Source: Deltaproteobacteria bacterium
GTDB lineage: Bacteria > Desulfobacterota > Desulfomonilia > UBA1062
Length of the DNA stretch: 64,000 bases
Assembly (NCBI GenBank): GCA_029547185.1
Contig: JAKPPU010000014.1
Location: 1-64,000, forward strand
Direction of reading: 5' to 3'
The number at the start of each line of letters is the position of its first letter. Position 1 is the stretch's first letter. Made by a program: the position numbers and the translations under genes. Under the pieces are notes generated by a model. It ran no database searches, was not told where the DNA came from, and saw only the letters and a program-made list of their open reading frames with translations. Shown here piece after piece: positions 1 to 64,000 of the stretch.

Positions 1-48
1 TGATTCCTCTGGACCAATGAGTGTTTCACGATTACTATTCTTCTTCAT
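1..48 (-). CDS. 5' end of an unidentified gene running off the window
   Basis: An ATG on the minus strand at 48 opens a frame that stays open to the window edge (16 codons, beginning MKKNSNRETL). An AAGAGGT ribosome binding site lies about 6 bases upstream of the ATG. Too little protein is visible to assign a family. The initiation region sits inside a strong hairpin described separately. The reading frame and binding site are seen directly; that this is a real gene is inference. Confidence 0.4.
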   Translation of the reverse strand, partial: MKKNSNRETLIGPEES

Positions 49-109
49 AAGCGTACCTCTTTTGGTTGTTTGTTTTCTGGCGATTACTTCAACCGAAAGG
101 TACGCTTAT
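47..109 (-). promoter_or_regulatory. leader hairpin sequestering a ribosome binding site
   Basis: Positions 47-68 and 90-109 are inverted copies. On the minus strand ATAAGCGTACCT in the leader pairs perfectly with AGGTACGCTTAT, which holds the AGGT of the ribosome binding site and the first two bases of the start codon. A second GGTTG/CAACC block extends the stem. The loop is about 21 bases. Such a structure would block initiation of the gene that starts at 48 until it melts or is opened. Function is inferred from structure only. Confidence 0.5.
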
Positions 110-179
110 TCCTCCTCATCCACAACTTTTGGTTATATCCCAGCGTCTGAATCGTTCGGCGCTGCCTCATGCCGGGGCT

Positions 180-557
180 TCACTCGTAGCCCAGCTCTCT
201 GAGCCTCTCCTCGCCGATACCGAAGTAGTGGGCGATCTCGTGCACCACGGTGATCTCGATCTCCTCTTCGAGCTCGTGCCTGCTCCTGCACATCTCAAGG
301 AGAGGCTTCCGGAACAGGATGATGGTGTCGGGATAGAACGATGGCCAGGTGACCGAGCGCTCGGGAAGCGCGGTTCCGGTGTAAACGCCCAGCAGGGGCT
401 CGTCCTCGGGCAGGCCCATGGCGTCGAGCAGCTCCGGGTCAGGCCAGTCCTCCACCGTAACCGCGACATTGCTCACGTGCCTCATGATCTCGTCCGGGAT
501 GCGGTCGAGTGCTCTTGCGGCGATACGTCTGAATTCCGGCTCACTCACGTTCAGCAT
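180..557 (-). CDS. small zincin-like metallopeptidase
   Basis: A 125-residue protein ending in the zinc-binding motif HEIAHYFGI (HExxH plus a downstream region rich in acidic residues). The length, the C-terminal position of HExxH and the preceding acidic EEEIEITVV strand match the minimal metallopeptidase family called Zincin_1 (PF06262). These are cytoplasmic proteins of about 110-130 residues with no signal peptide, and none is seen here. Physiological substrates of the family are poorly known. The start at 557 has no clear ribosome binding site. It stands alone, with no co-directional partner within 300 bases. Confidence 0.8.
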   Translation of the reverse strand: MLNVSEPEFRRIAARALDRIPDEIMRHVSNVAVTVEDWPDPELLDAMGLPEDEPLLGVYTGTALPERSVTWPSFYPDTIILFRKPLLEMCRSRHELEEEIEITVVHEIAHYFGIGEERLRELGYE

Positions 558-923
558 AAGCAGAAGATACAGGAAAAACCGGCAGGAATCGATTCCCCAT
601 TTTTCACGAAAGCCGGAGACCTAACCCCGCTCCAGTTCGTATTGCTGAAAGTTACATTACTACCAAGAAGAAAGAAACCTCGAACTCATACGATATAACG
701 GTATTTATCATTTACCTTCCAGCATACCTCTCCGAATGCCCTCTATGCTCATAACGGAAGATCGAAGCTGAGTTGGGAGGTTCTTATGGAAGCTCATAAT
801 TTTAAATTCATCGAGATAGAAGAGGATAAGAAGCTGGATGAAGTTTATCACGATTTTATCACAATAACCACAATCAGGTAGTTTAAAAGATGGTCGCATT
901 TCGGAAATCACTAAAGAAATCAA
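558..923. other. AT-rich intergenic stretch with one possible micro-ORF
   Basis: No recognisable gene lies between the metallopeptidase and tRNA-Leu. A 31-codon frame on the plus strand (786-881, beginning MEAHNFKF) has a GGGAGG ribosome binding site 7 bases upstream of its ATG, but no relative is recognised and it may be a fragment of an eroded gene. The region is richer in A+T than its neighbours. Confidence 0.4.
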
Positions 924-1008
<85 letters not shown>

Positions 1009-1150
1009 ACGAGAGTAGTGTATGGGAAGAGTGCCTTGGTTTGTCAAGCCAAAACCAAGAGCAAAGACAGGTTCATAGCCGGTCGATGCAGTCTCCGGGA
1101 GGCTCCTGAAGGGAGCAACCCGATCATCGCCTGCCCAACGGCCTGAAATG

Positions 1151-1176
1151 AAAAAGCCCGCCCTGCCGAGGCGGGC
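1151..1176 (-). terminator. intrinsic terminator of the phosphorylase gene
   Basis: On the minus strand GCCCGCC, a 7-base loop and GGCGGGC are followed by TTTTT, beginning 7 bases after the TAG stop of the phosphorylase gene. Confidence 0.85.
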
Positions 1177-1182
1177 CTTCGC

Positions 1183-3735
1183 CTATGCCCAGGAGATCAG
1201 GCCCGTGTCGAGAGGATAGATCAGGTTCGTATGGCTCGGCAGGATCCGGACCGTATACCCGAACCTTCCGGTGTTATCGCAGCAGACTCTGGCCTGGAAG
1301 ATGTGTTCGCCCTTCCCCATCTCGCCGTTGTGGTCCATCCCTATCTTCTGAACGTCGAAGAGGTTCCCTGCATCATCGATGTGGCCGTAGTACACCTCGG
1401 CCCTCACGTCGTTCGGCGTGAGAGCTCCCAGGTTCACGGTCGCCTTGATGATGACCTCGCTGTGCACTTCGACCTCGTCACCGTCGGAGTGCTCGATGCT
1501 CCTGACCTGAACGTCCTTCCAGTTCCTTTTGAGGGTATTCATCCACGAGACCAGGTCCTTTGCGTTCCTGTAGCCGTCGGCGCTGAGGATCTTCGAGTTG
1601 AGCGCGGCCTCGAGATAGCACCTGTCGGTATACTCTTCGACCATCCGGTTCGAGTTGAACTGCGGGCACAGGATCCTCATCGACCTCTTCATCATGGCGA
1701 TCCATCCCCTGGGCAGCCCGTCGAGGCCCCTGTTGTAGAAGAGCGGGATGATCTCGCGCTCGAGGAGATCGTAGATGGTCTTGCTCTCCACCTCGTCCTG
1801 ATACTGGAGGTTGTCGTAGACCTCTCCGCTGCCTATGGACCACCCCAGGTCGGGACGGTATCCCTCGACCCACCAGCCGTCGGGCACGCTCAGGTTCAGC
1901 GCGCCGTTGGCAGTTGCCTTCATTCCCGATGTCCCGCAGGCTTCGAGCGGTCTCCTCGGATTGTTCAGCCAGACGTCCACGCCCTGCACGAGGTATCTTC
2001 CGATATTCATGTTGTAGTCCTCGAGGAAGACGATCTTGTCCCTGAAAGGCTCTTCCCTGGCGATGTGGATAATCCGCTGAATGATGGCCTTGCCCTCGTG
2101 GTCCCGGGGGTGGGCCTTTCCGGATATGATGATCTGCACCGGATACGCCGTGTTCGAGACGATCTTCTTGAGGCGCTCGATATCCTGGAAGAGCAGGAGC
2201 CCCCTTTTGTAGGTGGCGAATCTTTTTGCAAACCCGATGGTGAGCGCATCCGGATGGAGCGTCTCCATGGCCCGCTGCATGTCACTCGGCTTGCCGCCCC
2301 TGTTCTTGAGCTGCTTCACGAGGCGCCTCCTGGCAAACGCCACGAGCCTCTCCCTCCTTCTCTGGTGGGTGGACCACAGCTCGGCGTCGGGGATCTCGTC
2401 TATGCTCTCCCACACCTTCTGGTTGTCCGGGTCTTCCTTCCACTTGGGGCCCAAGTATCTCTCGAAGAGGTCCGCCATCTCGGAAGATATCCACGACGGG
2501 ATATGGATCCCGTTGGTGATGGACGAGATGGGAACGTCCTCGATGGCCACATGGGGCCAGATATCCTTCCACATGTCTCTCGACACCTCGCCGTGGAGCT
2601 TGCTCACGCCGTTGCGGTAGGCCGAGTTCTTGAGCGCGAACACGGTGGCCCCGAAGCTCTCCTTGTCGTCGCCGGGATTTTTCCTTCCCAGAGAGAGGAA
2701 GTCCGACCACCGTATCCCGCCGCTCTCGACATAGCCTTTGAGGTACTTTTCCATGAGGGAGATGTCGAACACATCGTTTCCTGCCGGCACAGGGGTATGG
2801 GTGGTGAAGACCAGCGAGGTCCGGAGCACCTCCCTGGCGGTATTGAAGTCGAGGTTGTATCTGTTCATGAGCATCCTCGTGCGCTCGAGACCAACCAGGA
2901 AGGAATGGCCCTCGTTCATGTGATAGACCATGGGGTCGATTCCCATGGCGCCGAGCGCCTTCATGCCGCCGATGCCCAGCACGATCTCCTGCCTGAGCCT
3001 GTCTTCCATATTCCCTGCATACAGGCCGCCGGTGATGCTGCGCTCGTAGGGATGGTTCTCCTCGAGGTTCGTATCGAGAAGATAGAGGGGGATCCTCCCT
3101 ACCTGGCATCTCCAGATCTGGGCATTGCAGGGTCTTCCCGCAAGGTCGACGCAGATCTTGAGGGGCTTGCCCGTGCTGTCCGTCTCGAGGTGCACCGGCA
3201 TGTGATAGAAATCGTTATTGGGCGACTCCTCCTGCTGCCAGCCGTCCCAGCTCAGGTACTGCGTGAAATACCCATGCTTGTAGAGGAGCCCGATCCCGCA
3301 CAACGGGAGCCTCAGGTCGCTCGCGCTCTTGAGGTGATCGCCAGCGAGGATTCCCAGGCCGCCCGAATAGATGGGAAGGCTCTCGGTGATTCCGAATTCC
3401 ATGGAAAAATAGGCGATGGTGAAATCGATGGGCTGCGACAGGAGGAACGAGTACACGCCCTTTTCAGAGATATAGTCGTTGAATGCGTCCGCCGTCTTTC
3501 TCATCTGGGAGAGGAACCCGTCATCCTCCATCAGGTCCATGATCCTGCCCTGGGATATGCGGGAGAGCATCTCCACCGGATTGTGGCCCGTCTCCTCCCA
3601 GAGGTCTCTGTCCATATGCTGAAAGAGGCGCAGTCCCTGCTGGTTCCAGCTGAACCATACATTGTATGCAAGGGAGAGAATGGGATTCAAAGTTTCGGGA
3701 AGGGCCGGTACGACCCTGAAGGAATTAATCTTCAT
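1183..3735 (-). CDS. glgP: alpha-glucan (glycogen/maltodextrin) phosphorylase
   Basis: An 850-residue cytoplasmic enzyme that releases glucose-1-phosphate from alpha-1,4-glucans. The N-terminus (SLAYNVWFSWN, then YFSMEFGITESLPIYSGGLG) is that of the short alpha-glucan phosphorylase family (TIGR02094 type) found in bacteria and archaea, rather than the E. coli MalP/GlgP type. The pyridoxal-phosphate lysine lies in GTSGMKATANG at about K606, and a C-terminal immunoglobulin-like extension follows the GT35 domain. The start at 3735 is preferred because AAAGGGG lies 6 bases upstream; the in-frame ATG nine codons earlier has no such site. No glgA, glgB or glgX gene is nearby, so it is transcribed alone and ends in a strong terminator. 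Confidence 0.93.
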   Translation of the reverse strand: MKINSFRVVPALPETLNPILSLAYNVWFSWNQQGLRLFQHMDRDLWEETGHNPVEMLSRISQGRIMDLMEDDGFLSQMRKTADAFNDYISEKGVYSFLLSQPIDFTIAYFSMEFGITESLPIYSGGLGILAGDHLKSASDLRLPLCGIGLLYKHGYFTQYLSWDGWQQEESPNNDFYHMPVHLETDSTGKPLKICVDLAGRPCNAQIWRCQVGRIPLYLLDTNLEENHPYERSITGGLYAGNMEDRLRQEIVLGIGGMKALGAMGIDPMVYHMNEGHSFLVGLERTRMLMNRYNLDFNTAREVLRTSLVFTTHTPVPAGNDVFDISLMEKYLKGYVESGGIRWSDFLSLGRKNPGDDKESFGATVFALKNSAYRNGVSKLHGEVSRDMWKDIWPHVAIEDVPISSITNGIHIPSWISSEMADLFERYLGPKWKEDPDNQKVWESIDEIPDAELWSTHQRRRERLVAFARRRLVKQLKNRGGKPSDMQRAMETLHPDALTIGFAKRFATYKRGLLLFQDIERLKKIVSNTAYPVQIIISGKAHPRDHEGKAIIQRIIHIAREEPFRDKIVFLEDYNMNIGRYLVQGVDVWLNNPRRPLEACGTSGMKATANGALNLSVPDGWWVEGYRPDLGWSIGSGEVYDNLQYQDEVESKTIYDLLEREIIPLFYNRGLDGLPRGWIAMMKRSMRILCPQFNSNRMVEEYTDRCYLEAALNSKILSADGYRNAKDLVSWMNTLKRNWKDVQVRSIEHSDGDEVEVHSEVIIKATVNLGALTPNDVRAEVYYGHIDDAGNLFDVQKIGMDHNGEMGKGEHIFQARVCCDNTGRFGYTVRILPSHTNLIYPLDTGLISWA

Positions 3736-4078
3736 ACAGTCCCCTTTCGTAGGCTCGAGCATCTGCTCATACTGACGCGATTATACCTTTCACAAGCAGC
3801 AGTGCAATGGAAGAAATGCGCGAAGGCGGCAGGGCTTCCCTTCCTGCCTCCGGGAATCTTCCGGCCCGGGCTGCCTGTGCCGCCCGGCCCGCATTCTGAT
3901 AATTTATCATAATTGAATGTAATCATAATGAGGTATCGGAATATTGCTTCTCCGACTGAAAGGCTTGCTGCCGCGGCAGCTTCACCGCTTCCTTTCCTGC
4001 CCTGTGTCCAGTCTTTTCAAGCCCTTGCTTCGAACACCGGATGTTCCGGTTTGAAGGAATTCCATGTGGTTTTCACGA
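3736..4078. other. intergenic region upstream of the phosphorylase gene
   Basis: No gene is supported here; short frames in this stretch lack binding sites and protein-like composition. It must contain the promoter of the phosphorylase gene (minus strand), but no clear consensus pair stands out. Confidence 0.4.
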
Positions 4079-4113
4079 AAAGGCCGATGTGGTGTGTACA
4101 TACCACATCGGCC
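4079..4113 (-). terminator. terminator of the tol-pal operon
   Basis: A perfect 12-base stem (GGCCGATGTGGT / ACCACATCGGCC) is followed on the minus strand by TTTT, about 70 bases after the cpoB stop codon. On the plus strand it has no T tract. Confidence 0.75.
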
Positions 4114-4181
4114 GGATTATGCAAAGATCATTGCCGTCCGCGCGGGCGGAGCTTACAGCGGCCATACCGGAGAAACGGCGA

Positions 4182-4907
4182 TCAATCATCCTTTCCGAGC
4201 CCGTCTTTGAGTATCCTCTTTGCCTTTGACGCGGCTTCGGTTGAAGGGTAGTCCTGCACGAGGTGCTCCAGAACGAGCTTTCCGGTCTGGTCATCCCCAA
4301 GCTTGTAGAACGACATCCCCTGCTTGAGGAGGGCATCGGGCGCCTTGCCGCCGGAGCTGTATTTCTTTATCACCGTATCGTACCGCAGGATGGCGTCTTC
4401 ATATTTCCCGAGCGAATAGAGAGTCTCTCCGATCCAGAACTGGACATCGTCCACGAGGGACGGTTCAGGATTCGACGAGAGAAAAGACTTCAGATCGATG
4501 AGTGCCTCCGAGAAGCGTCCGGCCCGGTATTTCTCCAGCCCCGTATCGAACAGGGATTTGGGCGGTTCCTTGCTCGCCTCGAACAGGGTTTTCAGGTTTT
4601 GCATCTCCTTTTCGAGGGATTTCACCCGCTCCTCGTTGACTGCGGTTTTGTTTGCAGCCTTGAGCTCATCGATCCTGCCCTGGAGAGATGCCAACTGCTC
4701 TTGAATCTCCGTATAGCGGGCCTGGAGCTCGGCCTGCTGTCCCAGGCCTTGCTCCGTGAGCCTGTCCTTCTCCTTGAGCTTCCCTTCCGCTTTGGCGAGC
4801 CTCGTGTTGAGGGCGTCCACTTCCCATTTCAAGGAATTCATATCCTGCTGGGTCGCACATCCGACGAGGAACGCCAGGCCGAAGAGCAAGGGAAATATCC
4901 TGTTCAT
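4182..4907 (-). CDS. cpoB: Tol-Pal system coordinator CpoB (YbgF)
   Basis: A 241-residue periplasmic protein that couples outer-membrane constriction to septal peptidoglycan synthesis in E. coli. It starts with a lipoprotein-like signal (LLFGLAFLVGC, lipobox LVGC), which would anchor it to a membrane; E. coli CpoB is soluble, so this is a variation. Residues about 25-105 form a coiled coil (KLKEKDRLTEQGLGQQ and after) and the C-terminal 120 residues are three TPR-like repeats including GLEKYRAGRFSEALIDLK and GKYEDAILRYDTVIKKY. The start at 4907 follows the pal stop by 8 bases and fits the lipobox spacing. It is the last gene of the tol-pal operon. Confidence 0.9.
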   Translation of the reverse strand: MNRIFPLLFGLAFLVGCATQQDMNSLKWEVDALNTRLAKAEGKLKEKDRLTEQGLGQQAELQARYTEIQEQLASLQGRIDELKAANKTAVNEERVKSLEKEMQNLKTLFEASKEPPKSLFDTGLEKYRAGRFSEALIDLKSFLSSNPEPSLVDDVQFWIGETLYSLGKYEDAILRYDTVIKKYSSGGKAPDALLKQGMSFYKLGDDQTGKLVLEHLVQDYPSTEAASKAKRILKDGLGKDD

Positions 4908-4915
4908 AGGATGCC

Positions 4916-5485
4916 TTATTCGGTGATAACGAAGTGGGCTCTTCTGTTCTTGGCCCATGCTTCCTCGTTATGACCCGGGTCGAGGGGGTTTTCTTCCCCG
5001 TAGCTTACGATGGATACCCGGTCGGGCTTGATTCCCAGGAAGACGAGATAGTCCTGAGCCGCCTTGGCCCTGCGCTCTCCAAGGGCAAGGTTGTACTCGC
5101 TCGTGCCCCGCTCATCGCAATAGCCCTCGATTTTGACATTCATCTGGGGGTGGGCATTGAGAAAAGCGGCCTTCTGGGAAAGGATCTTCCTGTCATCGGG
5201 CCTGATGCTGGCTTTGTCGTAATCGAAAAAGATGTCATCCTTCTCGAAGGCAGCGATATCTGCCGAAACCGCACTGCCCTGGGCGCCACCCTGGGGTGTG
5301 GCCTGGACTCCACCCTCGGCACCTGGCATGTTCATCCCCATCTCTGAGGGAGGCCCTACCTCTTTCTGCTCAGACGGCGGCGTCACTTCTCCCGCCTGTT
5401 CGATCTTTTTCTTGGCACAGCCAAAAGCGAAAAAGACTAAAGACAATATGACGATAATACAGATTCCTCTTCCTAATCTCCTCAT
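4916..5485 (-). CDS. pal: peptidoglycan-associated lipoprotein Pal
   Basis: A 189-residue outer-membrane lipoprotein. A short signal ends in the lipobox FAFGC (Cys about residue 23), followed by a flexible Pro/Gly/Gln-rich linker and an OmpA-type peptidoglycan-binding domain with the diagnostic blocks FDYDKASIRPDD, IEGYCDERGTSEYN and RRAKAAQDYL. The start at 5485 has a near-perfect AAGGAGGA binding site; upstream in-frame codons are not needed. Pal binds diaminopimelate-containing peptidoglycan and TolB, tethering the outer membrane. Confidence 0.95.
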   Translation of the reverse strand: MRRLGRGICIIVILSLVFFAFGCAKKKIEQAGEVTPPSEQKEVGPPSEMGMNMPGAEGGVQATPQGGAQGSAVSADIAAFEKDDIFFDYDKASIRPDDRKILSQKAAFLNAHPQMNVKIEGYCDERGTSEYNLALGERRAKAAQDYLVFLGIKPDRVSIVSYGEENPLDPGHNEEAWAKNRRAHFVITE

Positions 5486-5603
5486 ATATTCCTCCTTGTT
5501 CTTGAAAAAAGTGTTATCCTGATCTGAATTGATACCCTCACGCCGGCTCATTAATTACCTCAAACCAAAGCCAGGTCAAGCATAAAAAATCTTCCTTTCC
5601 CCC

Positions 5604-6881
5604 CTATTCCAGCGGCCTGGACCAGCATGGCTGCGAGAAACCTCCGCCGCTTGTAACCCTTGCCGTGAAGCTCCCAATGAGATCGGTGACATAGATGTTC
5701 CCGTCCGACGAGCTGAAGGCGATGAGCCTGCCGTCAGGCGAGAAGGTGGGAGACTCGTCGCCCCTGCCCGTACCCGGGAGGACCTTCATCCCGGTTCCGT
5801 CGGGGCGAATCAGGGCAATGTGGTACTGCCTGTCATGATCCGAGAGGTAGATGAAAGCGATGAGGTCGCCCTTCGGGGAAAAGACCGGCTCGGAGTTGTA
5901 GGTCCCCTGGAAGGTGAGCCTGTCCGTCTTCCGCGACGCGATGTCCATGAGATAGATCTGGGGGTTGCCTCCCCGGGAAGAGCAGAAGACGACCTTGCTC
6001 CCGTCGGGAGAAAAGCACGGGGAGGTGTCTATGGCCCAGCTGCTCGTGAGGCGGAGCGGGTTCCTGCTCGCGACATCGACGATGTAGATCTCGGGGTCTC
6101 CATCCTTGGAGAGCGTACAGGCGATTTTTCTCCCGGTGGAATCGAAGCTCGGGGTGGTGTTGATCCCCTTGTGGGCGGATATCACGTCCACCTTGAAGGT
6201 CGGAATATCCAGCAGGTAGAGGTCCGGGTTGTTCCTCCAGTACGAAACGAAGGCGATCTTCTTCCCGTCGGGAGACCATGCCGGATCCAGGATGAGGTCT
6301 CCTCCTCCCTTGATGGGGGAGCCCCCGGTCCCGTCGCACCACACGGTATAGAGCTGCTTCTTCTTGCCCGTCTTCTGAACGGCTACGAACTTGGTCGAGA
6401 AGAGAGGATCGATCCCGAGCGCCTTGCCCAGGAAGTTGTCCATGAAGGCGTGGACCGCACGGTAGGCGGTTTCTCTCTTTGTCGTATAGGCCGTGTTGAT
6501 GAGGATCCGCGAGGTCGAGAGCTCGACCACCTGGATGACGAGGTTCACGAGCTGATCCTGCGCATCGACCCTGGCGGCGATGACATAGTCGGCACCGATG
6601 AGGCTCCAGTTGTGCAATGTCCCGGGCTCGACTTTGCTCATGGGACCGGGATTGATGTACCCCTTGGGATTGATGAGCGAGAAGGCTCCGGAGATCTCGA
6701 GATCCTTCGCGCATATGGCCCATACGGAATCGGCGAGCGCACGGGCGCCCCCGAACGCCGGCATGGCGACCTTGAGGCGCTTGAACTCCCGTGCCTCGAC
6801 GTCGATGTGCACTCGCTCGGCCCTTGCCAGAGCGGGGAAAATGGCAGAAATGATCACTATGAGGGCAATGATCTTCTTCAT
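5604..6881 (-). CDS. tolB: Tol-Pal translocation protein TolB
   Basis: A 425-residue periplasmic protein with a cleavable signal peptide (cleavage likely after ALARA), an N-terminal alpha/beta domain and a six-bladed beta-propeller built from WD40-like/PD40 repeats such as PAWSPDGKKIAFVSYW, PCFSPDGSKVVFCSS and PTFSPDGRLIAFSSS. It bridges Pal and TolA. The start abuts the tolA stop directly. The 118-base gap to pal is the only sizeable gap in the operon and contains a possible internal promoter. Confidence 0.95.
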   Translation of the reverse strand: MKKIIALIVIISAIFPALARAERVHIDVEAREFKRLKVAMPAFGGARALADSVWAICAKDLEISGAFSLINPKGYINPGPMSKVEPGTLHNWSLIGADYVIAARVDAQDQLVNLVIQVVELSTSRILINTAYTTKRETAYRAVHAFMDNFLGKALGIDPLFSTKFVAVQKTGKKKQLYTVWCDGTGGSPIKGGGDLILDPAWSPDGKKIAFVSYWRNNPDLYLLDIPTFKVDVISAHKGINTTPSFDSTGRKIACTLSKDGDPEIYIVDVASRNPLRLTSSWAIDTSPCFSPDGSKVVFCSSRGGNPQIYLMDIASRKTDRLTFQGTYNSEPVFSPKGDLIAFIYLSDHDRQYHIALIRPDGTGMKVLPGTGRGDESPTFSPDGRLIAFSSSDGNIYVTDLIGSFTARVTSGGGFSQPCWSRPLE

Positions 6882-7604
6882 CTAGTCTGCTCCTTTGGGA
6901 GGTGTGAATGACATGGTGACTTCCACGCTGTCCTGTCCAGCCACCATAAAAAGCGGGGGTTGTGGCAACTGCCTGAGGCTGCTCAGCGCCAGATGCACCG
7001 AGCGGTCATACGGGCTGTTTCCCGACGATATGAGAAGCCTTTTATCCAGGAGCTCTCCGCTCCGGGATATCCGGAGGAGATAGGTCGTCTTCAAGGTCTT
7101 GTCAACGAGGGCGATCTCGGGAGGCGCCTTCCAGACCCTCTGCACCAGGTACATCACCTGAGATTTCCACAGCGCCAGCTGATACGCCGACTGGTCCGGG
7201 CTGCCGGCCCTCCCCTGGCCCGCGGCTGCAACGGGAGTACGAGACTGGGCTTGGGAAGGCGTTTCATTCTTCGTCTCCGGGAAAGGGTCCTGCTCTTCGC
7301 GGCTTGCCGTCTTCGGTTCGATCTTCGAGGGAGAGATCTCCGGGGTGATGTCGGGAAGGGCCTTCTCCTTGTTGATCTCGCTGATGGATTTGGGCGTGTC
7401 TGTCTTGCTGTCTATATACTTCTTGCTCGCAGCCGCTTTCGAGGCAGGCGCGCGGACGCTGGAGGGCGCCTGCGCCACGATATCGACCTCGTAGATATCA
7501 TAAACCGGCTTGTCTTCGGGCGAAAAATCGACGTCCACCATGCCCATGATGAAGAGGAGGTGGAGGAGGAGGGATATCCCGATGTACCAGCGGAGCTTTC
7601 TCAT
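6882..7604 (-). CDS. tolA: TolA/TonB-type energy transducer
   Basis: A 240-residue protein with one N-terminal membrane anchor (WYIGISLLLHLLFIMGMV), an Ala/Lys/Pro/Glu-rich periplasmic linker (residues about 50-140) and a C-terminal TonB_C/TolA-like domain (PEIALVDKTLKTTYLLRI, then SVHLALSSLRQLPQPP). It is much shorter than E. coli TolA (421 residues), as is usual outside Enterobacteria. It is placed between tolR and tolB, so TolA rather than TonB is inferred from context. Confidence 0.88.
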   Translation of the reverse strand: MRKLRWYIGISLLLHLLFIMGMVDVDFSPEDKPVYDIYEVDIVAQAPSSVRAPASKAAASKKYIDSKTDTPKSISEINKEKALPDITPEISPSKIEPKTASREEQDPFPETKNETPSQAQSRTPVAAAGQGRAGSPDQSAYQLALWKSQVMYLVQRVWKAPPEIALVDKTLKTTYLLRISRSGELLDKRLLISSGNSPYDRSVHLALSSLRQLPQPPLFMVAGQDSVEVTMSFTPPKGAD

Positions 7605-7605
7605 C

Positions 7606-8013
7606 CTACTTTTTTGACGGCGGTTGGGTCACCAGCCCGATCTTGGTGAGGCCGGTGGACCTGATCGTTCCCATCACCTCGACCACGAACCCGTAGTTGA
7701 CCGACCGGTCCGCCTGGAGAAAAACACTCTCCACGCCCCGCTGCTCGCGTATCTGGTCGAGGATCATACCGAGCCGGCTGTAATCGATCGTCGATCCATT
7801 GATGTCCAAGGTCCTGTCCTTGTTGATGGTGATGATAAGGTCCTGGTTCTGAGTCTCCAGCGCCCTGGATTCCACTTCGGGAAGCTCGACCTTCATTCCC
7901 TCTTTCATCATGGGCGCGGAAACCATGAAGATGATGAGGAGCACGAGCATCACATCCACGAACGGGGTGACATTGATCTCTGAGACGAGCTTGCCGGGCT
8001 TATTCGCCAACAT
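7606..8013 (-). CDS. tolR: TolR (ExbD/TolR family)
   Basis: A 135-residue inner-membrane protein with a short cytoplasmic N-terminus, one membrane segment carrying the proton-relay aspartate (VTPFVDVMLVLLIIFMV) and a periplasmic domain. It works with TolQ as the proton-driven motor of the Tol system. Its start overlaps the tolQ coding end by 14 bases and is served by GGAGGAG, implying translational coupling. Confidence 0.94.
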   Translation of the reverse strand: MLANKPGKLVSEINVTPFVDVMLVLLIIFMVSAPMMKEGMKVELPEVESRALETQNQDLIITINKDRTLDINGSTIDYSRLGMILDQIREQRGVESVFLQADRSVNYGFVVEVMGTIRSTGLTKIGLVTQPPSKK

Positions 8014-8716
8014 GGCTCAAGCTCCTCCGTATCCAGTTCATGAAGTCGATCTGAAACCTCTCCATCTGGGTGATGGCATGCCCCACCTGGCTCGTGAGGT
8101 AATTGTAGAAAAGCACTGCCGGGATGGCAACGAACAGGCCGGCCGCCGTGGCAATGAGGGCCTCCGAGATGCCCGGTGCGACCGTTGCCAGATTGGCCGA
8201 ACCCTTCAAGCCGATCTCCCTAAAGGAGTCCATGATCCCCCAGACCGTCCCGAACAGGCCGATGAACGGGCTCGCATTGCTGATGCTCGCCAGGAACCCC
8301 AGGCCGTGGGTGAGCTCGGTCGTCTGCTGGGCCGTCTCGCTTTTGATCCTGTTCTCGATGTTGCCGATCATCGAGGAAGGAAAAGAGCCGGCCTTGCCCG
8401 AGACCTTCTTGAGCTCGTCCTGCGCCTCGTGGAAGAGCTTCGACAAGGGGCATTCTCCGGCCTTCGCAATGTTCTCCTTGAGGTACACCATGCTCCAGGA
8501 GTCCGAAAGGGTGTCGAGGATGAGCTGACCCCTCTTGCGCGAGCGTGAGAGCAGCATCCACTTCTGAATGATGATCCCCCAGGAAAAGATCGAGAAGAGA
8601 AAGAGCAGGAACAGCACGAGCTTTACGATAGGATCGGAGTCCACGACCATGGCGCCGATCTCGCCCCTGAACTGAGCTGTGGCTGCATATGCCGTCGATG
8701 TAAAGAAAGGCATCAA
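8000..8716 (-). CDS. tolQ: TolQ (MotA/TolQ/ExbB proton channel)
   Basis: A 238-residue protein with three membrane segments (about residues 25-50, 145-170 and 185-205). The conserved blocks GLGFLASISNASPFIGLFGTVWG and the stretch around EALIATAAGLFVAIPAV are typical of TolQ/ExbB. It is the first gene of the tol operon and has the binding site AGGAGG 6 bases before ATG. With TolR it converts the proton gradient into movement of TolA. Confidence 0.95.
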   Translation of the reverse strand: MMPFFTSTAYAATAQFRGEIGAMVVDSDPIVKLVLFLLFLFSIFSWGIIIQKWMLLSRSRKRGQLILDTLSDSWSMVYLKENIAKAGECPLSKLFHEAQDELKKVSGKAGSFPSSMIGNIENRIKSETAQQTTELTHGLGFLASISNASPFIGLFGTVWGIMDSFREIGLKGSANLATVAPGISEALIATAAGLFVAIPAVLFYNYLTSQVGHAITQMERFQIDFMNWIRRSLSHVGE

Positions 8717-8748
8717 ATCCTCCTAATCGATTATGTGTTCCTTGATTC

Positions 8749-9750
8749 TCATTTCCCCGCCTCTTTGGGCAACGAGATGGTAAAAAGGGTCCCTTCAGGG
8801 CTTGAGGAAAAGGTTATATTCCCGGAATGCATTTTCACCAGCCGGTACGAGATGGACAGTCCCAGACCGATGCCCTTGGGCTTGGTCGTAAAAAAGGGAT
8901 CGAAGATCCTGCTTCGGATATTCTCCGGAATCCCCTTGCCGGTGTCGCTCACGGAGATCTCGACATTCGCCCCCTGCTCTCTGAGGTGAACCTCCATGCT
9001 CCCGCCTGACGGCATGGATTGAACGGCATTGATGAACACGTTCATGAGCACCTGCTGCACCATGTCCGGATCGGCCTTGATCCTGACTTCCCCCGGGGGA
9101 TAGAACTCCATGATACGGACATGGTTCGATCGGGCGGCCTCCCTTACCATGAAGACGGTGTCCTCGATTGTCTTCTTCAGATCGCAGGGCCGCACGTTGA
9201 GCTTCTTGGGCCGTGCAAAGTCGAAAAAACTGAGGAGCAGCTTGTTGAGCCTGTCGACCTCGATGATGATCCTGCTGATATAGGCGCTCCTCGTGTCGTT
9301 CTCGGGAATCTCTTCCTTGAGCGCCTGGGCAGTGGTCTTGATGCCGGCAAGGGGGTTGCGGATCTCGTGGGCGATTCCTGAGGTGAGCTCTCCTACCGTG
9401 GCGAGCTTATCCATCTTCAGGAGCTCCTGTTCGAGCCGATAGATCTCGGAGACATCGGTCAATATGATCGCCTGGTTTCCGCCCGACAGAGTTACCCTGC
9501 CCAGCCGAACGGTGATGCGCTCATCCCCCTTTGTCCGGAATATGAGATCTTTCTTTCCCGAGCCCTGGCGGACGACTTCATTGACGTTGACCCCTTTGAG
9601 CCCGTCATGATCGATGCCCATGTACTCCAGGGCCGCTCTGTTCGCGTAGGTAATGGCTCCAGCTTCGTCGGCAAGCATGATTCCGGTGGGCAGCTCCTCG
9701 ATGAGCTCAGTCATGACCTTCCTGTCCATACCCCCTATAGTACCCAACAT
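8749..9750 (-). CDS. soluble PAS-domain histidine kinase (NtrB-like)
   Basis: A 333-residue sensor kinase with no membrane segment. Residues about 10-110 are a PAS domain (LPTGIMLADEAGAITYANRA), followed by a HisKA dimerisation helix with the phospho-acceptor motif AHEIRNPLAG and a HATPase_c domain with N box (MNVFINAVQSM), G1 (VSDTGKGIP) and G2 (GIGLGLSIS). No response regulator is adjacent, so it is an orphan kinase. The start at 9750 has GGAAG 9 bases upstream; 9729 is an alternative, and the longer frame from 9852 would run through putative operator boxes. It is divergent from mraZ and 33 bases from tolQ on the same strand. Confidence 0.85.
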   Translation of the reverse strand: MLGTIGGMDRKVMTELIEELPTGIMLADEAGAITYANRAALEYMGIDHDGLKGVNVNEVVRQGSGKKDLIFRTKGDERITVRLGRVTLSGGNQAIILTDVSEIYRLEQELLKMDKLATVGELTSGIAHEIRNPLAGIKTTAQALKEEIPENDTRSAYISRIIIEVDRLNKLLLSFFDFARPKKLNVRPCDLKKTIEDTVFMVREAARSNHVRIMEFYPPGEVRIKADPDMVQQVLMNVFINAVQSMPSGGSMEVHLREQGANVEISVSDTGKGIPENIRSRIFDPFFTTKPKGIGLGLSISYRLVKMHSGNITFSSSPEGTLFTISLPKEAGK

Positions 9751-9776
9751 CAGATAAAACTTCCAGAAAAATCTAT

Positions 9777-9799
9777 CCACTATTTGGCACTTTTTGCAT
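9777..9799 (-). promoter_or_regulatory. MraZ-box-like repeats upstream of the histidine kinase
   Basis: On the minus strand AAAAAGTGCC is followed 10 bases later by TAGTGGA, so AGTG recurs at one helical turn. The longer block TATGCAAAAAGTGCCA matches, apart from one C, a block in the opposite orientation just upstream of mraZ. MraZ is known to bind tandem G-rich repeats (TGGGN in E. coli, AAAGTG-type in Mollicutes). Assignment as an operator is inference. Confidence 0.4.
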
Positions 9800-9893
9800 A
9801 AACCATCTATCCGGATAATTGCAAGAAATTTTAGTAATTTTTTTCCAGCCATTTGCCGAAGATGATGTTGACAAGGCTAGGTACTTATTATAT

Positions 9894-9928
9894 ATGCCAA
9901 AAAGTGCCATTATGTGTCAAAGTGCTGA
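9894..9928 (+). promoter_or_regulatory. MraZ-box-like repeats upstream of mraZ
   Basis: Three units AAAGTGCC, ATGTGTC and AAAGTGCT follow each other at 8-10 base spacing just upstream of the mraZ ribosome binding site (GAGGGG). Tandem repeats of this kind at this place are the known autoregulatory site of MraZ in other bacteria. The exact consensus in this lineage is not known to me. Confidence 0.45.
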
Positions 9929-9937
9929 GGGGCAAAG

Positions 9938-10381
9938 ATGTTTAAAGGGCATTACATCAATTCCATAAACGACAAGGGCCGACTGAGCATCCCGGCGAAA
10001 TTCAGAGAAGTCCTGAGCGGGAGCGAAGCGGACGTCCTCATCGTCACCAAGGCCCTCGATCAATGCCTCATGGCCTATGCCCCCGAAGAGTGGGAACGGA
10101 TGGAGCAGAAGGCTGCGGCCTTATCCACGATCAGGCGGGCGGACATCATCTTCAAACGTCACGTAATGGGCTCTGCCGAGGAATGCCAAATCGACGGTCA
10201 GGGGCGGATCCTGGTTCCTTCCAGCCTGCGCGATTATGCGGGCCTGAAGAAGAAATGCCTCTTCGTAGGCGTTGCCGACCGCTTCGAGATCTGGGATGTC
10301 GAGACGTACGACTTGTATATGAAGGAGGCCCTGAAAGATCCCGACAGCTTGAGGGAAAAACTCGCCGAGCTGGGTCTGTAG
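9938..10381 (+). CDS. mraZ: MraZ, transcriptional regulator of the dcw cluster
   Basis: A 147-residue protein with two SpoVT/AbrB-like (swapped-hairpin) domains; the signatures are INDKGRLSIPAKFRE near the N-terminus and DGQGRILVPSSLRDYA in the second half. MraZ forms ring-shaped oligomers that bind repeats upstream of its own gene and control the division cluster. It opens the dcw cluster and is followed by rsmH after 4 bases. The start has GAGGGG upstream. Confidence 0.96.
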   Translation: MFKGHYINSINDKGRLSIPAKFREVLSGSEADVLIVTKALDQCLMAYAPEEWERMEQKAAALSTIRRADIIFKRHVMGSAEECQIDGQGRILVPSSLRDYAGLKKKCLFVGVADRFEIWDVETYDLYMKEALKDPDSLREKLAELGL

Positions 10382-10385
10382 GCCT

Positions 10386-11306
10386 ATGCAGCATGTCCCG
10401 GTACTCCTGAACGAAGTTACGGAGGTAATAATGCCGCACGACGGCGGCCGATATTTCGACGGCACCCTGGGATACGGCGGGCATGCAAGGGCTATCCTGG
10501 AAAAGAGCTCCCCCACGGGCGAGCTTGCAGGCACCGACCTCGACCGGGCGGCCATCGTCAGACTCTCCGCCGAACTGGCACACTATGCGGGAAGAGTACA
10601 CCTCTTCCAGGGAAATTACACTGAGATAGACAGGATATGTACCATGCTCGGATGGGAAAGCCTCGATGGTATTGTGCTCGATCTCGGGATGTCGTCGACA
10701 GCCCTCGATGATCCCGATCGGGGGTTTTCCTTTCTCAGAGAAGGTCCTCTCGACATGAGGTTTTCGCCGGAGAACCCCCTGACCGCCTCTATCGTCGTGA
10801 ACTCCTATGAGGAAGGCAGGCTGGCATCGATCATACGCGAGTACGGCGAAGAGCGGTTTGCAAAGCGCATTGCCCGACGCATCGTTCAGTCGAGGCCGAT
10901 AGAAACGACGACGCGACTCGCCGACATCGTGAGCTCTGCCATTCCGAGGCGTTTCTGGCCTGCAAAGATCCACCCTGCAACGAGAACCTTCCAGGCCATC
11001 CGCATGGAGGTCAATCAGGAGATCGAAAACTTGAGCGCCTTCCTCCCGAAGGCATCGAACCTTCTCGATATCGGCGGGGTCATGGCGATCATCTCGTTCC
11101 ATTCTCTCGAAGACCGGATCGTGAAACGCTTCTTCTCGGGAGCACCGGAAGAATTCGTTTACCCGCGAGGACTCCCAGCACCGGAGGAAGCCGGGCCCAA
11201 GCTCGAAAGAGTCACGCGCAAGCCCATAATTCCCTCACCCGAGGAGATAGAGGAGAACCCCAGATCGAGAAGCGCCCGCCTCAGGGCTGCACGGAGGGTC
11301 TCGTGA
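10386..11306 (+). CDS. rsmH: 16S rRNA (cytosine-N4)-methyltransferase RsmH (MraW)
   Basis: A 306-residue SAM-dependent methyltransferase that modifies C1402 of 16S rRNA. Visible family blocks are HVPVLLNEV at the start, YFDGTLGYGGHARAIL (SAM motif I), VLDLGMSSTALDDPDRGFSF, ATRTFQAIRMEVNQE and ISFHSLEDRIVK. Length is typical. It overlaps ftsL by 4 bases. Confidence 0.97.
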   Translation: MQHVPVLLNEVTEVIMPHDGGRYFDGTLGYGGHARAILEKSSPTGELAGTDLDRAAIVRLSAELAHYAGRVHLFQGNYTEIDRICTMLGWESLDGIVLDLGMSSTALDDPDRGFSFLREGPLDMRFSPENPLTASIVVNSYEEGRLASIIREYGEERFAKRIARRIVQSRPIETTTRLADIVSSAIPRRFWPAKIHPATRTFQAIRMEVNQEIENLSAFLPKASNLLDIGGVMAIISFHSLEDRIVKRFFSGAPEEFVYPRGLPAPEEAGPKLERVTRKPIIPSPEEIEENPRSRSARLRAARRVS

Positions 11307-11593
11307 AGAACGGCCTCTCGCTGGAAATACTCCCCGCCAGCATCATCGTGCTCTGCTTCTTCACGGCATGGGCATTTTTCCATATCTGGACCAGGCACAT
11401 GGCCACCGAGCTCGGCTACCGGATATCCGCAGAGCAGTCCACGAAAGAAGAGCTCCTGGGTGAAAACAAATCGCTGAAGCTGGAAATCTCAACCCTGAAG
11501 AGCTCGAAAAGGCTGGAAGCAATAGCAAGGGACAGGCTGGGAATGAGCACCCCCAACCCGGATCAGGTCGTTTACTTATGGATCAAAGAGTAA
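11303..11593 (+). CDS. ftsL: FtsL-like division protein
   Basis: A 96-residue bitopic membrane protein: a hydrophobic segment near residues 8-27 (ILPASIIVLCFFTAWAFF) and a periplasmic leucine-zipper-like coiled coil (KEELLGENKSLKLEISTLKS). The C-terminal ARDRLGMSTPNPDQVVYL is the conserved FtsL/DivIC tail. The identification rests on this topology plus its position between rsmH and ftsI. It overlaps both neighbours (4 and 16 bases), implying coupled translation. Confidence 0.85.
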   Translation: MKNGLSLEILPASIIVLCFFTAWAFFHIWTRHMATELGYRISAEQSTKEELLGENKSLKLEISTLKSSKRLEAIARDRLGMSTPNPDQVVYLWIKE

Positions 11594-13293
11594 AGATCAT
11601 CCGTGTCTTGTTCGTCGCGCTCCTCGCGATCATCGGGGTGCGCGCGTTCGATCTCCAGATCATCAAGCCGGATAAGGTCCTCGCCATGGCCCATAAGAGA
11701 TTCGACCACAACATCAAGCTGAGCTCGTACCGGGGCGCCATATACGACAGGAGCGGACAGCCTCTGGCGATCAGCCTCGATGTGAAGTCCATAGCGGCGA
11801 ATCCCAGGCTCATAACGAATCCCTCGGCAACGGCATCGAAACTGGCGAGGGTGCTCAAAATCAATGAGCATTCCCTGAGAAAAAAGCTCGACTCCTCGAG
11901 GTATTTCGTCTGGGTAAAGCGCCAGGTTCCGCCTGACGAGGTGGCGCAAATCGAAAAGCTCAACATCCGCGGAATCGGGTATTACAATGAATCGAAGAGA
12001 TTCTACCCCGAGTGCGATTCCCTCGGAAACATACTCGGGATCGTGGGCATAGACGGCCAGGGGCTTGAGGGCCTCGAGCTCCTCTTCGACAACCTCCTCA
12101 AGGGGAAACCGCGGCATATCGAGGTCCACAAGGACGGAATGGGAAGAATCATCTATGCCCGGGGCCTGCCGCCGGATGAGGCAAAGGACGGGTACACCCT
12201 CCGGCTCACCCTCGACAGGAGGCTCCAGTATGTCGCCTATTCCGAGCTCGAGCAGGTCGTGAAGCAGCAGAACGCTCATTCCGGTTTCGTCATTATCACC
12301 AACCCGTTCACCGGAGAGATCTATGCCCTGGCATCGTATCCGAGCTTCAATCCCAATCTCGGCACATACAGGACCATGGAGGGGCACAGAAACCTTGCCG
12401 TCGTGGACCTCTTCGAGCCGGGATCCGTCGTGAAGCCCATATGGGTCGGCTGGGGAATGGACAACGGACGCATGAAGCCCACCCAGACCGTGTTCTGCGA
12501 AAACGGCCTCTATGCCTTCCACCGCATCTTCATCCACGACCATGAAAAATACGGCTGGCTCCCGGTGAGCGATGTCATCAAGTTCTCGAGCAACATCGGG
12601 ATGGTGAAGCTCATGGACCCTGTCAAGTCGGACGACATGTACGCCTGCCTCGACCTCTTCGGCCTCACATCGCAGACAGGCATCCAGTTCCCGGGTGAGC
12701 CCAGAGGGCAGATCCGTCAGCCGAGGAGATGGACGACCGTGGACAAGGCCGTCATCTCCTATGGACAGGGCTTCGCCGTCACGGGAATCCAGCTCATCAC
12801 CGCCTTCAACGCCCTGGTCAACGGCGGCATGCTCATGAAGCCGTACATCGTCGACCACATCATCGACGCCCAGGGCAAAGAGGTAGAGTCTTTCCGCCCC
12901 ACCATCGTCAGGAAGGTGATCTCCCCGCAGACCTCGGAACAGATCCTCGACATCCTCAAAACCGTGACTTTGAAGGGAGGCACTGCAGAAGGTGCGAGCA
13001 TGAACTCCTTCCAAGTCTTCGGAAAGACGGGAACTGCGCAGAAGGTTGATCCCCTGACGGGCGCTTATTCAAAAAAAGACTATGTTTCAAATTTCATCGG
13101 AGGTATTATCGACGCCAGCGGAAAACCGAGGCTCACCATGATCGTATGCATCAACGAACCGCGGCTTTACTACTATGCAAGCATCGTGGCCTGCCCTGCA
13201 TTCAAGAACATCATGCAGAAGTGCACCAACATCATGGATGTGAGCCCGAACATCACGGTAGCCAGCAAAGGAGGAACGGGTGAAGGCATCTGA
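11578..13293 (+). CDS. ftsI: FtsI (PBP3), septal peptidoglycan transpeptidase
   Basis: A 571-residue class B penicillin-binding protein. After a short cytoplasmic tail and membrane anchor (VLFVALLAIIGVRAFDLQII) comes the pedestal domain with YRGAIYDRSGQPLAIS, and then the transpeptidase with the three active-site motifs: SVVK (Ser about 283, in FEPGSVVKP, where most relatives have STFK), SSN in KFSSNIG, and KTGTAQK (Lys about 483). No PASTA domain is present. It forms septal crosslinks with FtsW. Confidence 0.95.
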   Translation: MDQRVKIIRVLFVALLAIIGVRAFDLQIIKPDKVLAMAHKRFDHNIKLSSYRGAIYDRSGQPLAISLDVKSIAANPRLITNPSATASKLARVLKINEHSLRKKLDSSRYFVWVKRQVPPDEVAQIEKLNIRGIGYYNESKRFYPECDSLGNILGIVGIDGQGLEGLELLFDNLLKGKPRHIEVHKDGMGRIIYARGLPPDEAKDGYTLRLTLDRRLQYVAYSELEQVVKQQNAHSGFVIITNPFTGEIYALASYPSFNPNLGTYRTMEGHRNLAVVDLFEPGSVVKPIWVGWGMDNGRMKPTQTVFCENGLYAFHRIFIHDHEKYGWLPVSDVIKFSSNIGMVKLMDPVKSDDMYACLDLFGLTSQTGIQFPGEPRGQIRQPRRWTTVDKAVISYGQGFAVTGIQLITAFNALVNGGMLMKPYIVDHIIDAQGKEVESFRPTIVRKVISPQTSEQILDILKTVTLKGGTAEGASMNSFQVFGKTGTAQKVDPLTGAYSKKDYVSNFIGGIIDASGKPRLTMIVCINEPRLYYYASIVACPAFKNIMQKCTNIMDVSPNITVASKGGTGEGI

Positions 13294-14734
13294 GATCTCG
13301 GCAGCAGTTCCCGGATCGAGGATCAGGGGCGAAGAGAGGGAGTTCTCCCGCTTGAGGGCCGATTCCCGTTCCGTCAGGCCCGGGGATGCCTTTATTGCGC
13401 TCAAGGGGAGCGTCACGGACGGACACAGGTATATCGATGCCGCACTCAAGGCAGGCGCACAGACCGTCATCTGCAATGAGGGCCATCCCGGGCTCGATTC
13501 CGGCATCACCGTCGTCGAGGTTCCCGATACGAAAGAGGCCCTCGTCCGGATTCTCCCGTGCCTTTTCCCCCATGCCCGGAAGGTGAAGCTTATCGGCATA
13601 ACCGGTACGAGCGGAAAGACAACCACCACCTATCTCATCGAATCCATCCTCAAGGCTGCGGGCATGAACCCGGGCGTGATCGGCACCATAAACATAAGGT
13701 ATAACGGGATAGCGACCGATTCCTCGGTCACCACGCCGGGCCCGGTCGACCTCTTCGAGTATCTGGGCACTATGGGCCTCTCGCGCGTGAATGCCTGCGT
13801 GATGGAAGTGAGCTCCCATTCTCTCGACCAGGAGAGGATCATGGGGCTGGAGTTCGACTGCGCCATATTCACGAATCTGAGCCATGACCACCTCGACTAT
13901 CACAAGGACATGGAAACATACTTCCAGGCCAAGAGAAAGCTCTTCGACCGCACATATCTCAAAGGCAGGCCCGTCGTAAACGCCGACGACGAGTTCGGCA
14001 GGCGGCTCATCGAAGAGGTGCAGGGGGCCATAACCTTCGGCAGGAGGCCCGGTGCAGACATAAGCATACCCTCGCTGAGGAACACCCCGAAAGGCCTGAT
14101 CATGTCCCTCACCACGCCCATGGGCGAGTTTCCCGTACGGAGCAGTCTCATGGGAGAGATCAATGCCTGCAACATCATGGCCGCTGTCGGGGCCGCGACG
14201 GCACTGGGCATCGACAGGGATTCGATCATCAGAGGCATCGAGGGGCTCGAGCATGTCCCCGGCCGGATGGAGCCGGTCAGGAATGAACATGGACTGAACA
14301 TCATCGTGGACTACGCCCACAAGCCGGATGCCCTCAAGAATGTCCTCACCTCTGCCAGAGGGATGACCAGGGGCCGGCTCATAACGGTGTTCGGCTGCGG
14401 CGGAGACAGGGACAAGACAAAGAGGCCCGTCATGGGATCGATAGCGGCGCAGAGCTCGGATCTCGTGATCGTGACGTCGGACAACCCCCGCACCGAAGAT
14501 CCCCTCGCGATCATCAACGACGTCCTTCAGGGGATCCCGGACAGGACCTACGTTTCCGTAGAGCCTGACCGTGAGGAGGCAATCAGGCTCGGCATCGCCT
14601 CGATGCGGGAAGACGACTGCCTCGTCATTGCAGGAAAGGGACATGAAACGTACCAGATCATCGGATCGGACAAGAGGCCTTTCGATGACCGGAAGTGCGT
14701 GTGCAAAGTTCTAAGGGAGATATACGAAGCATGA
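13280..14734 (+). CDS. murE: UDP-MurNAc-tripeptide synthetase MurE (DAP-adding)
   Basis: A 484-residue Mur ligase: N-terminal uridine-binding domain (LRADSRSVRPGDAFIALKG), ATP-binding P-loop ITGTSGKTTTTYLIE and the C-terminal domain carrying DNPRTEDP. The DNPR motif is the known marker of meso-diaminopimelate rather than lysine specificity. Translation begins at a GTG (13280) that overlaps the ftsI end by 14 bases, with AAAGGAGG upstream. Confidence 0.96.
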   Translation: MKASEISAAVPGSRIRGEEREFSRLRADSRSVRPGDAFIALKGSVTDGHRYIDAALKAGAQTVICNEGHPGLDSGITVVEVPDTKEALVRILPCLFPHARKVKLIGITGTSGKTTTTYLIESILKAAGMNPGVIGTINIRYNGIATDSSVTTPGPVDLFEYLGTMGLSRVNACVMEVSSHSLDQERIMGLEFDCAIFTNLSHDHLDYHKDMETYFQAKRKLFDRTYLKGRPVVNADDEFGRRLIEEVQGAITFGRRPGADISIPSLRNTPKGLIMSLTTPMGEFPVRSSLMGEINACNIMAAVGAATALGIDRDSIIRGIEGLEHVPGRMEPVRNEHGLNIIVDYAHKPDALKNVLTSARGMTRGRLITVFGCGGDRDKTKRPVMGSIAAQSSDLVIVTSDNPRTEDPLAIINDVLQGIPDRTYVSVEPDREEAIRLGIASMREDDCLVIAGKGHETYQIIGSDKRPFDDRKCVCKVLREIYEA

Positions 14735-16101
14735 AGCTCAAGGCATCAGAAATCGCTGAATGCACCAGGGGAGCCATCACTTCCGGCAGTCCCGATACCC
14801 TCTTCACGGGGATATCGACAGACTCGAGGGCCATCCGAAACGGTGATCTCTTCGTTGCCCTGGGGGGCGAGAAGTTCGACGGCCACGTATTCGTGTCCGA
14901 AGCCGTCTCAAAAGGGGCTGCCGGATCGATCGTCATGAGGGAAGGCATCCACGGCAAGGGCACGGTCATAACGGTGGAGGATACCCTGACCGCCCTGGGA
15001 GACATCGCGGGATACGTGAGAAGCGGATTCGGCGCGACCATCGTCGGCATCACAGGCTCTACGGGCAAGACGACCGTCAAGGAGCTGTGCTCGTCGATCC
15101 TCTCTCTCGAGGGGCACTGCCTCAAGACGGAAAAGAACTACAACAACCTCATCGGCGTTCCCCTGACCCTGTTCACGCTTAACGACAGCCATAGGTTCGC
15201 GGTCATCGAGATGGGCACGAACCGCTTCGGGGAGATCGAACGGCTTTCAGCTATCACCCGGCCCCACGCATCGATCCTCACCAACATCAACCCCGTGCAC
15301 TTAAGCGGCTTGAGGAGCATATCGGGGATCATCAAGGAGAAGCAGGCCATCTTCAGGAACACCCAGGAAAACGGCATCGCCGTCATCAATCCCCATCTGG
15401 AGAACATGGACAGGGTGGAGATACCGGTGAACCTGACCGTCGTCACCTACTCCGGCTCGGAGCGCGCGGATGTCACCTTGAAGAAGATCCACTACCAGGG
15501 CCTCGACGGGACGGACGCCTCCATCGGCCTCGGAGGGAAAACCATCCGCACGCGCGTTCCCCTGCCGGGCATGCACAACGTATGCAACGCCCTGGCGGCT
15601 GCAGCCTGCGCCATGGGACTGGGAATAGATCCCGAGAAGATCGAGCACGGCATCGCGAACGCGAAGTTCCCGGGGATGCGCTCCGAGATCATCGTCTCGG
15701 ACCACATCTCCATCATCAACGACTCCTACAACGCGAACCCGGCCTCCGTGAAGGCCGCCCTGCAGATGCTCGCCTCCTCTCCCCACAGTTTCCGCGTGGC
15801 GGTCCTGGGTGACATGCTGGAGCTCGGCGGAGAGACGAACTACTGGCACGAGCAGATGGGCCAGTGGGTGGCAGACTCCCGTGTCGACAGGCTCGTCGTT
15901 ACGGGGCAGATGTCCGGGATCGTCTCCAATTCCGCGATCGAGAGAGGAATGGACGCATCCTCGGTATACATTGCAGAAGGTTTGAGCGAGATCATCTCGA
16001 ACCTCTCAGACGTGCTCGACAAGGACGCCATCGTTCTGGTCAAGGCTTCGAGGGCGCTGCATCTGGACGAGGTGGTGACCCATCTGAAGGCGGTGGCGTA
16101 A
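14731..16101 (+). CDS. murF: UDP-MurNAc-pentapeptide synthetase MurF
   Basis: A 456-residue Mur ligase that adds D-Ala-D-Ala. The P-loop is GITGSTGKTTVKEL; the central domain has ALAAAACAMGLG and NDSYNANPASVKAAL, and LGDMLELG marks the C-terminal domain. The ATG at 14731 overlaps the murE TGA (ATGA), which is a better start than the in-frame codon 12 triplets earlier inside murE. Its D-Ala-D-Ala substrate must come from a Ddl encoded elsewhere. Confidence 0.96.
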   Translation: MKLKASEIAECTRGAITSGSPDTLFTGISTDSRAIRNGDLFVALGGEKFDGHVFVSEAVSKGAAGSIVMREGIHGKGTVITVEDTLTALGDIAGYVRSGFGATIVGITGSTGKTTVKELCSSILSLEGHCLKTEKNYNNLIGVPLTLFTLNDSHRFAVIEMGTNRFGEIERLSAITRPHASILTNINPVHLSGLRSISGIIKEKQAIFRNTQENGIAVINPHLENMDRVEIPVNLTVVTYSGSERADVTLKKIHYQGLDGTDASIGLGGKTIRTRVPLPGMHNVCNALAAAACAMGLGIDPEKIEHGIANAKFPGMRSEIIVSDHISIINDSYNANPASVKAALQMLASSPHSFRVAVLGDMLELGGETNYWHEQMGQWVADSRVDRLVVTGQMSGIVSNSAIERGMDASSVYIAEGLSEIISNLSDVLDKDAIVLVKASRALHLDEVVTHLKAVA

Positions 16102-17181
16102 ATGATCTATCATCTCCTCTATCCGCTCCATACGGACTACAGCATCTTCAACGTCTTCAAGTACATCACCTTCAGGTCTATCTATGCCACCATCACCGCG
16201 CTGCTCATCTGCCTTCTCCTGGGCCCGTGGTTCATCCGAAAGCTCACCGAGCTCAAGTTCAGAGAGCGCATCAACGGCTACACCCCGAAGACGCATGCCG
16301 GGAAATCCGGAACGCCCACCATGGGCGGAATCCTCATTCTCTTCGCCGTGGCCCTCTCGACGCTCTTGTGGGCCGACCTCTCGAACATTTACATGTGGCT
16401 CGGCATGCTCATTCTCATCTCCTTCGGGCTGGTGGGATTCATCGATGACTACATCAAGACGATAGACGGAAACATGCACGGCGTTCCCGGGCGCGTGAGA
16501 CTCCTCATCGAGTTCGCCGTGGCTGCGGTCGTAGGCTACATCCTCATCAACATCCCCGGCTTCGACCGCTCCATCGTGATACCCTTCTTCAAGCACATAA
16601 CCATCAATCTGGGCGTTTTCTACATCCCCTTCGCCATGCTCGTGATCGTGGGCTCCGCGAACGCGGTCAACCTCACCGACGGTCTCGACGGCCTGGCGAT
16701 CGGCCCATGCACGATCGCTGCCGCGACATACCTCGTCTTTGCCTACGTGACGGGGAACATCAAGGCGGCCTCCTACCTCCAGCTCCCCTTCTTCTCAGGC
16801 GTGGGCGAGGTGGCGATCTTCCTTGCCGCCATCGTGGGCGCAGGCATGGGATTCCTCTGGTACAACGCATATCCTGCTCAGGTGTTCATGGGCGACGTCG
16901 GATCATTGAGCCTGGGAGGCATCCTGGGAACGGCTGCCCTGATCACGAAGCAGGAGGTGCTGCTGTTGGTGGTCGGCGGTATTTTTGTCATGGAAGTCGG
17001 GTCTGTCATCCTTCAGGTGGGCTTCTTCAAGTTCACCAAGGGCAGACGCATATTCAGGATGGCCCCCATTCATCATCACTTCGAGCTCAAGGGATGGCCG
17101 GAGCCCAAGATCATCGTGAGGTTCTGGGTCATTTCCATCTTTTTGGCAATGGTGGCCATTTCGACGCTGAAGCTGAGGTAA
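16102..17181 (+). CDS. mraY: phospho-MurNAc-pentapeptide translocase MraY
   Basis: A 359-residue polytopic enzyme (about ten membrane segments) that transfers phospho-MurNAc-pentapeptide to undecaprenyl phosphate, making lipid I. Conserved blocks are [26 protein letters not shown] (aspartate-rich), [29 protein letters not shown] and [18 protein letters not shown]. The start follows the murF TAA directly. Confidence 0.97.
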
Positions 17182-17186
17182 GGTCT

Positions 17187-17333
17187 ATGGAGAACACGGA
17201 GATCAAGGAAAATGAGCTCGATTATCTGAAGATGGTTGTCAGCATCTATGCGGATCGCGAGGAGGACGAGATGATCGCCCTGTTCCTTGCGCGTATCAAC
17301 CAGAGTCTGGAAAGGATGAAAGCTTGCGCATAG
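17187..17333 (+). CDS. small acidic protein of unknown function between mraY and murD
   Basis: A 48-residue frame (MENTEIKENELDYL at the start, SLERMKACA at the end) begins 5 bases after the mraY stop and overlaps the TTG start of murD by 10 bases. GAGG and AAGG lie in ribosome-binding position. The product is acidic at its N-terminus, predicted helical, with no signal or membrane segment. It fills exactly the space between two essential genes with tight spacing at both ends, which argues for real translation, if only as a coupling device for murD. I do not recognise a family. Confidence 0.6.
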   Translation: MENTEIKENELDYLKMVVSIYADREEDEMIALFLARINQSLERMKACA

Positions 17334-18601
17334 CAGTGTGGGGAACCGGTCAGACGGGCGTCGAGACCGCCCGTGAGATGATCAGACAGGGACACGAGGT
17401 CCGTCTCGTGGACGAGCAGACACCCGGGTCCTGCGGCGATATCCCTGCCAAGCTGCTGGAAAAGGATGACGTGGAGTGGGCGGACCTCGTGATTCCGAGC
17501 CCGGGGATACCCCGGCACCACCCCATGCTCCTCGAAGCGAAAAAGGTGCTCTCGGAAATTGAGGTCGCGGCTTCGCTCCTGACCGGGACCCTGATCGCCA
17601 TAACCGGCTCGAACGGAAAGACCACCACGACGACGCTCATCCATGAAATCCTCGAAAAGGCCGGTCTCGATGCCGGTATCGGGGGGAACATCTCGCCGCC
17701 CATGATCTCGCTGGTCGAGCGGAATCCCAGGTACGTTGTGGCGGAGATAAGCTCGTTCCAGCTCGAGTGGATCGAGCGGTTCAGGCCGCATATCGGCATC
17801 TGCCTGAACGTTACACCCGATCATCTCGACAGGTACCGGAGCATGGAGGAGTACGTCACCTACAAGAGGATCCTCTTCAAGAACCAGAACGAGTCCGATT
17901 TCGCCCTCGTCAACGATACCGATCCGTATCTCAAAGATCTCGAGGGCTCGGCCAAAAGAGTCGGCTTCTCCTTTGCACGTCCCGGAACGCCTGACGGCGC
18001 ATTCATCGAGGGATCGAGGGTGTATTTCCAGGGAAGCATCGAAGGCGAAGGACCGAGGCTCCCTGAAGGGAGCCACATCAGCAACGGGCTCAAGGAGGAC
18101 ATGCTCGCCTCGGCCCTGACGGCACGGCTCCTGGGCGTGGATGCACACATAGCCGAAGAGGTGTTCGCCTCCTTCAAGGGGATCCGCCACCGCTTCGAAT
18201 TCGTGGCGACCGTCGAGGGAATAACCTTCATCGACGATTCGAAGGCCACCAACGTGGGAGCTCTCGATACGGCGCTCTCCGGAATGAACGGGCCGGTGAT
18301 TCTCATCCTCGGAGGAAAGGACAAGGGAGGTGAGTTCTCCTGCATCGTAGAGCGTCACAAGAGCAAGATACGGAAGGTCTTCGTCATCGGCGAGGCAACG
18401 GCGAGGATCATGGGCGAGATATCGGGCATCGTCGATTCTCAGAAAGCCGAGGATATGCAGCAGGCGGTATCGTCGGCCTTCGAGAGCGCGCGGCAGGGGG
18501 ATGTCGTTCTCCTGAGCCCGGGATGCGCGAGTTTCGACATGTTCAAGAGCTATGCTCACAGGGGAGAAGTGTTCAAGGAATGCGTACACGCGATCAAATA
18601 G
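17324..18601 (+). CDS. murD: UDP-MurNAc-L-alanine:D-glutamate ligase MurD
   Basis: A 425-residue Mur ligase. The N-terminal Rossmann-like domain begins IAVWGTGQTGVE; the ATP-binding loop is AITGSNGKTTTTTLI, and the conserved ISSFQLEWI, LNVTPDHLDRY, FIDDSKATN and ILGGKDKGG blocks follow. The likely initiator is TTG at 17324, inside the end of the 48-codon ORF. Length is slightly below the E. coli enzyme (438). Confidence 0.95.
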   Translation: MRIAVWGTGQTGVETAREMIRQGHEVRLVDEQTPGSCGDIPAKLLEKDDVEWADLVIPSPGIPRHHPMLLEAKKVLSEIEVAASLLTGTLIAITGSNGKTTTTTLIHEILEKAGLDAGIGGNISPPMISLVERNPRYVVAEISSFQLEWIERFRPHIGICLNVTPDHLDRYRSMEEYVTYKRILFKNQNESDFALVNDTDPYLKDLEGSAKRVGFSFARPGTPDGAFIEGSRVYFQGSIEGEGPRLPEGSHISNGLKEDMLASALTARLLGVDAHIAEEVFASFKGIRHRFEFVATVEGITFIDDSKATNVGALDTALSGMNGPVILILGGKDKGGEFSCIVERHKSKIRKVFVIGEATARIMGEISGIVDSQKAEDMQQAVSSAFESARQGDVVLLSPGCASFDMFKSYAHRGEVFKECVHAIK

Positions 18602-19701
18602 CCCAGGCAATCGACTTCGACATGGTCTTTCTCCTGACCACGCTCATGCTGCTGGTCATGGGGACCATCATGATCTTCTCCTCGAGCTACTTCCTCTCGA
18701 AGGAGAACTCGGGAAGCCCGCTCGCCATGACCGTAAAGCACCTCGTCCACCTCGTCATGGGTGCCGGCGTCATGATCGCAATCATCCGCACCGACTATCG
18801 CCGGTTCAACACTCAGACGTTCGCCCTTGCCCTCATCGGGATAGGGACCCTCCTGTGCGTCTTATGCTTCATTCCCGGGGTCGGGATCTCGGGAGGGCAT
18901 GCCAAGAGGTGGGTAAGGCTCATCTTCGTCACGCTTCAGGCATCTGAAGTCGCCAAGATCGCCCTGATCTTCTATCTTGCATACTACCTTTCCAAAAAAT
19001 CAAAGATGATCGACGACTTCACGTACGGCGTCATGCCCGTGCTCGCCGTGGTCTGCGTCAACGTCCTGCTCATCTTCCTCGAGCCGGATTTCGGCACGGC
19101 AGCCACCATCGGCCTGTGGTCGATCTTCATCCTGTTCATTGCAGGCATGAGATTGAAGCACCTGCTCAACCTTTCACTCGCCGGGATTCCGATCGTCATC
19201 CTTCTCATGATCTTCGAGCCCTACCGGAGGGCCAGGCTGATGGCCTTCGCCCATCCCTGGCAGGATATGCAGGGGATCAGCTACCAGATCGTGCAGTCCA
19301 TGGTGGCCTTCGCAAACGGCGGGTTCTTGGGCTCCGGCCTCGGCGAAAGCACGCAGAAGCTCTTTTTTCTGCCTGCTCCCCACACGGACTTCATATTCTC
19401 GGTTCTGGGCGAAGAGCTGGGGTTCATCGGGGTCATCTTCGTCCTCTGCCTGTTCGGCATCTGGCTGTGGAGAGGATTTACCATCGCGCTCGCCACGAAC
19501 GATTCCTTCGGGTTCTTCCTGGCCTTATCGGCTGTCTCTCTCGTTGCCCTGCAGGCCATCGTGAACATGGGCGTTGCCGTGGCGGCCTTCCCCACGACAG
19601 GCGTCACCCTGCCCTTCTTCAGCTACGGAGGCTCGAGCCTCATGACCGTCATGGTCACGTCCGGGATCGTGCTCTCGGTTTCACGGGGGGCCAGGGTATG
19701 A
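18580..19701 (+). CDS. ftsW: FtsW, septal peptidoglycan glycosyltransferase
   Basis: A 373-residue SEDS-family membrane protein with about ten membrane segments. Characteristic stretches are GHAKRWVRL, LEPDFGTAATIGLWS, HPWQDMQGISYQIVQSM, PHTDFIFSVLGEELGFIG and TGVTLPFFSYGGSS. The ATG at 18580 lies inside the murD end and has AAGGA immediately upstream; starting further upstream would add residues read from murD in another frame. It pairs with FtsI as the septal synthase. Confidence 0.94.
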   Translation: MRTRDQIAQAIDFDMVFLLTTLMLLVMGTIMIFSSSYFLSKENSGSPLAMTVKHLVHLVMGAGVMIAIIRTDYRRFNTQTFALALIGIGTLLCVLCFIPGVGISGGHAKRWVRLIFVTLQASEVAKIALIFYLAYYLSKKSKMIDDFTYGVMPVLAVVCVNVLLIFLEPDFGTAATIGLWSIFILFIAGMRLKHLLNLSLAGIPIVILLMIFEPYRRARLMAFAHPWQDMQGISYQIVQSMVAFANGGFLGSGLGESTQKLFFLPAPHTDFIFSVLGEELGFIGVIFVLCLFGIWLWRGFTIALATNDSFGFFLALSAVSLVALQAIVNMGVAVAAFPTTGVTLPFFSYGGSSLMTVMVTSGIVLSVSRGARV

Positions 19702-20756
19702 AGATCGTCATAACTGCCGGAGGCACCGGGGGGCACATCATGCCGGCCGTAGCCATTGCTGAAGGCATCAGGGACAGGAGCCCGGATACCGAGATCCTGT
19801 TCGTCGGAACGAAGAGGGGCATGGAAGAGAGGATCACCCGGCAGCACGGCCTCGAATTCGTCGGCATGGATGCGCTGGGAATCAAGGGCAAGAGCCCGAA
19901 ACAGATGTTCCGGGCAGCCTTCGTGAACATATCCGCCTTTATGCAGGCGTTGAGGCTCATGCGGTCCTTCAGGCCCGACTGGGTCATCGGAACGGGCGGG
20001 TACGTGACCGGCATGGTCGTCCTCGCGGGCAAGATCAAGGGGGCACGCTGCGCAATCCAGGAGCAGAACAGCATCGGCGGACTGACCAACCGGATCCTCT
20101 CGCGGTTCGCCCACAGGGTGTTCCTGGCATTTCCCGATACCTACGGGGTCTTTCCCAAGGCAAAGTGCGTTCTGACCGGCAACCCCGTCCGCAAGGACAT
20201 CGTGCCCGGCGAAGTCAAGGGACCCGGGGAATACCTCCTCATCCTGGGAGGATCTCTCGGGGCGAGCAGCATCAACAGGGCAGCGGTCGAGGCGGCGCAT
20301 ATCCTGAAGCGTGAAGACAAAGAGCTTCGGATCGTTCACCAGACCGGGGCGAAAGATTTGGAGAAGATCAAGGAGGCATACAGGCAGATGGGGCTGTCTG
20401 CCACGGTGTGCGATTTCATCGATGACATGGCCCCGATTTACCGGGGCGCCCGCCTCGCGGTATGCCGGTGCGGCGGCCTGACCCTGTCGGAGCTCTCGAT
20501 CATGGGCCTGCCCGCGATCATGATCCCCTTCCCTCTTGCGGCGGACGATCACCAGATGAAGAACGGCAGGTACGTGGAGGCGCACGGAGGGGGCTGGATC
20601 ATCCCGGACGACCGTCTGAATCCGGAAAGGCTCGCCCTCGAAATCAAGAAGCGGTTTTTCGATGACGGCGCGCTCGAGCTCGCATCATCGCGCATCTTCG
20701 AATTGCAGCTCGGAAAGGGCTCACAGAGAATAGCGGAGGAGATCCTAGGTGTTTAG
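19698..20756 (+). CDS. murG: MurG, lipid II-forming N-acetylglucosaminyltransferase
   Basis: A 352-residue peripheral membrane GT28 enzyme that adds GlcNAc to lipid I. It begins KIVITAGGTGGHIMPA (the first G loop); later blocks are GTGGYVTGM, IQEQNSIGGLTNR, ILGGSLGASSIN and CRCGGLTLSELSIMGLPAI. The ATG overlaps the ftsW TGA (ATGA). The stop overlaps the murC GTG start by 8 bases. Confidence 0.96.
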   Translation: MKIVITAGGTGGHIMPAVAIAEGIRDRSPDTEILFVGTKRGMEERITRQHGLEFVGMDALGIKGKSPKQMFRAAFVNISAFMQALRLMRSFRPDWVIGTGGYVTGMVVLAGKIKGARCAIQEQNSIGGLTNRILSRFAHRVFLAFPDTYGVFPKAKCVLTGNPVRKDIVPGEVKGPGEYLLILGGSLGASSINRAAVEAAHILKREDKELRIVHQTGAKDLEKIKEAYRQMGLSATVCDFIDDMAPIYRGARLAVCRCGGLTLSELSIMGLPAIMIPFPLAADDHQMKNGRYVEAHGGGWIIPDDRLNPERLALEIKKRFFDDGALELASSRIFELQLGKGSQRIAEEILGV

Positions 20757-22119
20757 AGGCATACGCAACATTCACTTCGTCGGGATCGGAGGCATCGGCA
20801 TGAGCGGCATCGCCGAGCTCCTCATCAATCTGGGTTTCAAGGTATCCGGCTCGGACGTGGCGGATTCGGACACGGTAGCCAGACTGCGCTCCCTTGGCGC
20901 ACGGATCGAGCTCGGCCACGACGCGAAGAACCTCCAGGACGCCCAGGTCGTGGTCTATTCCTCTGCGGTCAGCGTCGACAACCCCGAGTGCACCGCGGCC
21001 AAGAGCAGGAACCTCGCCGTGATCCCGCGGGCCGAGATGCTCGCGGAGATCATGAGAATGAAGCAGTCCATCTGCATTGCCGGAACCCACGGCAAAACGA
21101 CCACGACCTCCATGCTCGCGACCGTTCTGGCGGTTGCAGACCTCGATCCCACGGCGGTCATCGGCGGCAAGCTCGACATGTTCGGATCGAACGCCCGCCT
21201 CGGCGAAGGCAAGCTTCTCGTGGCAGAGGCGGACGAGAGCGACCGCTCCTTCCTCAAGCTGGCGCCCATCATCGCCGTCGTCACCAACATCGAAAGGGAG
21301 CACATGGACTGCTACCAGGACCTGAACGACATCCTCGAGGCCTTCGTCCAGTTCATGAACAAGGTCCCCTTCTTCGGGTTCAACATGGTCTGCCTCGACA
21401 ACGACTGCATCCAGCAGATCCTCCCCCGCCTCGAGAGGAAGGTCATCACCTACGGCTACCATACGCAGGCCATGTACCGGTATACGGACTCGTCCTTCGA
21501 CGGGCTGACATCGAGGTTCGTCGCCCACCGGAACGGCGGGACGCTCGGCGAGGTCACGCTCAACGTGCCGGGAAACCATAACTGCCTCAATGCCCTGGCG
21601 GTCATCGGGACGTGCATCGAGCTCGGGCTGGATTTCGAGGTGATCAGGAAGGGCCTCGCCGCGTACAAGGGAGTCCAGCGGAGGGCCCACGTCCGGGGCG
21701 AAAAGGGCGGGATCATGGTCATGGACGACTACGGCCACCATCCGACCGAGATCAAGGCGACGCTCCGTGCCATCAAGAGCGGCTTCCCGAACAGGCGGCT
21801 CATCGTGGTCTTCCAGCCTCACCGCTTTACCCGGACGCGCGACCTCTTCGACGATTTCGTGACTTCTTTCTACGATGCATCGCGCCTCATCACGACCGAG
21901 ATCTACCCGGCCTCCGAGAAGCCCATCGAAGGGGTGTCGGGCAGCAATCTGTCCGAAGGCATCAAGAAGCACGGGCACCGGGATGTCAGCCATGTCGAAG
22001 ACAAGGACCTCATCCCGGACAAGCTCATGGAAGACCTCAAAGAGGGAGACATCGTCCTCTTCCTGGGGGCGGGAGATGTCTGGAGACAGGGGCCGAAACT
22101 CCTGGAGATGATCGGATGA
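20749..22119 (+). CDS. murC: UDP-MurNAc:L-alanine ligase MurC
   Basis: A 456-residue Mur ligase starting the cytoplasmic stem-peptide pathway. The N-terminal domain begins NIHFVGIGGIGMSGIAELL, the P-loop is IAGTHGKTTTTSML, and VAEADESDRSFLKL, NIEREHMDCY and MVMDDYGHHPTEIKATL are all typical. The start is GTG at 20749 with an AGGAGA site upstream inside murG. murC and murB here are separate genes overlapping by 4 bases. Confidence 0.96.
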   Translation: MFRGIRNIHFVGIGGIGMSGIAELLINLGFKVSGSDVADSDTVARLRSLGARIELGHDAKNLQDAQVVVYSSAVSVDNPECTAAKSRNLAVIPRAEMLAEIMRMKQSICIAGTHGKTTTTSMLATVLAVADLDPTAVIGGKLDMFGSNARLGEGKLLVAEADESDRSFLKLAPIIAVVTNIEREHMDCYQDLNDILEAFVQFMNKVPFFGFNMVCLDNDCIQQILPRLERKVITYGYHTQAMYRYTDSSFDGLTSRFVAHRNGGTLGEVTLNVPGNHNCLNALAVIGTCIELGLDFEVIRKGLAAYKGVQRRAHVRGEKGGIMVMDDYGHHPTEIKATLRAIKSGFPNRRLIVVFQPHRFTRTRDLFDDFVTSFYDASRLITTEIYPASEKPIEGVSGSNLSEGIKKHGHRDVSHVEDKDLIPDKLMEDLKEGDIVLFLGAGDVWRQGPKLLEMIG

Positions 22120-22952
22120 GAGAGTACAGGACCGCATACGCCTGCGACATGACCACCATGCACTGCGGAGGCATGATCGCGAGGCTGTACGAGCCTGAGA
22201 CGAAAGAGCAGCTCGCCGAGCTGATCGGCAGCCTCGATTCCTTTATTGTGGTCGGGGGCGGCTCCAACATGATCTTCCCCGACGGCACGACCGATACCCC
22301 GGTCATCCGCCTCGGCAAGGGATTCGGCGCCATCGAGAGAGACGGAGATACAGTCATTGCAGGCGCGTCCGCCTCGACGGCGGGTGTGCTCGGCTTCTGT
22401 GCCAGAAGCGGTCTCTCGGGGCTCGAGTTTCTCTCGGGCATACCCGGGACCATCGGCGGCGCACTCTCCATGAATGCAGGCACGAAAGACGAAGGCATCA
22501 TGGACGCGCTCGAGACCGCGGAATTTATGGACAGGGAGGGAGCGCACTCGGTCGGAAAAGGTCAGCTCTCCTCCGGATACCGGAAAGGAGGATTTCCTCC
22601 GCATGCGGTCATCACCGGTGCGCGCCTGAGGGTGAGGAGGTCAACACCCGAGGAGGTCCGGTCGAAGATGGAGTCGTATCTCCTTAAACGAAAAGGCCAG
22701 CCCGGAGGATACAGCAGCGGCTCGGTGTTCAGGAATCCCCCGGACCGTTCAGCCGGCTTCCTCATCGAGCAGGCCGGCCTCAAGGGGTTCAGGATCGGCG
22801 GGGCCAAGGTATCCGAGATCCATGCGAACTTCATCATCAACGACGGCAAGGCATCCGCCGCCGATGTCAGATCCCTGGTGGGGCTCATCAAACAGCGGGT
22901 GAAGGAGCAGTTCGGGATAGAACTACAAGAGGAGGTAAGAATCGTTGATTGA
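22116..22952 (+). CDS. murB: UDP-N-acetylenolpyruvoylglucosamine reductase MurB
   Basis: A 278-residue FAD enzyme that makes UDP-MurNAc. The FAD-binding half shows VVGGGSNMIFPDG and GLSGLEFLSGIPGTIGGALSMNAG; the catalytic half shows GSVFRNP (active-site serine) and EIHANFIINDGKASAAD. The lack of the long tyrosine-loop insert and the short length indicate a type II MurB. The ATG overlaps the murC TGA. Confidence 0.94.
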   Translation: MREYRTAYACDMTTMHCGGMIARLYEPETKEQLAELIGSLDSFIVVGGGSNMIFPDGTTDTPVIRLGKGFGAIERDGDTVIAGASASTAGVLGFCARSGLSGLEFLSGIPGTIGGALSMNAGTKDEGIMDALETAEFMDREGAHSVGKGQLSSGYRKGGFPPHAVITGARLRVRRSTPEEVRSKMESYLLKRKGQPGGYSSGSVFRNPPDRSAGFLIEQAGLKGFRIGGAKVSEIHANFIINDGKASAADVRSLVGLIKQRVKEQFGIELQEEVRIVD

Positions 22953-23730
22953 TTACAAAGAAACGAAAAAGATTGCCTCCAAGAAGAGAACACTGTCAAA
23001 AATCAACCTTGCAATCCGTCTGTCCATATGGTTATGCCTGGGCATCTCCGGAACTCTTATCGTGTTGTGCGGGATTGCGTATGTTGTGAATTCGGAGCTG
23101 TTTCACGTCAAGAACATTGAAATTAAGGGGAATGTCCACGTGGATAGGAATGAAGTCCTTGCCATGCTCGATCTCGAGCAAGGGGACAATGTCTTCAACT
23201 GGGACATGGATGCCGCGCAGCAGAGGCTGCTCAAACAGCCGTGGATAAAGGACGTGAGCATCTCGCGGAGCTTCATTCCTGCAAGCGTCTCCATCAGGGT
23301 CTCAGAGCACCGGCCCACGGCCACACTCATTCTCAAAGACAAGCCCTATTACATATCCGAAGAAGGCCACGTATTCGCCTCTGCCTCGGACGACAGGTAC
23401 GGCATCATGATCCAGGCCGACGACTACGAGCCTGCGAACGGACAGGAAGATCTCAATAACGTTCTCAAATCGGCAATCCAGGCGGTCTCCGTGGTCGAGG
23501 CAAAGGGAATCAAGGTGAAGGATATCGTCATCGAGGCAGGCGGGGTGATGGATATCAGGCTCGCTTCGGGGATAACCCTGGTCATCCTCGGTGAAATGAC
23601 TCCCCGCAAGGTGGATATGGCCATGAGGACCATCAGGGAGATCAAACCTGCGATAGGAACCGTAATGGATCTGACGTGCAAAGACAAGATCGTTTTAAGA
23701 AATCGGGGGCAGTATGGCAGCCAGGGATAG
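22945..23730 (+). CDS. ftsQ: FtsQ (DivIB), division protein with POTRA domain
   Basis: A 261-residue bitopic protein: basic cytoplasmic tail, membrane anchor about residues 25-48 (LSIWLCLGISGTLIVLCGIA), a POTRA domain (VKNIEIKGNVHVDRNEVLAML through VSIRVSEHRPTA) and the FtsQ C-terminal domain. It links FtsL/FtsB to the divisome. The start is TTG at 22945 with GAGGAGG nine bases upstream. The coding sequence is visibly less GC-rich at its beginning than the mur genes. Confidence 0.9.
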   Translation: MIDYKETKKIASKKRTLSKINLAIRLSIWLCLGISGTLIVLCGIAYVVNSELFHVKNIEIKGNVHVDRNEVLAMLDLEQGDNVFNWDMDAAQQRLLKQPWIKDVSISRSFIPASVSIRVSEHRPTATLILKDKPYYISEEGHVFASASDDRYGIMIQADDYEPANGQEDLNNVLKSAIQAVSVVEAKGIKVKDIVIEAGGVMDIRLASGITLVILGEMTPRKVDMAMRTIREIKPAIGTVMDLTCKDKIVLRNRGQYGSQG

Positions 23731-24943
23731 AATTATAGTCGGGCTCGATATCGGCACCACCAAGATCTGCTGCATCATCACGGAGCAGAAGGAGAACGGC
23801 GACCTCGAGGTGATCGGGTTCGGCATCTCCGAATCAAGGGGGCTTCGCCGGGGTCTCGTGGTGAATATGGAGCATACCGTCGAAGCCATCCAGTCCGCTG
23901 TAGAGGACGCCGAGAAGATGGCGGGCATCCGCGTCGACGAGGTGTATACGGGCATTGCAGGCGGGCATATCCAGGGTATCAGCACCAGCGCGGTCATTGC
24001 CGTCAAGGGTGAGGAGATTACCCCTGCCGACAAGAAGAGGGTCGTGGATCAGGCGACCGACTTTGCGAAACCCGTGGGCGTGGAAACGATCCACGTGCTT
24101 CCCCAGGAGTTCTGCGTCGATGACATCGGCGGCATCACGGACCCTGTCGGCATGGCGGGATCGAAGCTCGAGGCGCATGTGCACATCGTCACCGGCTCGG
24201 TTTCTGCCGTGAGCAACATAACGAAATGCTCGCAGAAGGCGGGTCTCGGGCTGCAGGACATCGTGCTCCAGCAGATCGCATCGGCTGCATCCATTCTCAC
24301 CAAAGACGAGATCCAGCTCGGTGTCATCCTCATGGACATCGGAGGAGGGACGACGGACATCGCGGTGTTCAACGAGGGGGCGATCCGCCACACGGCCGTC
24401 CTCGCCCTGGGAGGCGATCACATCACCAACGACATCGCCGTAGGCCTTCGCACGCCGATCGCCGAGGCGGAGCGGCTCAAGATAAAATACGGCCACGCCA
24501 TCGCTTCCCGCGTCTCGCCGGATGAGCAGATCGAGGTCCCATCCATAGGCGGCGACACGGTGAACCGCATTCCCCGGAGGGTCCTCGCGGAAATCATCGA
24601 ATCGAGGGTCGAAGAGCTGTTCAAGCTTGCCTATACCGAGATCCGCAATACCGGTCTGGCGGAGATGATGTCGGCAGGCCTCGTGCTCACCGGGGGCGCC
24701 TCTGCCCTCGAGGGGGTTGCCGATCTCGCCGAGGGCATCATGCACATGCCCGTGCGCATCGGCTACCCGCGGGGGATCAAGGGGCTCGTCGAGCTCGTGA
24801 ACAGCCCGGCATACGCCACCTCGGTGGGACTGTGCATATACGCGTCCACGAGGCCGAATCACAACCTCAGTGCAAAAAAAGGCACTTCGTTCTATGGACG
24901 AATCTTAGATCGCATGATACGTTGGTTCAAAGAGGTCTTCTAA
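23714..24943 (+). CDS. ftsA: FtsA, actin-like membrane tether of FtsZ
   Basis: A 409-residue actin-fold ATPase. Nucleotide-binding blocks are GLDIGTTKICCII (phosphate 1), MDIGGGTTDIAVF (phosphate 2) and GLVLTGGASALEGV (adenosine). The C-terminus RILDRMIRWFKEVF is an amphipathic membrane-targeting helix. It overlaps the ftsQ end by 17 bases. Confidence 0.96.
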   Translation: MAARDRIIVGLDIGTTKICCIITEQKENGDLEVIGFGISESRGLRRGLVVNMEHTVEAIQSAVEDAEKMAGIRVDEVYTGIAGGHIQGISTSAVIAVKGEEITPADKKRVVDQATDFAKPVGVETIHVLPQEFCVDDIGGITDPVGMAGSKLEAHVHIVTGSVSAVSNITKCSQKAGLGLQDIVLQQIASAASILTKDEIQLGVILMDIGGGTTDIAVFNEGAIRHTAVLALGGDHITNDIAVGLRTPIAEAERLKIKYGHAIASRVSPDEQIEVPSIGGDTVNRIPRRVLAEIIESRVEELFKLAYTEIRNTGLAEMMSAGLVLTGGASALEGVADLAEGIMHMPVRIGYPRGIKGLVELVNSPAYATSVGLCIYASTRPNHNLSAKKGTSFYGRILDRMIRWFKEVF

Positions 24944-24959
24944 ATTAAAGGAGGAGAAG

Positions 24960-26132
24960 ATGTTCGAATTGGAGAAGGCTGAAAATTCCGGGGCAAAGAT
25001 CAAGGTCGTCGGTGTGGGAGGATGCGGCTGCAATGCAGTCAACAACATGATCAACGCCAACCTCAAAGGCGTGGAGTTCATCTCTTGCAATACCGATATC
25101 CAGACACTGAAGTCCTCCCTCTCCCCTTTAAGGGTCCAGATCGGCACCAAGCTCACCAGGGGCCTGGGTGCAGGCGGAGACCCTGAGGTCGGAAGAAGCG
25201 CGGCCCACGAGAGCGTTGACGAGATCAGGGCCTCCATAGAAGGCACGGACATGGTGTTCATCACGGCCGGAATGGGCGGCGGCACCGGGACCGGTGCATC
25301 CCCCATCGTCGCACAGGTCGCCCGGGAAATGGGCGCCCTGGCCGTGGGCGTCGTCACGAAGCCCTTCCCCTTCGAAGGCAAGCGCAAGATGAAGCAGGCC
25401 GAGATGGGCGAGAAGGAGCTCGCGGAGCACGTCGACGCCCTCATCGTCATCCCCAACAACCGTCTCTTGAGCATGGCCGGGAAAAACGTCCCTCTCCTCG
25501 ATGCCTTCAGGATGGCGGATGACATCCTCACCAATGCAGTACGGGGCATCTCCGATCTGATCAACAATACAGGCCTCGTCAACGTTGACTTCAACGACGT
25601 CAGGGCCGTCATGATAGAAAAGGGCAAGGCGCTCATGGGCATCGGCCTGGGAACAGGCGACAACAGGGCCCAGGAGGCCGCCCAGGCAGCAATCTCCTCT
25701 CCTCTCCTCGAAGATATGGATATTCACGGCGCAAAAGGGCTTCTCATCAACATCACGAGCGGTCCCAATATAACCATGGACGAGATACACGAGGCATCGA
25801 CCCTGATCCAGTCCGCTGCCCACGAAGATGCCAACATCATCTGGGGCGTGGTCATCGATGAGAACATGCGCGATACCATATCGATCACGGTCGTGGCCAC
25901 CGGATTCGCCGCCAAGCCCATCGTTCTCTCCGCAGCCCCGGAAGAGCCGGCATTCCCCTCCCAGGAAAAGCACACTGCAACCGTCATCGACTACAACAAG
26001 CCGGCCTTCATGAGGAAGAAGGAGTTCAGGGGAGAAAAAGAGGTCGTCAGGCTGGGCATGGTGGTGGATGACAGCATTCTCGACGAGGAATCTTTCAACG
26101 TACCGACCTTCCTGAGGAAGAAGGCTGACTAG
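24960..26132 (+). CDS. ftsZ: FtsZ, tubulin-like division GTPase
   Basis: A 390-residue protein that forms the Z ring. It shows VVGVGGCGCNAVNNM near the N-terminus, the tubulin signature GMGGGTGTGASP and the T7 loop VDFNDVRAVM. The C-terminal linker is short (about 60 residues) and ends in FNVPTFLRKKAD, the conserved peptide that binds FtsA. A second similar motif, DYNKPAFMRKKEF, occurs about 35 residues earlier. The binding site AAGGAGGAG precedes the start after a 16-base gap from ftsA. Confidence 0.97.
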   Translation: MFELEKAENSGAKIKVVGVGGCGCNAVNNMINANLKGVEFISCNTDIQTLKSSLSPLRVQIGTKLTRGLGAGGDPEVGRSAAHESVDEIRASIEGTDMVFITAGMGGGTGTGASPIVAQVAREMGALAVGVVTKPFPFEGKRKMKQAEMGEKELAEHVDALIVIPNNRLLSMAGKNVPLLDAFRMADDILTNAVRGISDLINNTGLVNVDFNDVRAVMIEKGKALMGIGLGTGDNRAQEAAQAAISSPLLEDMDIHGAKGLLINITSGPNITMDEIHEASTLIQSAAHEDANIIWGVVIDENMRDTISITVVATGFAAKPIVLSAAPEEPAFPSQEKHTATVIDYNKPAFMRKKEFRGEKEVVRLGMVVDDSILDEESFNVPTFLRKKAD

Positions 26133-26142
26133 AGGTTTTTAA

Positions 26143-27255
26143 ATGCGGCCTACACGGGTCGAGATCGATCTTTGCGCCATCAAGAAGAACATCAAGGCCA
26201 TCCGCTCCCTCACTGGCACGAAGATCATGATGGCCATCAAGGCCGATGCCTACGGCCATGGGGCCCAGGTCGTGGGCAGGTTCGTCCAGGAGAAAAACCT
26301 CGTCGATATGCTCGGCGTGAGCTGCATCGAGGAGGGTGTTCACCTCCGCGAGGCAGGGGTAACGCTCCCCATCCTCATTTTCGGACTGATCGGCAGCATC
26401 CGGGAAGACATCGACGCCGTTTTTTCCTATAACCTTTTCCCGAGCCTCGCCGACAACTCCCTCACGAATGCCCTGATCGACGGCGCCAGAAGATGGAACC
26501 GCCGCATCAGCGTGCACCTGAAGACCGACACCGGCATGGGCAGGCTCGGCCTCGCTCCCGAAGAGACCTTCAAGCTGTCGCAGGCGATCTCGAAAATGCC
26601 CGAGATCGAGGTCTGCGGCTTATACACCCACTTCCCCGTTTCCGACGTTTCGCACCACCCTTTCACTTCCTCCCAGATAAAGGCGTTCAGAGGGCTCATC
26701 GGACAGATGAAGGCCGCAGGCCTTTCTCCAGGCTTATGCCACTGCGCCAACTCGGGTGCCATCATTAATCACGCCGATTCGTTCATGGATATGGTGCGGC
26801 CCGGCATCCTCTGCTACGGGCTCTATCCAACGGATCAGCACCCGGAAGGCCTGACGGTCACCCCTGCCATGACCCTGAAGACTGCGGTCATGTTCGTGAA
26901 AAGGGTGAAAAAGGGAACGGGCCTTTCCTATGGTCTTACCTACCGTGCCCCGGAAGATACGTACATCGCCACTCTCCCCGTAGGCTATGCGGACGGGTTC
27001 CCGAGGATCCTCTCGAACAGGGCGCGCGTCACCATCGAAGGCAGAACCTATCCGGTCGTGGGAAGGATCTGCATGGACCAGTGTCTCGTCGATCTCGGAA
27101 ATGATCTCTACCCGGTCGGACAAGAGGTGACGGTCTTCGGGAGAGACGGGATAACGGCTGAGACCGTGGCCTCGTGGGGAGGCACCATCCCCTATGAGAT
27201 CACCTGCGATATGAGCCGAAGGGTGCCGCGCACCTATTCGAACGACAGAGAGTAA
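26143..27255 (+). CDS. alr: alanine racemase
   Basis: A 370-residue PLP enzyme converting L- to D-alanine for the stem peptide. The PLP lysine is in MMAIKADAYGHGA (K33) and the catalytic tyrosine region is GLSYGLTYRAP; KTDTGMGRLG and GRICMDQCLVDL are further family blocks. It lies 10 bases after ftsZ with GAGG upstream, so it is the distal gene of the dcw cluster, supplying D-Ala for MurF. Confidence 0.95.
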   Translation: MRPTRVEIDLCAIKKNIKAIRSLTGTKIMMAIKADAYGHGAQVVGRFVQEKNLVDMLGVSCIEEGVHLREAGVTLPILIFGLIGSIREDIDAVFSYNLFPSLADNSLTNALIDGARRWNRRISVHLKTDTGMGRLGLAPEETFKLSQAISKMPEIEVCGLYTHFPVSDVSHHPFTSSQIKAFRGLIGQMKAAGLSPGLCHCANSGAIINHADSFMDMVRPGILCYGLYPTDQHPEGLTVTPAMTLKTAVMFVKRVKKGTGLSYGLTYRAPEDTYIATLPVGYADGFPRILSNRARVTIEGRTYPVVGRICMDQCLVDLGNDLYPVGQEVTVFGRDGITAETVASWGGTIPYEITCDMSRRVPRTYSNDRE

Positions 27256-27395
27256 TTTCCCCGCCCATTCCCGACCGGTTCATCTCCTGCTCTGTCCCGG
27301 TCGGAAGCATCTGCAGGGATCGAGGTGCCGTCTTCCCGCCCTTGTTTCTTCAGGAATGAATACGGCTCGAAATGCAGACCCGGCACCGAATCGTA

Positions 27396-27436
27396 CAAAA
27401 AAAGGGGGGATGGGCGCGCACCGCCCATCCCCCCTT
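27396..27436 (-). terminator. terminator of the PKD-repeat protein gene
   Basis: A 12-base perfect stem (GGGGGGATGGGC / GCCCATCCCCCC) followed on the minus strand by TTTTTTT, about 20 bases after the stop codon of the PKD gene. Confidence 0.9.
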
Positions 27437-27456
27437 TGGAGGATTCACCTATGCCC

Positions 27457-29856
27457 TTACCGCTTTCGGAGATAGGACAAGCTGCTGTTGACTTTCTGAC
27501 CGTTCTTGGTCGTACCCTCGACGTACCAGTATATCGTCGTGCCCGAAGGGATGAACCAGTTCCAGAGGATCGTATTCATCCTGCAGGATTTTCCGGACCC
27601 GCTGTAGATCGCGCTGTACCTCCTTTTATCCACAGAGATGAAGACCTTGAACTTCGAGAGCCCTGTACCGCCCCAGGTGAAGAGCGGGTTTTCGCTCACG
27701 GAGGCGCCATACTGAGGGTTGAACAGGGAGATGGCTACTGCAGTCTGCTGTACGGTTACGGTAACGGTATCCGCACTGCTGGTGTCCTTCCCGTCGTATA
27801 CCTTGAGCGAGAATACGTACGCCCCTGCTATCGTCGGCACGAAGGACGGTCTCGCCGAGTTGGGCGAGTTCAGAGATACGATGGGGCCTGAGACCTGCGA
27901 CCAGACATAGGAGATCGCATCGCCGTCCGGGTCTTTGCTCTGGCTGCCGTCCAGGGTCACAGTGCTGCCTATTGTCGCCGTCTTGTCCTGCCCTGCCTCG
28001 GCAATCGGAACCTGGTTGACGTTGTCGACGGTTACGAGCACGGTGTCCTGGGTGGCTGCCTGTCCGTCAGACACCCTGAGGGTGAACCCGAGCACGCCCG
28101 ATGTCGTCGGTGTGAAGCTCGGGCGGGCTGTCTTCGCTCCCGTCAGGACGACTCTTGCACCCGAAGTCTGGGTCCATGTATACGTTATAGCGTCGCCGTC
28201 GGGATCGTATGAGCCCGTACCGTCAAGGGCAACCCGGCTCCCCGCGTAGGCAGCGAGATCATCGCCTGCATCAGCCACCGGCGCGGTGTTCTGCTTCAGG
28301 ACAGTGACCCACACCGTGTCTGCGACCGAGGAGATGTAGCCGTCGTTCACGATAAGCTCGAACTCGAACGTACCCACGGCAGAGGCGGTAAAGTACGGGG
28401 TCGAGCTCCGGGCGTTCTGGAGAGACACCTGCGTACCTGCTATCTGCCTCCAGGAATATGTCAGGGTATTGGCATCGGGGTCTGTCGAACCTCGGCCGTC
28501 AAGGGTCACCAGTGTACCGGCCTGGACGGTCTGGTCCGGTCCTGCATCGGCAGTGGGGGCGTGATTCACCGCATTGACGGTTACGATGACCTCGTCTGCA
28601 GGGCTCGTGAGAGCGCCGTCGCTGCAGATTACCGAGAACTTGTACTGACCTGCCGCCGTGAAGATCAGGGCGATATCCTGGCGCGCCATGTTCGGAAGGG
28701 CGACGCCCTGGCCCGCCGTAAGGCTCCACTGGTACGAAAGCTTATCCTGGTTGGGGTCCGATCCTGCCGCGTGGAGCACGACCTGGGTGTTTACGTTGAT
28801 GGCCACGTCATTGCCGGCACTCACTGTCGGTGCCACGTTCAGTATGGTGATATCGACGGTATCGCTCACCGACACACGCCCGTTGAAGCAGGTAAGCTTG
28901 AACCGGTAGCGCCCTGCCTTGGTGCCGACGAAGCTCGCACGTGCAGTCGATGCATTCTCCAGGGTCACCGACATCGGCCCTGAGATCTGCACCCAGGTGT
29001 ACTGGAGAGTGATTCCGTTCGGGTCGTAGGATGCCGACCCGTCGAGGTAGACCAGCGTGGGTGCAGTCTCCCGGCTCGGGCTCGATCCTACCTTGACAAC
29101 GGGAATGTTGTCGGATGCATTGAAAGGATTCGTGTGGTTGTAATATTCCTCGAGGTTGGACACGCCATCGCCGTCCGAGTCGAGAGCCGCATCCGAAGGG
29201 TTGCTCTTATCGAGGCCGTTTGTCGACTCCCAGGAATCCGGCAGTCCGTCGCCGTCGGTGTCGAGCATGAAGGTGATGGTGTCGCTTGCCGGGGTGCTCA
29301 TCCAGTTGCCTGCAGCATCCTTGTAATTCACGTACACGGTCTTAACCCCGTCGTTCTCGGAGAGCACCCATGCCTGTGATGTCGCGTAGGGAACTTCATC
29401 GGACCAGTTCACCCCGTCATTGCTGAATTTCATGGCGGTGACGGTTCCGCCCGAATCGGCTGCAGAAAGCGTAAGAGTCACCGCCCTCGACGGGGTGGTG
29501 GCGCTCCCGGAATTGATCGTGACCGCTCCTGTCGGCGGCACGGTGTCGGGTATCGGGACGAATACGCTCGCCTCGGTCGATTTCGCTGATTCGTTTCCGG
29601 ATGTATCGTAAGCGGTTATGGCGAAGTAATATTTTGTCCCGGGCTTAACGTTATTGAACTGGCAGCTCGTAGAATTGCCGACGTCTGCCGGTGTTCCATA
29701 AACCCCTGATTGCGTCCCGGAGTAGACTTTATACCCTGCAAGATCGTCCTCCGTGTTCGCGTTCCATCGGACGACGATCGATGCACTGTATGCCGGGACG
29801 GGGAGAATCAACAGCATTGAAAGGAAAAACCAAATTGCATATTTTGCCTGCCTCAT
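27457..29856 (-). CDS. secreted multi-domain PKD-repeat protein
   Basis: A 799-residue protein with a signal peptide (WFFLSMLLILPVPAYSAS). Domains in order: fibronectin type III (about 23-105, with VVRWNANTEDDLAGYKVY), an Ig-like segment, two thrombospondin type-3-like calcium loops (DTDGDGLPD, DSDGDGVSN at about 210-240), five tandem PKD-type domains (each 85-95 residues, with cores such as LDGTGSYDPDGDAITYTW), and a C-terminal beta-rich domain of about 95 residues (NPLFTWGGTGLSKFKVFISV). No enzymatic domain or sorting motif is visible. Such proteins are usually surface or extracellular adhesive/structural proteins. The start at 29856 has GGAGGTG 6 bases upstream. Confidence 0.85.
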   Translation of the reverse strand: MRQAKYAIWFFLSMLLILPVPAYSASIVVRWNANTEDDLAGYKVYSGTQSGVYGTPADVGNSTSCQFNNVKPGTKYYFAITAYDTSGNESAKSTEASVFVPIPDTVPPTGAVTINSGSATTPSRAVTLTLSAADSGGTVTAMKFSNDGVNWSDEVPYATSQAWVLSENDGVKTVYVNYKDAAGNWMSTPASDTITFMLDTDGDGLPDSWESTNGLDKSNPSDAALDSDGDGVSNLEEYYNHTNPFNASDNIPVVKVGSSPSRETAPTLVYLDGSASYDPNGITLQYTWVQISGPMSVTLENASTARASFVGTKAGRYRFKLTCFNGRVSVSDTVDITILNVAPTVSAGNDVAINVNTQVVLHAAGSDPNQDKLSYQWSLTAGQGVALPNMARQDIALIFTAAGQYKFSVICSDGALTSPADEVIVTVNAVNHAPTADAGPDQTVQAGTLVTLDGRGSTDPDANTLTYSWRQIAGTQVSLQNARSSTPYFTASAVGTFEFELIVNDGYISSVADTVWVTVLKQNTAPVADAGDDLAAYAGSRVALDGTGSYDPDGDAITYTWTQTSGARVVLTGAKTARPSFTPTTSGVLGFTLRVSDGQAATQDTVLVTVDNVNQVPIAEAGQDKTATIGSTVTLDGSQSKDPDGDAISYVWSQVSGPIVSLNSPNSARPSFVPTIAGAYVFSLKVYDGKDTSSADTVTVTVQQTAVAISLFNPQYGASVSENPLFTWGGTGLSKFKVFISVDKRRYSAIYSGSGKSCRMNTILWNWFIPSGTTIYWYVEGTTKNGQKVNSSLSYLRKR

Positions 29857-30147
29857 TGAAGCACCTCCAGTAGCTCCATTCACACAGAGATGCCGAAGGC
29901 AAGATGCAAGCCAGGCAAAAATATATAGTTTATTTAGTTACTTATATGATATCGCCCTGCAGGATCAGAGACGCTTTCGTATAAAAAGTTACGTTTATGT
30001 AACCGGAATCATGGCTCCTCGAGAAGATTCAGTAACCTGCTGACAGCGTCTTCGACTGTCAGTATTGAAATGAACAGGGGATCTGCGGTGAGAACGCATC
30101 GATCACGGGCTTGAATTATGGTCTGTGAATGTGCAATGCTTAGCCTT

Positions 30148-31458
30148 ATGAAAAAGGTGATCGCGATCCTCCTCATGGCGAGCTTCCTCTGTCTTCCCCG
30201 GGCGGCATTCGCAATGAGCTTCGAAGAGGAGCGCAAGATTGCCCAGGAGGTCATCACCTACCTGGATTCCCAGGGGCTGATCGTGTATGACAGGGAAATC
30301 TCCTGGCCGGTGAAGATGATCGCAGACAGGCTTGCCGATCATATCAAGAATCCCATGTACACCTTCAACGTGCATGTGATCATGGACAGGTCGGTGAATG
30401 CCTTCACCATCCCGGATGGGCAGATCTTCATCAACATAGGGACCCTCCTGTTTGCAAAGGATATCGATGAGATCGCCGCAGTGATAGGACACGAGATGGG
30501 GCACGCCCAGATGCGGCACATTTCGCAGTCCCTTGCGGAGCAGAAAGAGGTGACGGCAGCGACCATCGTCGGGGTGATCCTCGGGGCCCTCCTGTCAACG
30601 AAGAACCCCCAGGCGGGCGCGGCCCTCGTTTACTCTTCGCTGGGCGGCAGCCAGAATATCCAGCTTGCATACTCCCGCCGCCACGAGCTGGATGCCGACG
30701 AATTCGCAAATCAGCTCCTGGGCTCGTCCGGATTCGAGCCTTCCGCCATGAACCGTTTCCTCGTGAGGCTCGGCGCTTTCGCGGGACAGCCCAATGTTCC
30801 GGAATATCTCCTCACCCACCCCTACGCTATGAACCGCATTTCCGGCAAGTCGCCGGATACCGGGAAGAGCAAGCCGGACTCGTATTACTGGTCCCTCTAT
30901 TCGAGCGTAAGCGGCCTCATCCTGCCTGTAGATGAAGCCTCCCAGAGGGCAAAGGGCATCCCCGACCCCTACCGGCAGCTCACCCTCGCCATGGTGGAGA
31001 CCCGGAAAGGCAGGAACGAGAAAGCCCTCGACCTGCTCAAGGACGTGGACCTCCCTCTGGCAAATTCCTACAAGGGGCTCAACCTCTACCGGATGGGGAA
31101 GAAAGACGAGGCATACTCCTACCTGAAGCAGTATGGGGGGAACTCGGCAGACGCGCAGATGGCCCTCGCCGATATCATGGAGGGAAAAGGCGAGTTCGAC
31201 CAGGCGATAGCCGTGCTCCGGCCCTTCCAGAAGCAGAGCATCCAGGTCGACTACAGGCTGGGAACCCTCTACGACAAGTCATCGCGCAAGTCTCTCGCCC
31301 ATGTGTCTTACGCCAGATACTTTTTCAAGACGGGCAAATACAAGGCAACCCTCTATCACATAGACAAGGCTCTCGAAGGCAAGAAAGACCTCGATGAAAG
31401 CATGGTGAGCGAGCTCAAGGAAATGAAGGAGTTCGTGAAAAAGGTCGAGTCGAAGTGA
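30148..31458 (+). CDS. periplasmic M48 family metalloprotease with TPR-like tail (BepA-like)
   Basis: A 436-residue protein. A signal peptide (AILLMASFLCLPRAAFA) precedes an M48 domain with the zinc motif IGHEMGHAQMRH and the downstream glutamate in SRRHELDADEFA. The C-terminal 170 residues are TPR-like helical pairs (KGRNEKALDLLKDVDLP, KGEFDQAIAVLRPF). This architecture matches BepA/YfgC, which takes part in outer-membrane protein quality control; the exact role here is inferred. The start choice is uncertain because no good ribosome binding site precedes any in-frame ATG. Confidence 0.88.
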   Translation: MKKVIAILLMASFLCLPRAAFAMSFEEERKIAQEVITYLDSQGLIVYDREISWPVKMIADRLADHIKNPMYTFNVHVIMDRSVNAFTIPDGQIFINIGTLLFAKDIDEIAAVIGHEMGHAQMRHISQSLAEQKEVTAATIVGVILGALLSTKNPQAGAALVYSSLGGSQNIQLAYSRRHELDADEFANQLLGSSGFEPSAMNRFLVRLGAFAGQPNVPEYLLTHPYAMNRISGKSPDTGKSKPDSYYWSLYSSVSGLILPVDEASQRAKGIPDPYRQLTLAMVETRKGRNEKALDLLKDVDLPLANSYKGLNLYRMGKKDEAYSYLKQYGGNSADAQMALADIMEGKGEFDQAIAVLRPFQKQSIQVDYRLGTLYDKSSRKSLAHVSYARYFFKTGKYKATLYHIDKALEGKKDLDESMVSELKEMKEFVKKVESK

Positions 31459-31462
31459 GAAC

Positions 31463-33214
31463 TCAAACGTTCTTCAGCATGGCCCTTACCTTGGTGATGT
31501 CGAAGATCTCGCCCTCGCCGGTATCCTCGCAGAACGCTTCCACAAAGGGAACGCCGCCTTTGCGGTAAATGTAGATCGGGCTGATCTTCTTCACCTCTAT
31601 CTCGCCATACCCCTGTCTCGGATAGAAGATGACGACCGGCCTGCCGTCGCTGAGCGCCTTTTCGAAAACGCCCTCGCCTTTTGCCCCATAGGGCAGAGGC
31701 GACACCATGCCGAACGGGAAGATGCCCTCTTTGCGGGGCTCTTTCCACTGGCTCTTCTGAACATGCTGGAAAGGAATCAGCTTGCCCCACGATGCCCCTT
31801 CCTCGTTTTCCTTCTCGTAGTCGATCCCGCGGACGATCACGTCTTTCTTGTCGAGCAGAGAGACGACCTCCTCCTCGCAGTTGTCGGGCACCCGGTAAAT
31901 CCCCGGAAGCACCTCCTTGAGCCCGCGCGACATCTTGCAGTCGGCCCCGGAGAAGACGAGGAACGTGCCTTTGAGAATGTACGCCTGGGCATTCATGGCG
32001 GCCCACCCCTCGATCGTCTTCGAGACATTGTCGGGGACCTCGTGCCTCGATATCCTGCCGAGGAAGCTCCGGATCTTCTCAACGTTCCAGCCTTCGCGCA
32101 GGGCTCGGGATATCGACCTTTTCGTGATCCGATAGATGCTCATGATATCGGTCTGCACCAGGTCGGCTATCTCGCCCAGGTTCAGGAGATCGATCGGATC
32201 GAAGTCCCTTGGAACCAGGATCTCCATATTCGGCTGCAGGACGATCTCTTCGCAGTAAGCTCGAGGGGAGTTTTCGATCTTGCCGGTCTTCAGGCACCGG
32301 TAGACCGTATCGACGAACCGCACCCACAGGCCCGAGGTGTCCTGCTGAAGAATGCCGAGGGTTATCCACAGATCTATCAGCGAATCTATGACCCGCTTTC
32401 CGTGGGTTTCTTCAGGGTCCCGGCTGATGAGGAAGAGCTCGAGGGACCGGGAGAGAAAATCCCGGGATACGGCCTTGTCCGCCAGGACGCTGAAAACCCT
32501 GTGCTCGAGGCCCGGATGGACCCTGCATGACTGGATGAACCTCCATAGGGGGTACCGCGCGTCGCCGTCCATGGCAAACTCGCTGCTTGCCTGCGGGGAA
32601 ACGCAGAGAACGCCCTTCTTCTCCTTCACGCACTCGAGATCGACGAGCTCCCAGTAGATCCTCCCGAGATCGAGCATGTTTCCGAGCCTCTCCTCGAGGA
32701 ACTCCCACCCCCGCTTGAAGGGCTCCATACCCGACCTGCAGCGTATCAGGGAAGCGCGCAGCGTATTGAGCAGGGACACGTGCCCCCATATGCTCACCTG
32801 CCGGGGCTCTTCCCATACGACTTCATCCGGGCGGATGATGAAACGCTTTCTCATCTCTTCCATGTGGGAATACAGCGAAGGCAGGAGGATGACGGGATCT
32901 CTTCCGCTTAAGCCTCCCTGGAACACGAACCCTTTTCCTCCGAGGAAGGTGAGGTCTTCCTTGAGCTCGGCAAGCCCATGGATATAGACCGACGTGAGCA
33001 CCTCCCACGGGACGATTCCCCCGAGCTCGTAGAGGTCTGAGAGCAGGGAGCGCTGCCTGTCCGTGAGCTCGGCAAGGATCTTCCTGAGCCGGTCCTCGTC
33101 GCTCAACCCCTCGGCGAGCTTCTGCGTATCCACCGACTTGCCGAGGATGTGCATCGAAAGGATCTCGACCATATAGCCGGGGATGTGGGAGATGAGATCA
33201 TGGGTTGAGGTCAT
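31463..33214 (-). CDS. XPB-associated protein: Helicase_C_3 domain plus WYL-like C-terminus
   Basis: A 583-residue protein overlapping the XPB helicase gene by 17 bases. The N-terminal 300 residues are helical with winged-helix character (LTDRQRSLLSDLYELGGIV). Residues about 330-420 (EEIVLQPNMEILVPRDFD, then DIMSIYRITKRSISRAL) match the XPB/Ssl2 N-terminal-like domain Helicase_C_3 (PF13625). The last 70 residues (GRPVVIFYPRQGYGEIE, KKISPIYIYRKGGVPFVEAF, IFDITKVRAML) resemble a WYL ligand-binding domain. It has no ATPase motif. A similar neighbour of XPB exists in mycobacteria. It converges on the M48 gene with only 4 bases between stops. Confidence 0.7.
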   Translation of the reverse strand: MTSTHDLISHIPGYMVEILSMHILGKSVDTQKLAEGLSDEDRLRKILAELTDRQRSLLSDLYELGGIVPWEVLTSVYIHGLAELKEDLTFLGGKGFVFQGGLSGRDPVILLPSLYSHMEEMRKRFIIRPDEVVWEEPRQVSIWGHVSLLNTLRASLIRCRSGMEPFKRGWEFLEERLGNMLDLGRIYWELVDLECVKEKKGVLCVSPQASSEFAMDGDARYPLWRFIQSCRVHPGLEHRVFSVLADKAVSRDFLSRSLELFLISRDPEETHGKRVIDSLIDLWITLGILQQDTSGLWVRFVDTVYRCLKTGKIENSPRAYCEEIVLQPNMEILVPRDFDPIDLLNLGEIADLVQTDIMSIYRITKRSISRALREGWNVEKIRSFLGRISRHEVPDNVSKTIEGWAAMNAQAYILKGTFLVFSGADCKMSRGLKEVLPGIYRVPDNCEEEVVSLLDKKDVIVRGIDYEKENEEGASWGKLIPFQHVQKSQWKEPRKEGIFPFGMVSPLPYGAKGEGVFEKALSDGRPVVIFYPRQGYGEIEVKKISPIYIYRKGGVPFVEAFCEDTGEGEIFDITKVRAMLKNV

Positions 33215-34880
33215 TGCCGCTCCATTCCTCTATGGTATACTTGTATCCCTGCTCTGCGAGGAAGATCTGCCTTTTGTGGGCAAACTCCTCTTCCGACGTC
33301 TGCCGGCTCACTAGACTGTAGAAGGTCGATATTCTCTCCTTGGGCCTCAGGATGCGCCCCAGCCTCTGGGCCTCCTCCTGCCGCGATCCGAAGGTTCCCG
33401 AAACCTGGATCGCAACCGATGCGTCGGGAAGGTCTATGGCAAAATTGGCGACCTTCGAGACCACGAGGACGGGGATCTCCCCCTTTCTGAATGCATCGTA
33501 GAGAACGTCCCGTTTCGAATTCGGCGTCGCCCCCGTGATGAGCGGGGCGCTGAGCGTGTCGGATATCCTCTTGAGCTGGCTCACGTACTGGCCTATGACG
33601 AGCACCGGCTCGTTCACATGCCTATGGATGATATCCTTCATGACCCTGTCCTTGTAGGTATTCTCGGAGGCGATCCTGAACTGGGCCCGGTCGCCTGCCA
33701 GGGCGTACTCCCGCTCCTTTTCCGGAGGCAGGGGCAGGCGTATCTCGTAGCAGTGGGCCTCTGCAATGAAGCCCTTCTGCTCGAGCTCCTTCCAGGGAAC
33801 GTCGTAGCACTTCGGTCCCACGAGGGAAAAGGCATCCTCTTCGAGCCCGTCTTCCCGGATGAGGGTTGCGGTCAGCCCGAGCCTTCTCTTGGCCTGGATC
33901 TCCGTAGTGGCACGGAATACGGGAGCCGGGACCACGTGGACCTCATCATAGATGAGCAGTCCCCAGTTCCGCGCCCTCATGAGCTTCATGTGCTCGAAGG
34001 GCCCCTGCTTGTCCTTCCGAAAGGTGAGCATCTGGTAGGTGGTGACGGTGACCGGCCGTATCTCTTTCTTGCTGCCCGTGTACTCGCCGATATCTTCCGG
34101 CTTGAGGGTCGTCTTGTCGAGCAGCTCCGTTATCCACTGGCGGACGGCCGAGACGTTGGTGCACAGGATGAGGGTCTGCGTCTTGGCCTGCGCCATGACG
34201 CTGATTCCCACGATCGTCTTTCCTGCGCCGCAGGGAAGCACGACAATGCCCTGGCCTCCCGTGATGCTTCCCCCTGCCCAGAAATGTCCGCTCGCCTCCT
34301 TCTGATACTGACGCAGGCGGAACTGCTGCCCGGAGAGGGTATTTGCCCTTAAATCCACATCGAGGCTGTCCCCCTGATCGTACCCCACGAGATCGTGCAC
34401 CGGGAACCCGGATTTGATGAGCATGTGCTTGAAGCGGCCCCGCATCCCAGCATCGATGGTGAAGGACAGGGGCGGCATCAGATCGATGACGGCCTCCCTG
34501 ATCCCCGGCCTCGAGACGATCTGGTCGAAGAGCTCGCGGGACTTCACCTCGATGCGCAGCGTCTTGACGTCGTGCTTCACCAGGCGTACGGCATCCCAGC
34601 GTTCGAAGGCGTCCCGTATCCTTAAGAGCACCCCTGCCGGGATCTCGTAGCGCGAGTATTCCCGGAGGCTTCCCGCCACATCCTCATAGGTGATTCCCAG
34701 GGCGGCCGCATTCCAGATGCTCAAATGGGTGATCCGGTACGTATGCACATACTCCGGGGATTTCACAAGCTCCGCAAAAGGCAGAACGGCATCCCGCGCA
34801 TTCTCGTACTCCGGAGACTGCACCTCGAGGAGAATGCTCCCGTCGCTCTGTACAATGATGGGTTTGTCCTTCATCGTCAT
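33198..34880 (-). CDS. XPB/Ssl2-type superfamily 2 DNA helicase
   Basis: A 560-residue helicase. After a damage-recognition-like N-terminal region (about 1-200) come motif I LPCGAGKTIVGI, motif II YDEVH (DEVH box), motif III LTATLIREDG, which includes the RED triad characteristic of XPB, and motif VI EAQRLGRILRP. XPB unwinds DNA in eukaryotic repair and TFIIH; the bacterial enzymes are 3'-5' helicases of uncertain role. It is the first gene of a two-gene unit with the WYL-like partner. No Bax1-type nuclease, the archaeal partner of XPB, is seen. Confidence 0.9.
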   Translation of the reverse strand: MTMKDKPIIVQSDGSILLEVQSPEYENARDAVLPFAELVKSPEYVHTYRITHLSIWNAAALGITYEDVAGSLREYSRYEIPAGVLLRIRDAFERWDAVRLVKHDVKTLRIEVKSRELFDQIVSRPGIREAVIDLMPPLSFTIDAGMRGRFKHMLIKSGFPVHDLVGYDQGDSLDVDLRANTLSGQQFRLRQYQKEASGHFWAGGSITGGQGIVVLPCGAGKTIVGISVMAQAKTQTLILCTNVSAVRQWITELLDKTTLKPEDIGEYTGSKKEIRPVTVTTYQMLTFRKDKQGPFEHMKLMRARNWGLLIYDEVHVVPAPVFRATTEIQAKRRLGLTATLIREDGLEEDAFSLVGPKCYDVPWKELEQKGFIAEAHCYEIRLPLPPEKEREYALAGDRAQFRIASENTYKDRVMKDIIHRHVNEPVLVIGQYVSQLKRISDTLSAPLITGATPNSKRDVLYDAFRKGEIPVLVVSKVANFAIDLPDASVAIQVSGTFGSRQEEAQRLGRILRPKERISTFYSLVSRQTSEEEFAHKRQIFLAEQGYKYTIEEWSGNDLNP

Positions 34881-35022
34881 CCGAATTATCTAGATTTCCA
34901 CAGATACCATCAAAACGCAAGAGGTCATTTCAAGGGAAAACCCGATGCGGAAAATTCCTGTTGCCATCCATGGTCAAATATCAGAGAATCGACCGATATC
35001 ACCTTGATCCGGAGAATATTGC

Positions 35023-36255
35023 ATGAAGGCCTTCGAAGAAAACCCGGCTGACGTGAAGCGGGCAGATATCGTCATAGGTATTCCCTCCTACAACGAGGCA
35101 CAGAACATCGCCTTTCCCACCATGCAGGCAGCGCTCGGGTTGAAGGAGTATTTCGGCCATATGGATTCGGTCATCATCGATTGCGACAACTGCAGCTCCG
35201 ACGGCACAGGCAATGTGTTCATGAACACCGATACAAAGGGCATCCCGAAGATTTATCTCTCCACTCCCAAAGGGGTCAGGGGCAAGGGAAACAACATCAA
35301 GAACCTGTTCCGGAAAGCCCTTGAGCTGAACGCACGGGCAGTCATCATGGTGGACGCGGACCTCCAGAGCATAACGCCCCGGTGGATAAAAAACCTCGGA
35401 GAGCCCCTCTTCAACGACTTCGCCTTTGTTGCGCCCCTGTACGTAAGGCACAAGTACGACGGACCCGTCACCTACAACATCGTCTATCCCCTCTCCCGAT
35501 GTCTCTACGGCCGGAGGGTACGGCAGCCCATCGGCGGGGATTTCGGGTTCACGGGCACCATGGCAGGCGTCTTCCTTAAAAACGAGCTCTGGGATGAGGA
35601 CGTGAGCCAGTTCGGAATAGATGCATGGATGACCACCATCGCCATGAACGAGGGGGTCCCCATCTGCCAGGCATTCATGGGCAAAGCGAAGTTCAACGAA
35701 GCCAGGGACCCGGCGGTTGATCCCGGACCCGCATTCAGGCAGGTTATCGGCACGGTCTTTCGCCTCATGGAGGCGTATCGCAACAAGTGGAAGGCCGTCA
35801 AATGGAGCAAGCCGACGGCCATCTTCGGATTCGGGTTCGGAGAAGTGGAGGGCCCGCCTCTCGTTACGGTGAACCGGGAGAAGCTCTACCACCGGTTCAG
35901 GGAGGGGTTCAGCTCAAACTGGGAAACCTACCGGTCTATCCTATCCTTTGAGAATCACCAGAAGGTGCGGGAGGTCGCATCCCTCGACATGGACCACTTC
36001 GAGATGCCGGTTTCCGTGTGGGCCAGGACGCTCTTCGACTTTGCCGTCTGCTATCATAATCGAGCCATGGACCGGACACGGCTGATCGAGATGCTCATTC
36101 CCCTCTACTATGGAATGACCCTTTCCTTCGTCAACAAGACCGAAGGCATGTCCATACTGCAGGCAGAGGAGTTCCTCGAGGATATGTGCCTGACCTTCGA
36201 ACAGACGAAGCCGTACATCGTTGACCGATGGGATAGAGAGAAAGGAGTAGCTTAA
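35023..36255 (+). CDS. GT-A fold glycosyltransferase, mannosylglycerate-synthase-like
   Basis: A 410-residue soluble protein without membrane segments. The N-terminal nucleotide-sugar domain begins DIVIGIPSYNEAQNIAFPT, with KGVRGKGNNIK and the metal-binding VDADLQSITPRW (DxD); the acceptor side has RQPIGGDFGFTG, reminiscent of GT78/GT81 enzymes (mannosylglycerate or glucosyl-3-phosphoglycerate synthase). The C-terminal 180 residues are helical. The donor and acceptor cannot be read from sequence. It is the first gene of a three-gene run, 1 base from the receiver gene, with GGAG upstream of its start. Confidence 0.7.
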   Translation: MKAFEENPADVKRADIVIGIPSYNEAQNIAFPTMQAALGLKEYFGHMDSVIIDCDNCSSDGTGNVFMNTDTKGIPKIYLSTPKGVRGKGNNIKNLFRKALELNARAVIMVDADLQSITPRWIKNLGEPLFNDFAFVAPLYVRHKYDGPVTYNIVYPLSRCLYGRRVRQPIGGDFGFTGTMAGVFLKNELWDEDVSQFGIDAWMTTIAMNEGVPICQAFMGKAKFNEARDPAVDPGPAFRQVIGTVFRLMEAYRNKWKAVKWSKPTAIFGFGFGEVEGPPLVTVNREKLYHRFREGFSSNWETYRSILSFENHQKVREVASLDMDHFEMPVSVWARTLFDFAVCYHNRAMDRTRLIEMLIPLYYGMTLSFVNKTEGMSILQAEEFLEDMCLTFEQTKPYIVDRWDREKGVA

Positions 36256-36256
36256 T

Positions 36257-36628
36257 ATGGCAAGAATCTTGATTGTTGATGACGAGAAGCATATCAGGCT
36301 GCTGTATTCCGAAGAGCTCAAAGAGGAAGGATACGAAGTCTTCGTGGCGGCCGATGGAAACGATATTCTGGACCGGATCGAGAAGGACAGACCGGATGTG
36401 ATCATCCTTGATATAAAAATGGTTTCATCGAACGGCCTCGATGTCCTGCAGGAGGTCAGGAACAGGTATTATAACCTCCCCGTCATCCTCTGCAGTGCAT
36501 ACGGAAGCTACAAGGTAGACGTAAAATCCATCGCAGCCGATGCTTACGTGGTCAAATCCTCGGACCTGACCGAGCTGAAGAACAAGATCGCTCAGGTCCT
36601 CGAAGCCTCTGTCCCGGGAAAAGAGTAG
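36257..36628 (+). CDS. stand-alone receiver-domain protein (CheY-like)
   Basis: A 123-residue single receiver domain with all key residues: acidic pair D8/D9 (ILIVDDEKHIR), phospho-acceptor D52 (VIILDIKM), S80 and K100 (AYVVKSSDL). No output domain is attached, so it must act by protein contact. It directly follows the glycosyltransferase, with GGAG near its start. Confidence 0.9.
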   Translation: MARILIVDDEKHIRLLYSEELKEEGYEVFVAADGNDILDRIEKDRPDVIILDIKMVSSNGLDVLQEVRNRYYNLPVILCSAYGSYKVDVKSIAADAYVVKSSDLTELKNKIAQVLEASVPGKE

Positions 36629-36630
36629 AT

Positions 36631-37476
36631 GTGCACGTACGCGCAGACCTTCATATCCACACGCAGGCATCCGACGGCGACCTGAGCCCCGGTCAGGTCG
36701 TCTCGCTGGCAGAATACTCCGGCCTCGATGCCATAGCCGTCACCGATCACGACACCCTCTCCGGGGCCCGTGATGCGATCGAGGCGGCAGCAGGAAGCGC
36801 CATCCTCTCCATCCCGGGCGTCGAAATCAGCGTAACATACGACCCCGGGACGCTCCACATCCTCGGGTATTTCCCTTCCTTCCCGGAGGGCTTCGAGAAC
36901 GTCCTGAAGCGTCTCCAGGATGCACGGACCGTGAGGCTCCCGAAGATGATCGAGAAGCTGAACTCGCTGGGGGTGGACATCTCCGTCTCCGACGTCACGG
37001 ATGATGCCCGGGACGGTCAGATCGGCCGTCCCCACGTTGCGAAGATCCTCGTCGAAAAAGGATATGTCCGGGATTTCGACGAGGCCTTCACGCGATATCT
37101 CGCAAAGGGGAAACCCGCCTACGTCGAGAAGGACAGGATGAGCAGCCGGGAGGCCATCGAGACTATCCTCGGATATGGCGGCCTTCCTGTCCTAGCCCAC
37201 CCGTTCACTCTGGGACTCTCACCGTCCGAGGCCAAAGACTTCGTCGGCAATCTCGCAGGCAAAGGCCTTAAGGGGATCGAGATCTTCTATCCCGACCACA
37301 CGAGGGCACAGAAAAAGCTCTATGCCGGAATCGCCCGCGAGTTCGGCCTCGTCGTCACCGGCGGCACCGATTTTCACGGGGCCGGGAAGAAGGGCGTCTC
37401 TCTGGGGGAATACGGCCTCGATAAAGAGGGGCTCGCTTCATTCCTCGAACGGCTCTACGGCAAATCCGGTAACTGA
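36631..37476 (+). CDS. PHP-domain phosphoesterase (RNase AM/YciV-like)
   Basis: A 281-residue PHP-family metal-dependent hydrolase. Metal-binding motifs are DLHIHTQASDG, AVTDHDTLSGA, PGVEISV, VLAHPF and GGTDFHG. The layout matches YciV/RNase AM and related 3',5'-nucleoside bisphosphate phosphatases, so that activity is plausible but not certain. Translation appears to start at GTG 36631, 2 bases after the receiver gene, in line with coupled expression. Confidence 0.85.
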   Translation: MHVRADLHIHTQASDGDLSPGQVVSLAEYSGLDAIAVTDHDTLSGARDAIEAAAGSAILSIPGVEISVTYDPGTLHILGYFPSFPEGFENVLKRLQDARTVRLPKMIEKLNSLGVDISVSDVTDDARDGQIGRPHVAKILVEKGYVRDFDEAFTRYLAKGKPAYVEKDRMSSREAIETILGYGGLPVLAHPFTLGLSPSEAKDFVGNLAGKGLKGIEIFYPDHTRAQKKLYAGIAREFGLVVTGGTDFHGAGKKGVSLGEYGLDKEGLASFLERLYGKSGN

Positions 37477-37881
37477 TCCCCGCGTCCCGGCAGGGGATTG
37501 ACCCCGGACCTGGGAAAAAGATTACCCACAAATGGAGACTCTTTTCTCCTAAAGGTATGCCCCTTCTCTTCTGACTTGATAAAAAAGTATGTAAAATTTG
37601 ATTATTATAGTTTCTGAAGCCCTGGCATCTTCATTGCAATGCTATTATATACATTCAAGAGAACTATCCTGGTAGGAGGATATCTTTTGGATGGCGCCCT
37701 AAACTCCTCCCTTATACAGGGAAAAGGGATCTCTCAGGGATTTGAGAGATCCTTTTTCTTTTATACACTGACCGGCTCGGCTGTATTCCTGATCCGGGCA
37801 TGCACCACCTGATGCACCTCTCTCTGCCGGACCCGTGAGAGACGGGTAAAGATATGCTATACACTCTCCGAATAATTTTAT
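37477..37881 (+). other. 400-base intergenic region with a possible short transcript
   Basis: The region is A+T-rich in its first half and ends in a factor-independent terminator (37727-37762). A GTAGGAGG sequence at about 37672 precedes a TTG-initiated frame of about 40 codons that reads through the terminator hairpin. It could be a leader with a terminator ahead of the next gene, a small RNA gene, or only a trailer of the upstream operon. No known riboswitch consensus was recognised. Confidence 0.35.
37727..37762 (+). terminator. intrinsic terminator
   Basis: A 10-base perfect stem GGATCTCTCA / TGAGAGATCC with a 6-base loop is followed by TTTTTCTTTT on the plus strand. It lies 250 bases after the PHP gene and 120 bases before the next glycosyltransferase gene. 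Confidence 0.85.
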
Positions 37882-38934
37882 ATGATAAACCCAATGGCAA
37901 AAAAGGACAGGGATCTGGGTATTTCTCTTCTTCCGGACATCAGTGTCATCGTCCCCATGTACAACGAGCAGGACAATGCCGGAGATACGATCCGCAGAAT
38001 AACGCAGATTCTCCTGCCGTCGGGGAAGAGCTTCGAGATCATCCCGGTCAACGACGGAAGCACGGACAATACGCTCTCCGTTCTGGATGCGGTCGCTCTC
38101 GCCAATCCCCATGTCAGGGTCGTATCGTACTGGAAAAACGGGGGGAGAGGCAAGGCGCTGCGCTACGGCTTCAGGGCCTCCCGGGGCAGATATGTCGCGA
38201 CCATCGATGCAGACCTCTCCTATGATCCGAAGTACATCATAGAGATGGCAAAGACCCTCGACGAAGAGAGCGATATCGATGTCGTGCTCGCAAGCCCCTA
38301 CATGGAAGGCGGGAGGACCGAGGGGGTCCCGAAGGACAGGCTCTTCATCTCCAGGCTCGGCAACAAGGTCCTCCAGATGGCCATCACCGAGGGCATCCAT
38401 ACGATGACGTGCGTGGTCAGGTGCTATCGGAAGGAGGTCATCGAGAGCCTCGACCTCGAATCGGACGGAAAGGAAATCCACCTCGAGATCCTTTCAAAGA
38501 TCCTTGCCATGGGGTATCGGGTAAAAGAGATCCCGGCCACGCTCACCTCGCGGAAGAAAGGCACTTCGAAATTCGCCTTCAGGGCAACGGCCGTCTCCCA
38601 CATCATCTTTGCCGTCTTCGAGAGGCCGAGCCTGCTGTTCGGCCTGATAGGCCTCATCCTCACCTTCATCGGCACGGGACTGGGCATCTATATCCTCTTC
38701 CTGTACTCTCACCAGGCCCTCAATCCGACCCGGCCTCTGCTCACCCTGATGATCCTCTTCATTCTCGGAGGCATGCAGATCCTCTCCTTCGGGTTTCTCG
38801 CGTCCCAGATCAATTACCTGCGCAAAGACGTGCTGCTCAATCGGAAGGCCATCTCCATGATCATAAAGGGATCCCGCGAAGCCTTTCCTTCCTTGCCGGG
38901 TGAAAAGCAGGCTTCCGGGGAGAAATCCTCTTGA
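37882..38934 (+). CDS. family 2 glycosyltransferase, polyprenyl-phosphate sugar synthase-like
   Basis: A 350-residue protein with an N-terminal GT2 domain (ISVIVPMYNEQDNAGDTI, VNDGSTDNT, ATIDADLSYDPKYI) and two C-terminal membrane segments (LLFGLIGLILTFIGTGLGIY and LLTLMILFILGGMQILSFG). This resembles DPM1/GtrB-type enzymes that load a sugar on a polyprenyl phosphate. A second in-frame ATG is at 37894; neither has a strong ribosome binding site. Confidence 0.85.
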   Translation: MINPMAKKDRDLGISLLPDISVIVPMYNEQDNAGDTIRRITQILLPSGKSFEIIPVNDGSTDNTLSVLDAVALANPHVRVVSYWKNGGRGKALRYGFRASRGRYVATIDADLSYDPKYIIEMAKTLDEESDIDVVLASPYMEGGRTEGVPKDRLFISRLGNKVLQMAITEGIHTMTCVVRCYRKEVIESLDLESDGKEIHLEILSKILAMGYRVKEIPATLTSRKKGTSKFAFRATAVSHIIFAVFERPSLLFGLIGLILTFIGTGLGIYILFLYSHQALNPTRPLLTLMILFILGGMQILSFGFLASQINYLRKDVLLNRKAISMIIKGSREAFPSLPGEKQASGEKSS

Positions 38935-39081
38935 CAACCACCGGTAAGCATGATTCCTATACGAAGATCAGGGTATTATTGTCATACAATGAATGAGGTT
39001 CTCTAGAGAGGCTGCCCTTGTCCGTGCAGGCAGTCATCCCTGGTATCAGCGCTCTGCAAATAAATATGTTGAGGAGGTGTC

Positions 39082-40947
39082 ATGGCTAATCTGATCGTGG
39101 ATGAAAGGGATCAGAAGTTCGTCCTGTTCGAGATGCTCGAGGCACAGAAGCTCTGCGAATTCCCGAAGTTTTCCGACTTTTCCTGTGACATGTTCGAGAT
39201 GATCCTGAACGAGGCTCAGAAGTTCGCCGTCGAGGAGATCTTCCCCACCCTCGAGGAGTCCGACAAGCAGGGCTGCAAGCTCACGAACGGGCAGGTCCAC
39301 GTGCCGGAGTGCTTCCACCGGATCTACAAGCTCTTCTGCGAAGCCGGATGGAACTGCATCTCTTCGCCCCCCGAGTTCGGAGGCCAGGGGTTGCCGTTCA
39401 TTATGAGGATCGCGGCCCATGAATGGTTCACGCACAACTTTGCCTTTGCCTCCTATCCCGGCCTGGGCGAAGGGGCTGCCCACCTCATCCACGTATACGG
39501 CACAGAAGAGCAGAAGCAGAGATACCTGCCCAAGATGACAGCCGGGCAGTGGGGCGGAAGCATGTGCCTGACCGAGCCGGGCGCAGGCACCGACGTGGGA
39601 AACTTGAGTACGAAGGCCGTCCGCCAGCCTGACGGCACGTTCAGGATCAAGGGAACCAAGATGTTCATTACCGGCGGCGACCAGGACCTCACGGAGAACA
39701 TTATCCACCCCGTGCTCGCCCGCATCGAGGGTGACCCTGCAGGGACGAAGGGCATCTCCATCTTCATCGTGCCTAAATTCCTCGTGAACGGGGACGGCAC
39801 CCTCGGCAGAAGGAACGACTTCGAGATCGGCAAGATCGAGGAGAAGATGGGCATTCACGGCAGCGCCACCTGTCTGATCAACTTCGGCGACAATGGCGAC
39901 TGCTACGCGGAGCTCCTCGGCGAAGAGCGCCAGGGCATGAAGATCATGTTCCAGATGATGAACGAGGCCCGCATCGCAACCGGCCTGCAGGGCGTCACGA
40001 GCGCGAGCATCGCCTACCTCCATGCCCTCCAGTATACGAAGGAGAGGCTCCAGGGCTCGTCCCTCATGGAGTTCAAGAACCCGGAGGCACCGAGGGTTGC
40101 CATCATCGAGCATCCCGACGTCCGCCGCATGCTCCTGTGGATGAAGTCCAATGTCGAGAGCATGCGCGCCCTCATGCTCTATGCCACGCTCTGCGGAGAC
40201 ATCGCCATGAACACCGCGGACGAGGCGGAGAAAGACAAGCGCCTCGGCATCTTCGAGGTGCTCACCCCCATCATCAAGGCCTACTGCACCGACATCGGCT
40301 TCAGGGTAACAGAGACGGCCATGCAGTGCTACGGCGGATACGGATACTGCAGCGAATACCCGGTGGAGCAGTTCCTCAGGGATGAAAAGATCGCCAGCAT
40401 CTATGAAGGCACCAACGGCATCCAGGCCCTCGACCTCATCGGCAGAAAGCTCGGCATGAAGAAAGGCGCCTACTTCATGCACCTCCTCGGAGAAATGAAC
40501 GCCGCCGTTGCAAGCGCCAAGGAGATCCCCGGCCTCAAGGACCTTGCCGAAGAAGTCCAGAAGGGTGCCGGCGCGCTTGCGGAAATGGGGCTCTACTTCG
40601 CCTCCTGCGGCAAAGCGGGGAAATTCCTCATCCCGGTGGGGAATGCCTACCCGTTCCTCATGATGATGGGAAAGATCGTCTCGGCATGGATGCTCCTGTG
40701 GCAGGCCGAGGTCGCATACAAGAAGCTTTCCCTCCTGACACAGGAAAAGGGTGTCGACATAACCGATCAGGCCTCGCTGAACGCCCTCGCCAAGGAAAGC
40801 AAGGATATAGCCTTCTACGACGGCAAGCTCAAAGCTGCACGATACTTCATCAAGAATGTGCTCCCCGAGATAGACGGAACGATCAGGGCCATCAGGAGCG
40901 AAGACCTCTCCATCATGGAGATCGCGAACGAGAGCTTCGCTTCATAA
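39082..40947 (+). CDS. acyl-CoA dehydrogenase, DmdC-like
   Basis: A 621-residue flavoenzyme of the long acyl-CoA dehydrogenase subgroup (DmdC/3-methylmercaptopropionyl-CoA dehydrogenase-like), larger than the usual 380-residue enzymes. It has the substrate/FAD-binding MCLTEPGAGTDVG, the FAD-site stretch AMQCYGGYGYCSEYPVEQ, and the catalytic glutamate region IYEGTNGIQALDLIGRKL, followed by a C-terminal extension of about 160 residues. GAGGAGG lies upstream. It probably acts in fatty- or aromatic-acid beta-oxidation; the substrate is not predictable. Confidence 0.9.
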   Translation: MANLIVDERDQKFVLFEMLEAQKLCEFPKFSDFSCDMFEMILNEAQKFAVEEIFPTLEESDKQGCKLTNGQVHVPECFHRIYKLFCEAGWNCISSPPEFGGQGLPFIMRIAAHEWFTHNFAFASYPGLGEGAAHLIHVYGTEEQKQRYLPKMTAGQWGGSMCLTEPGAGTDVGNLSTKAVRQPDGTFRIKGTKMFITGGDQDLTENIIHPVLARIEGDPAGTKGISIFIVPKFLVNGDGTLGRRNDFEIGKIEEKMGIHGSATCLINFGDNGDCYAELLGEERQGMKIMFQMMNEARIATGLQGVTSASIAYLHALQYTKERLQGSSLMEFKNPEAPRVAIIEHPDVRRMLLWMKSNVESMRALMLYATLCGDIAMNTADEAEKDKRLGIFEVLTPIIKAYCTDIGFRVTETAMQCYGGYGYCSEYPVEQFLRDEKIASIYEGTNGIQALDLIGRKLGMKKGAYFMHLLGEMNAAVASAKEIPGLKDLAEEVQKGAGALAEMGLYFASCGKAGKFLIPVGNAYPFLMMMGKIVSAWMLLWQAEVAYKKLSLLTQEKGVDITDQASLNALAKESKDIAFYDGKLKAARYFIKNVLPEIDGTIRAIRSEDLSIMEIANESFAS

Positions 40948-40962
40948 CTCTGCCCATGCCCG

Positions 40963-41002
40963 GCGCAATCAGGGGGGAGGAGTTTCATCCCCCCGGTTGC
41001 GC
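40963..41002 (+). terminator. probable terminator after the acyl-CoA dehydrogenase
   Basis: A GC-rich hairpin (GCGCAA and GGGGGGA pairing with TCCCCCC and TTGCGC) lies 15 bases after the stop codon. The following sequence is pyrimidine-rich but lacks a pure T run. Confidence 0.55.
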
Positions 41003-41212
41003 TCTCCCTTCCCTGACTGTAAGCCGGCTTCCCGTGAGCCATCATGCGTCTCCTCATCCCGATCCGAATTCGAATCATTGGTTTAATTTGCTTATCTTGC
41101 CATATTGTATTATAATATCACATATTTGATCGGGCCGGTCTCATTTATGGCCCTTGAACTGAAAGCTTGAGCCGTAAGGCTCTTGAAAACTGCGTCACGG
41201 GGAGGTTTATCC

Positions 41213-43057
41213 ATGCAGGGCAAAGGTTTCTTGGAACTCGTCAAGGCTGTCCCCACCCTTGCTGCCATGGAGCAGACAAAGGGGCTGCTGCGCACGTTTC
41301 TCAAGCAGTGGGGAGCACTGAACACCGTTCGCATATTCCTGAAGACAGGCAGCAAGACAGGCCATATCCAGGCGATCAAGTCCATCCTGAGCTTCAGGCT
41401 CGAAAAGCTCACCCCGAACTTCCTCGTCTCCCTCTGGGAGGTGTTCGACGGCCGCGAGGCGATCATCTCCGAGTCGAGGCGCTATTCCTATTCGGACCTC
41501 AAAACCAGGGTCTTCAAGCTGGGCAATGCGCTTCAGTCACTCGGACTGAAGCCAAAGGACAGATGTGCGGAGCTGCTCTACAACGGCAATGAATTCTTCG
41601 AGGCGTTTTTCGCCTGCTCCCTCATCGGATGCCCAATGCCCTTCCTCAACTGGCATATGCACAAGGACGAGCTCGTGCACGCCATCACCACCACGAATGC
41701 CAAGGCCCTCATCCTGAGCAGCGAGTTCATCCCCGACGTCCTTGCCATCAAGGACCGCATCCCAAAGGTCGAGCATTTCATCGTAGCAGGCGGCCCTGCG
41801 GCCGAGGGTATGCTCTCGTACGACGACCTGATCGCGAAGTCGCCCGACAGAATGCCCGACGCCCATTTCATCGTGGCGTTGAATCCCTATACAGGGGGAA
41901 CGACCGGCACACCCAAGAACGTCAACTACTTCGACAGCATCGGTTATGCCTTCAGCGACCTTGCCACTCCTCCCGAGGTCTCCCTGGGAGAATACCTGAA
42001 GTACCTGTTCCTCCAGTTCAGCTTCATGTATTACTTCGGCGGCACCGAGATCGCCGACCCCATAACGAAGAACATGCGGTGCCTCATACCCGGTCCGCTC
42101 TACCATGCAGGGACCATCGCAGCCTGGGTGCCCTTCATCCTGCTCGGGGGGACAGGGGTGATCATGAAGAAGTTCGATCCGGAAGACTGTTTGAGGCTCA
42201 TCGAGAAAGAGCGGATCAACTGGGTGTTCATGGTTCCGACCATGCTCGAAAAGATTCTGAGCCTCCCCGACGAGGTAAAGAACAGGTACGATTTGAGCAC
42301 CATGCACACCGTCATCTGCGCGGCAGCGCCCGCCACGCCCGAGCTTAAACGGGGCGTGAACGAGCTCTTCCGCACGAGGGGCTGCCACAAGAACGTGCTT
42401 TGCGAATTCTACGGATCATCCGAGACAGGGGCCGCATCCGTGCTCCTTCCTCCCGACTACGAGGAGAAGCCCAAGCGGTATGAGAGCGTGGGCAGGATAC
42501 GCTGTGCCGAGACAAAGGTCTACAGCAGGGAGAAAAACGCCTGGTGCCTTCCCGATGAAGACGGCAGCATTCTGACGCGAAGCCTCACCACGCTCAACCT
42601 GAACTACGTCGGCTCTTCCGAGCAGGCAGACAAGGCGATGAGATTCATCGACGGCCGGAACTGGTTCGACGACGGCCTGCAGGGCCATATGGACGAAGAC
42701 GGATTTCTCTACCTCACCGGCAGGGAAAAGGAGATGATCATCACCGGCGGCGTGAACATCTACCCCAACGAGATCGAGGCCGCCATCAAGAGGCATGCGA
42801 AGGTCCTCGACGTTGCGGTCATCAGGTATCCCGACAAGGTCCTCGGAGAGGTGCCTGCTGCGATCGTCCAGCCCAAGGACGGACATTCCGTCTCCACGGA
42901 AGAGATCATAGAGTTCTGCAAGACTGAGAAGCTCATGGGCTTCAAGATCCCCCGCTATGTCGAGATCGTCACGGACCTGCCCCGGCAGATCGACGGCAAG
43001 ATGCACAAGAAGAAGATCGAGGACAAGTACTGGGAAGGCATCGAACGGAGGGGATGA
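41213..43057 (+). CDS. AMP-forming acyl-CoA synthetase
   Basis: A 614-residue ANL-superfamily ligase that activates a carboxylic acid to its CoA thioester. Motifs: the phosphate loop YTGGTTGTPKNV, the aromatic/substrate motif CEFYGSSETGAA, the hinge LTGREKEMIITGGVNIYPNE and the C-terminal lysine region QIDGKMHKKKIE. The start at 41213 has GGGGAGG 8 bases upstream; a longer frame begins at a TTG without a site. It lies 265 bases after the acyl-CoA dehydrogenase on the same strand, so the two probably serve one pathway, though a probable terminator separates them. Confidence 0.9.
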   Translation: MQGKGFLELVKAVPTLAAMEQTKGLLRTFLKQWGALNTVRIFLKTGSKTGHIQAIKSILSFRLEKLTPNFLVSLWEVFDGREAIISESRRYSYSDLKTRVFKLGNALQSLGLKPKDRCAELLYNGNEFFEAFFACSLIGCPMPFLNWHMHKDELVHAITTTNAKALILSSEFIPDVLAIKDRIPKVEHFIVAGGPAAEGMLSYDDLIAKSPDRMPDAHFIVALNPYTGGTTGTPKNVNYFDSIGYAFSDLATPPEVSLGEYLKYLFLQFSFMYYFGGTEIADPITKNMRCLIPGPLYHAGTIAAWVPFILLGGTGVIMKKFDPEDCLRLIEKERINWVFMVPTMLEKILSLPDEVKNRYDLSTMHTVICAAAPATPELKRGVNELFRTRGCHKNVLCEFYGSSETGAASVLLPPDYEEKPKRYESVGRIRCAETKVYSREKNAWCLPDEDGSILTRSLTTLNLNYVGSSEQADKAMRFIDGRNWFDDGLQGHMDEDGFLYLTGREKEMIITGGVNIYPNEIEAAIKRHAKVLDVAVIRYPDKVLGEVPAAIVQPKDGHSVSTEEIIEFCKTEKLMGFKIPRYVEIVTDLPRQIDGKMHKKKIEDKYWEGIERRG

Positions 43058-43099
43058 GCCGGCATCTGCGGGCGAGGATCGTACGGGAAACAGCCGGCC

Positions 43100-44086
43100 T
43101 TACATATTCCTCCGGTCTTCCCCTCTTCTCGCCCGTATGCGCTCTCCTTCGGGGAGCATGCAGGTCTCGAGGCACTCCTCGTCGCACCTCCCGTCACAGG
43201 GCTCGACGTGGATGGTCACAGTCGCATTGGGCAGGCGCTCCGAGATCATCCGGGCAATGTCGTCCGTTATCCGGTGGGATTCCTCGACGCTCATACCCGG
43301 CTCCACGAGCATGTGGAACTCTATGAAGCGGATGCTTCCCGCCTTGCGGGTCTTGAGCTTGTGATAGCCGTGCACGTCGGGATACTTGCTCGCGATGAGC
43401 CCCTGGATGATCGTCCTCTCGCCCGAAGGCAGGTGGGCATCGAGGAGATCGCCGGCGGACTGGACAGTCAGCCTCCATGCCGCATGCATGATGAGGATCG
43501 CAACAGCTATGGCAGCCAGAGGGTCGATCCAGTGAAAATGCCTTCCCGGCATGGCTGTCTCGGCAATCCAGATGATGAAGAGCCCTGCCATGACGCCGGC
43601 CGAGGTGTAGACGTCTGTCATGAGGTGCCAGGCATCCGCCTTGAGCGCTACCGAGTCCGTCTTCTCTCCGACCCTGAAGAGTCTCCTCGAGACGAGGATG
43701 TTCACGAAACAGGAAAAGAGCATGACCCCCACGCCCCACCCCACCGCATCGATGGGCCTGGGATCGATGAGCCTCCTGACGGCTTCATAGATGATCCATC
43801 CGGCAGCGAGCAGGATCAGCACGGCCTCGACGGAGCCGGAAATGTTTTCGATCTTGCCGTGGCCGAACGGGTGCTCCCTGTCCGCAGGCTTGCCCGACTT
43901 CCTCACGGAAACGAAGGCGATAATGGCTGCCAGGAGATCCACACCCGAGTGCGCTGCCTCGGAGATGATGGAGACAGAGCCCATCATCAACCCGATGGAG
44001 AGCTTGGCTGCAATCAGGAGAGAGTTGGAGATGACGGACAGGCGTGCAACGACGATCTTTTCCCTATCGGCCTGCATGGTATTCAT
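43100..44086 (-). CDS. cation diffusion facilitator family transporter
   Basis: A 328-residue CDF metal exporter. Six membrane segments with the metal-site motifs SEAAHSGVDLL (segment II) and KADAWHLMTDVYTSAGVM (segment V), the PFGHGKIE loop and a cytoplasmic CTD (KYPDVHGYHKLKTRKAG). The C-terminus ends in a short Cys-rich tail (CDGRCDEECLETC), possibly an extra metal ligand cluster. Substrates of the family are Zn, Fe, Cd, Co or Mn. Starts at 44101, 44086 and 44077 are all possible; none has a clear binding site. Confidence 0.9.
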   Translation of the reverse strand: MNTMQADREKIVVARLSVISNSLLIAAKLSIGLMMGSVSIISEAAHSGVDLLAAIIAFVSVRKSGKPADREHPFGHGKIENISGSVEAVLILLAAGWIIYEAVRRLIDPRPIDAVGWGVGVMLFSCFVNILVSRRLFRVGEKTDSVALKADAWHLMTDVYTSAGVMAGLFIIWIAETAMPGRHFHWIDPLAAIAVAILIMHAAWRLTVQSAGDLLDAHLPSGERTIIQGLIASKYPDVHGYHKLKTRKAGSIRFIEFHMLVEPGMSVEESHRITDDIARMISERLPNATVTIHVEPCDGRCDEECLETCMLPEGERIRARRGEDRRNM

Positions 44087-44212
44087 TTGGTTAACTATCA
44101 TATCAGAAAACCGGAAAAAATCAAAAGATCGGATGACCGGAAAAAGAACCCTGTCCCGACGGTGGTAACCTTCTCCTTTACACCCTTCCCCGTTTCCCTT
44201 AAAAAATATCCC

Positions 44213-45355
44213 ATGCAATACGATATCCTCGTTGTAGGAGGGGGCCCTGCAGGGATTTCGACAGCGCTGCACCTTCACCGGCTCGCCCCGGATCTGGCAG
44301 CACGAACGCTCGTGCTCGAGAAGGCCTGCCATCCGAGACCCAAGGCGTGCGCCGGCGGCATCACAGGGGATGCAGAGGTCCTGCTTGAACGCCTTGGCCT
44401 CGATGTCTCCTCGATTGACCATACGGATGTAACGGCGGCCCGCTTTGCGTTCGCCGGCAGGGGTTTTGTCTACAGCGTGCCCGGCAGCCATGTCATGCGC
44501 ACCGTGCGCCGGTACGAGTTCGATGCCTGGCTTTTCGGCAAGGCCCGTGAAAGAGGGATTGCCGTCTCTGAAGGGACCGCCGTCAGGAAGGTCACGCCGG
44601 GATCTCGAGATGTATGCGTCTCGACAGACAAAGGCGGCTTCAATGCCCGGGTCGTCGTGGGAGCGGACGGATCGAACAGTGTCGTCCGCCGCTGTGCGTT
44701 TCCGGGCATGATGTCCCGAGCATCGCGCACACTCGAGGTGATCGCTCCGCACAGCGGCCGGAGCTCGCGTACGCTTTCTGAAGCCTCCTTTGATTTTTCC
44801 CTGCAGCAATCCGGCATCGGGGGCTACATCTGGGATTTCCCCACACAGGTCGAGGGAAGGCCCATGCGCTGCCGGGGCATCTACGACAGCACCGTCCGGC
44901 AGGACAAAAACCGGCCGAGCTTGAGAGAGATGCTTGCCCGGGAGATGGCGAGGGAGGGGTTGAACCTGAACGATCACGAACTGGAAGGACATCCCATCCG
45001 GTGGTTTCACCCGCGGTCCCGTTTATCCTCATCCCGGGTCATCCTTGCCGGGGATGCGGCAGGGACGGATTATCTCCTGGGAGAAGGCATCAGCATGGCG
45101 CTCGGCTATGGCAATATAGCCGCCCATGCCATACGGGAAGCCTTTGCATCAGGCGATTTTTCCTTCAGGGACTACACCCGCCGCGTCCTGTGCAGCCCGC
45201 TCGGCCGGACATTGACCATACGGGCGATGATTGCCCGCATCATCTACAATCATCGGAGCCCGTCATTCCACAGAATGCTCTGGTGGCGGATTCAGCCGGT
45301 CGTGAGGCATGCCGCCGGCGTAATAGTCTTGAACTGGGCCGGGCGGATGAGATGA
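44213..45355 (+). CDS. geranylgeranyl reductase family FAD-dependent oxidoreductase
   Basis: A 380-residue flavoprotein of the GGR/p-hydroxybenzoate hydroxylase fold: FAD-binding DILVVGGGPAGISTAL, PRPKACAGGIT, VVGADGSNSVVRR and the second FAD motif AGDAAGTDYLLGEGISMALG. Members reduce isoprenoid chains or act on related lipids. It is divergent from the CDF gene and converges with the asparagine-synthetase-like gene with 6 bases between stops. A longer open frame upstream is antisense to the CDF gene and is not used. Confidence 0.85.
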   Translation: MQYDILVVGGGPAGISTALHLHRLAPDLAARTLVLEKACHPRPKACAGGITGDAEVLLERLGLDVSSIDHTDVTAARFAFAGRGFVYSVPGSHVMRTVRRYEFDAWLFGKARERGIAVSEGTAVRKVTPGSRDVCVSTDKGGFNARVVVGADGSNSVVRRCAFPGMMSRASRTLEVIAPHSGRSSRTLSEASFDFSLQQSGIGGYIWDFPTQVEGRPMRCRGIYDSTVRQDKNRPSLREMLAREMAREGLNLNDHELEGHPIRWFHPRSRLSSSRVILAGDAAGTDYLLGEGISMALGYGNIAAHAIREAFASGDFSFRDYTRRVLCSPLGRTLTIRAMIARIIYNHRSPSFHRMLWWRIQPVVRHAAGVIVLNWAGRMR

Positions 45356-45361
45356 GGCTTT

Positions 45362-47092
45362 CTATGCGCTCGCCAGCTTCGTGACTTTTTCCAGAGGCCG
45401 TACCCCTATGGATTCCTGCAGCAGGTCCATCTCTATGAAGCGGAAGAGATCGTTGCCGTCCCCGAGGGCGATCTCGTAACCGGCGATCTTGTCCAGCCAG
45501 ATGCGCATGAACTCTTTTACCAGGATATTGCCGGAGAGCAGTCTCCTGAACTCTTCGATCTGGTTGCCGTTCCGCACCCATACATCCCCGCCGACCCACG
45601 AGTTCTTTTCGAGACCCTTCTGATCCACACCATTTGAGGAGAGGAACTGCTTTATTCTCCTTCTGTCCCCCAGAGAGCGCAGCGTCCTGAACACGAGGTG
45701 GGCGGCATCAGGGAAATATGCCGGCAGGAAGCTCTTCGAGCATTTGTACTTGGCGAGGTCTTTTGCGTACAGCCTTAGGATTTCCCGCATGGCACTGCCG
45801 TGGGGCTTCTTCCGATCGTCCAGGGCAAAGCTCAGGCAGTGGACTCTCCTGTTCGTGTACGGGGTTATGGCAGGCACATGCATCCGGAGAATGTTCGACT
45901 GCTGGGCCATCAGCTTCGACCCGTCATGGTCGCAGAGGAATCTCTCGAAAACGTCCTCCCAGGAGTCGCAGCTGCTCCGGTATGCATCTCCCAGTCTGGC
46001 AAGATCGTCTCTCGTGATTTCCAATGCTCCATCGAGGTTTCCCCTCAGCTCGGGCCTGAAATACTTCATGGGAACGGGAAGGGCGACTTTTCTGCAGAAG
46101 TCGGAAAAGGTCGAGCTCGATTTCACATACGCTCCATATCCCCGCAGGCCGATCATATACCTCTGCGGACGGGAATACGAGCCCAGGAGCAGTCCGTTCA
46201 GGTATTGACCGTTCAGCGTTTCGGCCTGGACACCGCATATGGGCACTGCATTCCTCGATTGGAAATATTTGCCTGCAAGCCTCCAGAAGCTCATATAGAG
46301 GATGCCGAGCTCCTCGAAGAAGGACTTAAGCTCGTCGGCCGAGCCGTACATCTCCTGCATCGCATCGACCTGGATGATCCTTTTCACCCGTGCATGCTTT
46401 GCCACCATGTAGGCGATCTGGAGCTCGTTGCTCCCGTGCAGGCCGTGGGTATACACTGAATCAAGAGGTATCTTCCGCTCTCTGCACGCTGCCAGCAGGA
46501 TCCTGGAATCATATCCGCCCGAGAGCATGAGGCCGACTCTATCCACAGAATACCCTGAGACGGCATCACAGAGCGCCTCCCAGATTTCTCCCACATCCAC
46601 TCGATGAAACTTGTGGAACGTGATGAAGCTCCGCTCTATCTTTCCGTTTGCGCCTATGGAGACGATCGATCCCGGCTCGAGCACGAAGACACCGTCATAC
46701 CGGGTACGTGGTCCTATCGTGGAGCCGTAGGTAAACCTCTGATACAGGCCTGCATAATCGATCTTATCACTGGTCCCCATCATCTCTGCAGCCTTCTTGT
46801 CGGTGTGCGCAAGGTAGAGGGTGTCTCCCTGAACCGAATAGTAGAGCCTCGTGGGGACCGCCGCATCGGAATACATCTGAACCCCCCTTTGAGGATTGTC
46901 CATAATGAAGATCCCCGGTTCGACCCTGCACGTCAACGGCAGCATGGAGCCGTTCTGGATGGAGACCTGGAGCTCGTCGGCGAAATCCTCCGTGAAGTGG
47001 TCATCCGCATACAGTCCCCAGCGGACGATCTGAACGCCCTTTTTCGTGGTGAGACTCGTACAAACCGACTCATCATGAATGTTCAACTTCAT
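45362..47092 (-). CDS. asparagine-synthetase-like amidotransferase lacking the glutaminase cysteine
   Basis: A 576-residue protein. The N-terminal 170 residues resemble the glutaminase domain in fold (YYSVQGDTLYLAHTDKK, VLEPGSIVSIG) but the protein starts MKLNIHD, without the Cys-2 nucleophile needed to hydrolyse glutamine. The synthetase domain has the PP-loop LMLSGGYDSRILLA and later VHCLSFALDDRKKP. It should adenylate a carboxylate and use free ammonia or another amine. Similar enzymes act in capsule/lipopolysaccharide decoration and lasso-peptide cyclisation. GGAGG precedes the ATG, inside the 3' end of the coupled 80-codon ORF. Confidence 0.8.
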   Translation of the reverse strand: MKLNIHDESVCTSLTTKKGVQIVRWGLYADDHFTEDFADELQVSIQNGSMLPLTCRVEPGIFIMDNPQRGVQMYSDAAVPTRLYYSVQGDTLYLAHTDKKAAEMMGTSDKIDYAGLYQRFTYGSTIGPRTRYDGVFVLEPGSIVSIGANGKIERSFITFHKFHRVDVGEIWEALCDAVSGYSVDRVGLMLSGGYDSRILLAACRERKIPLDSVYTHGLHGSNELQIAYMVAKHARVKRIIQVDAMQEMYGSADELKSFFEELGILYMSFWRLAGKYFQSRNAVPICGVQAETLNGQYLNGLLLGSYSRPQRYMIGLRGYGAYVKSSSTFSDFCRKVALPVPMKYFRPELRGNLDGALEITRDDLARLGDAYRSSCDSWEDVFERFLCDHDGSKLMAQQSNILRMHVPAITPYTNRRVHCLSFALDDRKKPHGSAMREILRLYAKDLAKYKCSKSFLPAYFPDAAHLVFRTLRSLGDRRRIKQFLSSNGVDQKGLEKNSWVGGDVWVRNGNQIEEFRRLLSGNILVKEFMRIWLDKIAGYEIALGDGNDLFRFIEMDLLQESIGVRPLEKVTKLASA

Positions 47093-47331
47093 AATACCTC
47101 CTGCTTCATGGCCTTTCGGGTCATATCTCCACTGCCTGCCACGTAAGCGTGCATTAAGGCGGTCTGGTAGGTAATCATGTTTTCAGGGATGGATTCTCGA
47201 AACGGATCGATTGTTAACCTACTCAAGAGCAATATCACATTCCTCATACGGTATACGAAATCGTAACACCTTGAGATAAAGTCCTGATAATAATGTTTAG
47301 TAATTGCCGGTTCGTCATTAATCAAATTCAT
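47089..47331 (-). CDS. small protein coupled to the asparagine-synthetase-like gene
   Basis: An 80-residue frame (start MNLINDEPAITKHYY, end RKAMKQEVL) whose TGA overlaps the ATG of the following enzyme gene (ATGA), while its last codons supply that gene's ribosome binding site. The product is predicted helical and soluble, with a mid-region RMRNVILLLSRLTI. No family is recognised. It is more A+T-rich than its neighbour. It could be a partner or substrate peptide of the enzyme, or an unrelated small protein. Confidence 0.5.
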   Translation of the reverse strand: MNLINDEPAITKHYYQDFISRCYDFVYRMRNVILLLSRLTIDPFRESIPENMITYQTALMHAYVAGSGDMTRKAMKQEVL

Positions 47332-47375
47332 AGATCATGATATGATCCTGACCGTCCCCCTCAAAGGATCCCGGA

Positions 47376-47903
47376 TCAGACCCGCGCAGGCTCATCTTTC
47401 CCGTGAAAAAAAAGGGCTCTCAACTTCCCCCCGCCCATCACCCGGCCCAGCTCCCTGAAAGCGAAGTACGGGATAAAGGTGACGAATACGACAATGACAT
47501 GGGCCAGAAGCACATACGAGAGCATGCCCATGACCTCGTTGATCGGACCTTTCCCGGTGAGGAGACCGCGGATCATTGACTCGATGATACTGAAGAGCCC
47601 TACAAAGAGGGTAAAGAGAAGGGTTTTGAATAAGGTCGGAACGATCAGAGGCTTATCTTCCCATCTCCTGCCGAGGCCTATGGCATCTGCGATCAGGATC
47701 ACCTTTGCCAGAACCAGGGCCTTGATGATGCCGATCCCGTAGTCCCCGAAGCGGATCTCGTAATGGGCCAGGATCAACCTTTGGTAATTGAAGAAAACAC
47801 TGAAGATAACAGAGAGGTAAAGGACGTTTATCCAGTACCTTGTTATCTCGCGGATAATTTTTTCCTTCCTGCTCTTCGAGCCCTTCTCTTTCTCACTGCT
47901 CAT
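47376..47903 (-). CDS. four-pass membrane protein of unknown function
   Basis: A 175-residue protein with a charged, lysine-rich N-terminus (SSEKEKGSKSRKEK) and four predicted membrane segments (around residues 27-45, 58-75, 85-108 and 122-148). No catalytic motif is visible. GGAGG lies 10 bases upstream of the ATG. It is the gene upstream of the 80-codon ORF on the same strand, 45 bases away, so they may be co-transcribed. Confidence 0.65.
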   Translation of the reverse strand: MSSEKEKGSKSRKEKIIREITRYWINVLYLSVIFSVFFNYQRLILAHYEIRFGDYGIGIIKALVLAKVILIADAIGLGRRWEDKPLIVPTLFKTLLFTLFVGLFSIIESMIRGLLTGKGPINEVMGMLSYVLLAHVIVVFVTFIPYFAFRELGRVMGGGKLRALFFHGKDEPARV

Positions 47904-48143
47904 GGCCCGGAACCTCCAAACGCCTCGGCCGGAAGGAGCATCGGCCTGTCAATCCTCGACGGAAATGACCCTGTGGAGCGACGCCGCATTCGAGCGTGGT
48001 GAGCGGATTCCATTCATGCCTGGCTGTTACCTAAAGATGTTAATAAGGACCGGGACATCCATCTCAATGAATCCGGACTATCTCCCAAGTCTCCCCGGTG
48101 AGGATTGCGAAGCATTTCATTTCGGATTTTTTCATTGGCGGTC

Positions 48144-48171
48144 TTGTCCTGACCCGAAAGGGATTTATAAT
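48144..48171 (+). promoter_or_regulatory. candidate sigma-70 promoter for the GT39 gene
   Basis: TTGTCC and a perfect TATAAT separated by 16 bases, about 125 bases upstream of the transferase start, within the 390-base gap between divergent genes. The rest of that gap shows no gene. Confidence 0.5.
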
Positions 48172-48296
48172 AGAATTGGTTCTTGAATATTGTAATTATT
48201 TTATCATTGCATGAACATATGGCATCGGGTCAGTCGAGAAGGTGTATCCTGCCGTGCCAGTGCATCCGAAGCTGATGTCCGGAAAGGGAGGAAGCA

Positions 48297-49895
48297 ATTT
48301 CAGATCGACATTCCGATTCAGTTCCGCTCTGGGCATGGTTCTGGGCCATCCTCGTGCTCGTCCCCCTGTTCACCCGTACGTATCTGCCCATCGATGAGAC
48401 CAGGTATGTATCGGTTGCCTGGGAAATGTGGCTGCGAGGCGATTTTCTCGTTCCCCACCTGAACGGCCGTACCTACAGCGACAAGCCTCCGCTCTTGTTC
48501 TGGATATACAATCTGGGGTGGGCCATTGCAGGCGTGAACGACATCTGGCCCCGTCTCGTGTCGCCACTCTTCGGGGCGGCGAGCCTGCTTCTCACGGCCG
48601 GGATCGCCCGCAGGCTCTGGCCCGGAGACAGGCAGATACAGAGGCTCGCCCCGCTTGTCACGCTCAGCAGCTTCCTCTGGATGATCTTTGTCTCTGCCGC
48701 CATGTTCGACATGCTCGTGGTGTTCTTCACCCTGCTGGGCGTCCTGGGGATAATCCGAACCTGGCAGGATTCCGACCCGAAGGGCTGGCTCATGGCGGGC
48801 ATGGCGCTGGGCTTCGGGACCCTCGCCAAGGGGCCCGTCATTTTCATCCATACGCTTCCCCTCGCGCTGCTGGCGCCATGGTGGGCAATCGAGCATCGTC
48901 CCCGGAGATGGACATCCTGGTATGCAGGGATACTGGGTGCAACTCTCATCGGTGCATTGATGGCACTGGCATGGGCTGTCCCGGCCGCACACGCAGGGGG
49001 TGAAGAATATTCCCAGGCCATTTTCTGGGGGCAGTCTGCGGGCAGGGTCGCGAAGTCGTTCGCGCATCAGCGTCCGCTCTTGTGGTATGTGCCGCTGCTT
49101 CCGCTGATTCTCTTTCCATGGCCGCTCTGGCCCGCCCTGTGGCGTTCGTTGCGCCAGCTCGCACACGAGCCTGCCTCGAGCGCAGTCCGTCTGTGCATCG
49201 CGTGGGCAGTCCCGGTATTCATCATCTTCTCCCTCATCAGCGGAAAACAGCCGCACTACCTGCTGCCGCTCTTTCCCGCGTTCGGGCTCATATCAGCCTA
49301 TGCACTGAGCAGATCGTTCTCCTTCCGGAAATTCGACATGATGCTTCCGGGGATATTCATCCTGACTGCCGGATGCTTTCTGCTCCTCTATCGCCTGTTC
49401 CCGCTGAAGCCCGACCTCGTTCGCCTGCTCTCCGGGGCACACCCGTACTGCAGCCTTGCCCTCGTCGCTGCAGGGGTGGCGCTTCCTGCCCTCTATCGCT
49501 CTCTCGGGGCAAGATGGCATACCGTGATCGCATCATCGTCGAGCGTCATCCTGGCCGTTGTCCTGTATGCAGGCCTCACCGGCACCCTTGCACACTATGA
49601 CATGAGGGATTTCAGCGCCTATGTGGGGCGTCTCCAGCGTTCGGGCATTCCCGTAGCCTATATAGGAAAGTATCACGGGACGTTCGGCTTCCTGGGAAGG
49701 CTCGAGAGGCCCCTCGATGTGGTCAGCAGCGAGCAGATCATGCGTTGGGCGGCGCAGCACCCGGCCGGACGCATCATAGCCGATGAGGATGACCCGAGTC
49801 CGGGCAGCGGCGCCGTACCGGAATACGAGCACCCCTATGGGTTCCACACATTGAAGGTCTGGAAGTGCAGCAGCTTCGCCTGCGGGAGACAGTGA
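48297..49895 (+). CDS. GT39/ArnT-like membrane glycosyltransferase
   Basis: A 532-residue polytopic GT-C enzyme (ten or more membrane segments) that uses a polyprenyl-phosphate sugar to glycosylate a periplasmic lipid or protein. The catalytic loop YLPIDETRYVSVAWEM (DE pair) and YSDKPPLLFW are typical of ArnT/PMT relatives. The start chosen is an unusual ATT at 48297 with GGGAGG 5 bases upstream; it restores a complete first membrane segment (LWAWFWAILVLVPLF). The nearest conventional codon, GTG 48354, has no binding site and would cut that segment. The frame is closed upstream by TGA at 48273. Confidence 0.8.
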   Translation: MSDRHSDSVPLWAWFWAILVLVPLFTRTYLPIDETRYVSVAWEMWLRGDFLVPHLNGRTYSDKPPLLFWIYNLGWAIAGVNDIWPRLVSPLFGAASLLLTAGIARRLWPGDRQIQRLAPLVTLSSFLWMIFVSAAMFDMLVVFFTLLGVLGIIRTWQDSDPKGWLMAGMALGFGTLAKGPVIFIHTLPLALLAPWWAIEHRPRRWTSWYAGILGATLIGALMALAWAVPAAHAGGEEYSQAIFWGQSAGRVAKSFAHQRPLLWYVPLLPLILFPWPLWPALWRSLRQLAHEPASSAVRLCIAWAVPVFIIFSLISGKQPHYLLPLFPAFGLISAYALSRSFSFRKFDMMLPGIFILTAGCFLLLYRLFPLKPDLVRLLSGAHPYCSLALVAAGVALPALYRSLGARWHTVIASSSSVILAVVLYAGLTGTLAHYDMRDFSAYVGRLQRSGIPVAYIGKYHGTFGFLGRLERPLDVVSSEQIMRWAAQHPAGRIIADEDDPSPGSGAVPEYEHPYGFHTLKVWKCSSFACGRQ

Positions 49896-49899
49896 GAGC

Positions 49900-50628
49900 T
49901 CATTTCCTCCGGCCGGGAGAGACGGCCTGATATTCCTTTTCAGCCCTGTGCCCGGGAAACAGGGCATCGAGAATCCTCCTCGAGAGCACCGAGAGGATCA
50001 GCAGCGCGGTTGCAAGGGCTATCTGCGTGAAATTGCCGTTCATGCCGCCGCTTCCATAGCAGGCAAAGACGGCTGCCAGCGGGACGAACCCGATGAGCGA
50101 GCCCAGGGCATAGGGGATGTAGGGAACATTGCAGCACCCGCACAGCAGGCTCATGACCGTCGAGTTGGAGAACGGGAACAGTCTTCCGTAGAGCACCCAC
50201 CAGAATGCATTCTTCTGAAAGCGTGTCCGCCACTCCTCGAGCCTGCCCGAGAGTCTCCTCTTCGCGATATCGCCCAGGGTAAACCGTGCTCCGAGGTAAA
50301 GGAGGGAAGAGCCGAGGATCGAGGCCGCGAGGGAAAGGAGCGTTCCCATGAAGGCGCCGTAGATGATCCCGGCAGCCGCGCTCGCCAGCAGGCGGGGCAC
50401 GCCCATCGTTATGAGAGCGCCTCCGGCAGCGATGAAAATGAGCGACGAGACGAGGATGCCGCCCGCTGTCCCTCCGGAGCCGAGAACAGCCTTCATGGCC
50501 GGCACATTGGCGAGATACCCGTGGATGCTCTCTCTGCCGAGCAGCAGGCCGGCTGAGGCGAAGAAGGCTGTCAGGGCCGTGATGCGCAGGATATCCCCGA
50601 GGATGTTTCCGCCGGATTTATGCTTCAT
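49900..50628 (-). CDS. TVP38/TMEM64 (VTT/DedA-like) membrane protein
   Basis: A 242-residue protein with about six hydrophobic segments. The core RLLASAAAGIIYGAFMGTLLS, then VLYGRLFPFSNSTVMSLLCG and YIPYALGSLIGFVPLA match the VTT domain shared by TVP38/TMEM64 and DedA proteins, thought to move lipids such as undecaprenyl phosphate. Its start overlaps the end of the upstream GT2 gene by 11 bases, so they form an operon; this suits a role in lipid-linked sugar metabolism. Confidence 0.85.
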   Translation of the reverse strand: MKHKSGGNILGDILRITALTAFFASAGLLLGRESIHGYLANVPAMKAVLGSGGTAGGILVSSLIFIAAGGALITMGVPRLLASAAAGIIYGAFMGTLLSLAASILGSSLLYLGARFTLGDIAKRRLSGRLEEWRTRFQKNAFWWVLYGRLFPFSNSTVMSLLCGCCNVPYIPYALGSLIGFVPLAAVFACYGSGGMNGNFTQIALATALLILSVLSRRILDALFPGHRAEKEYQAVSPGRRK

Positions 50629-51361
50629 GCCTTTCGGTTACCGTATAGGAAAAAGCGCGCTTCCTCATCCAGTAGACCCCTGCAAGGTCTGCAATGCCTG
50701 CCCAGAGCCTGCTGTTGATTCCGCCGCCGTATTTGCTTACACCGCGGCTTCGGGGACGGTGATTGACGGGCATCTCGCCGACCGAGAACCCTTTCATCTT
50801 GACCAGGGCCGGGAAAAAGCGGTGCGAGTTCCTGAAGAGATGGATGCCCGCAATGCACTCGCGCCTGAATACGCGCATGGCGCATCCGATGTCTTTTATA
50901 TCATCCTGGAGAATGGCTGCCCGGACCCTGTTTGCAATCCAGCTTGACACACGGCGCACGATATTGTCCTGCCGCTTCAAGCGGATCCCACACATCATGT
51001 CCACACCTCTTTTGCCCAGCTCTTCCAGGAGAACGGGGATGTCTCGGGGATCGTTCTGGCCGTCTCCATCCAGCGTCGCGATGAAGTCTCCCTTTGCCGC
51101 CATGAAGCCGGCATGGAGGGCGGCGGACTGGCCGCTGTTCGGGCTCAGGTGCAGGGCCCGGAAGCCCCCGTTCATATTCGAAAGCTCATCGATAATCCGG
51201 GCAGTTTCGTCCGAGGATCCGTCATTCACCATGATGAGCTCCCATTCCCGGTCATTGAAGCCGGACAGGGCTTCAGCGACCTCTGCACACACACCTTCAA
51301 CCGATTCCTCTTCGTTGTAGAAAGGTATTACGACCGACAGATACGGGTGTTTCTCACCCAT
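50618..51361 (-). CDS. family 2 glycosyltransferase, DPM1-like
   Basis: A 247-residue GT2 enzyme without membrane segments: LSVVIPFYNEEESVEGVC, VNDGSSDETARI, ATLDGDGQNDPRDIP and the acceptor-side NHRPRSRGVSKYGGG. This layout is that of dolichol/polyprenyl-phosphate mannose synthases. It could make the lipid-linked sugar used by the adjacent convergent GT39 enzyme. The start at 51361 has GGAGGAA 8 bases upstream; a GTG five codons earlier overlaps that site. Confidence 0.88.
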   Translation of the reverse strand: MGEKHPYLSVVIPFYNEEESVEGVCAEVAEALSGFNDREWELIMVNDGSSDETARIIDELSNMNGGFRALHLSPNSGQSAALHAGFMAAKGDFIATLDGDGQNDPRDIPVLLEELGKRGVDMMCGIRLKRQDNIVRRVSSWIANRVRAAILQDDIKDIGCAMRVFRRECIAGIHLFRNSHRFFPALVKMKGFSVGEMPVNHRPRSRGVSKYGGGINSRLWAGIADLAGVYWMRKRAFSYTVTERHEA

Positions 51362-52133
51362 CGGAGATTCCTCCACCAGCTCTTACGGAAAGATCAACCG
51401 CAGAGCGTTCGACCATCTCAGCAGAGGATGCATTTCATTCGTGCTTCTGATCTCTAATCTGGACGTTCTTTCCCGCAGCATACCCGTCTTTTTGAAAGGC
51501 CGGGTTGTGCTCTGCGTATGGTTTAATTTTATATCCTACCCATCCGAGGCGAACGAAGATTCCAATTCATGTGTAACTATAACAATAATATGAAGTTTTA
51601 AGGATTTTACAAGACGCAGGGATACGGATAATAAAAAGCGACAGTACTTCCAATGACCGTAAAAGTCGACAATCCAAATCTGATCTGACATATTTCAGAT
51701 AGGTGGTACATGGAACTTGGACAGACATGTTGTTCACATCTTGGGGTGCTCGTGGGTTATTGAGAAGATCCTCCTTGAAGCACTACCATCCATGTAGTGA
51801 ATCCTGATCTACTTTTTGAAATTCTCTTTTCTGTTGTCCATCCTATCCCATCTTCTGCGAATACTGCGGTCATCGCTTTAGGGACCAGATGGTGTGCGAT
51901 ATTATCACGATCCGACAATACATCTAGGAGGGTACCTTTTAGCTGTTCTGAGGAGTAAAGGGGACAGATTTATTTTAGTTGAGGACGATCTATCTCAATG
52001 AAGAGTGCAAGGGAATCATTCAGGGCCTCTGGGATTCCCGCAAGGATAAGAAGATAGTATCACCATTTGTTTTCCTGAACAGAACTACGGCCTGTGTGCA
52101 AACTCATGACTGGGGCACTGCATCAAAATAGGA
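51362..52133. other. gene-poor stretch with eroded mobile-element sequence
   Basis: No intact gene is visible. A short plus-strand stretch near 51850-51925 translates to PIFCEYCGHRFRDQM, looking like a zinc-knuckle fragment of some lost gene. The 20-base sequence at 51957-51976 (AAAGGGGACAGATTTATTTT) is a motif I associate with REP/Y1-transposase-linked repeats in related genomes; only one copy is seen here. Confidence 0.4.
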
Positions 52134-52340
52134 ATGAACAGAAGAAATGAACTCAGCGAGAAACAGTGGCAGAAGCTCAAAGGGTATTTGCCTCCCCAGA
52201 AACCGGAAACAGGACGGCCAGCAGAAGACCATCGAAAGATCATCAATGGGATCCTCTGGAAGGTGAGAACAGGAGCTCCCTGGCGGGATATACCGGAGAG
52301 GTATGGGTCATGGGTTACCCTATACAGCCGTTTCCGCCGG
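52134..52340 (+). pseudogene. truncated IS5-family transposase (N-terminal fragment)
   Basis: About 69 codons resemble the N-terminal DUF4096 domain of IS5/IS1031-group transposases: LSEKQWQKLKGYLPP, GRPAEDHRKIINGILW, RTGAPWRDIPERYGSW, and then YSRFRR. The homologous sequence stops there and the DDE catalytic domain is absent. It marks an old insertion next to the integrated element. Confidence 0.8.
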
Positions 52341-52684
52341 TCTTTTCTTTGTTTCCAAGAAGGTTTATAGCCCACGACAATTATATAATATCAATAGTCA
52401 AACAATAATACTTTTGAGGCAATTGACGTTTAAACAGAAGTTCATATTAAGGATGGATATCCCAATAAAAGGGCCAGAGATCCATAGTTCCCGCATCTAT
52501 AAAGGATCATAATTCCTAAAAATTGTACGATAATATCATGCCTCCATGTGATGATCTGTCAGGTCAGATCTAGCCCTTTACAAATAAACCCTTCTTTTAG
52601 GGAATAGCTACAATTTAGCTACATATTCAAGCATAGCAAGGGTTTTATCTGGGTTTTATTTTGCGTAAGTCAATGAAATAAGGA
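52341..52684. other. AT-rich stretch left of tRNA-Arg
   Basis: No gene, strong hairpin or recognised repeat is seen between the transposase fragment and tRNA-Arg. Confidence 0.4.
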
Positions 52685-52758
52685 TGCGCCCAGCAGGACT
52701 CGAACCTGCGACCTTTTGATTCGTAGTCAAACGCTCTATCCAACTGAGCTATGGGCGC
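52685..52758 (-). tRNA. tRNA-Arg (anticodon ACG), reconstituted by the integrated element
   Basis: Read on the minus strand: GCGCCCATAGCTCAGTTGG, anticodon arm with loop CTACGAA (anticodon ACG), T-loop GGTTCGAGTCC and acceptor 3' strand TGGGCGC plus A. CCA is not encoded. The first 40 bases are identical to the copy at the other end of the element, so the 5' half including the anticodon was supplied by the element, while the 3' half is chromosomal. Confidence 0.97.
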
Positions 52759-52762
52759 ATAA
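52719..52762. repeat. attachment-site repeat, left copy (within tRNA-Arg)
   Basis: A 44-base sequence from ATTCGTAGTC to GGGCGCATAA, identical to 57194-57237. It covers the first 40 bases of tRNA-Arg plus 4 upstream bases. Identity ends just 3' of the anticodon. Confidence 0.92.
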
Positions 52763-52776
52763 CTAAGTAGAGCCTG

Positions 52777-52805
52777 TATATAGAGGGAAATGCCTTCATA
52801 GTCAA
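52777..52805 (-). promoter_or_regulatory. element-borne promoter for tRNA-Arg
   Basis: On the minus strand TTGACT, exactly 17 bases, then TATATA, with the -10 box about 18 bases upstream of the mature tRNA 5' end. The -35 box overlaps the last bases of the integrase gene. It replaces the original promoter, which now sits at 57249-57277. Confidence 0.75.
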
Positions 52806-53857
52806 TTCTGAAAATTGTGCAGTTTTTGTGCAGTTGGCGTATCATTCAATACTCCATCGAGTACATCAACTGCCCTAACCTTATGCCCTGGTGCAAGGTG
52901 GGCATATCTCAAAGTCATAGTAAGGGTTTTATGTCCGAGAAGTTCCTTTACTGTTGTAAGGTCAATTCCCGCCATAACGAGCTGAGAGGCAAAGGTATGT
53001 CTCAGGTCATGGAAGTGAAAGTCATTGATCTTGGCTTTCTTGCAAGCTGAATGGAATGACCTTTTCACATCCTGATATACTTTCCCGGTCTTTGGATCAT
53101 GGAATACATATGGGATATCTATACGCCGAACAACTGTCTTTTGTAGGGTATCCCTCAAAGATCCATTTATGGGAATTTCTCTCCTATCTCCATTCTTGGT
53201 TACATCGAGAAGGATGAATCCATGTTTCAAGTCTACCTGATCCCATTTGAGTCCGAGTATCTCCCCTCTTCTCATGCCCGTGTTCAAGGCCGTTATGACA
53301 ATGGGCTTGAGATGTTTATCAGATGCATTGATAAGGTTCTGGCATTCATCCTTTGAGAGATATCTAAGCCGCCTGTTGTTCTCAGGCAGGAGCTTAACCT
53401 TTCTTATGCGTTTCAATGATGCTTCCTCAAGCATGTCCCATTCAACAGCCTTTGTGAACATATGCTTCAACGTGGCTAGAAAACGGTTAATAGTAGCAGG
53501 TTTCTTTTCCTTCTGAAGCTCTTCTGTCTGGAACTGTTCAACCATCATCGTGCTGAATCTTCTCAATGGCATAGCTCCGAAGGTATCTTCCAGATGGGTA
53601 ATGAAAGACTTCTTAGATTTGTATGACCTTTGCCTTTCTGCCCATTTCCTGTACTCTTCACACAATTCCTTGAAGGTGTGATTCTTGATTACCTTGATTT
53701 CCGGCATCTTCCCCTCTTTGATGCCCTGCTTTCGTTCAAGAAGCAAACTTTCGGCTTTCTTGAACTTGTCTGATCCAGTTGATTCTCTCACGATACGACC
53801 ATCAAGCCCTGAATACCTAATCCAATAGACATTACCCCTTTTGTAAATCCCTTTCAT
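52802..53857 (-). CDS. int: tyrosine recombinase (integrase)
   Basis: A 351-residue phage-type integrase. It has an N-terminal arm-binding-like region (GIYKRGNVYWIRYSG), a SAM-like core-binding domain (residues about 60-150) and a catalytic domain with R in GMRRGEILGLKWDQVDL, HxxR in HDLRHTFASQL, the second H in LLGHKTLTMTLRYAHL and its nucleophile tyrosine. The start at 53857 has GGAGGTG upstream; a longer frame lacks one. It ends 44 bases from the tRNA-Arg gene it is inferred to have recombined with, on the same strand. Confidence 0.93.
   Translation of the reverse strand: MKGIYKRGNVYWIRYSGLDGRIVRESTGSDKFKKAESLLLERKQGIKEGKMPEIKVIKNHTFKELCEEYRKWAERQRSYKSKKSFITHLEDTFGAMPLRRFSTMMVEQFQTEELQKEKKPATINRFLATLKHMFTKAVEWDMLEEASLKRIRKVKLLPENNRRLRYLSKDECQNLINASDKHLKPIVITALNTGMRRGEILGLKWDQVDLKHGFILLDVTKNGDRREIPINGSLRDTLQKTVVRRIDIPYVFHDPKTGKVYQDVKRSFHSACKKAKINDFHFHDLRHTFASQLVMAGIDLTTVKELLGHKTLTMTLRYAHLAPGHKVRAVDVLDGVLNDTPTAQKLHNFQN
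52814..52833. repeat. paired TGTGCA motif, left end (putative integrase arm site)
   Basis: Two TTGTGCAG units 11 bases apart, 52 bases inside the left attachment repeat and within the 3' end of the integrase gene. Similar pairs occur at 54112-54132 and 57055-57073. Confidence 0.5.
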
Positions 53858-54021
53858 AAAGCACCTCCATCTATCTTTTCTCGCATTTCTGCGCTTGGCA
53901 GCAGGAAAGCACAAAGGGAGCATATGCATGGATTAAACGAGGGCTTTAGATATTGATTCACAAAAGGAAATGATATTAGATGTTCACCAGCCATGCACTT
54001 GCTACCTCAAGTGTTTGGTTA

Positions 54022-54056
54022 GGTTCGGCGTGGTGTTACCAGCACTACGCTGAACC
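54022..54056 (+). repeat. 14-bp inverted repeat
   Basis: GGTTCGGCGTGGTG and CACTACGCTGAACC pair over 14 positions with two G-U wobbles if transcribed on the plus strand (two A-C mismatches on the minus strand); the loop is 7 bases and GTTTTAAC follows. It could be a terminator for plus-strand transcription or a protein-binding palindrome. Confidence 0.5.
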
Positions 54057-54111
54057 GTTTTAACTATACTCTTTACTGCCAGCGAACACAAGAAAAATCC
54101 AATATTCCGTA

Positions 54112-54132
54112 GTGCACAATTCACTGCACAGT
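54112..54132. repeat. paired TGTGCA motif (inverted), upstream of the integrase gene
   Basis: TGCACA occurs twice, 12 bases apart (the reverse complement of the motif pairs near the two element ends). Placed about 55 bases downstream of the HTH gene and 255 bases upstream of the integrase start. Confidence 0.5.
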
Positions 54133-54187
54133 TATTTCTAACAATTTGATTTAACATTATTATTTATCCCTATCATTTGATACAATA

Positions 54188-54466
54188 TCAAACGGCCACT
54201 TTCATGCTTTTCTTCTCAAAATGCTTATCAATGACCGATTTCTTGAACCGAGTATATTTTCCAGCTTTAAAGTAGGGAATTGCATTAAGCTGCACTTGCT
54301 TATAGATCCAGGTGGTTTCTACCTTGAGATAAGCCGCAAGACCTTTCACATCGAGGATATCATCGCTATCCCTGCCCTTGTTTGCCCTTGTAAGGATAGG
54401 GTTTAAAAGTTCAAGCACTCTCTGTGCAATTGCTTCAATATCCTGTTGTTCAAGCTCTGTCTTCAT
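54188..54466 (-). CDS. MerR-type HTH protein, excisionase candidate
   Basis: A 92-residue protein with a winged HTH_17 domain in its C-terminal half (LDVKGLAAYLKVETTWIYKQV, AIPYFKAGKYTRFKKSVID). Small proteins of this type beside an integrase are usually excisionases (Xis/AlpA). It is on the same strand as the integrase and upstream of it. AGAGGA lies immediately before the ATG. Confidence 0.75.
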   Translation of the reverse strand: MKTELEQQDIEAIAQRVLELLNPILTRANKGRDSDDILDVKGLAAYLKVETTWIYKQVQLNAIPYFKAGKYTRFKKSVIDKHFEKKSMKVAV

Positions 54467-54747
54467 ATCCTCTACCCGCTTGAGTGCCGGTATGATTCAC
54501 CAGGCATCTTGTAAAAGAAAATGGCCGTTTTCCCGCTTGCATGGTTTTGGAGGTTTCAAAGACACAGTTTCTAAAGACTAGGACAGGGACAACCTCACCC
54601 CTACCCCTGGTATATATAGTTATACTGAGGTGGGGCTCACCCGAATGAAGGATGAAAGGAAATTTTGCGCCGATTACCCTCTTGCCCCTAGTGATGAGGT
54701 TTTCCGTTAGATTTAGTGTAATTTTTCGGGTGAGGTTTTTAACCACT
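54467..54747. other. intergenic region with GAGGTGGGGCTCA repeats
   Basis: A 13-base sequence GAGGTGGGGCTCA occurs at 54627-54639 and again at 54776-54788 (the latter in the end of the next gene), and the related GGGTGAGG/CCTCACCC at 54593-54600, 54728-54735 and 54772-54779. Several of these fold into small hairpins. They may be protein-binding iterons. A 98-codon frame spanning this stretch is not convincing. Confidence 0.45.
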
Positions 54748-55293
54748 TCAAATCTCCATTTCTGGCCCTTCGGGTGAGGTGGGGCTCATCCGTTCAGTGA
54801 GGTAGACCTCATGCGAAAATTTGCCTTTCCTTGCCTCGTTTATTCTCTTGAGGTTGTCGTTGAAGCAAAGAGTCTTTGGGATCTCTGGCTTAATAAATCG
54901 GGAGGTTCCGTAATACTGCCAATCATCCACGAGCATATAAAGGCTTGATACCCTCTCCCCTTGAAGTGTCCCGCCTTGCTCCTGTACCCTTATAAAACCA
55001 TGAGATATAAGCTGCTCGATGCAATCACGGAAGGTGCGGCCATTGATACCCCATAGCTCCCTTGCTTCTCTATAGGTGAACATGAGGTTTCGGTTTTCAT
55101 AAATGCGCTTTGTCTTTTTCCCCTTACCCTCTTTGTACCAAGTGCGCCGATGCATAAAGAGCATGAGAACAAACTTCGCTGTATTGCTCAGGTCAATGTA
55201 TGCCTTTGACCTCATCATGCGCCCCGGTATCCGTACCTCTTTCTTGTCTGACCATCCGAATCGGGAGAGGGATTTTTCATCGGGTGCTTTCAT
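54748..55293 (-). CDS. winged-helix protein, replication-initiator-like
   Basis: A 181-residue basic protein. The N-terminal part (RMMRSKAYIDLSNTAKFVLM, FMHRRTWYKEG) and the middle (LMFTYREARELWGINGRTF, DCIEQLISHGFIRVQEQ) look like a winged helix of the type seen in plasmid and island replication initiators and helper proteins. The start overlaps the end of the preceding ORF by 17 bases. Function is inferred from fold-like pattern only. The first segment resembles the product of that preceding ORF. Confidence 0.6.
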   Translation of the reverse strand: MKAPDEKSLSRFGWSDKKEVRIPGRMMRSKAYIDLSNTAKFVLMLFMHRRTWYKEGKGKKTKRIYENRNLMFTYREARELWGINGRTFRDCIEQLISHGFIRVQEQGGTLQGERVSSLYMLVDDWQYYGTSRFIKPEIPKTLCFNDNLKRINEARKGKFSHEVYLTERMSPTSPEGPEMEI

Positions 55294-55462
55294 GTTTTTC
55301 CCCTCGCTGCTTATCGAGCATGAGCATCAGGATTATCTTTGCCTCATCTGTGAGCGCCCGATACGCCGAAGACTTCAAGATATCCTCAGAGATAGGCAAA
55401 ACCTTCTCAAGCCATTCCCGCTTCTGGCTTATAGTCTTGAGGGTGCCAGGTGGTCTAAGCAT
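55277..55462 (-). CDS. small protein related to the adjacent winged-helix protein
   Basis: A 61-residue frame beginning MLRPPGTLKTISQ, with GGGGAGG 9 bases upstream; its ATG overlaps the stop of the zinc-knuckle gene. Its segment ILKSSAYRALTDEAKIILML aligns with MMRSKAYIDLSNTAKFVLML of the next protein, so the two share the first helical unit. It lacks the rest of the winged helix. It is probably a truncated duplicate or a small regulator of its larger relative. Confidence 0.55.
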   Translation of the reverse strand: MLRPPGTLKTISQKREWLEKVLPISEDILKSSAYRALTDEAKIILMLMLDKQRGEKHESTR

Positions 55463-55811
55463 GGGCAGATGCCTCCCCTGGTATGATATCATCATCCGAG
55501 GTCGTGAAATTGGCTGTATATGGCAAATTTTCAGAAAGCACATGGATATTTGAAGGCAGTTCCGCTTCTGATTTCCTATAAGGATAGAGAGTGCATTGAG
55601 TCACCGGGCAAAGATGCACTTCATAACGGGATACATTACACCATAGACAATATCGCTTGATTGCCCTATCTCTTGCCTTCGCATTCTGTTTGCCTTGCCC
55701 TGTCCTGTAAGGGTGAAGCGGACAGTCTGCATGATGGCAGTCTTTAACCTCGGCAAGACTTCCTGCACTGCAGTCTATACAACGCTTGCGAATGGCTGAA
55801 CGTCTGTTCAT
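55455..55811 (-). CDS. duplicated zinc-knuckle protein
   Basis: A 118-residue protein with two similar Cys clusters. The first is RCIDCSAGSLAEVKDC followed by CPLHPYR, the second YCLWCNVSRYEVHLC followed by CTLYPYR. Each has CxxC, a third Cys, a fourth Cys and the same xLxPYR ending, so each probably binds one zinc ion. The C-terminal 40 residues are acidic and unstructured. Proteins with this knuckle occur in mobile elements; the function is unknown. Its ATG overlaps the end of the HTH gene (ATGA). Confidence 0.65.
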   Translation of the reverse strand: MNRRSAIRKRCIDCSAGSLAEVKDCHHADCPLHPYRTGQGKQNAKARDRAIKRYCLWCNVSRYEVHLCPVTQCTLYPYRKSEAELPSNIHVLSENLPYTANFTTSDDDIIPGEASAHA

Positions 55812-56029
55812 TGTACCTCCATCGCTTCGACTTGGGAAATTGGTTTATCAAGGTTGCAGCTATGAAGGTTTCTTTCTATGAAATTCTGAAGGTCTTCGAT
55901 TCTGAATAGGACTCTTGTACCGATCTTGATGAAAGCGATATCTCCCGCCTTCCTTAATTGATCGAGTTTCAACGCACTGATTCCGAGAAAATTTGCAGCC
56001 TGTAACTTTGACAATAGACGTTCGTTCAT
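55808..56029 (-). CDS. small MerR-type HTH protein
   Basis: A 73-residue protein with an HTH_17 domain (LLSKLQAANFLGISALKLDQL, IAFIKIGTRVLFRIEDLQNF). It is the first gene of the minus-strand operon HTH-knuckle-small-winged helix, with GGGAGG upstream. It may be a second excisionase-like protein or the operon repressor. Confidence 0.75.
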   Translation of the reverse strand: MNERLLSKLQAANFLGISALKLDQLRKAGDIAFIKIGTRVLFRIEDLQNFIERNLHSCNLDKPISQVEAMEVQ

Positions 56030-56479
56030 GACTTGTTGTCCTCCCTTTGATTTGTTTGGTTTTGTCTCTGAATATATTGTTGCATTGCGGGGTAACTGGA
56101 CTGGTCCAGAGAGACATATTTGACAATCTGAGCATGCCTACCTTCATGTATATGTTGTTGCTTGAGAAACCCGATTTGGGCAGTAATTGTTATTATCTTG
56201 TAAGATATTATAATTAGTTGATATATCTAATGCGATGCAGCTATTTTATAAGGGTATTGTTATGACAATTGGTTGTTGATTTAAGCGAAGATGGTGCTCT
56301 TTAATTGGAATATTTTATATCGAGGAAGAGGTTGATAATGAAGTTACTATAATCATAACACGCAAAACCCATTTGATTTTGTATGATATTATGATACCTT
56401 ATTAACAGAAATATTCTTCCATCCATCGACTACACAACAAAAAGTCAAGATATGTCGAATATCGTTAAAGGAGAAATAA
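56030..56479 (+). other. divergent control region of the integrated element
   Basis: An A+T-rich gap between the minus-strand operon and the plus-strand repeat-protein gene. It contains TTGTTA, 16 bases, TATAAT (56187-56214) reading toward the repeat protein, a good sigma-70 promoter candidate 265 bases upstream of its start. No gene is seen. Confidence 0.45.
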
Positions 56480-56854
56480 ATGAGGAATTGCATAGTTATC
56501 CTAACATTGATGATAACTCTGTCCTTAATAACCTCTGACTCTTGGGCACAAGCCTTCAATTCGAAAGGCAAGAGCATAGAACGAGTATACGATGAGGAAG
56601 ATATTATTTTGGGTAAGCCAAGGATCGGGGCACAGCCCTCTAAAGTTATAGAAACCGATACAGATGGCACTAAACGGGTGTATGAGAAGAAAGATATCTT
56701 TTTGGGTAAACCAAAAATTGGGGCAGAGCCCTCAAAAGTTATTGAAACTGATAATAATGGCATCAGGCGAGTATACGACAAAAAAGATGTCTTTATGGGG
56801 AAACCGAGAATTGGTGCACAACCAACTCAAGTAATCGAATCAGAGGACGAATAA
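56480..56854 (+). CDS. secreted protein of three 31-residue repeats
   Basis: A 124-residue protein with AAAGGAG upstream and an N-terminal signal peptide (CIVILTLMITLSLITS, cleavage near SWA/QA). From residue 35 to the end it consists of three tandem 31-residue repeats with the pattern RVYDxxDIxLGKPxIGAxPSxVIETDxxG; copy 2 (66-96) and the shorter copy 3 (97-124) are highly similar to copy 1. It has no cysteine in the mature part. No family is recognised. It is the only plus-strand gene of the element, placed near its far end, so it is likely cargo rather than part of mobility. Confidence 0.7.
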   Translation: MRNCIVILTLMITLSLITSDSWAQAFNSKGKSIERVYDEEDIILGKPRIGAQPSKVIETDTDGTKRVYEKKDIFLGKPKIGAEPSKVIETDNNGIRRVYDKKDVFMGKPRIGAQPTQVIESEDE

Positions 56855-57054
56855 AAAATATCCTCAATGGATAGAAAAATCGAGATTATAGTTTATAAAT
56901 ATTTTTTGCCTGTCTTGAATAAATCAACACAAAGTAGCAAGTGAACAGTGAGAGGCAGTACTGTACCTTTACGTACGCTGACCACCTTTGCGCAGAGGGT
57001 ACCGGGGGAGAGCAAGCTAATAGTAGGCAGTACGTACCCTGTAAGCCTTCCAAT

Positions 57055-57073
57055 ATTGTGCAGTAATTGTGCA
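57055..57073. repeat. paired TGTGCA motif, right end (putative integrase arm site)
   Basis: Two TTGTGCA units 11 bases apart (separated by GTAA), 121 bases inside the right attachment repeat, in the same orientation as the pair at the left end. Confidence 0.5.
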
Positions 57074-57089
57074 CCAGACAAGAAAGAAC

Positions 57090-57125
57090 AAGGGGTAAAA
57101 CCGCGTAAATGGTCTTACCCCTTTT
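57090..57125 (+). terminator. hairpin terminator near the right element end
   Basis: AAGGGGTAAAACC and GGTCTTACCCCTT pair at 12 of 13 positions around an 8-base loop, followed by TT on the plus strand; A-rich sequence on the other side may make it work in both directions. It would end plus-strand transcription from the repeat-protein gene before it reaches the attachment site. Confidence 0.65.
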
Positions 57126-57193
57126 GTTCATATATTCAGACAGGATCAAGCATTAGCTACTATCGGGTATAACTCCCGAATGTCCTTGTATTC

Positions 57194-57237
57194 ATTCGTA
57201 GTCAAACGCTCTATCCAACTGAGCTATGGGCGCATAA
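57194..57237. repeat. attachment-site repeat, right copy (orphan 5' half of tRNA-Arg)
   Basis: Identical over 44 bases to 52719-52762. Here the tRNA sequence stops just 3' of the anticodon and continues into element DNA, so it cannot make a functional tRNA. Confidence 0.92.
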
Positions 57238-57248
57238 AAGACTTCACG

Positions 57249-57277
57249 TTTATAATGGGAATTTCTCTATGAGTCAA
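57249..57277 (-). promoter_or_regulatory. original, now orphaned tRNA-Arg promoter
   Basis: On the minus strand TTGACT, 17 bases, TATAAA, ending 15 bases before the tRNA 5' half. Same spacing and near-identical boxes as the element-borne promoter at 52777-52805. Transcription from here would enter the element's right end. Confidence 0.75.
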
Positions 57278-57294
57278 TAATACGTATAGAGAAA

Positions 57295-57318
57295 GGGGGG
57301 ACCATACGCGATCCCCCC
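57295..57318 (-). terminator. terminator of the atp operon
   Basis: On the minus strand GGGGGGA, a 10-base loop, TCCCCCC and then TTTCTCT, about 30 bases after the atpC stop codon. Confidence 0.8.
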
Positions 57319-57349
57319 GGAACATCGAAACTCGTTTTCTTGAGCCTTC

Positions 57350-57772
57350 TTATGAGGCCTTCTGCCAGTTCTCCATGACCCTGAGCTTGACCTCGGCCTT
57401 GCGGTGCTTGAGCTCCCACCTCACATATTCGGGGTCGTCCTTGCTCAAGGCCTTGAGCCTCTCCTCGGCCTGCTCGATCTCGGCCTTCACGACTTCGGCC
57501 TCGATATCCTCGGCCAGGATCGCGGACTCGGCCAGGATGATGACCCTATCGCCGATGATCTCGGCAAAGCCTCCGCCCACAGCCATGTAGATGTCCCTGT
57601 CCTCGGCCTTGGCAATGACCTGGCCGGGCTTGAGCGTCGTGAGAAACGGTGTGTGACCGATCAGCACGCCGAACTCGCCGGCACTCCCCGGGGCGATGAC
57701 CTCGATCACCTTGCGGCTCAAGACCGCCTTCTCGGGAGTAACGACGTCGAGCTGCATATATTCTTCAGCCAT
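57350..57772 (-). CDS. atpC: ATP synthase epsilon subunit
   Basis: A 140-residue F1 subunit: N-terminal beta sandwich (LDVVTPEKAVLSRKVIEVIAPGSAGEFGVLIGHTPF in two blocks) and C-terminal helical pair (EAEVVKAEIEQAEERLKAL). It regulates rotation and ATP hydrolysis. Last gene of the operon, 18 bases after atpD. Confidence 0.95.
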   Translation of the reverse strand: MAEEYMQLDVVTPEKAVLSRKVIEVIAPGSAGEFGVLIGHTPFLTTLKPGQVIAKAEDRDIYMAVGGGFAEIIGDRVIILAESAILAEDIEAEVVKAEIEQAEERLKALSKDDPEYVRWELKHRKAEVKLRVMENWQKAS

Positions 57773-57790
57773 AATACCACCTGACTCCCT

Positions 57791-59218
<1,428 letters not shown>

Positions 59219-59222
59219 TTAT

Positions 59223-60083
59223 TTAACCCTTCAAGGCCTCTGCGCCGCCCACGACTTCCATGAGCTCGGTCGTAATAGCAGCCTGTCTTGCCCGGTTGTA
59301 CTTTATGCTCAGCCTGCCGATCATGTCGGCGGCGTTGCCCGATGCACTCTCCATGGCGGTCATGCGCGCACCGTGCTCCGATGCGGCAGACTCGAGGATC
59401 GCACGGTAGAAGAACATCTTGAAGCTCATGGGGATCAGCGCATCAAGAAGCACGTCTTCGGACGGTTCGTAGAGGTATTCGACGTTGTTCGCCTCGTCCT
59501 CCACCTCCATCCGCTCTACCGGCAGCACCCTGTCCTCATGGAGGATCTGAGTCATAGCCGATTTGAACTCATTGAAGATCACGATCAGCTCGTCGAACTC
59601 TTCCTTTATGTACCCTTCAATGAGATCGTCACCGATTTCCGAGGCCAGGTCATAGGATGGGATTCCGATCACCACGCTCTTGCGCACCTTGACGGGCTTG
59701 CGCTTGAAGAAGTCCCTTGCGCGCTTTCCCACGAGCACGAGCGACAGCTCCTCGTATTTATCCTTGTTGGCCTTGATAAAGGCTTCTGTCTTTCTGAAGA
59801 CGTTCTGGTTAAAGGAACCGCACAGACCCCTGTCAGAGGCGATGACCACAACGACGGCCCTCTTCGGCTCTCTTACCCTCAGCAGCGGGTGCATGTCAGG
59901 ATTGGTTCTCGTTACCAGCGAGACCAGGACCTCGTTCGTCTTGATGGCATAGGGGCGGGCAGCGATGATGTCGTTCTGAGCCCTTCTCAGCTTCGCTGCC
60001 GCGACCATGCGCATGGCCGAGGTTATCTGCTCCGTCTTCTTAACAGAGCCGATCCTATTTTTTAGGTCCTTGAGATTCGGCAT
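59223..60083 (-). CDS. atpG: ATP synthase gamma subunit
   Basis: A 286-residue central-stalk protein. The N-terminal helix (LKDLKNRIGSVKKTEQITSA, MRMVAAAKLRRAQ) and the C-terminal helix (GNAADMIGRLSIKYNRARQ, ITTELMEVVGGAEAL) that form the rotor coiled coil are both intact, as is the SDRGLCGSFN block. Confidence 0.97.
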   Translation of the reverse strand: MPNLKDLKNRIGSVKKTEQITSAMRMVAAAKLRRAQNDIIAARPYAIKTNEVLVSLVTRTNPDMHPLLRVREPKRAVVVVIASDRGLCGSFNQNVFRKTEAFIKANKDKYEELSLVLVGKRARDFFKRKPVKVRKSVVIGIPSYDLASEIGDDLIEGYIKEEFDELIVIFNEFKSAMTQILHEDRVLPVERMEVEDEANNVEYLYEPSEDVLLDALIPMSFKMFFYRAILESAASEHGARMTAMESASGNAADMIGRLSIKYNRARQAAITTELMEVVGGAEALKG

Positions 60084-60091
60084 TTAAACAC

Positions 60092-62152
<2,061 letters not shown>

Positions 62153-62156
<4 letters not shown>

Positions 62157-62734
62157 TGTTCTTTCCCCACTTTGTCGAGGTATTCTTCGATCAGCCTCTT
62201 CTGGTCGTCCGCGGTCATGGAATTGGTGACCAGTCCGGCTGCCATATCCCCTGCCATATCGATAACCTGGTTCCTGAGCGAGTTTTTGGCCTTGAGAACC
62301 TCCTGCTCTGCGGTCCATTTTGCCTGGGCGACGATGCGGTCGGCAGCGATCTTTCCTTCCTCGATGATCCGCTGCTTCTCACCCTCGAGTTCGCCCATGA
62401 TCGCCTCTTTGATCTCCTTGATGTCCTTGTCCACATTGCTGAGCTTCTGCTGGTATTCGGCGTACTGCCTCTCGGCGTCGGCCTTTGCCTGGTCGGCATC
62501 CTGGATCATCTGAGCGAGCTCTTGCCTGCGGCCCACGAAATAGGTCTTGATCTTGTCGGCCAGGAGCTTCCAGAGCAGCGCCATGAGGATCACGAAGTTG
62601 ACGATCCTCCAGATCATGGTGAATACCGGGTTTTCTTCGCCGCCGCCTTCACCGCCTTCGGCTGCAATGCAGACAGCCACGACTGCCAGCATCAGGAAAA
62701 CCAGGATGGGGACAATCTTTTCGAATCTCTTCAT
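62153..62734 (-). CDS. atpF: ATP synthase b subunit with signal-like N-terminus
   Basis: A 193-residue peripheral-stalk subunit. Unusually for b subunits, the membrane anchor (FTMIWRIVNFVILMALLWKLL, about residues 38-58) is preceded by a second hydrophobic segment resembling a cleavable signal peptide (IVPILVFLMLAVVAVCIAAE) and a Gly/Glu-rich linker; this form is known in several deltaproteobacteria. The rest is a long charged coiled coil. The ATG at 62734 overlaps the b' stop by 1 base. Confidence 0.93.
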
Positions 62735-63162
62735 CACGCAACCTTCCTCCCGAGGATCTGCTGGGCAATGGTAGAAGCCATGATGCCGAGCTCGGGCTCG
62801 AGCTCCTTCTTTACCCTCGCAATCTCTTCAGCCATTTCCTTCTGCACGCCGAGGACGATGTCTTCAGCCTTCTTACGAGCCTCGTCGATGATCGCATTGG
62901 CCTGGTCGACAGCCTCTTTCCGGGTGGCATTCTTAACGGCAACCGCCTCGATCTTGGCATCGTGGAGCTTCTGATTGTAGCTGCTGAAAATAGCCTCGCC
63001 TTCCTCTATGAGCTTCTTGGCCTTCTCCTGCCCTCCGGAAATCCTCTCGTCCCTCTCGTCGAGTATTTTGAGGATCGGCTTGTAGAGGATCTTGTTCAGA
63101 ACGTAGATGAGAACAAGGAAGTTGGCTGCCTGGATTAATAAGGTAAAATTGAGTTCTATCAA
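62734..63162 (-). CDS. ATP synthase b' subunit
   Basis: A 142-residue second b-type subunit: one anchor at the N-terminus (FTLLIQAANFLVLIYVLNKIL) and a charged helical stalk. It pairs with b as a heterodimeric peripheral stalk. The start is TTG at 63162 with AAGGAGG 6 bases upstream; the TAA of the preceding small ORF is part of that binding site. Confidence 0.92.
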   Translation of the reverse strand: MIELNFTLLIQAANFLVLIYVLNKILYKPILKILDERDERISGGQEKAKKLIEEGEAIFSSYNQKLHDAKIEAVAVKNATRKEAVDQANAIIDEARKKAEDIVLGVQKEMAEEIARVKKELEPELGIMASTIAQQILGRKVA

Positions 63163-63173
63163 AATGTACCTCC

Positions 63174-63404
63174 TTACGCGACGAATATGAGGAGCAGAGA
63201 AACCGCGGGCGATATCTTGCTCTTGGACCCGGAAACGGCCATGGCCGCCTTTGTCGCCCCGGTCATCGAACCAGCTTCCTCCTGATTTCTCCCGATTGCC
63301 CTTAAAACCGTGCCGCGGAACTTCCCGGCATGAAACCCCTCGGCAACTGCCGCATCACGAAAAGCAGCCGATCTCGTAAGATGCGAACTGCTTTTAGCTT
63401 CCAT
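63174..63404 (-). CDS. unrecognised 76-residue protein upstream of atpF'
   Basis: The frame begins MEAKSSSHLTRSAAFRD with an excellent GGGAGG site 6 bases before the ATG, and its TAA lies in the ribosome binding site of the b' gene, so translation of the two is probably coupled. The N-terminal part is basic and hydrophilic; the last dozen residues (SPAVSLLLIFVA) are hydrophobic. No family is recognised. It might be an assembly factor, a regulatory leader peptide, or chance. Confidence 0.5.
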   Translation of the reverse strand: MEAKSSSHLTRSAAFRDAAVAEGFHAGKFRGTVLRAIGRNQEEAGSMTGATKAAMAVSGSKSKISPAVSLLLIFVA

Positions 63405-63430
63405 GTGTTTCCTCCCTGCCCCTTTTACCA

Positions 63431-63595
63431 TTATACAACGAAAATAGGGGCAATGGCTATGACCAAGGTGTTGATGAATGCAGATTCAATCGGAACCCGG
63501 ACAGCAAGCCCTCCCGGAACGACCGAATGAGCCTTCGTTGCCGTCGCCGGGGCGGCAAAGGTCAAGGCATCTTTGTGCATCGGGGAAATATTCAT
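63431..63595 (-). CDS. unrecognised 54-residue protein upstream of the atp operon
   Basis: Begins MNISPMHKDALTF with AGAGGAAG 5 bases upstream; ends with a hydrophobic tail (INTLVIAIAPIFVV) resembling that of the 76-residue neighbour, 26 bases downstream. Both carry an ATKA motif in the middle. It is too short for a reliable family call. Confidence 0.45.
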   Translation of the reverse strand: MNISPMHKDALTFAAPATATKAHSVVPGGLAVRVPIESAFINTLVIAIAPIFVV

Positions 63596-63623
63596 CTTAC
63601 TTCCTCTTCCTGATGTCCGACTC

Positions 63624-63866
63624 CTAGAGTTCCTGCATTGAGCCGTATGTCTCTTCACCGCCCAGGAACATCCACGGGGCAAAAAGCAACGACTGCAAAC
63701 CGTGGGCATACAGCAACTCTTCAAGCTCCAAAGCCAAACATGCTGCGATCAGAGGATCCTGCCTCCTCGAAATATAACAAAAACTCCTGCAGGATCTTTC
63801 AAGGCTCGTGATTTTTCCTACGACCTTAAATCTTTCTCTTTGGCTTTTTAATGAATGGCGCCTCAC
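63624..63866 (-). CDS. possible 80-residue ORF, weakly supported
   Basis: An open frame from a GTG without a ribosome binding site. Its C-terminal half (LIAACLALELEELLYAHGLQ) looks protein-like, and it ends 28 bases before the next small ORF. It may be an eroded or leader frame; no relative is recognised. Confidence 0.25.
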   Translation of the reverse strand: MRRHSLKSQRERFKVVGKITSLERSCRSFCYISRRQDPLIAACLALELEELLYAHGLQSLLFAPWMFLGGEETYGSMQEL

Positions 63867-63886
63867 TCATTCATTTGGAACTTCTA

Positions 63887-63914
63887 ACTATCATTTCAAA
63901 CCATCTGATGTCAA
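63887..63914 (-). promoter_or_regulatory. candidate promoter for the atp operon
   Basis: On the minus strand a perfect TTGACA is followed after 16 bases by GATAGT, in A+T-rich DNA just upstream of the short ORFs that precede atpF'. The -10 box is a weak match. Confidence 0.4.
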
Positions 63915-64000
63915 GATTTTTATTCCGATATTATACAAGAAGAGAACAAGATGGCACAGCCGTGAAGTCAAAATATCGCCGGAAGCATGCACCTGATCGC

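Follow-up and report, generated by a model that had tools for sequence, protein, structure and literature searches.

How can a cell keep an essential tRNA expressible when an integrated element has replaced the 5' half of its gene and pushed its promoter away? This question is raised by a 4.5-kb element in the window (the whole 64-kb stretch of DNA analysed here), whose insertion point is the anticodon loop of a tRNA-Arg(ACG) gene.

The target gene and the anatomy of the element

The first-pass annotation had described 44-bp repeats covering the 5' half of tRNA-Arg(ACG) up to just past the anticodon, and this was confirmed. The direct repeat comprised 44 identical bases (47 if one mismatch is counted) at 52719-52762 and 57194-57237, spanned tRNA positions of about -4 to +40 and ended one base beyond the 7-nt anticodon loop. 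The tRNA gene was placed at 52685-52758 by a covariance model and at 52682-52759 on the minus strand by ARAGORN, and by both the integrase lies on its 5' side. The features of the target were as follows:

52685..52758, minus strand: hybrid tRNA-Arg(ACG) gene, 5' half from the element and 3' half chromosomal (covariance model)
52719..52762, minus strand: element-side attachment core, tRNA 5' half (identity with 57194-57237)
52777..52805, minus strand: tRNA promoter on the element side, TTGACT-N17-TATATA, a probable capture from the tRNA-Arg gene of a host (pattern, matrix)
57194..57237, minus strand: far-side attachment core, the orphaned and displaced tRNA 5' half (repeat)
57249..57277, minus strand: ancestral chromosomal tRNA-Arg promoter, TTGACT-N17-TATAAA, cut off from the whole tRNA (same-family conservation)
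57350..57772, minus strand: conserved right-hand neighbour, an ORF that we take to be atpC (conservation of right flank)

An intact tRNA gene at one end, a cognate fragment in direct orientation at the other and a tyrosine integrase at the left end identify a tRNA-targeting element. It falls outside the usual 3'-replacing class, as it supplies the 5' half and the promoter is displaced, and within the reversed, 5'-replacing class, with the 5' part of the gene coming from the element and the displaced 5' fragment lying at the opposite end. It also differs from tRNA-dependent lysogeny: the junction restores the tRNA and the element has no separate whole tRNA gene. The sole other tRNA in the window, a tRNA-Leu, lies outside the element. 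The draft genome (96% complete, 215 contigs, 5.3% contamination) yielded no second tRNA-Arg(ACG), and an anticodon-arm pattern gave one perfect match in it. ARAGORN called no further ACG tRNA in 30 loci taken from covariance matches (23 of them entered two checks); 10 of the 40 covariance tRNA matches had no locus and were reached by the anticodon-arm pattern only.

Within the element the following features were recognised:

52802..53857, minus strand: tyrosine integrase (PF00589, E 4.6e-35; phrog_1), start possibly as far upstream as 53929
52815..52833, no strand assigned: arm-type integrase repeats, 11-bp spacing, within the integrase 3' end (repeat search)
54188..54466, minus strand: HTH_17 protein, likely excisionase or regulator (family match)
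54748..55293, minus strand: DnaD-like protein, weak match (phrog_186, E 1e-4)
55277..55543, minus strand: small ORF without family match (ORF list, family searches)
55455..55811, minus strand: small protein with homologues in two 3'-facing relatives, L234 (the same as L228) and L235
55808..56029, minus strand: HTH_17 protein, excisionase-like (family match)
56480..56854, plus strand: cargo ORF with three 31-residue repeats, 93-nt repeats in the DNA (repeat search)
57055..57073, no strand assigned: far-side arm-type repeats, motif TTGTGCA, 11-bp spacing (repeat search)
57086..57129, minus strand: terminator-like hairpin within the element, close to its right end (-24.8 kcal/mol, z -5.3)

The integrase reads straight toward the tRNA across a gap of 46 bp. 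TTGTGCA arm-type repeats with 11-bp spacing are present inside both element ends, those on the left about 10 bp upstream of the element-side -35 box. The element may be able to excise. The hairpin lies downstream of the displaced promoter and presumably stops it from reading into the element. Homologues of the HTH_17 protein at 54188..54466 were found upstream of integrases in 3'-facing relatives (e.g. L071 and L074), and homologues of the DnaD-like protein in L235, L146 and L069. The cargo ORF gave only Pfam matches below cut-offs.

The unoccupied site and the two promoters

In 14 of the 23 other genomes of the family an intact tRNA-Arg(ACG) gene stands beside atpC and the element is absent, nine of these sites aligning in one unbroken piece and five in two adjacent pieces. 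The empty-site search that the first-pass annotation had suggested succeeded for the right flank with the intact tRNA, from which the unoccupied site was established instead of from a two-sided junction; no conserved left flank was found, the DNA downstream of the tRNA 3' end varying among the relatives read. Another family genome, G010, matched at the atpC end, but just 600 bases of its contig remained there, and these gave no tRNA call. The relatives carry the site in single copy, which identifies the right-hand promoter as ancestral and bears out the proposal that integration split the gene from its original promoter. The right-hand copy as the element's own was ruled out, as the relatives have the same promoter and the same atpC neighbour. 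The original promoter and 5' half have thus been displaced by 4.5 kb and now lie beside atpC. The 5' half supplied by the element reads GTTTGAC, as in L009 and L010, which are the two best-matching right flanks, while most others read GTTGGAC; it has the allele found in the subclade to which the window belongs. As far as the DNA itself can tell, the anatomy of the element, the unoccupied site in relatives and the arm sites at both ends can be regarded as established.

Both promoter sequences lie where the first-pass annotation had put them. Even when one mismatch was tolerated, the 64-kb window contained no further match (0.09 expected), and none of 100 shuffles gave as many as two. The overlap of the element-side -35 box with the integrase 3' end was likewise seen, the stop codon TGA (52804-52802) falling within the box. 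Scored by the generic sigma-70 consensus, the element-side promoter reached 9 of 12, with shuffle p values of 0.053 and 0.072 in two runs, which is borderline and not outstanding. A consensus scanner reported neither promoter, because by its rule the -10 box must end in T.

A clearer result was obtained with the promoters of the host lineage. All 15 tRNA-Arg genes inspected in the family have a TTGACT box upstream, and 13 of them also a TATA at a spacing of 17 bp; two tRNA-Arg genes outside the family (L025, L027) lack the box. With a matrix built from those 13 promoters, the element promoter ranked second among 127,944 window positions with 26.6 bits, after the chromosomal promoter (30.6 bits); the third-ranked position in the window scored 10.1. 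In other loci, a background that excludes the host and family tRNA-Arg loci, not one of 4,574,584 positions came within 6 bits of the element site. The 17-base spacer on its own outscored 99.95% of its shuffles. This resemblance to the tRNA-Arg promoter of the host lineage is the main evidence for the putative element promoter, and we consider it strong.

Target orientation among related integrases

In the clade of the integrase all 25 other labelled rows face tRNA 3' ends, so the element of the window represents a reversal of orientation. An element reversing the usual target orientation in the same way was reportedly described, to judge from the title, by Zhao and Williams in 2002. Four of the full-length integrases at 62-68% identity (L071 and L074-L076) are directed at a tRNA 3' end, and three of these four loci also have a repeat of the 3' half; L072 and L073 were without a tRNA call. 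The host-family-like promoter and a clade without other labelled 5'-facing members are thus both apparent from the sequences. In the integrase family as a whole, orientation appears to have changed at least three times, repeat-verified labels being a minority. A far repeat was sought in six more 5'-facing loci and found for L180 only, not for L177, L194, L193, L083 or L219; extra flanking DNA entered this search for L177, L180 and L194 only. Eleven further integrase loci comprised two 3'-facing (L234, L235), one 5'-facing (L242) and eight without a tRNA call. L242 is apparently the same contig as L203 (both 16,280 bases).

No second copy of the element was found by integrase in the family (24 genomes) or in a sample of 395 genomes of the phylum, in genome contigs (best 80 of 539 pattern matches), or in viral contigs by integrase or by exact 5'-half pattern. 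Three viral-contig relatives of the integrase (L245-L247) were without a tRNA call, and the searched collection may omit records very near the window. A separate insertion bearing the captured promoter consequently did not come to light, which counts against the capture reading.

The generic sigma-70 consensus did not bear out the idea that every 5'-type element of the family comes with a recognisable promoter. A generic promoter beside the tRNA at p<0.05 was detected in one of 23 5'-facing loci (L193; the window had p=0.053), and in 20 of 46 3'-facing loci (46 of 48 rows, L039 and L069 left out), where these are chromosomal promoters. Both ends were located for four elements, and each of their sides was scored. 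Their element-side and displaced-side scores, of 12, were 9 and 10 for the window, 7 and 10 for L084, 7 and 7 for L166, and 7 and 7 for L180, a score of 7 being no better than shuffles. As the displaced sides of L166 and L180 also fail, the generic test is blind even to the ancestral promoters there, which leaves L084 as the one informative case. By this weak test, most other 5'-facing relatives have no generic promoter next to the tRNA, and they may use integrase read-through; captured promoters of another kind could have been missed in them, as the host-specific matrix represents the window lineage only.

Origin and use of the element-side promoter

Integration into a tRNA 5' half is a known but rare minority mode, reported for 159 of 3,919 Islander-type tDNA islands (PMC4383910) and 9 of 88 prophage-like sequences of S. 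meliloti (PMC11476347). These share with the window integrase-mediated replacement of the tRNA 5' part and a displaced 5' fragment; as far as their main texts go, in which the word 'promoter' is absent, the window differs in a promoter resembling that of the host family and in a reversal inside a 3'-facing integrase clade. The pTN3-like archaeal integrases (PMC8371274) also target the tRNA 5' half around the anticodon loop and restore the tRNA, which is reported to be expressed from the integrase promoter, whereas in the window a tRNA-type promoter-like site lies between integrase and tRNA. In mycobacteriophage tRNA-dependent lysogeny (PMC10865867) an essential single tRNA gene is likewise hit and the element supplies what integration would destroy, but as a whole tRNA gene with a promoter shown by reporter; here half a gene and a candidate promoter are supplied. 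In ICEKp1 (PMC13023037), as in the window, a host tRNA promoter is directed into the element and faces a terminator-like stem-loop, which in ICEKp1 attenuates it; there the integrase gene is what this promoter transcribes, whereas in the window the promoters are exchanged. No description of promoter capture in a 5'-type element was found in searches of open-licence papers.

We consider it probable that a small tyrosine-integrase element captured the tRNA 5' half together with its promoter from a host of the same family, so that the tRNA is expressible again. The attP would hold the tRNA-Arg(ACG) 5' half plus promoter from such a host; recombination in the anticodon loop would join them to the resident 3' half, and the junction would restore an expressible tRNA while the resident promoter and 5' half are pushed to the element's other end. 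The first-pass annotation had spoken of an evolved replacement promoter. A substitute promoter does lie on the element side, but the spacer and the allele favour capture from a host over its evolution in place. Convergence inside the element, selected to express the essential tRNA, seems unlikely to us: any 5'-replacing element needs a source of transcription, and the integrase stop codon sits within the -35 box as though the sequence had been fitted in place, yet beyond the hexamers the spacer too matches the host family's tRNA-Arg promoter. With the subclade allele of the 5' half, this makes capture likelier than new evolution, and the element promoter was presumably captured. Points against the reading we favour are the borderline fit to the generic sigma-70 consensus, the missing tRNA call in G010, and that a spacer kept across the family may be functional, which leaves convergence some probability.

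Slightly less unlikely than convergence is that the restored tRNA is made mainly by read-through from the integrase, the promoter-like sequence being a relic of capture; this includes the capture step of the explanation we favour, and the odds of both overlap. The integrase runs directly toward the tRNA across the short gap, 21 of the 22 other integrases that face a tRNA 5' end lack a generic promoter at p<0.05, and the archaeal pTN3-type 5' integrations reportedly express their tRNA from the integrase promoter (PMC8371274). Nevertheless, the two hexamers are preserved, the spacing between them is still 17 bp and the tRNA lies at a normal distance; the element-side promoter is probably in use. 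Integrase transcription is, moreover, usually low in the integrated state. An artefact of metagenome assembly or a dead remnant is very improbable; the genome is a contaminated draft in many contigs and the element is small, but the integrase ORF is intact, the attachment repeats are exact, the two ends have matching arm sites and synteny with relatives holds on the right flank.

Beyond promoter capture itself, binding of integrase or excisionase near the captured promoter could modulate this essential tRNA and make survival of the host depend on the state of the element, a doubtful extension suggested by the arm sites some 10 bp upstream of that promoter's -35 box and by the integrase stop codon inside the box. 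The captured promoter would then control the only known tRNA-Arg(ACG), with the host promoter pointing into the element and held by the hairpin.

The element brings a host-like promoter along with its tRNA 5' half. Together with the orientation changes on the integrase tree, this case makes the frequency and route of target reversal testable, and also whether reversal is paid for by promoter capture or by integrase read-through.

Anatomy of the insertion and the site in relatives

The direct repeats were confirmed as described in the first-pass annotation, covering the 5' half of tRNA-Arg(ACG) to just past the anticodon. They begin a few bases ahead of the tRNA start and extend one base beyond its 7-nt anticodon loop.

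52134-52370: transposase fragment (PF13340), in AT-rich DNA
52685-52758, minus strand: tRNA-Arg(ACG) (covariance model), 5' end towards the integrase gene
52802-53857 (or start at 53929), minus strand: integrase gene
52815-52833: TTGTGCA motif pair, 11-bp spacing, inside the left end
56480-56854, plus strand: opposite-strand ORF between a hairpin and the minus-strand HTH gene
57055-57073: TTGTGCA motif pair, 11-bp spacing, inside the right end
57194-57237: far copy of the core, 44 identical bases repeating the tRNA 5' part

The two arms of the anticodon stem, TTTGA and TCAAA, form a perfect inverted repeat flanking CTACGAA, as is usual for integrase cores. Only 17 word pairs of the 11-bp-spaced kind were present in the entire 64-kb window, and the same spaced TTGTGCA motif inside both ends ties them to one integrase. 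The G+C content of the element was 37-48%, lower than in the 40-51 kb region (50-62%) and in the sequence right of 57.5 kb (54-61%); directly left of the tRNA (51.5-52.7 kb) the sequence was likewise AT-rich, about 43% G+C.

The AT-rich DNA past the tRNA 3' end, which also holds the transposase fragment, contains word pairs with 11-bp spacing that resemble integrase arm sites (TAGCTACA at 52605-52623 and GGGTTTTA at 52640-52659). In loci L016, L017, L022 and L005, a paired GCTAC motif adjoins either the 3' end of the tRNA or its half-copy. Together these motifs suggest remnants of a 3'-type element, and elements may have targeted this tRNA from both of its sides. L005, on another contig of the window's own genome (G000:C212), carries at about 1500-1555 a 3'-half copy of a tRNA-Arg with an allele also present in L016/L017, and a distant integrase on the same contig; this could be a second element, or else contamination.

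When 60 related genomes were searched with the right flank, 54 gave a match, many at tRNA genes only. Among the 23 other genomes of the family, one unbroken alignment from the tRNA 5' half to atpC, the conserved right-hand neighbour, was obtained in nine, and five further matched both as two adjacent pieces; ARAGORN called an intact tRNA-Arg(ACG) in all 14. In one genome (G010) the atpC end matched, and the 600 bases that remained of the contig gave no tRNA call; the remaining eight genomes gave tRNA-like matches only, or none. The empty site proposed earlier as a check was thus found in 14 of the 23 other family genomes, known from its right side plus an intact tRNA; sequence 3' of the tRNA differed among relatives and from the window, and a two-sided junction was not obtained. 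A TTGACT box was found upstream of all 15 family tRNA-Arg genes examined, with TATA 17 bp after it in 13 and one base further in L023 and L024. Since these boxes are kept in the family, we concluded that the right-hand promoter is ancestral.

Origin of the element-side promoter

Matching TTGACT-N17-TATA promoters had been noted at both tRNA copies, and these were indeed the window's only two (TTGACT-N17-TATAWA; expected 0.09 with one mismatch). A generic sigma-70 test of the element's promoter was borderline (p 0.053 and 0.072). A position matrix built from 13 same-family tRNA-Arg promoters, without any window sequence, scored the chromosomal promoter at 30.6 bits, the element's at 26.6 and the next window site at 10.1. 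In other loci, leaving out host and family tRNA-Arg loci, no position among the 4,574,584 scanned scored within 6 bits of the element promoter. The spacer of the element promoter alone scored 9.07, reached by 0.046% of its own shuffles. With a separate earlier matrix of 16 promoters, the window's chromosomal one included, the spacers of four hand-picked other tRNA promoters from the same genome scored below 0; leave-one-out scores for the 16 ranged from -13 to 16, and the lowest three (L022, L023, L024) were also weak in flank match.

Convergence with the host tRNA-Arg promoter is a possible explanation, as the conserved spacer may be functional in its own right. The matrix and spacer scores, together with the GTTTGAC allele of the element's tRNA half, which is common to the window, L009 and L010, are instead read as a host promoter captured along with the tRNA 5' half. 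The substitute promoter that, in the first-pass annotation, the element appeared to have evolved is present, and reads as captured.

Orientation among related integrases

Islands of the 5'-type, in which the element supplies the tRNA 5' half, are an established class: 159 of 3,919 islands in Islander (PMC4383910), 9 of 88 prophage-like sequences in S. meliloti (PMC11476347), and one thaumarchaeal case with earlier citations. Searches of the open-licence literature gave no description of a 5'-type element with a substitute promoter resembling the host's tRNA promoter.

We surveyed 113 integrase loci, in 37 of which no tRNA was called close to the 3' end of the integrase gene; duplicates (L058, L173) and loci with a gap >300 bp (L063, L187, L210) were removed. 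The integrase faced the tRNA 5' end in 23 loci (19 labels from orientation alone) and the 3' end in 48; L176, with tRNAs in both orientations, was labelled from the nearer one. Far half-copies found on the element side agreed with the labels, being 5' halves in the window, L084, L166 and L180, and 3' halves in L071, L074, L075, L081, L085, L086, L145, L157, L182, L184, L197, L210 and L235. Position 38-44 of the tRNA marks the end of the 5' copies and position 27-40 the start of the 3' copies, both around the anticodon loop. Contrary to their labels, the 5'-facing L168, L170 and L203 have a 3'-half copy across the tRNA, 1.7-5 kb downstream, and no second integrase of the window integrase's family was found there; these are short stretches between the tRNA and its 3' half. 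The integrase-tRNA gap was 62-131 bp in L194, L209, L212 and L214.

A quick maximum-likelihood tree was built from 80 integrases, fragments among them; the orientation labels needed 12 changes on it, at least three of them forced by well-supported branches. Within a supported group of 35 rows (SH-aLRT 97; 25 3'-facing, 9 unlabelled), only the window was labelled 5'-facing. Relatives that face tRNA 3' ends encode homologues of the element's HTH protein (54188-54466) and of a small protein (55455-55811), which places the element with them. The element appears to have switched orientation within a 3'-facing lineage. The anticodon stem-loop is symmetrical, so one integrase core could serve whether the 5' or the 3' tRNA half lies next to the integrase.

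The six Omnitrophota integrases in the tree (L159, L164, L166, L180, L189, L209) all face tRNA 5' ends, the gap being between -19 and 18 bp in five of them and 62 bp in L209; 5' integration is possibly the norm in this lineage, repeat-confirmed only in L166 and L180. In L164, L170, L174, L178, L188, L189 and L193 the integrase ORF enters the downstream tRNA 5' part (negative gap), so that the integrase C-terminus would be tRNA-encoded.

Consequences for tRNA expression

The anticodon-arm pattern had one perfect match in the genome (96% complete, 5.3% contaminated), and no other ACG was present among ARAGORN calls on 30 of its tRNA loci; 10 of the 40 genome tRNA matches had no locus and were covered by the pattern alone. 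tRNA-Arg(ACG) was the sole ACG tRNA found, and we infer that it is essential.

With the element integrated, the displaced promoter faces inward, and a strong terminator-like hairpin follows it (57123-57090, -24.8 kcal/mol, z -5.3). Similarly, in ICEKp1 the host tRNA promoter reads inward and a stem-loop attenuates it (PMC13023037). Here the opposite-strand ORF between hairpin and HTH gene makes insulation likelier than operon control. This cargo ORF consists mostly of three 31-residue repeats of no confident family, likely preceded by a predicted signal peptide. The integrase arm sites precede the captured -35 box by ~10 bp, a position from which Int could, by prediction, influence the tRNA promoter.

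A sigma-70 match (p<0.05) beside the tRNA was detected in 1 of 23 5'-facing versus 20 of 46 3'-facing loci, those of the latter being their chromosomal promoters. With the generic test, L084 had a good promoter on the displaced side and none on the element side; in L166 and L180 neither side passed, so the test is weak there. Integrase read-through may drive the tRNA in some 5'-facing elements, by analogy with the read-through reported for archaeal pTN3-like elements (PMC8371274). Promoter capture seems to be the window element's answer to the same expression problem.
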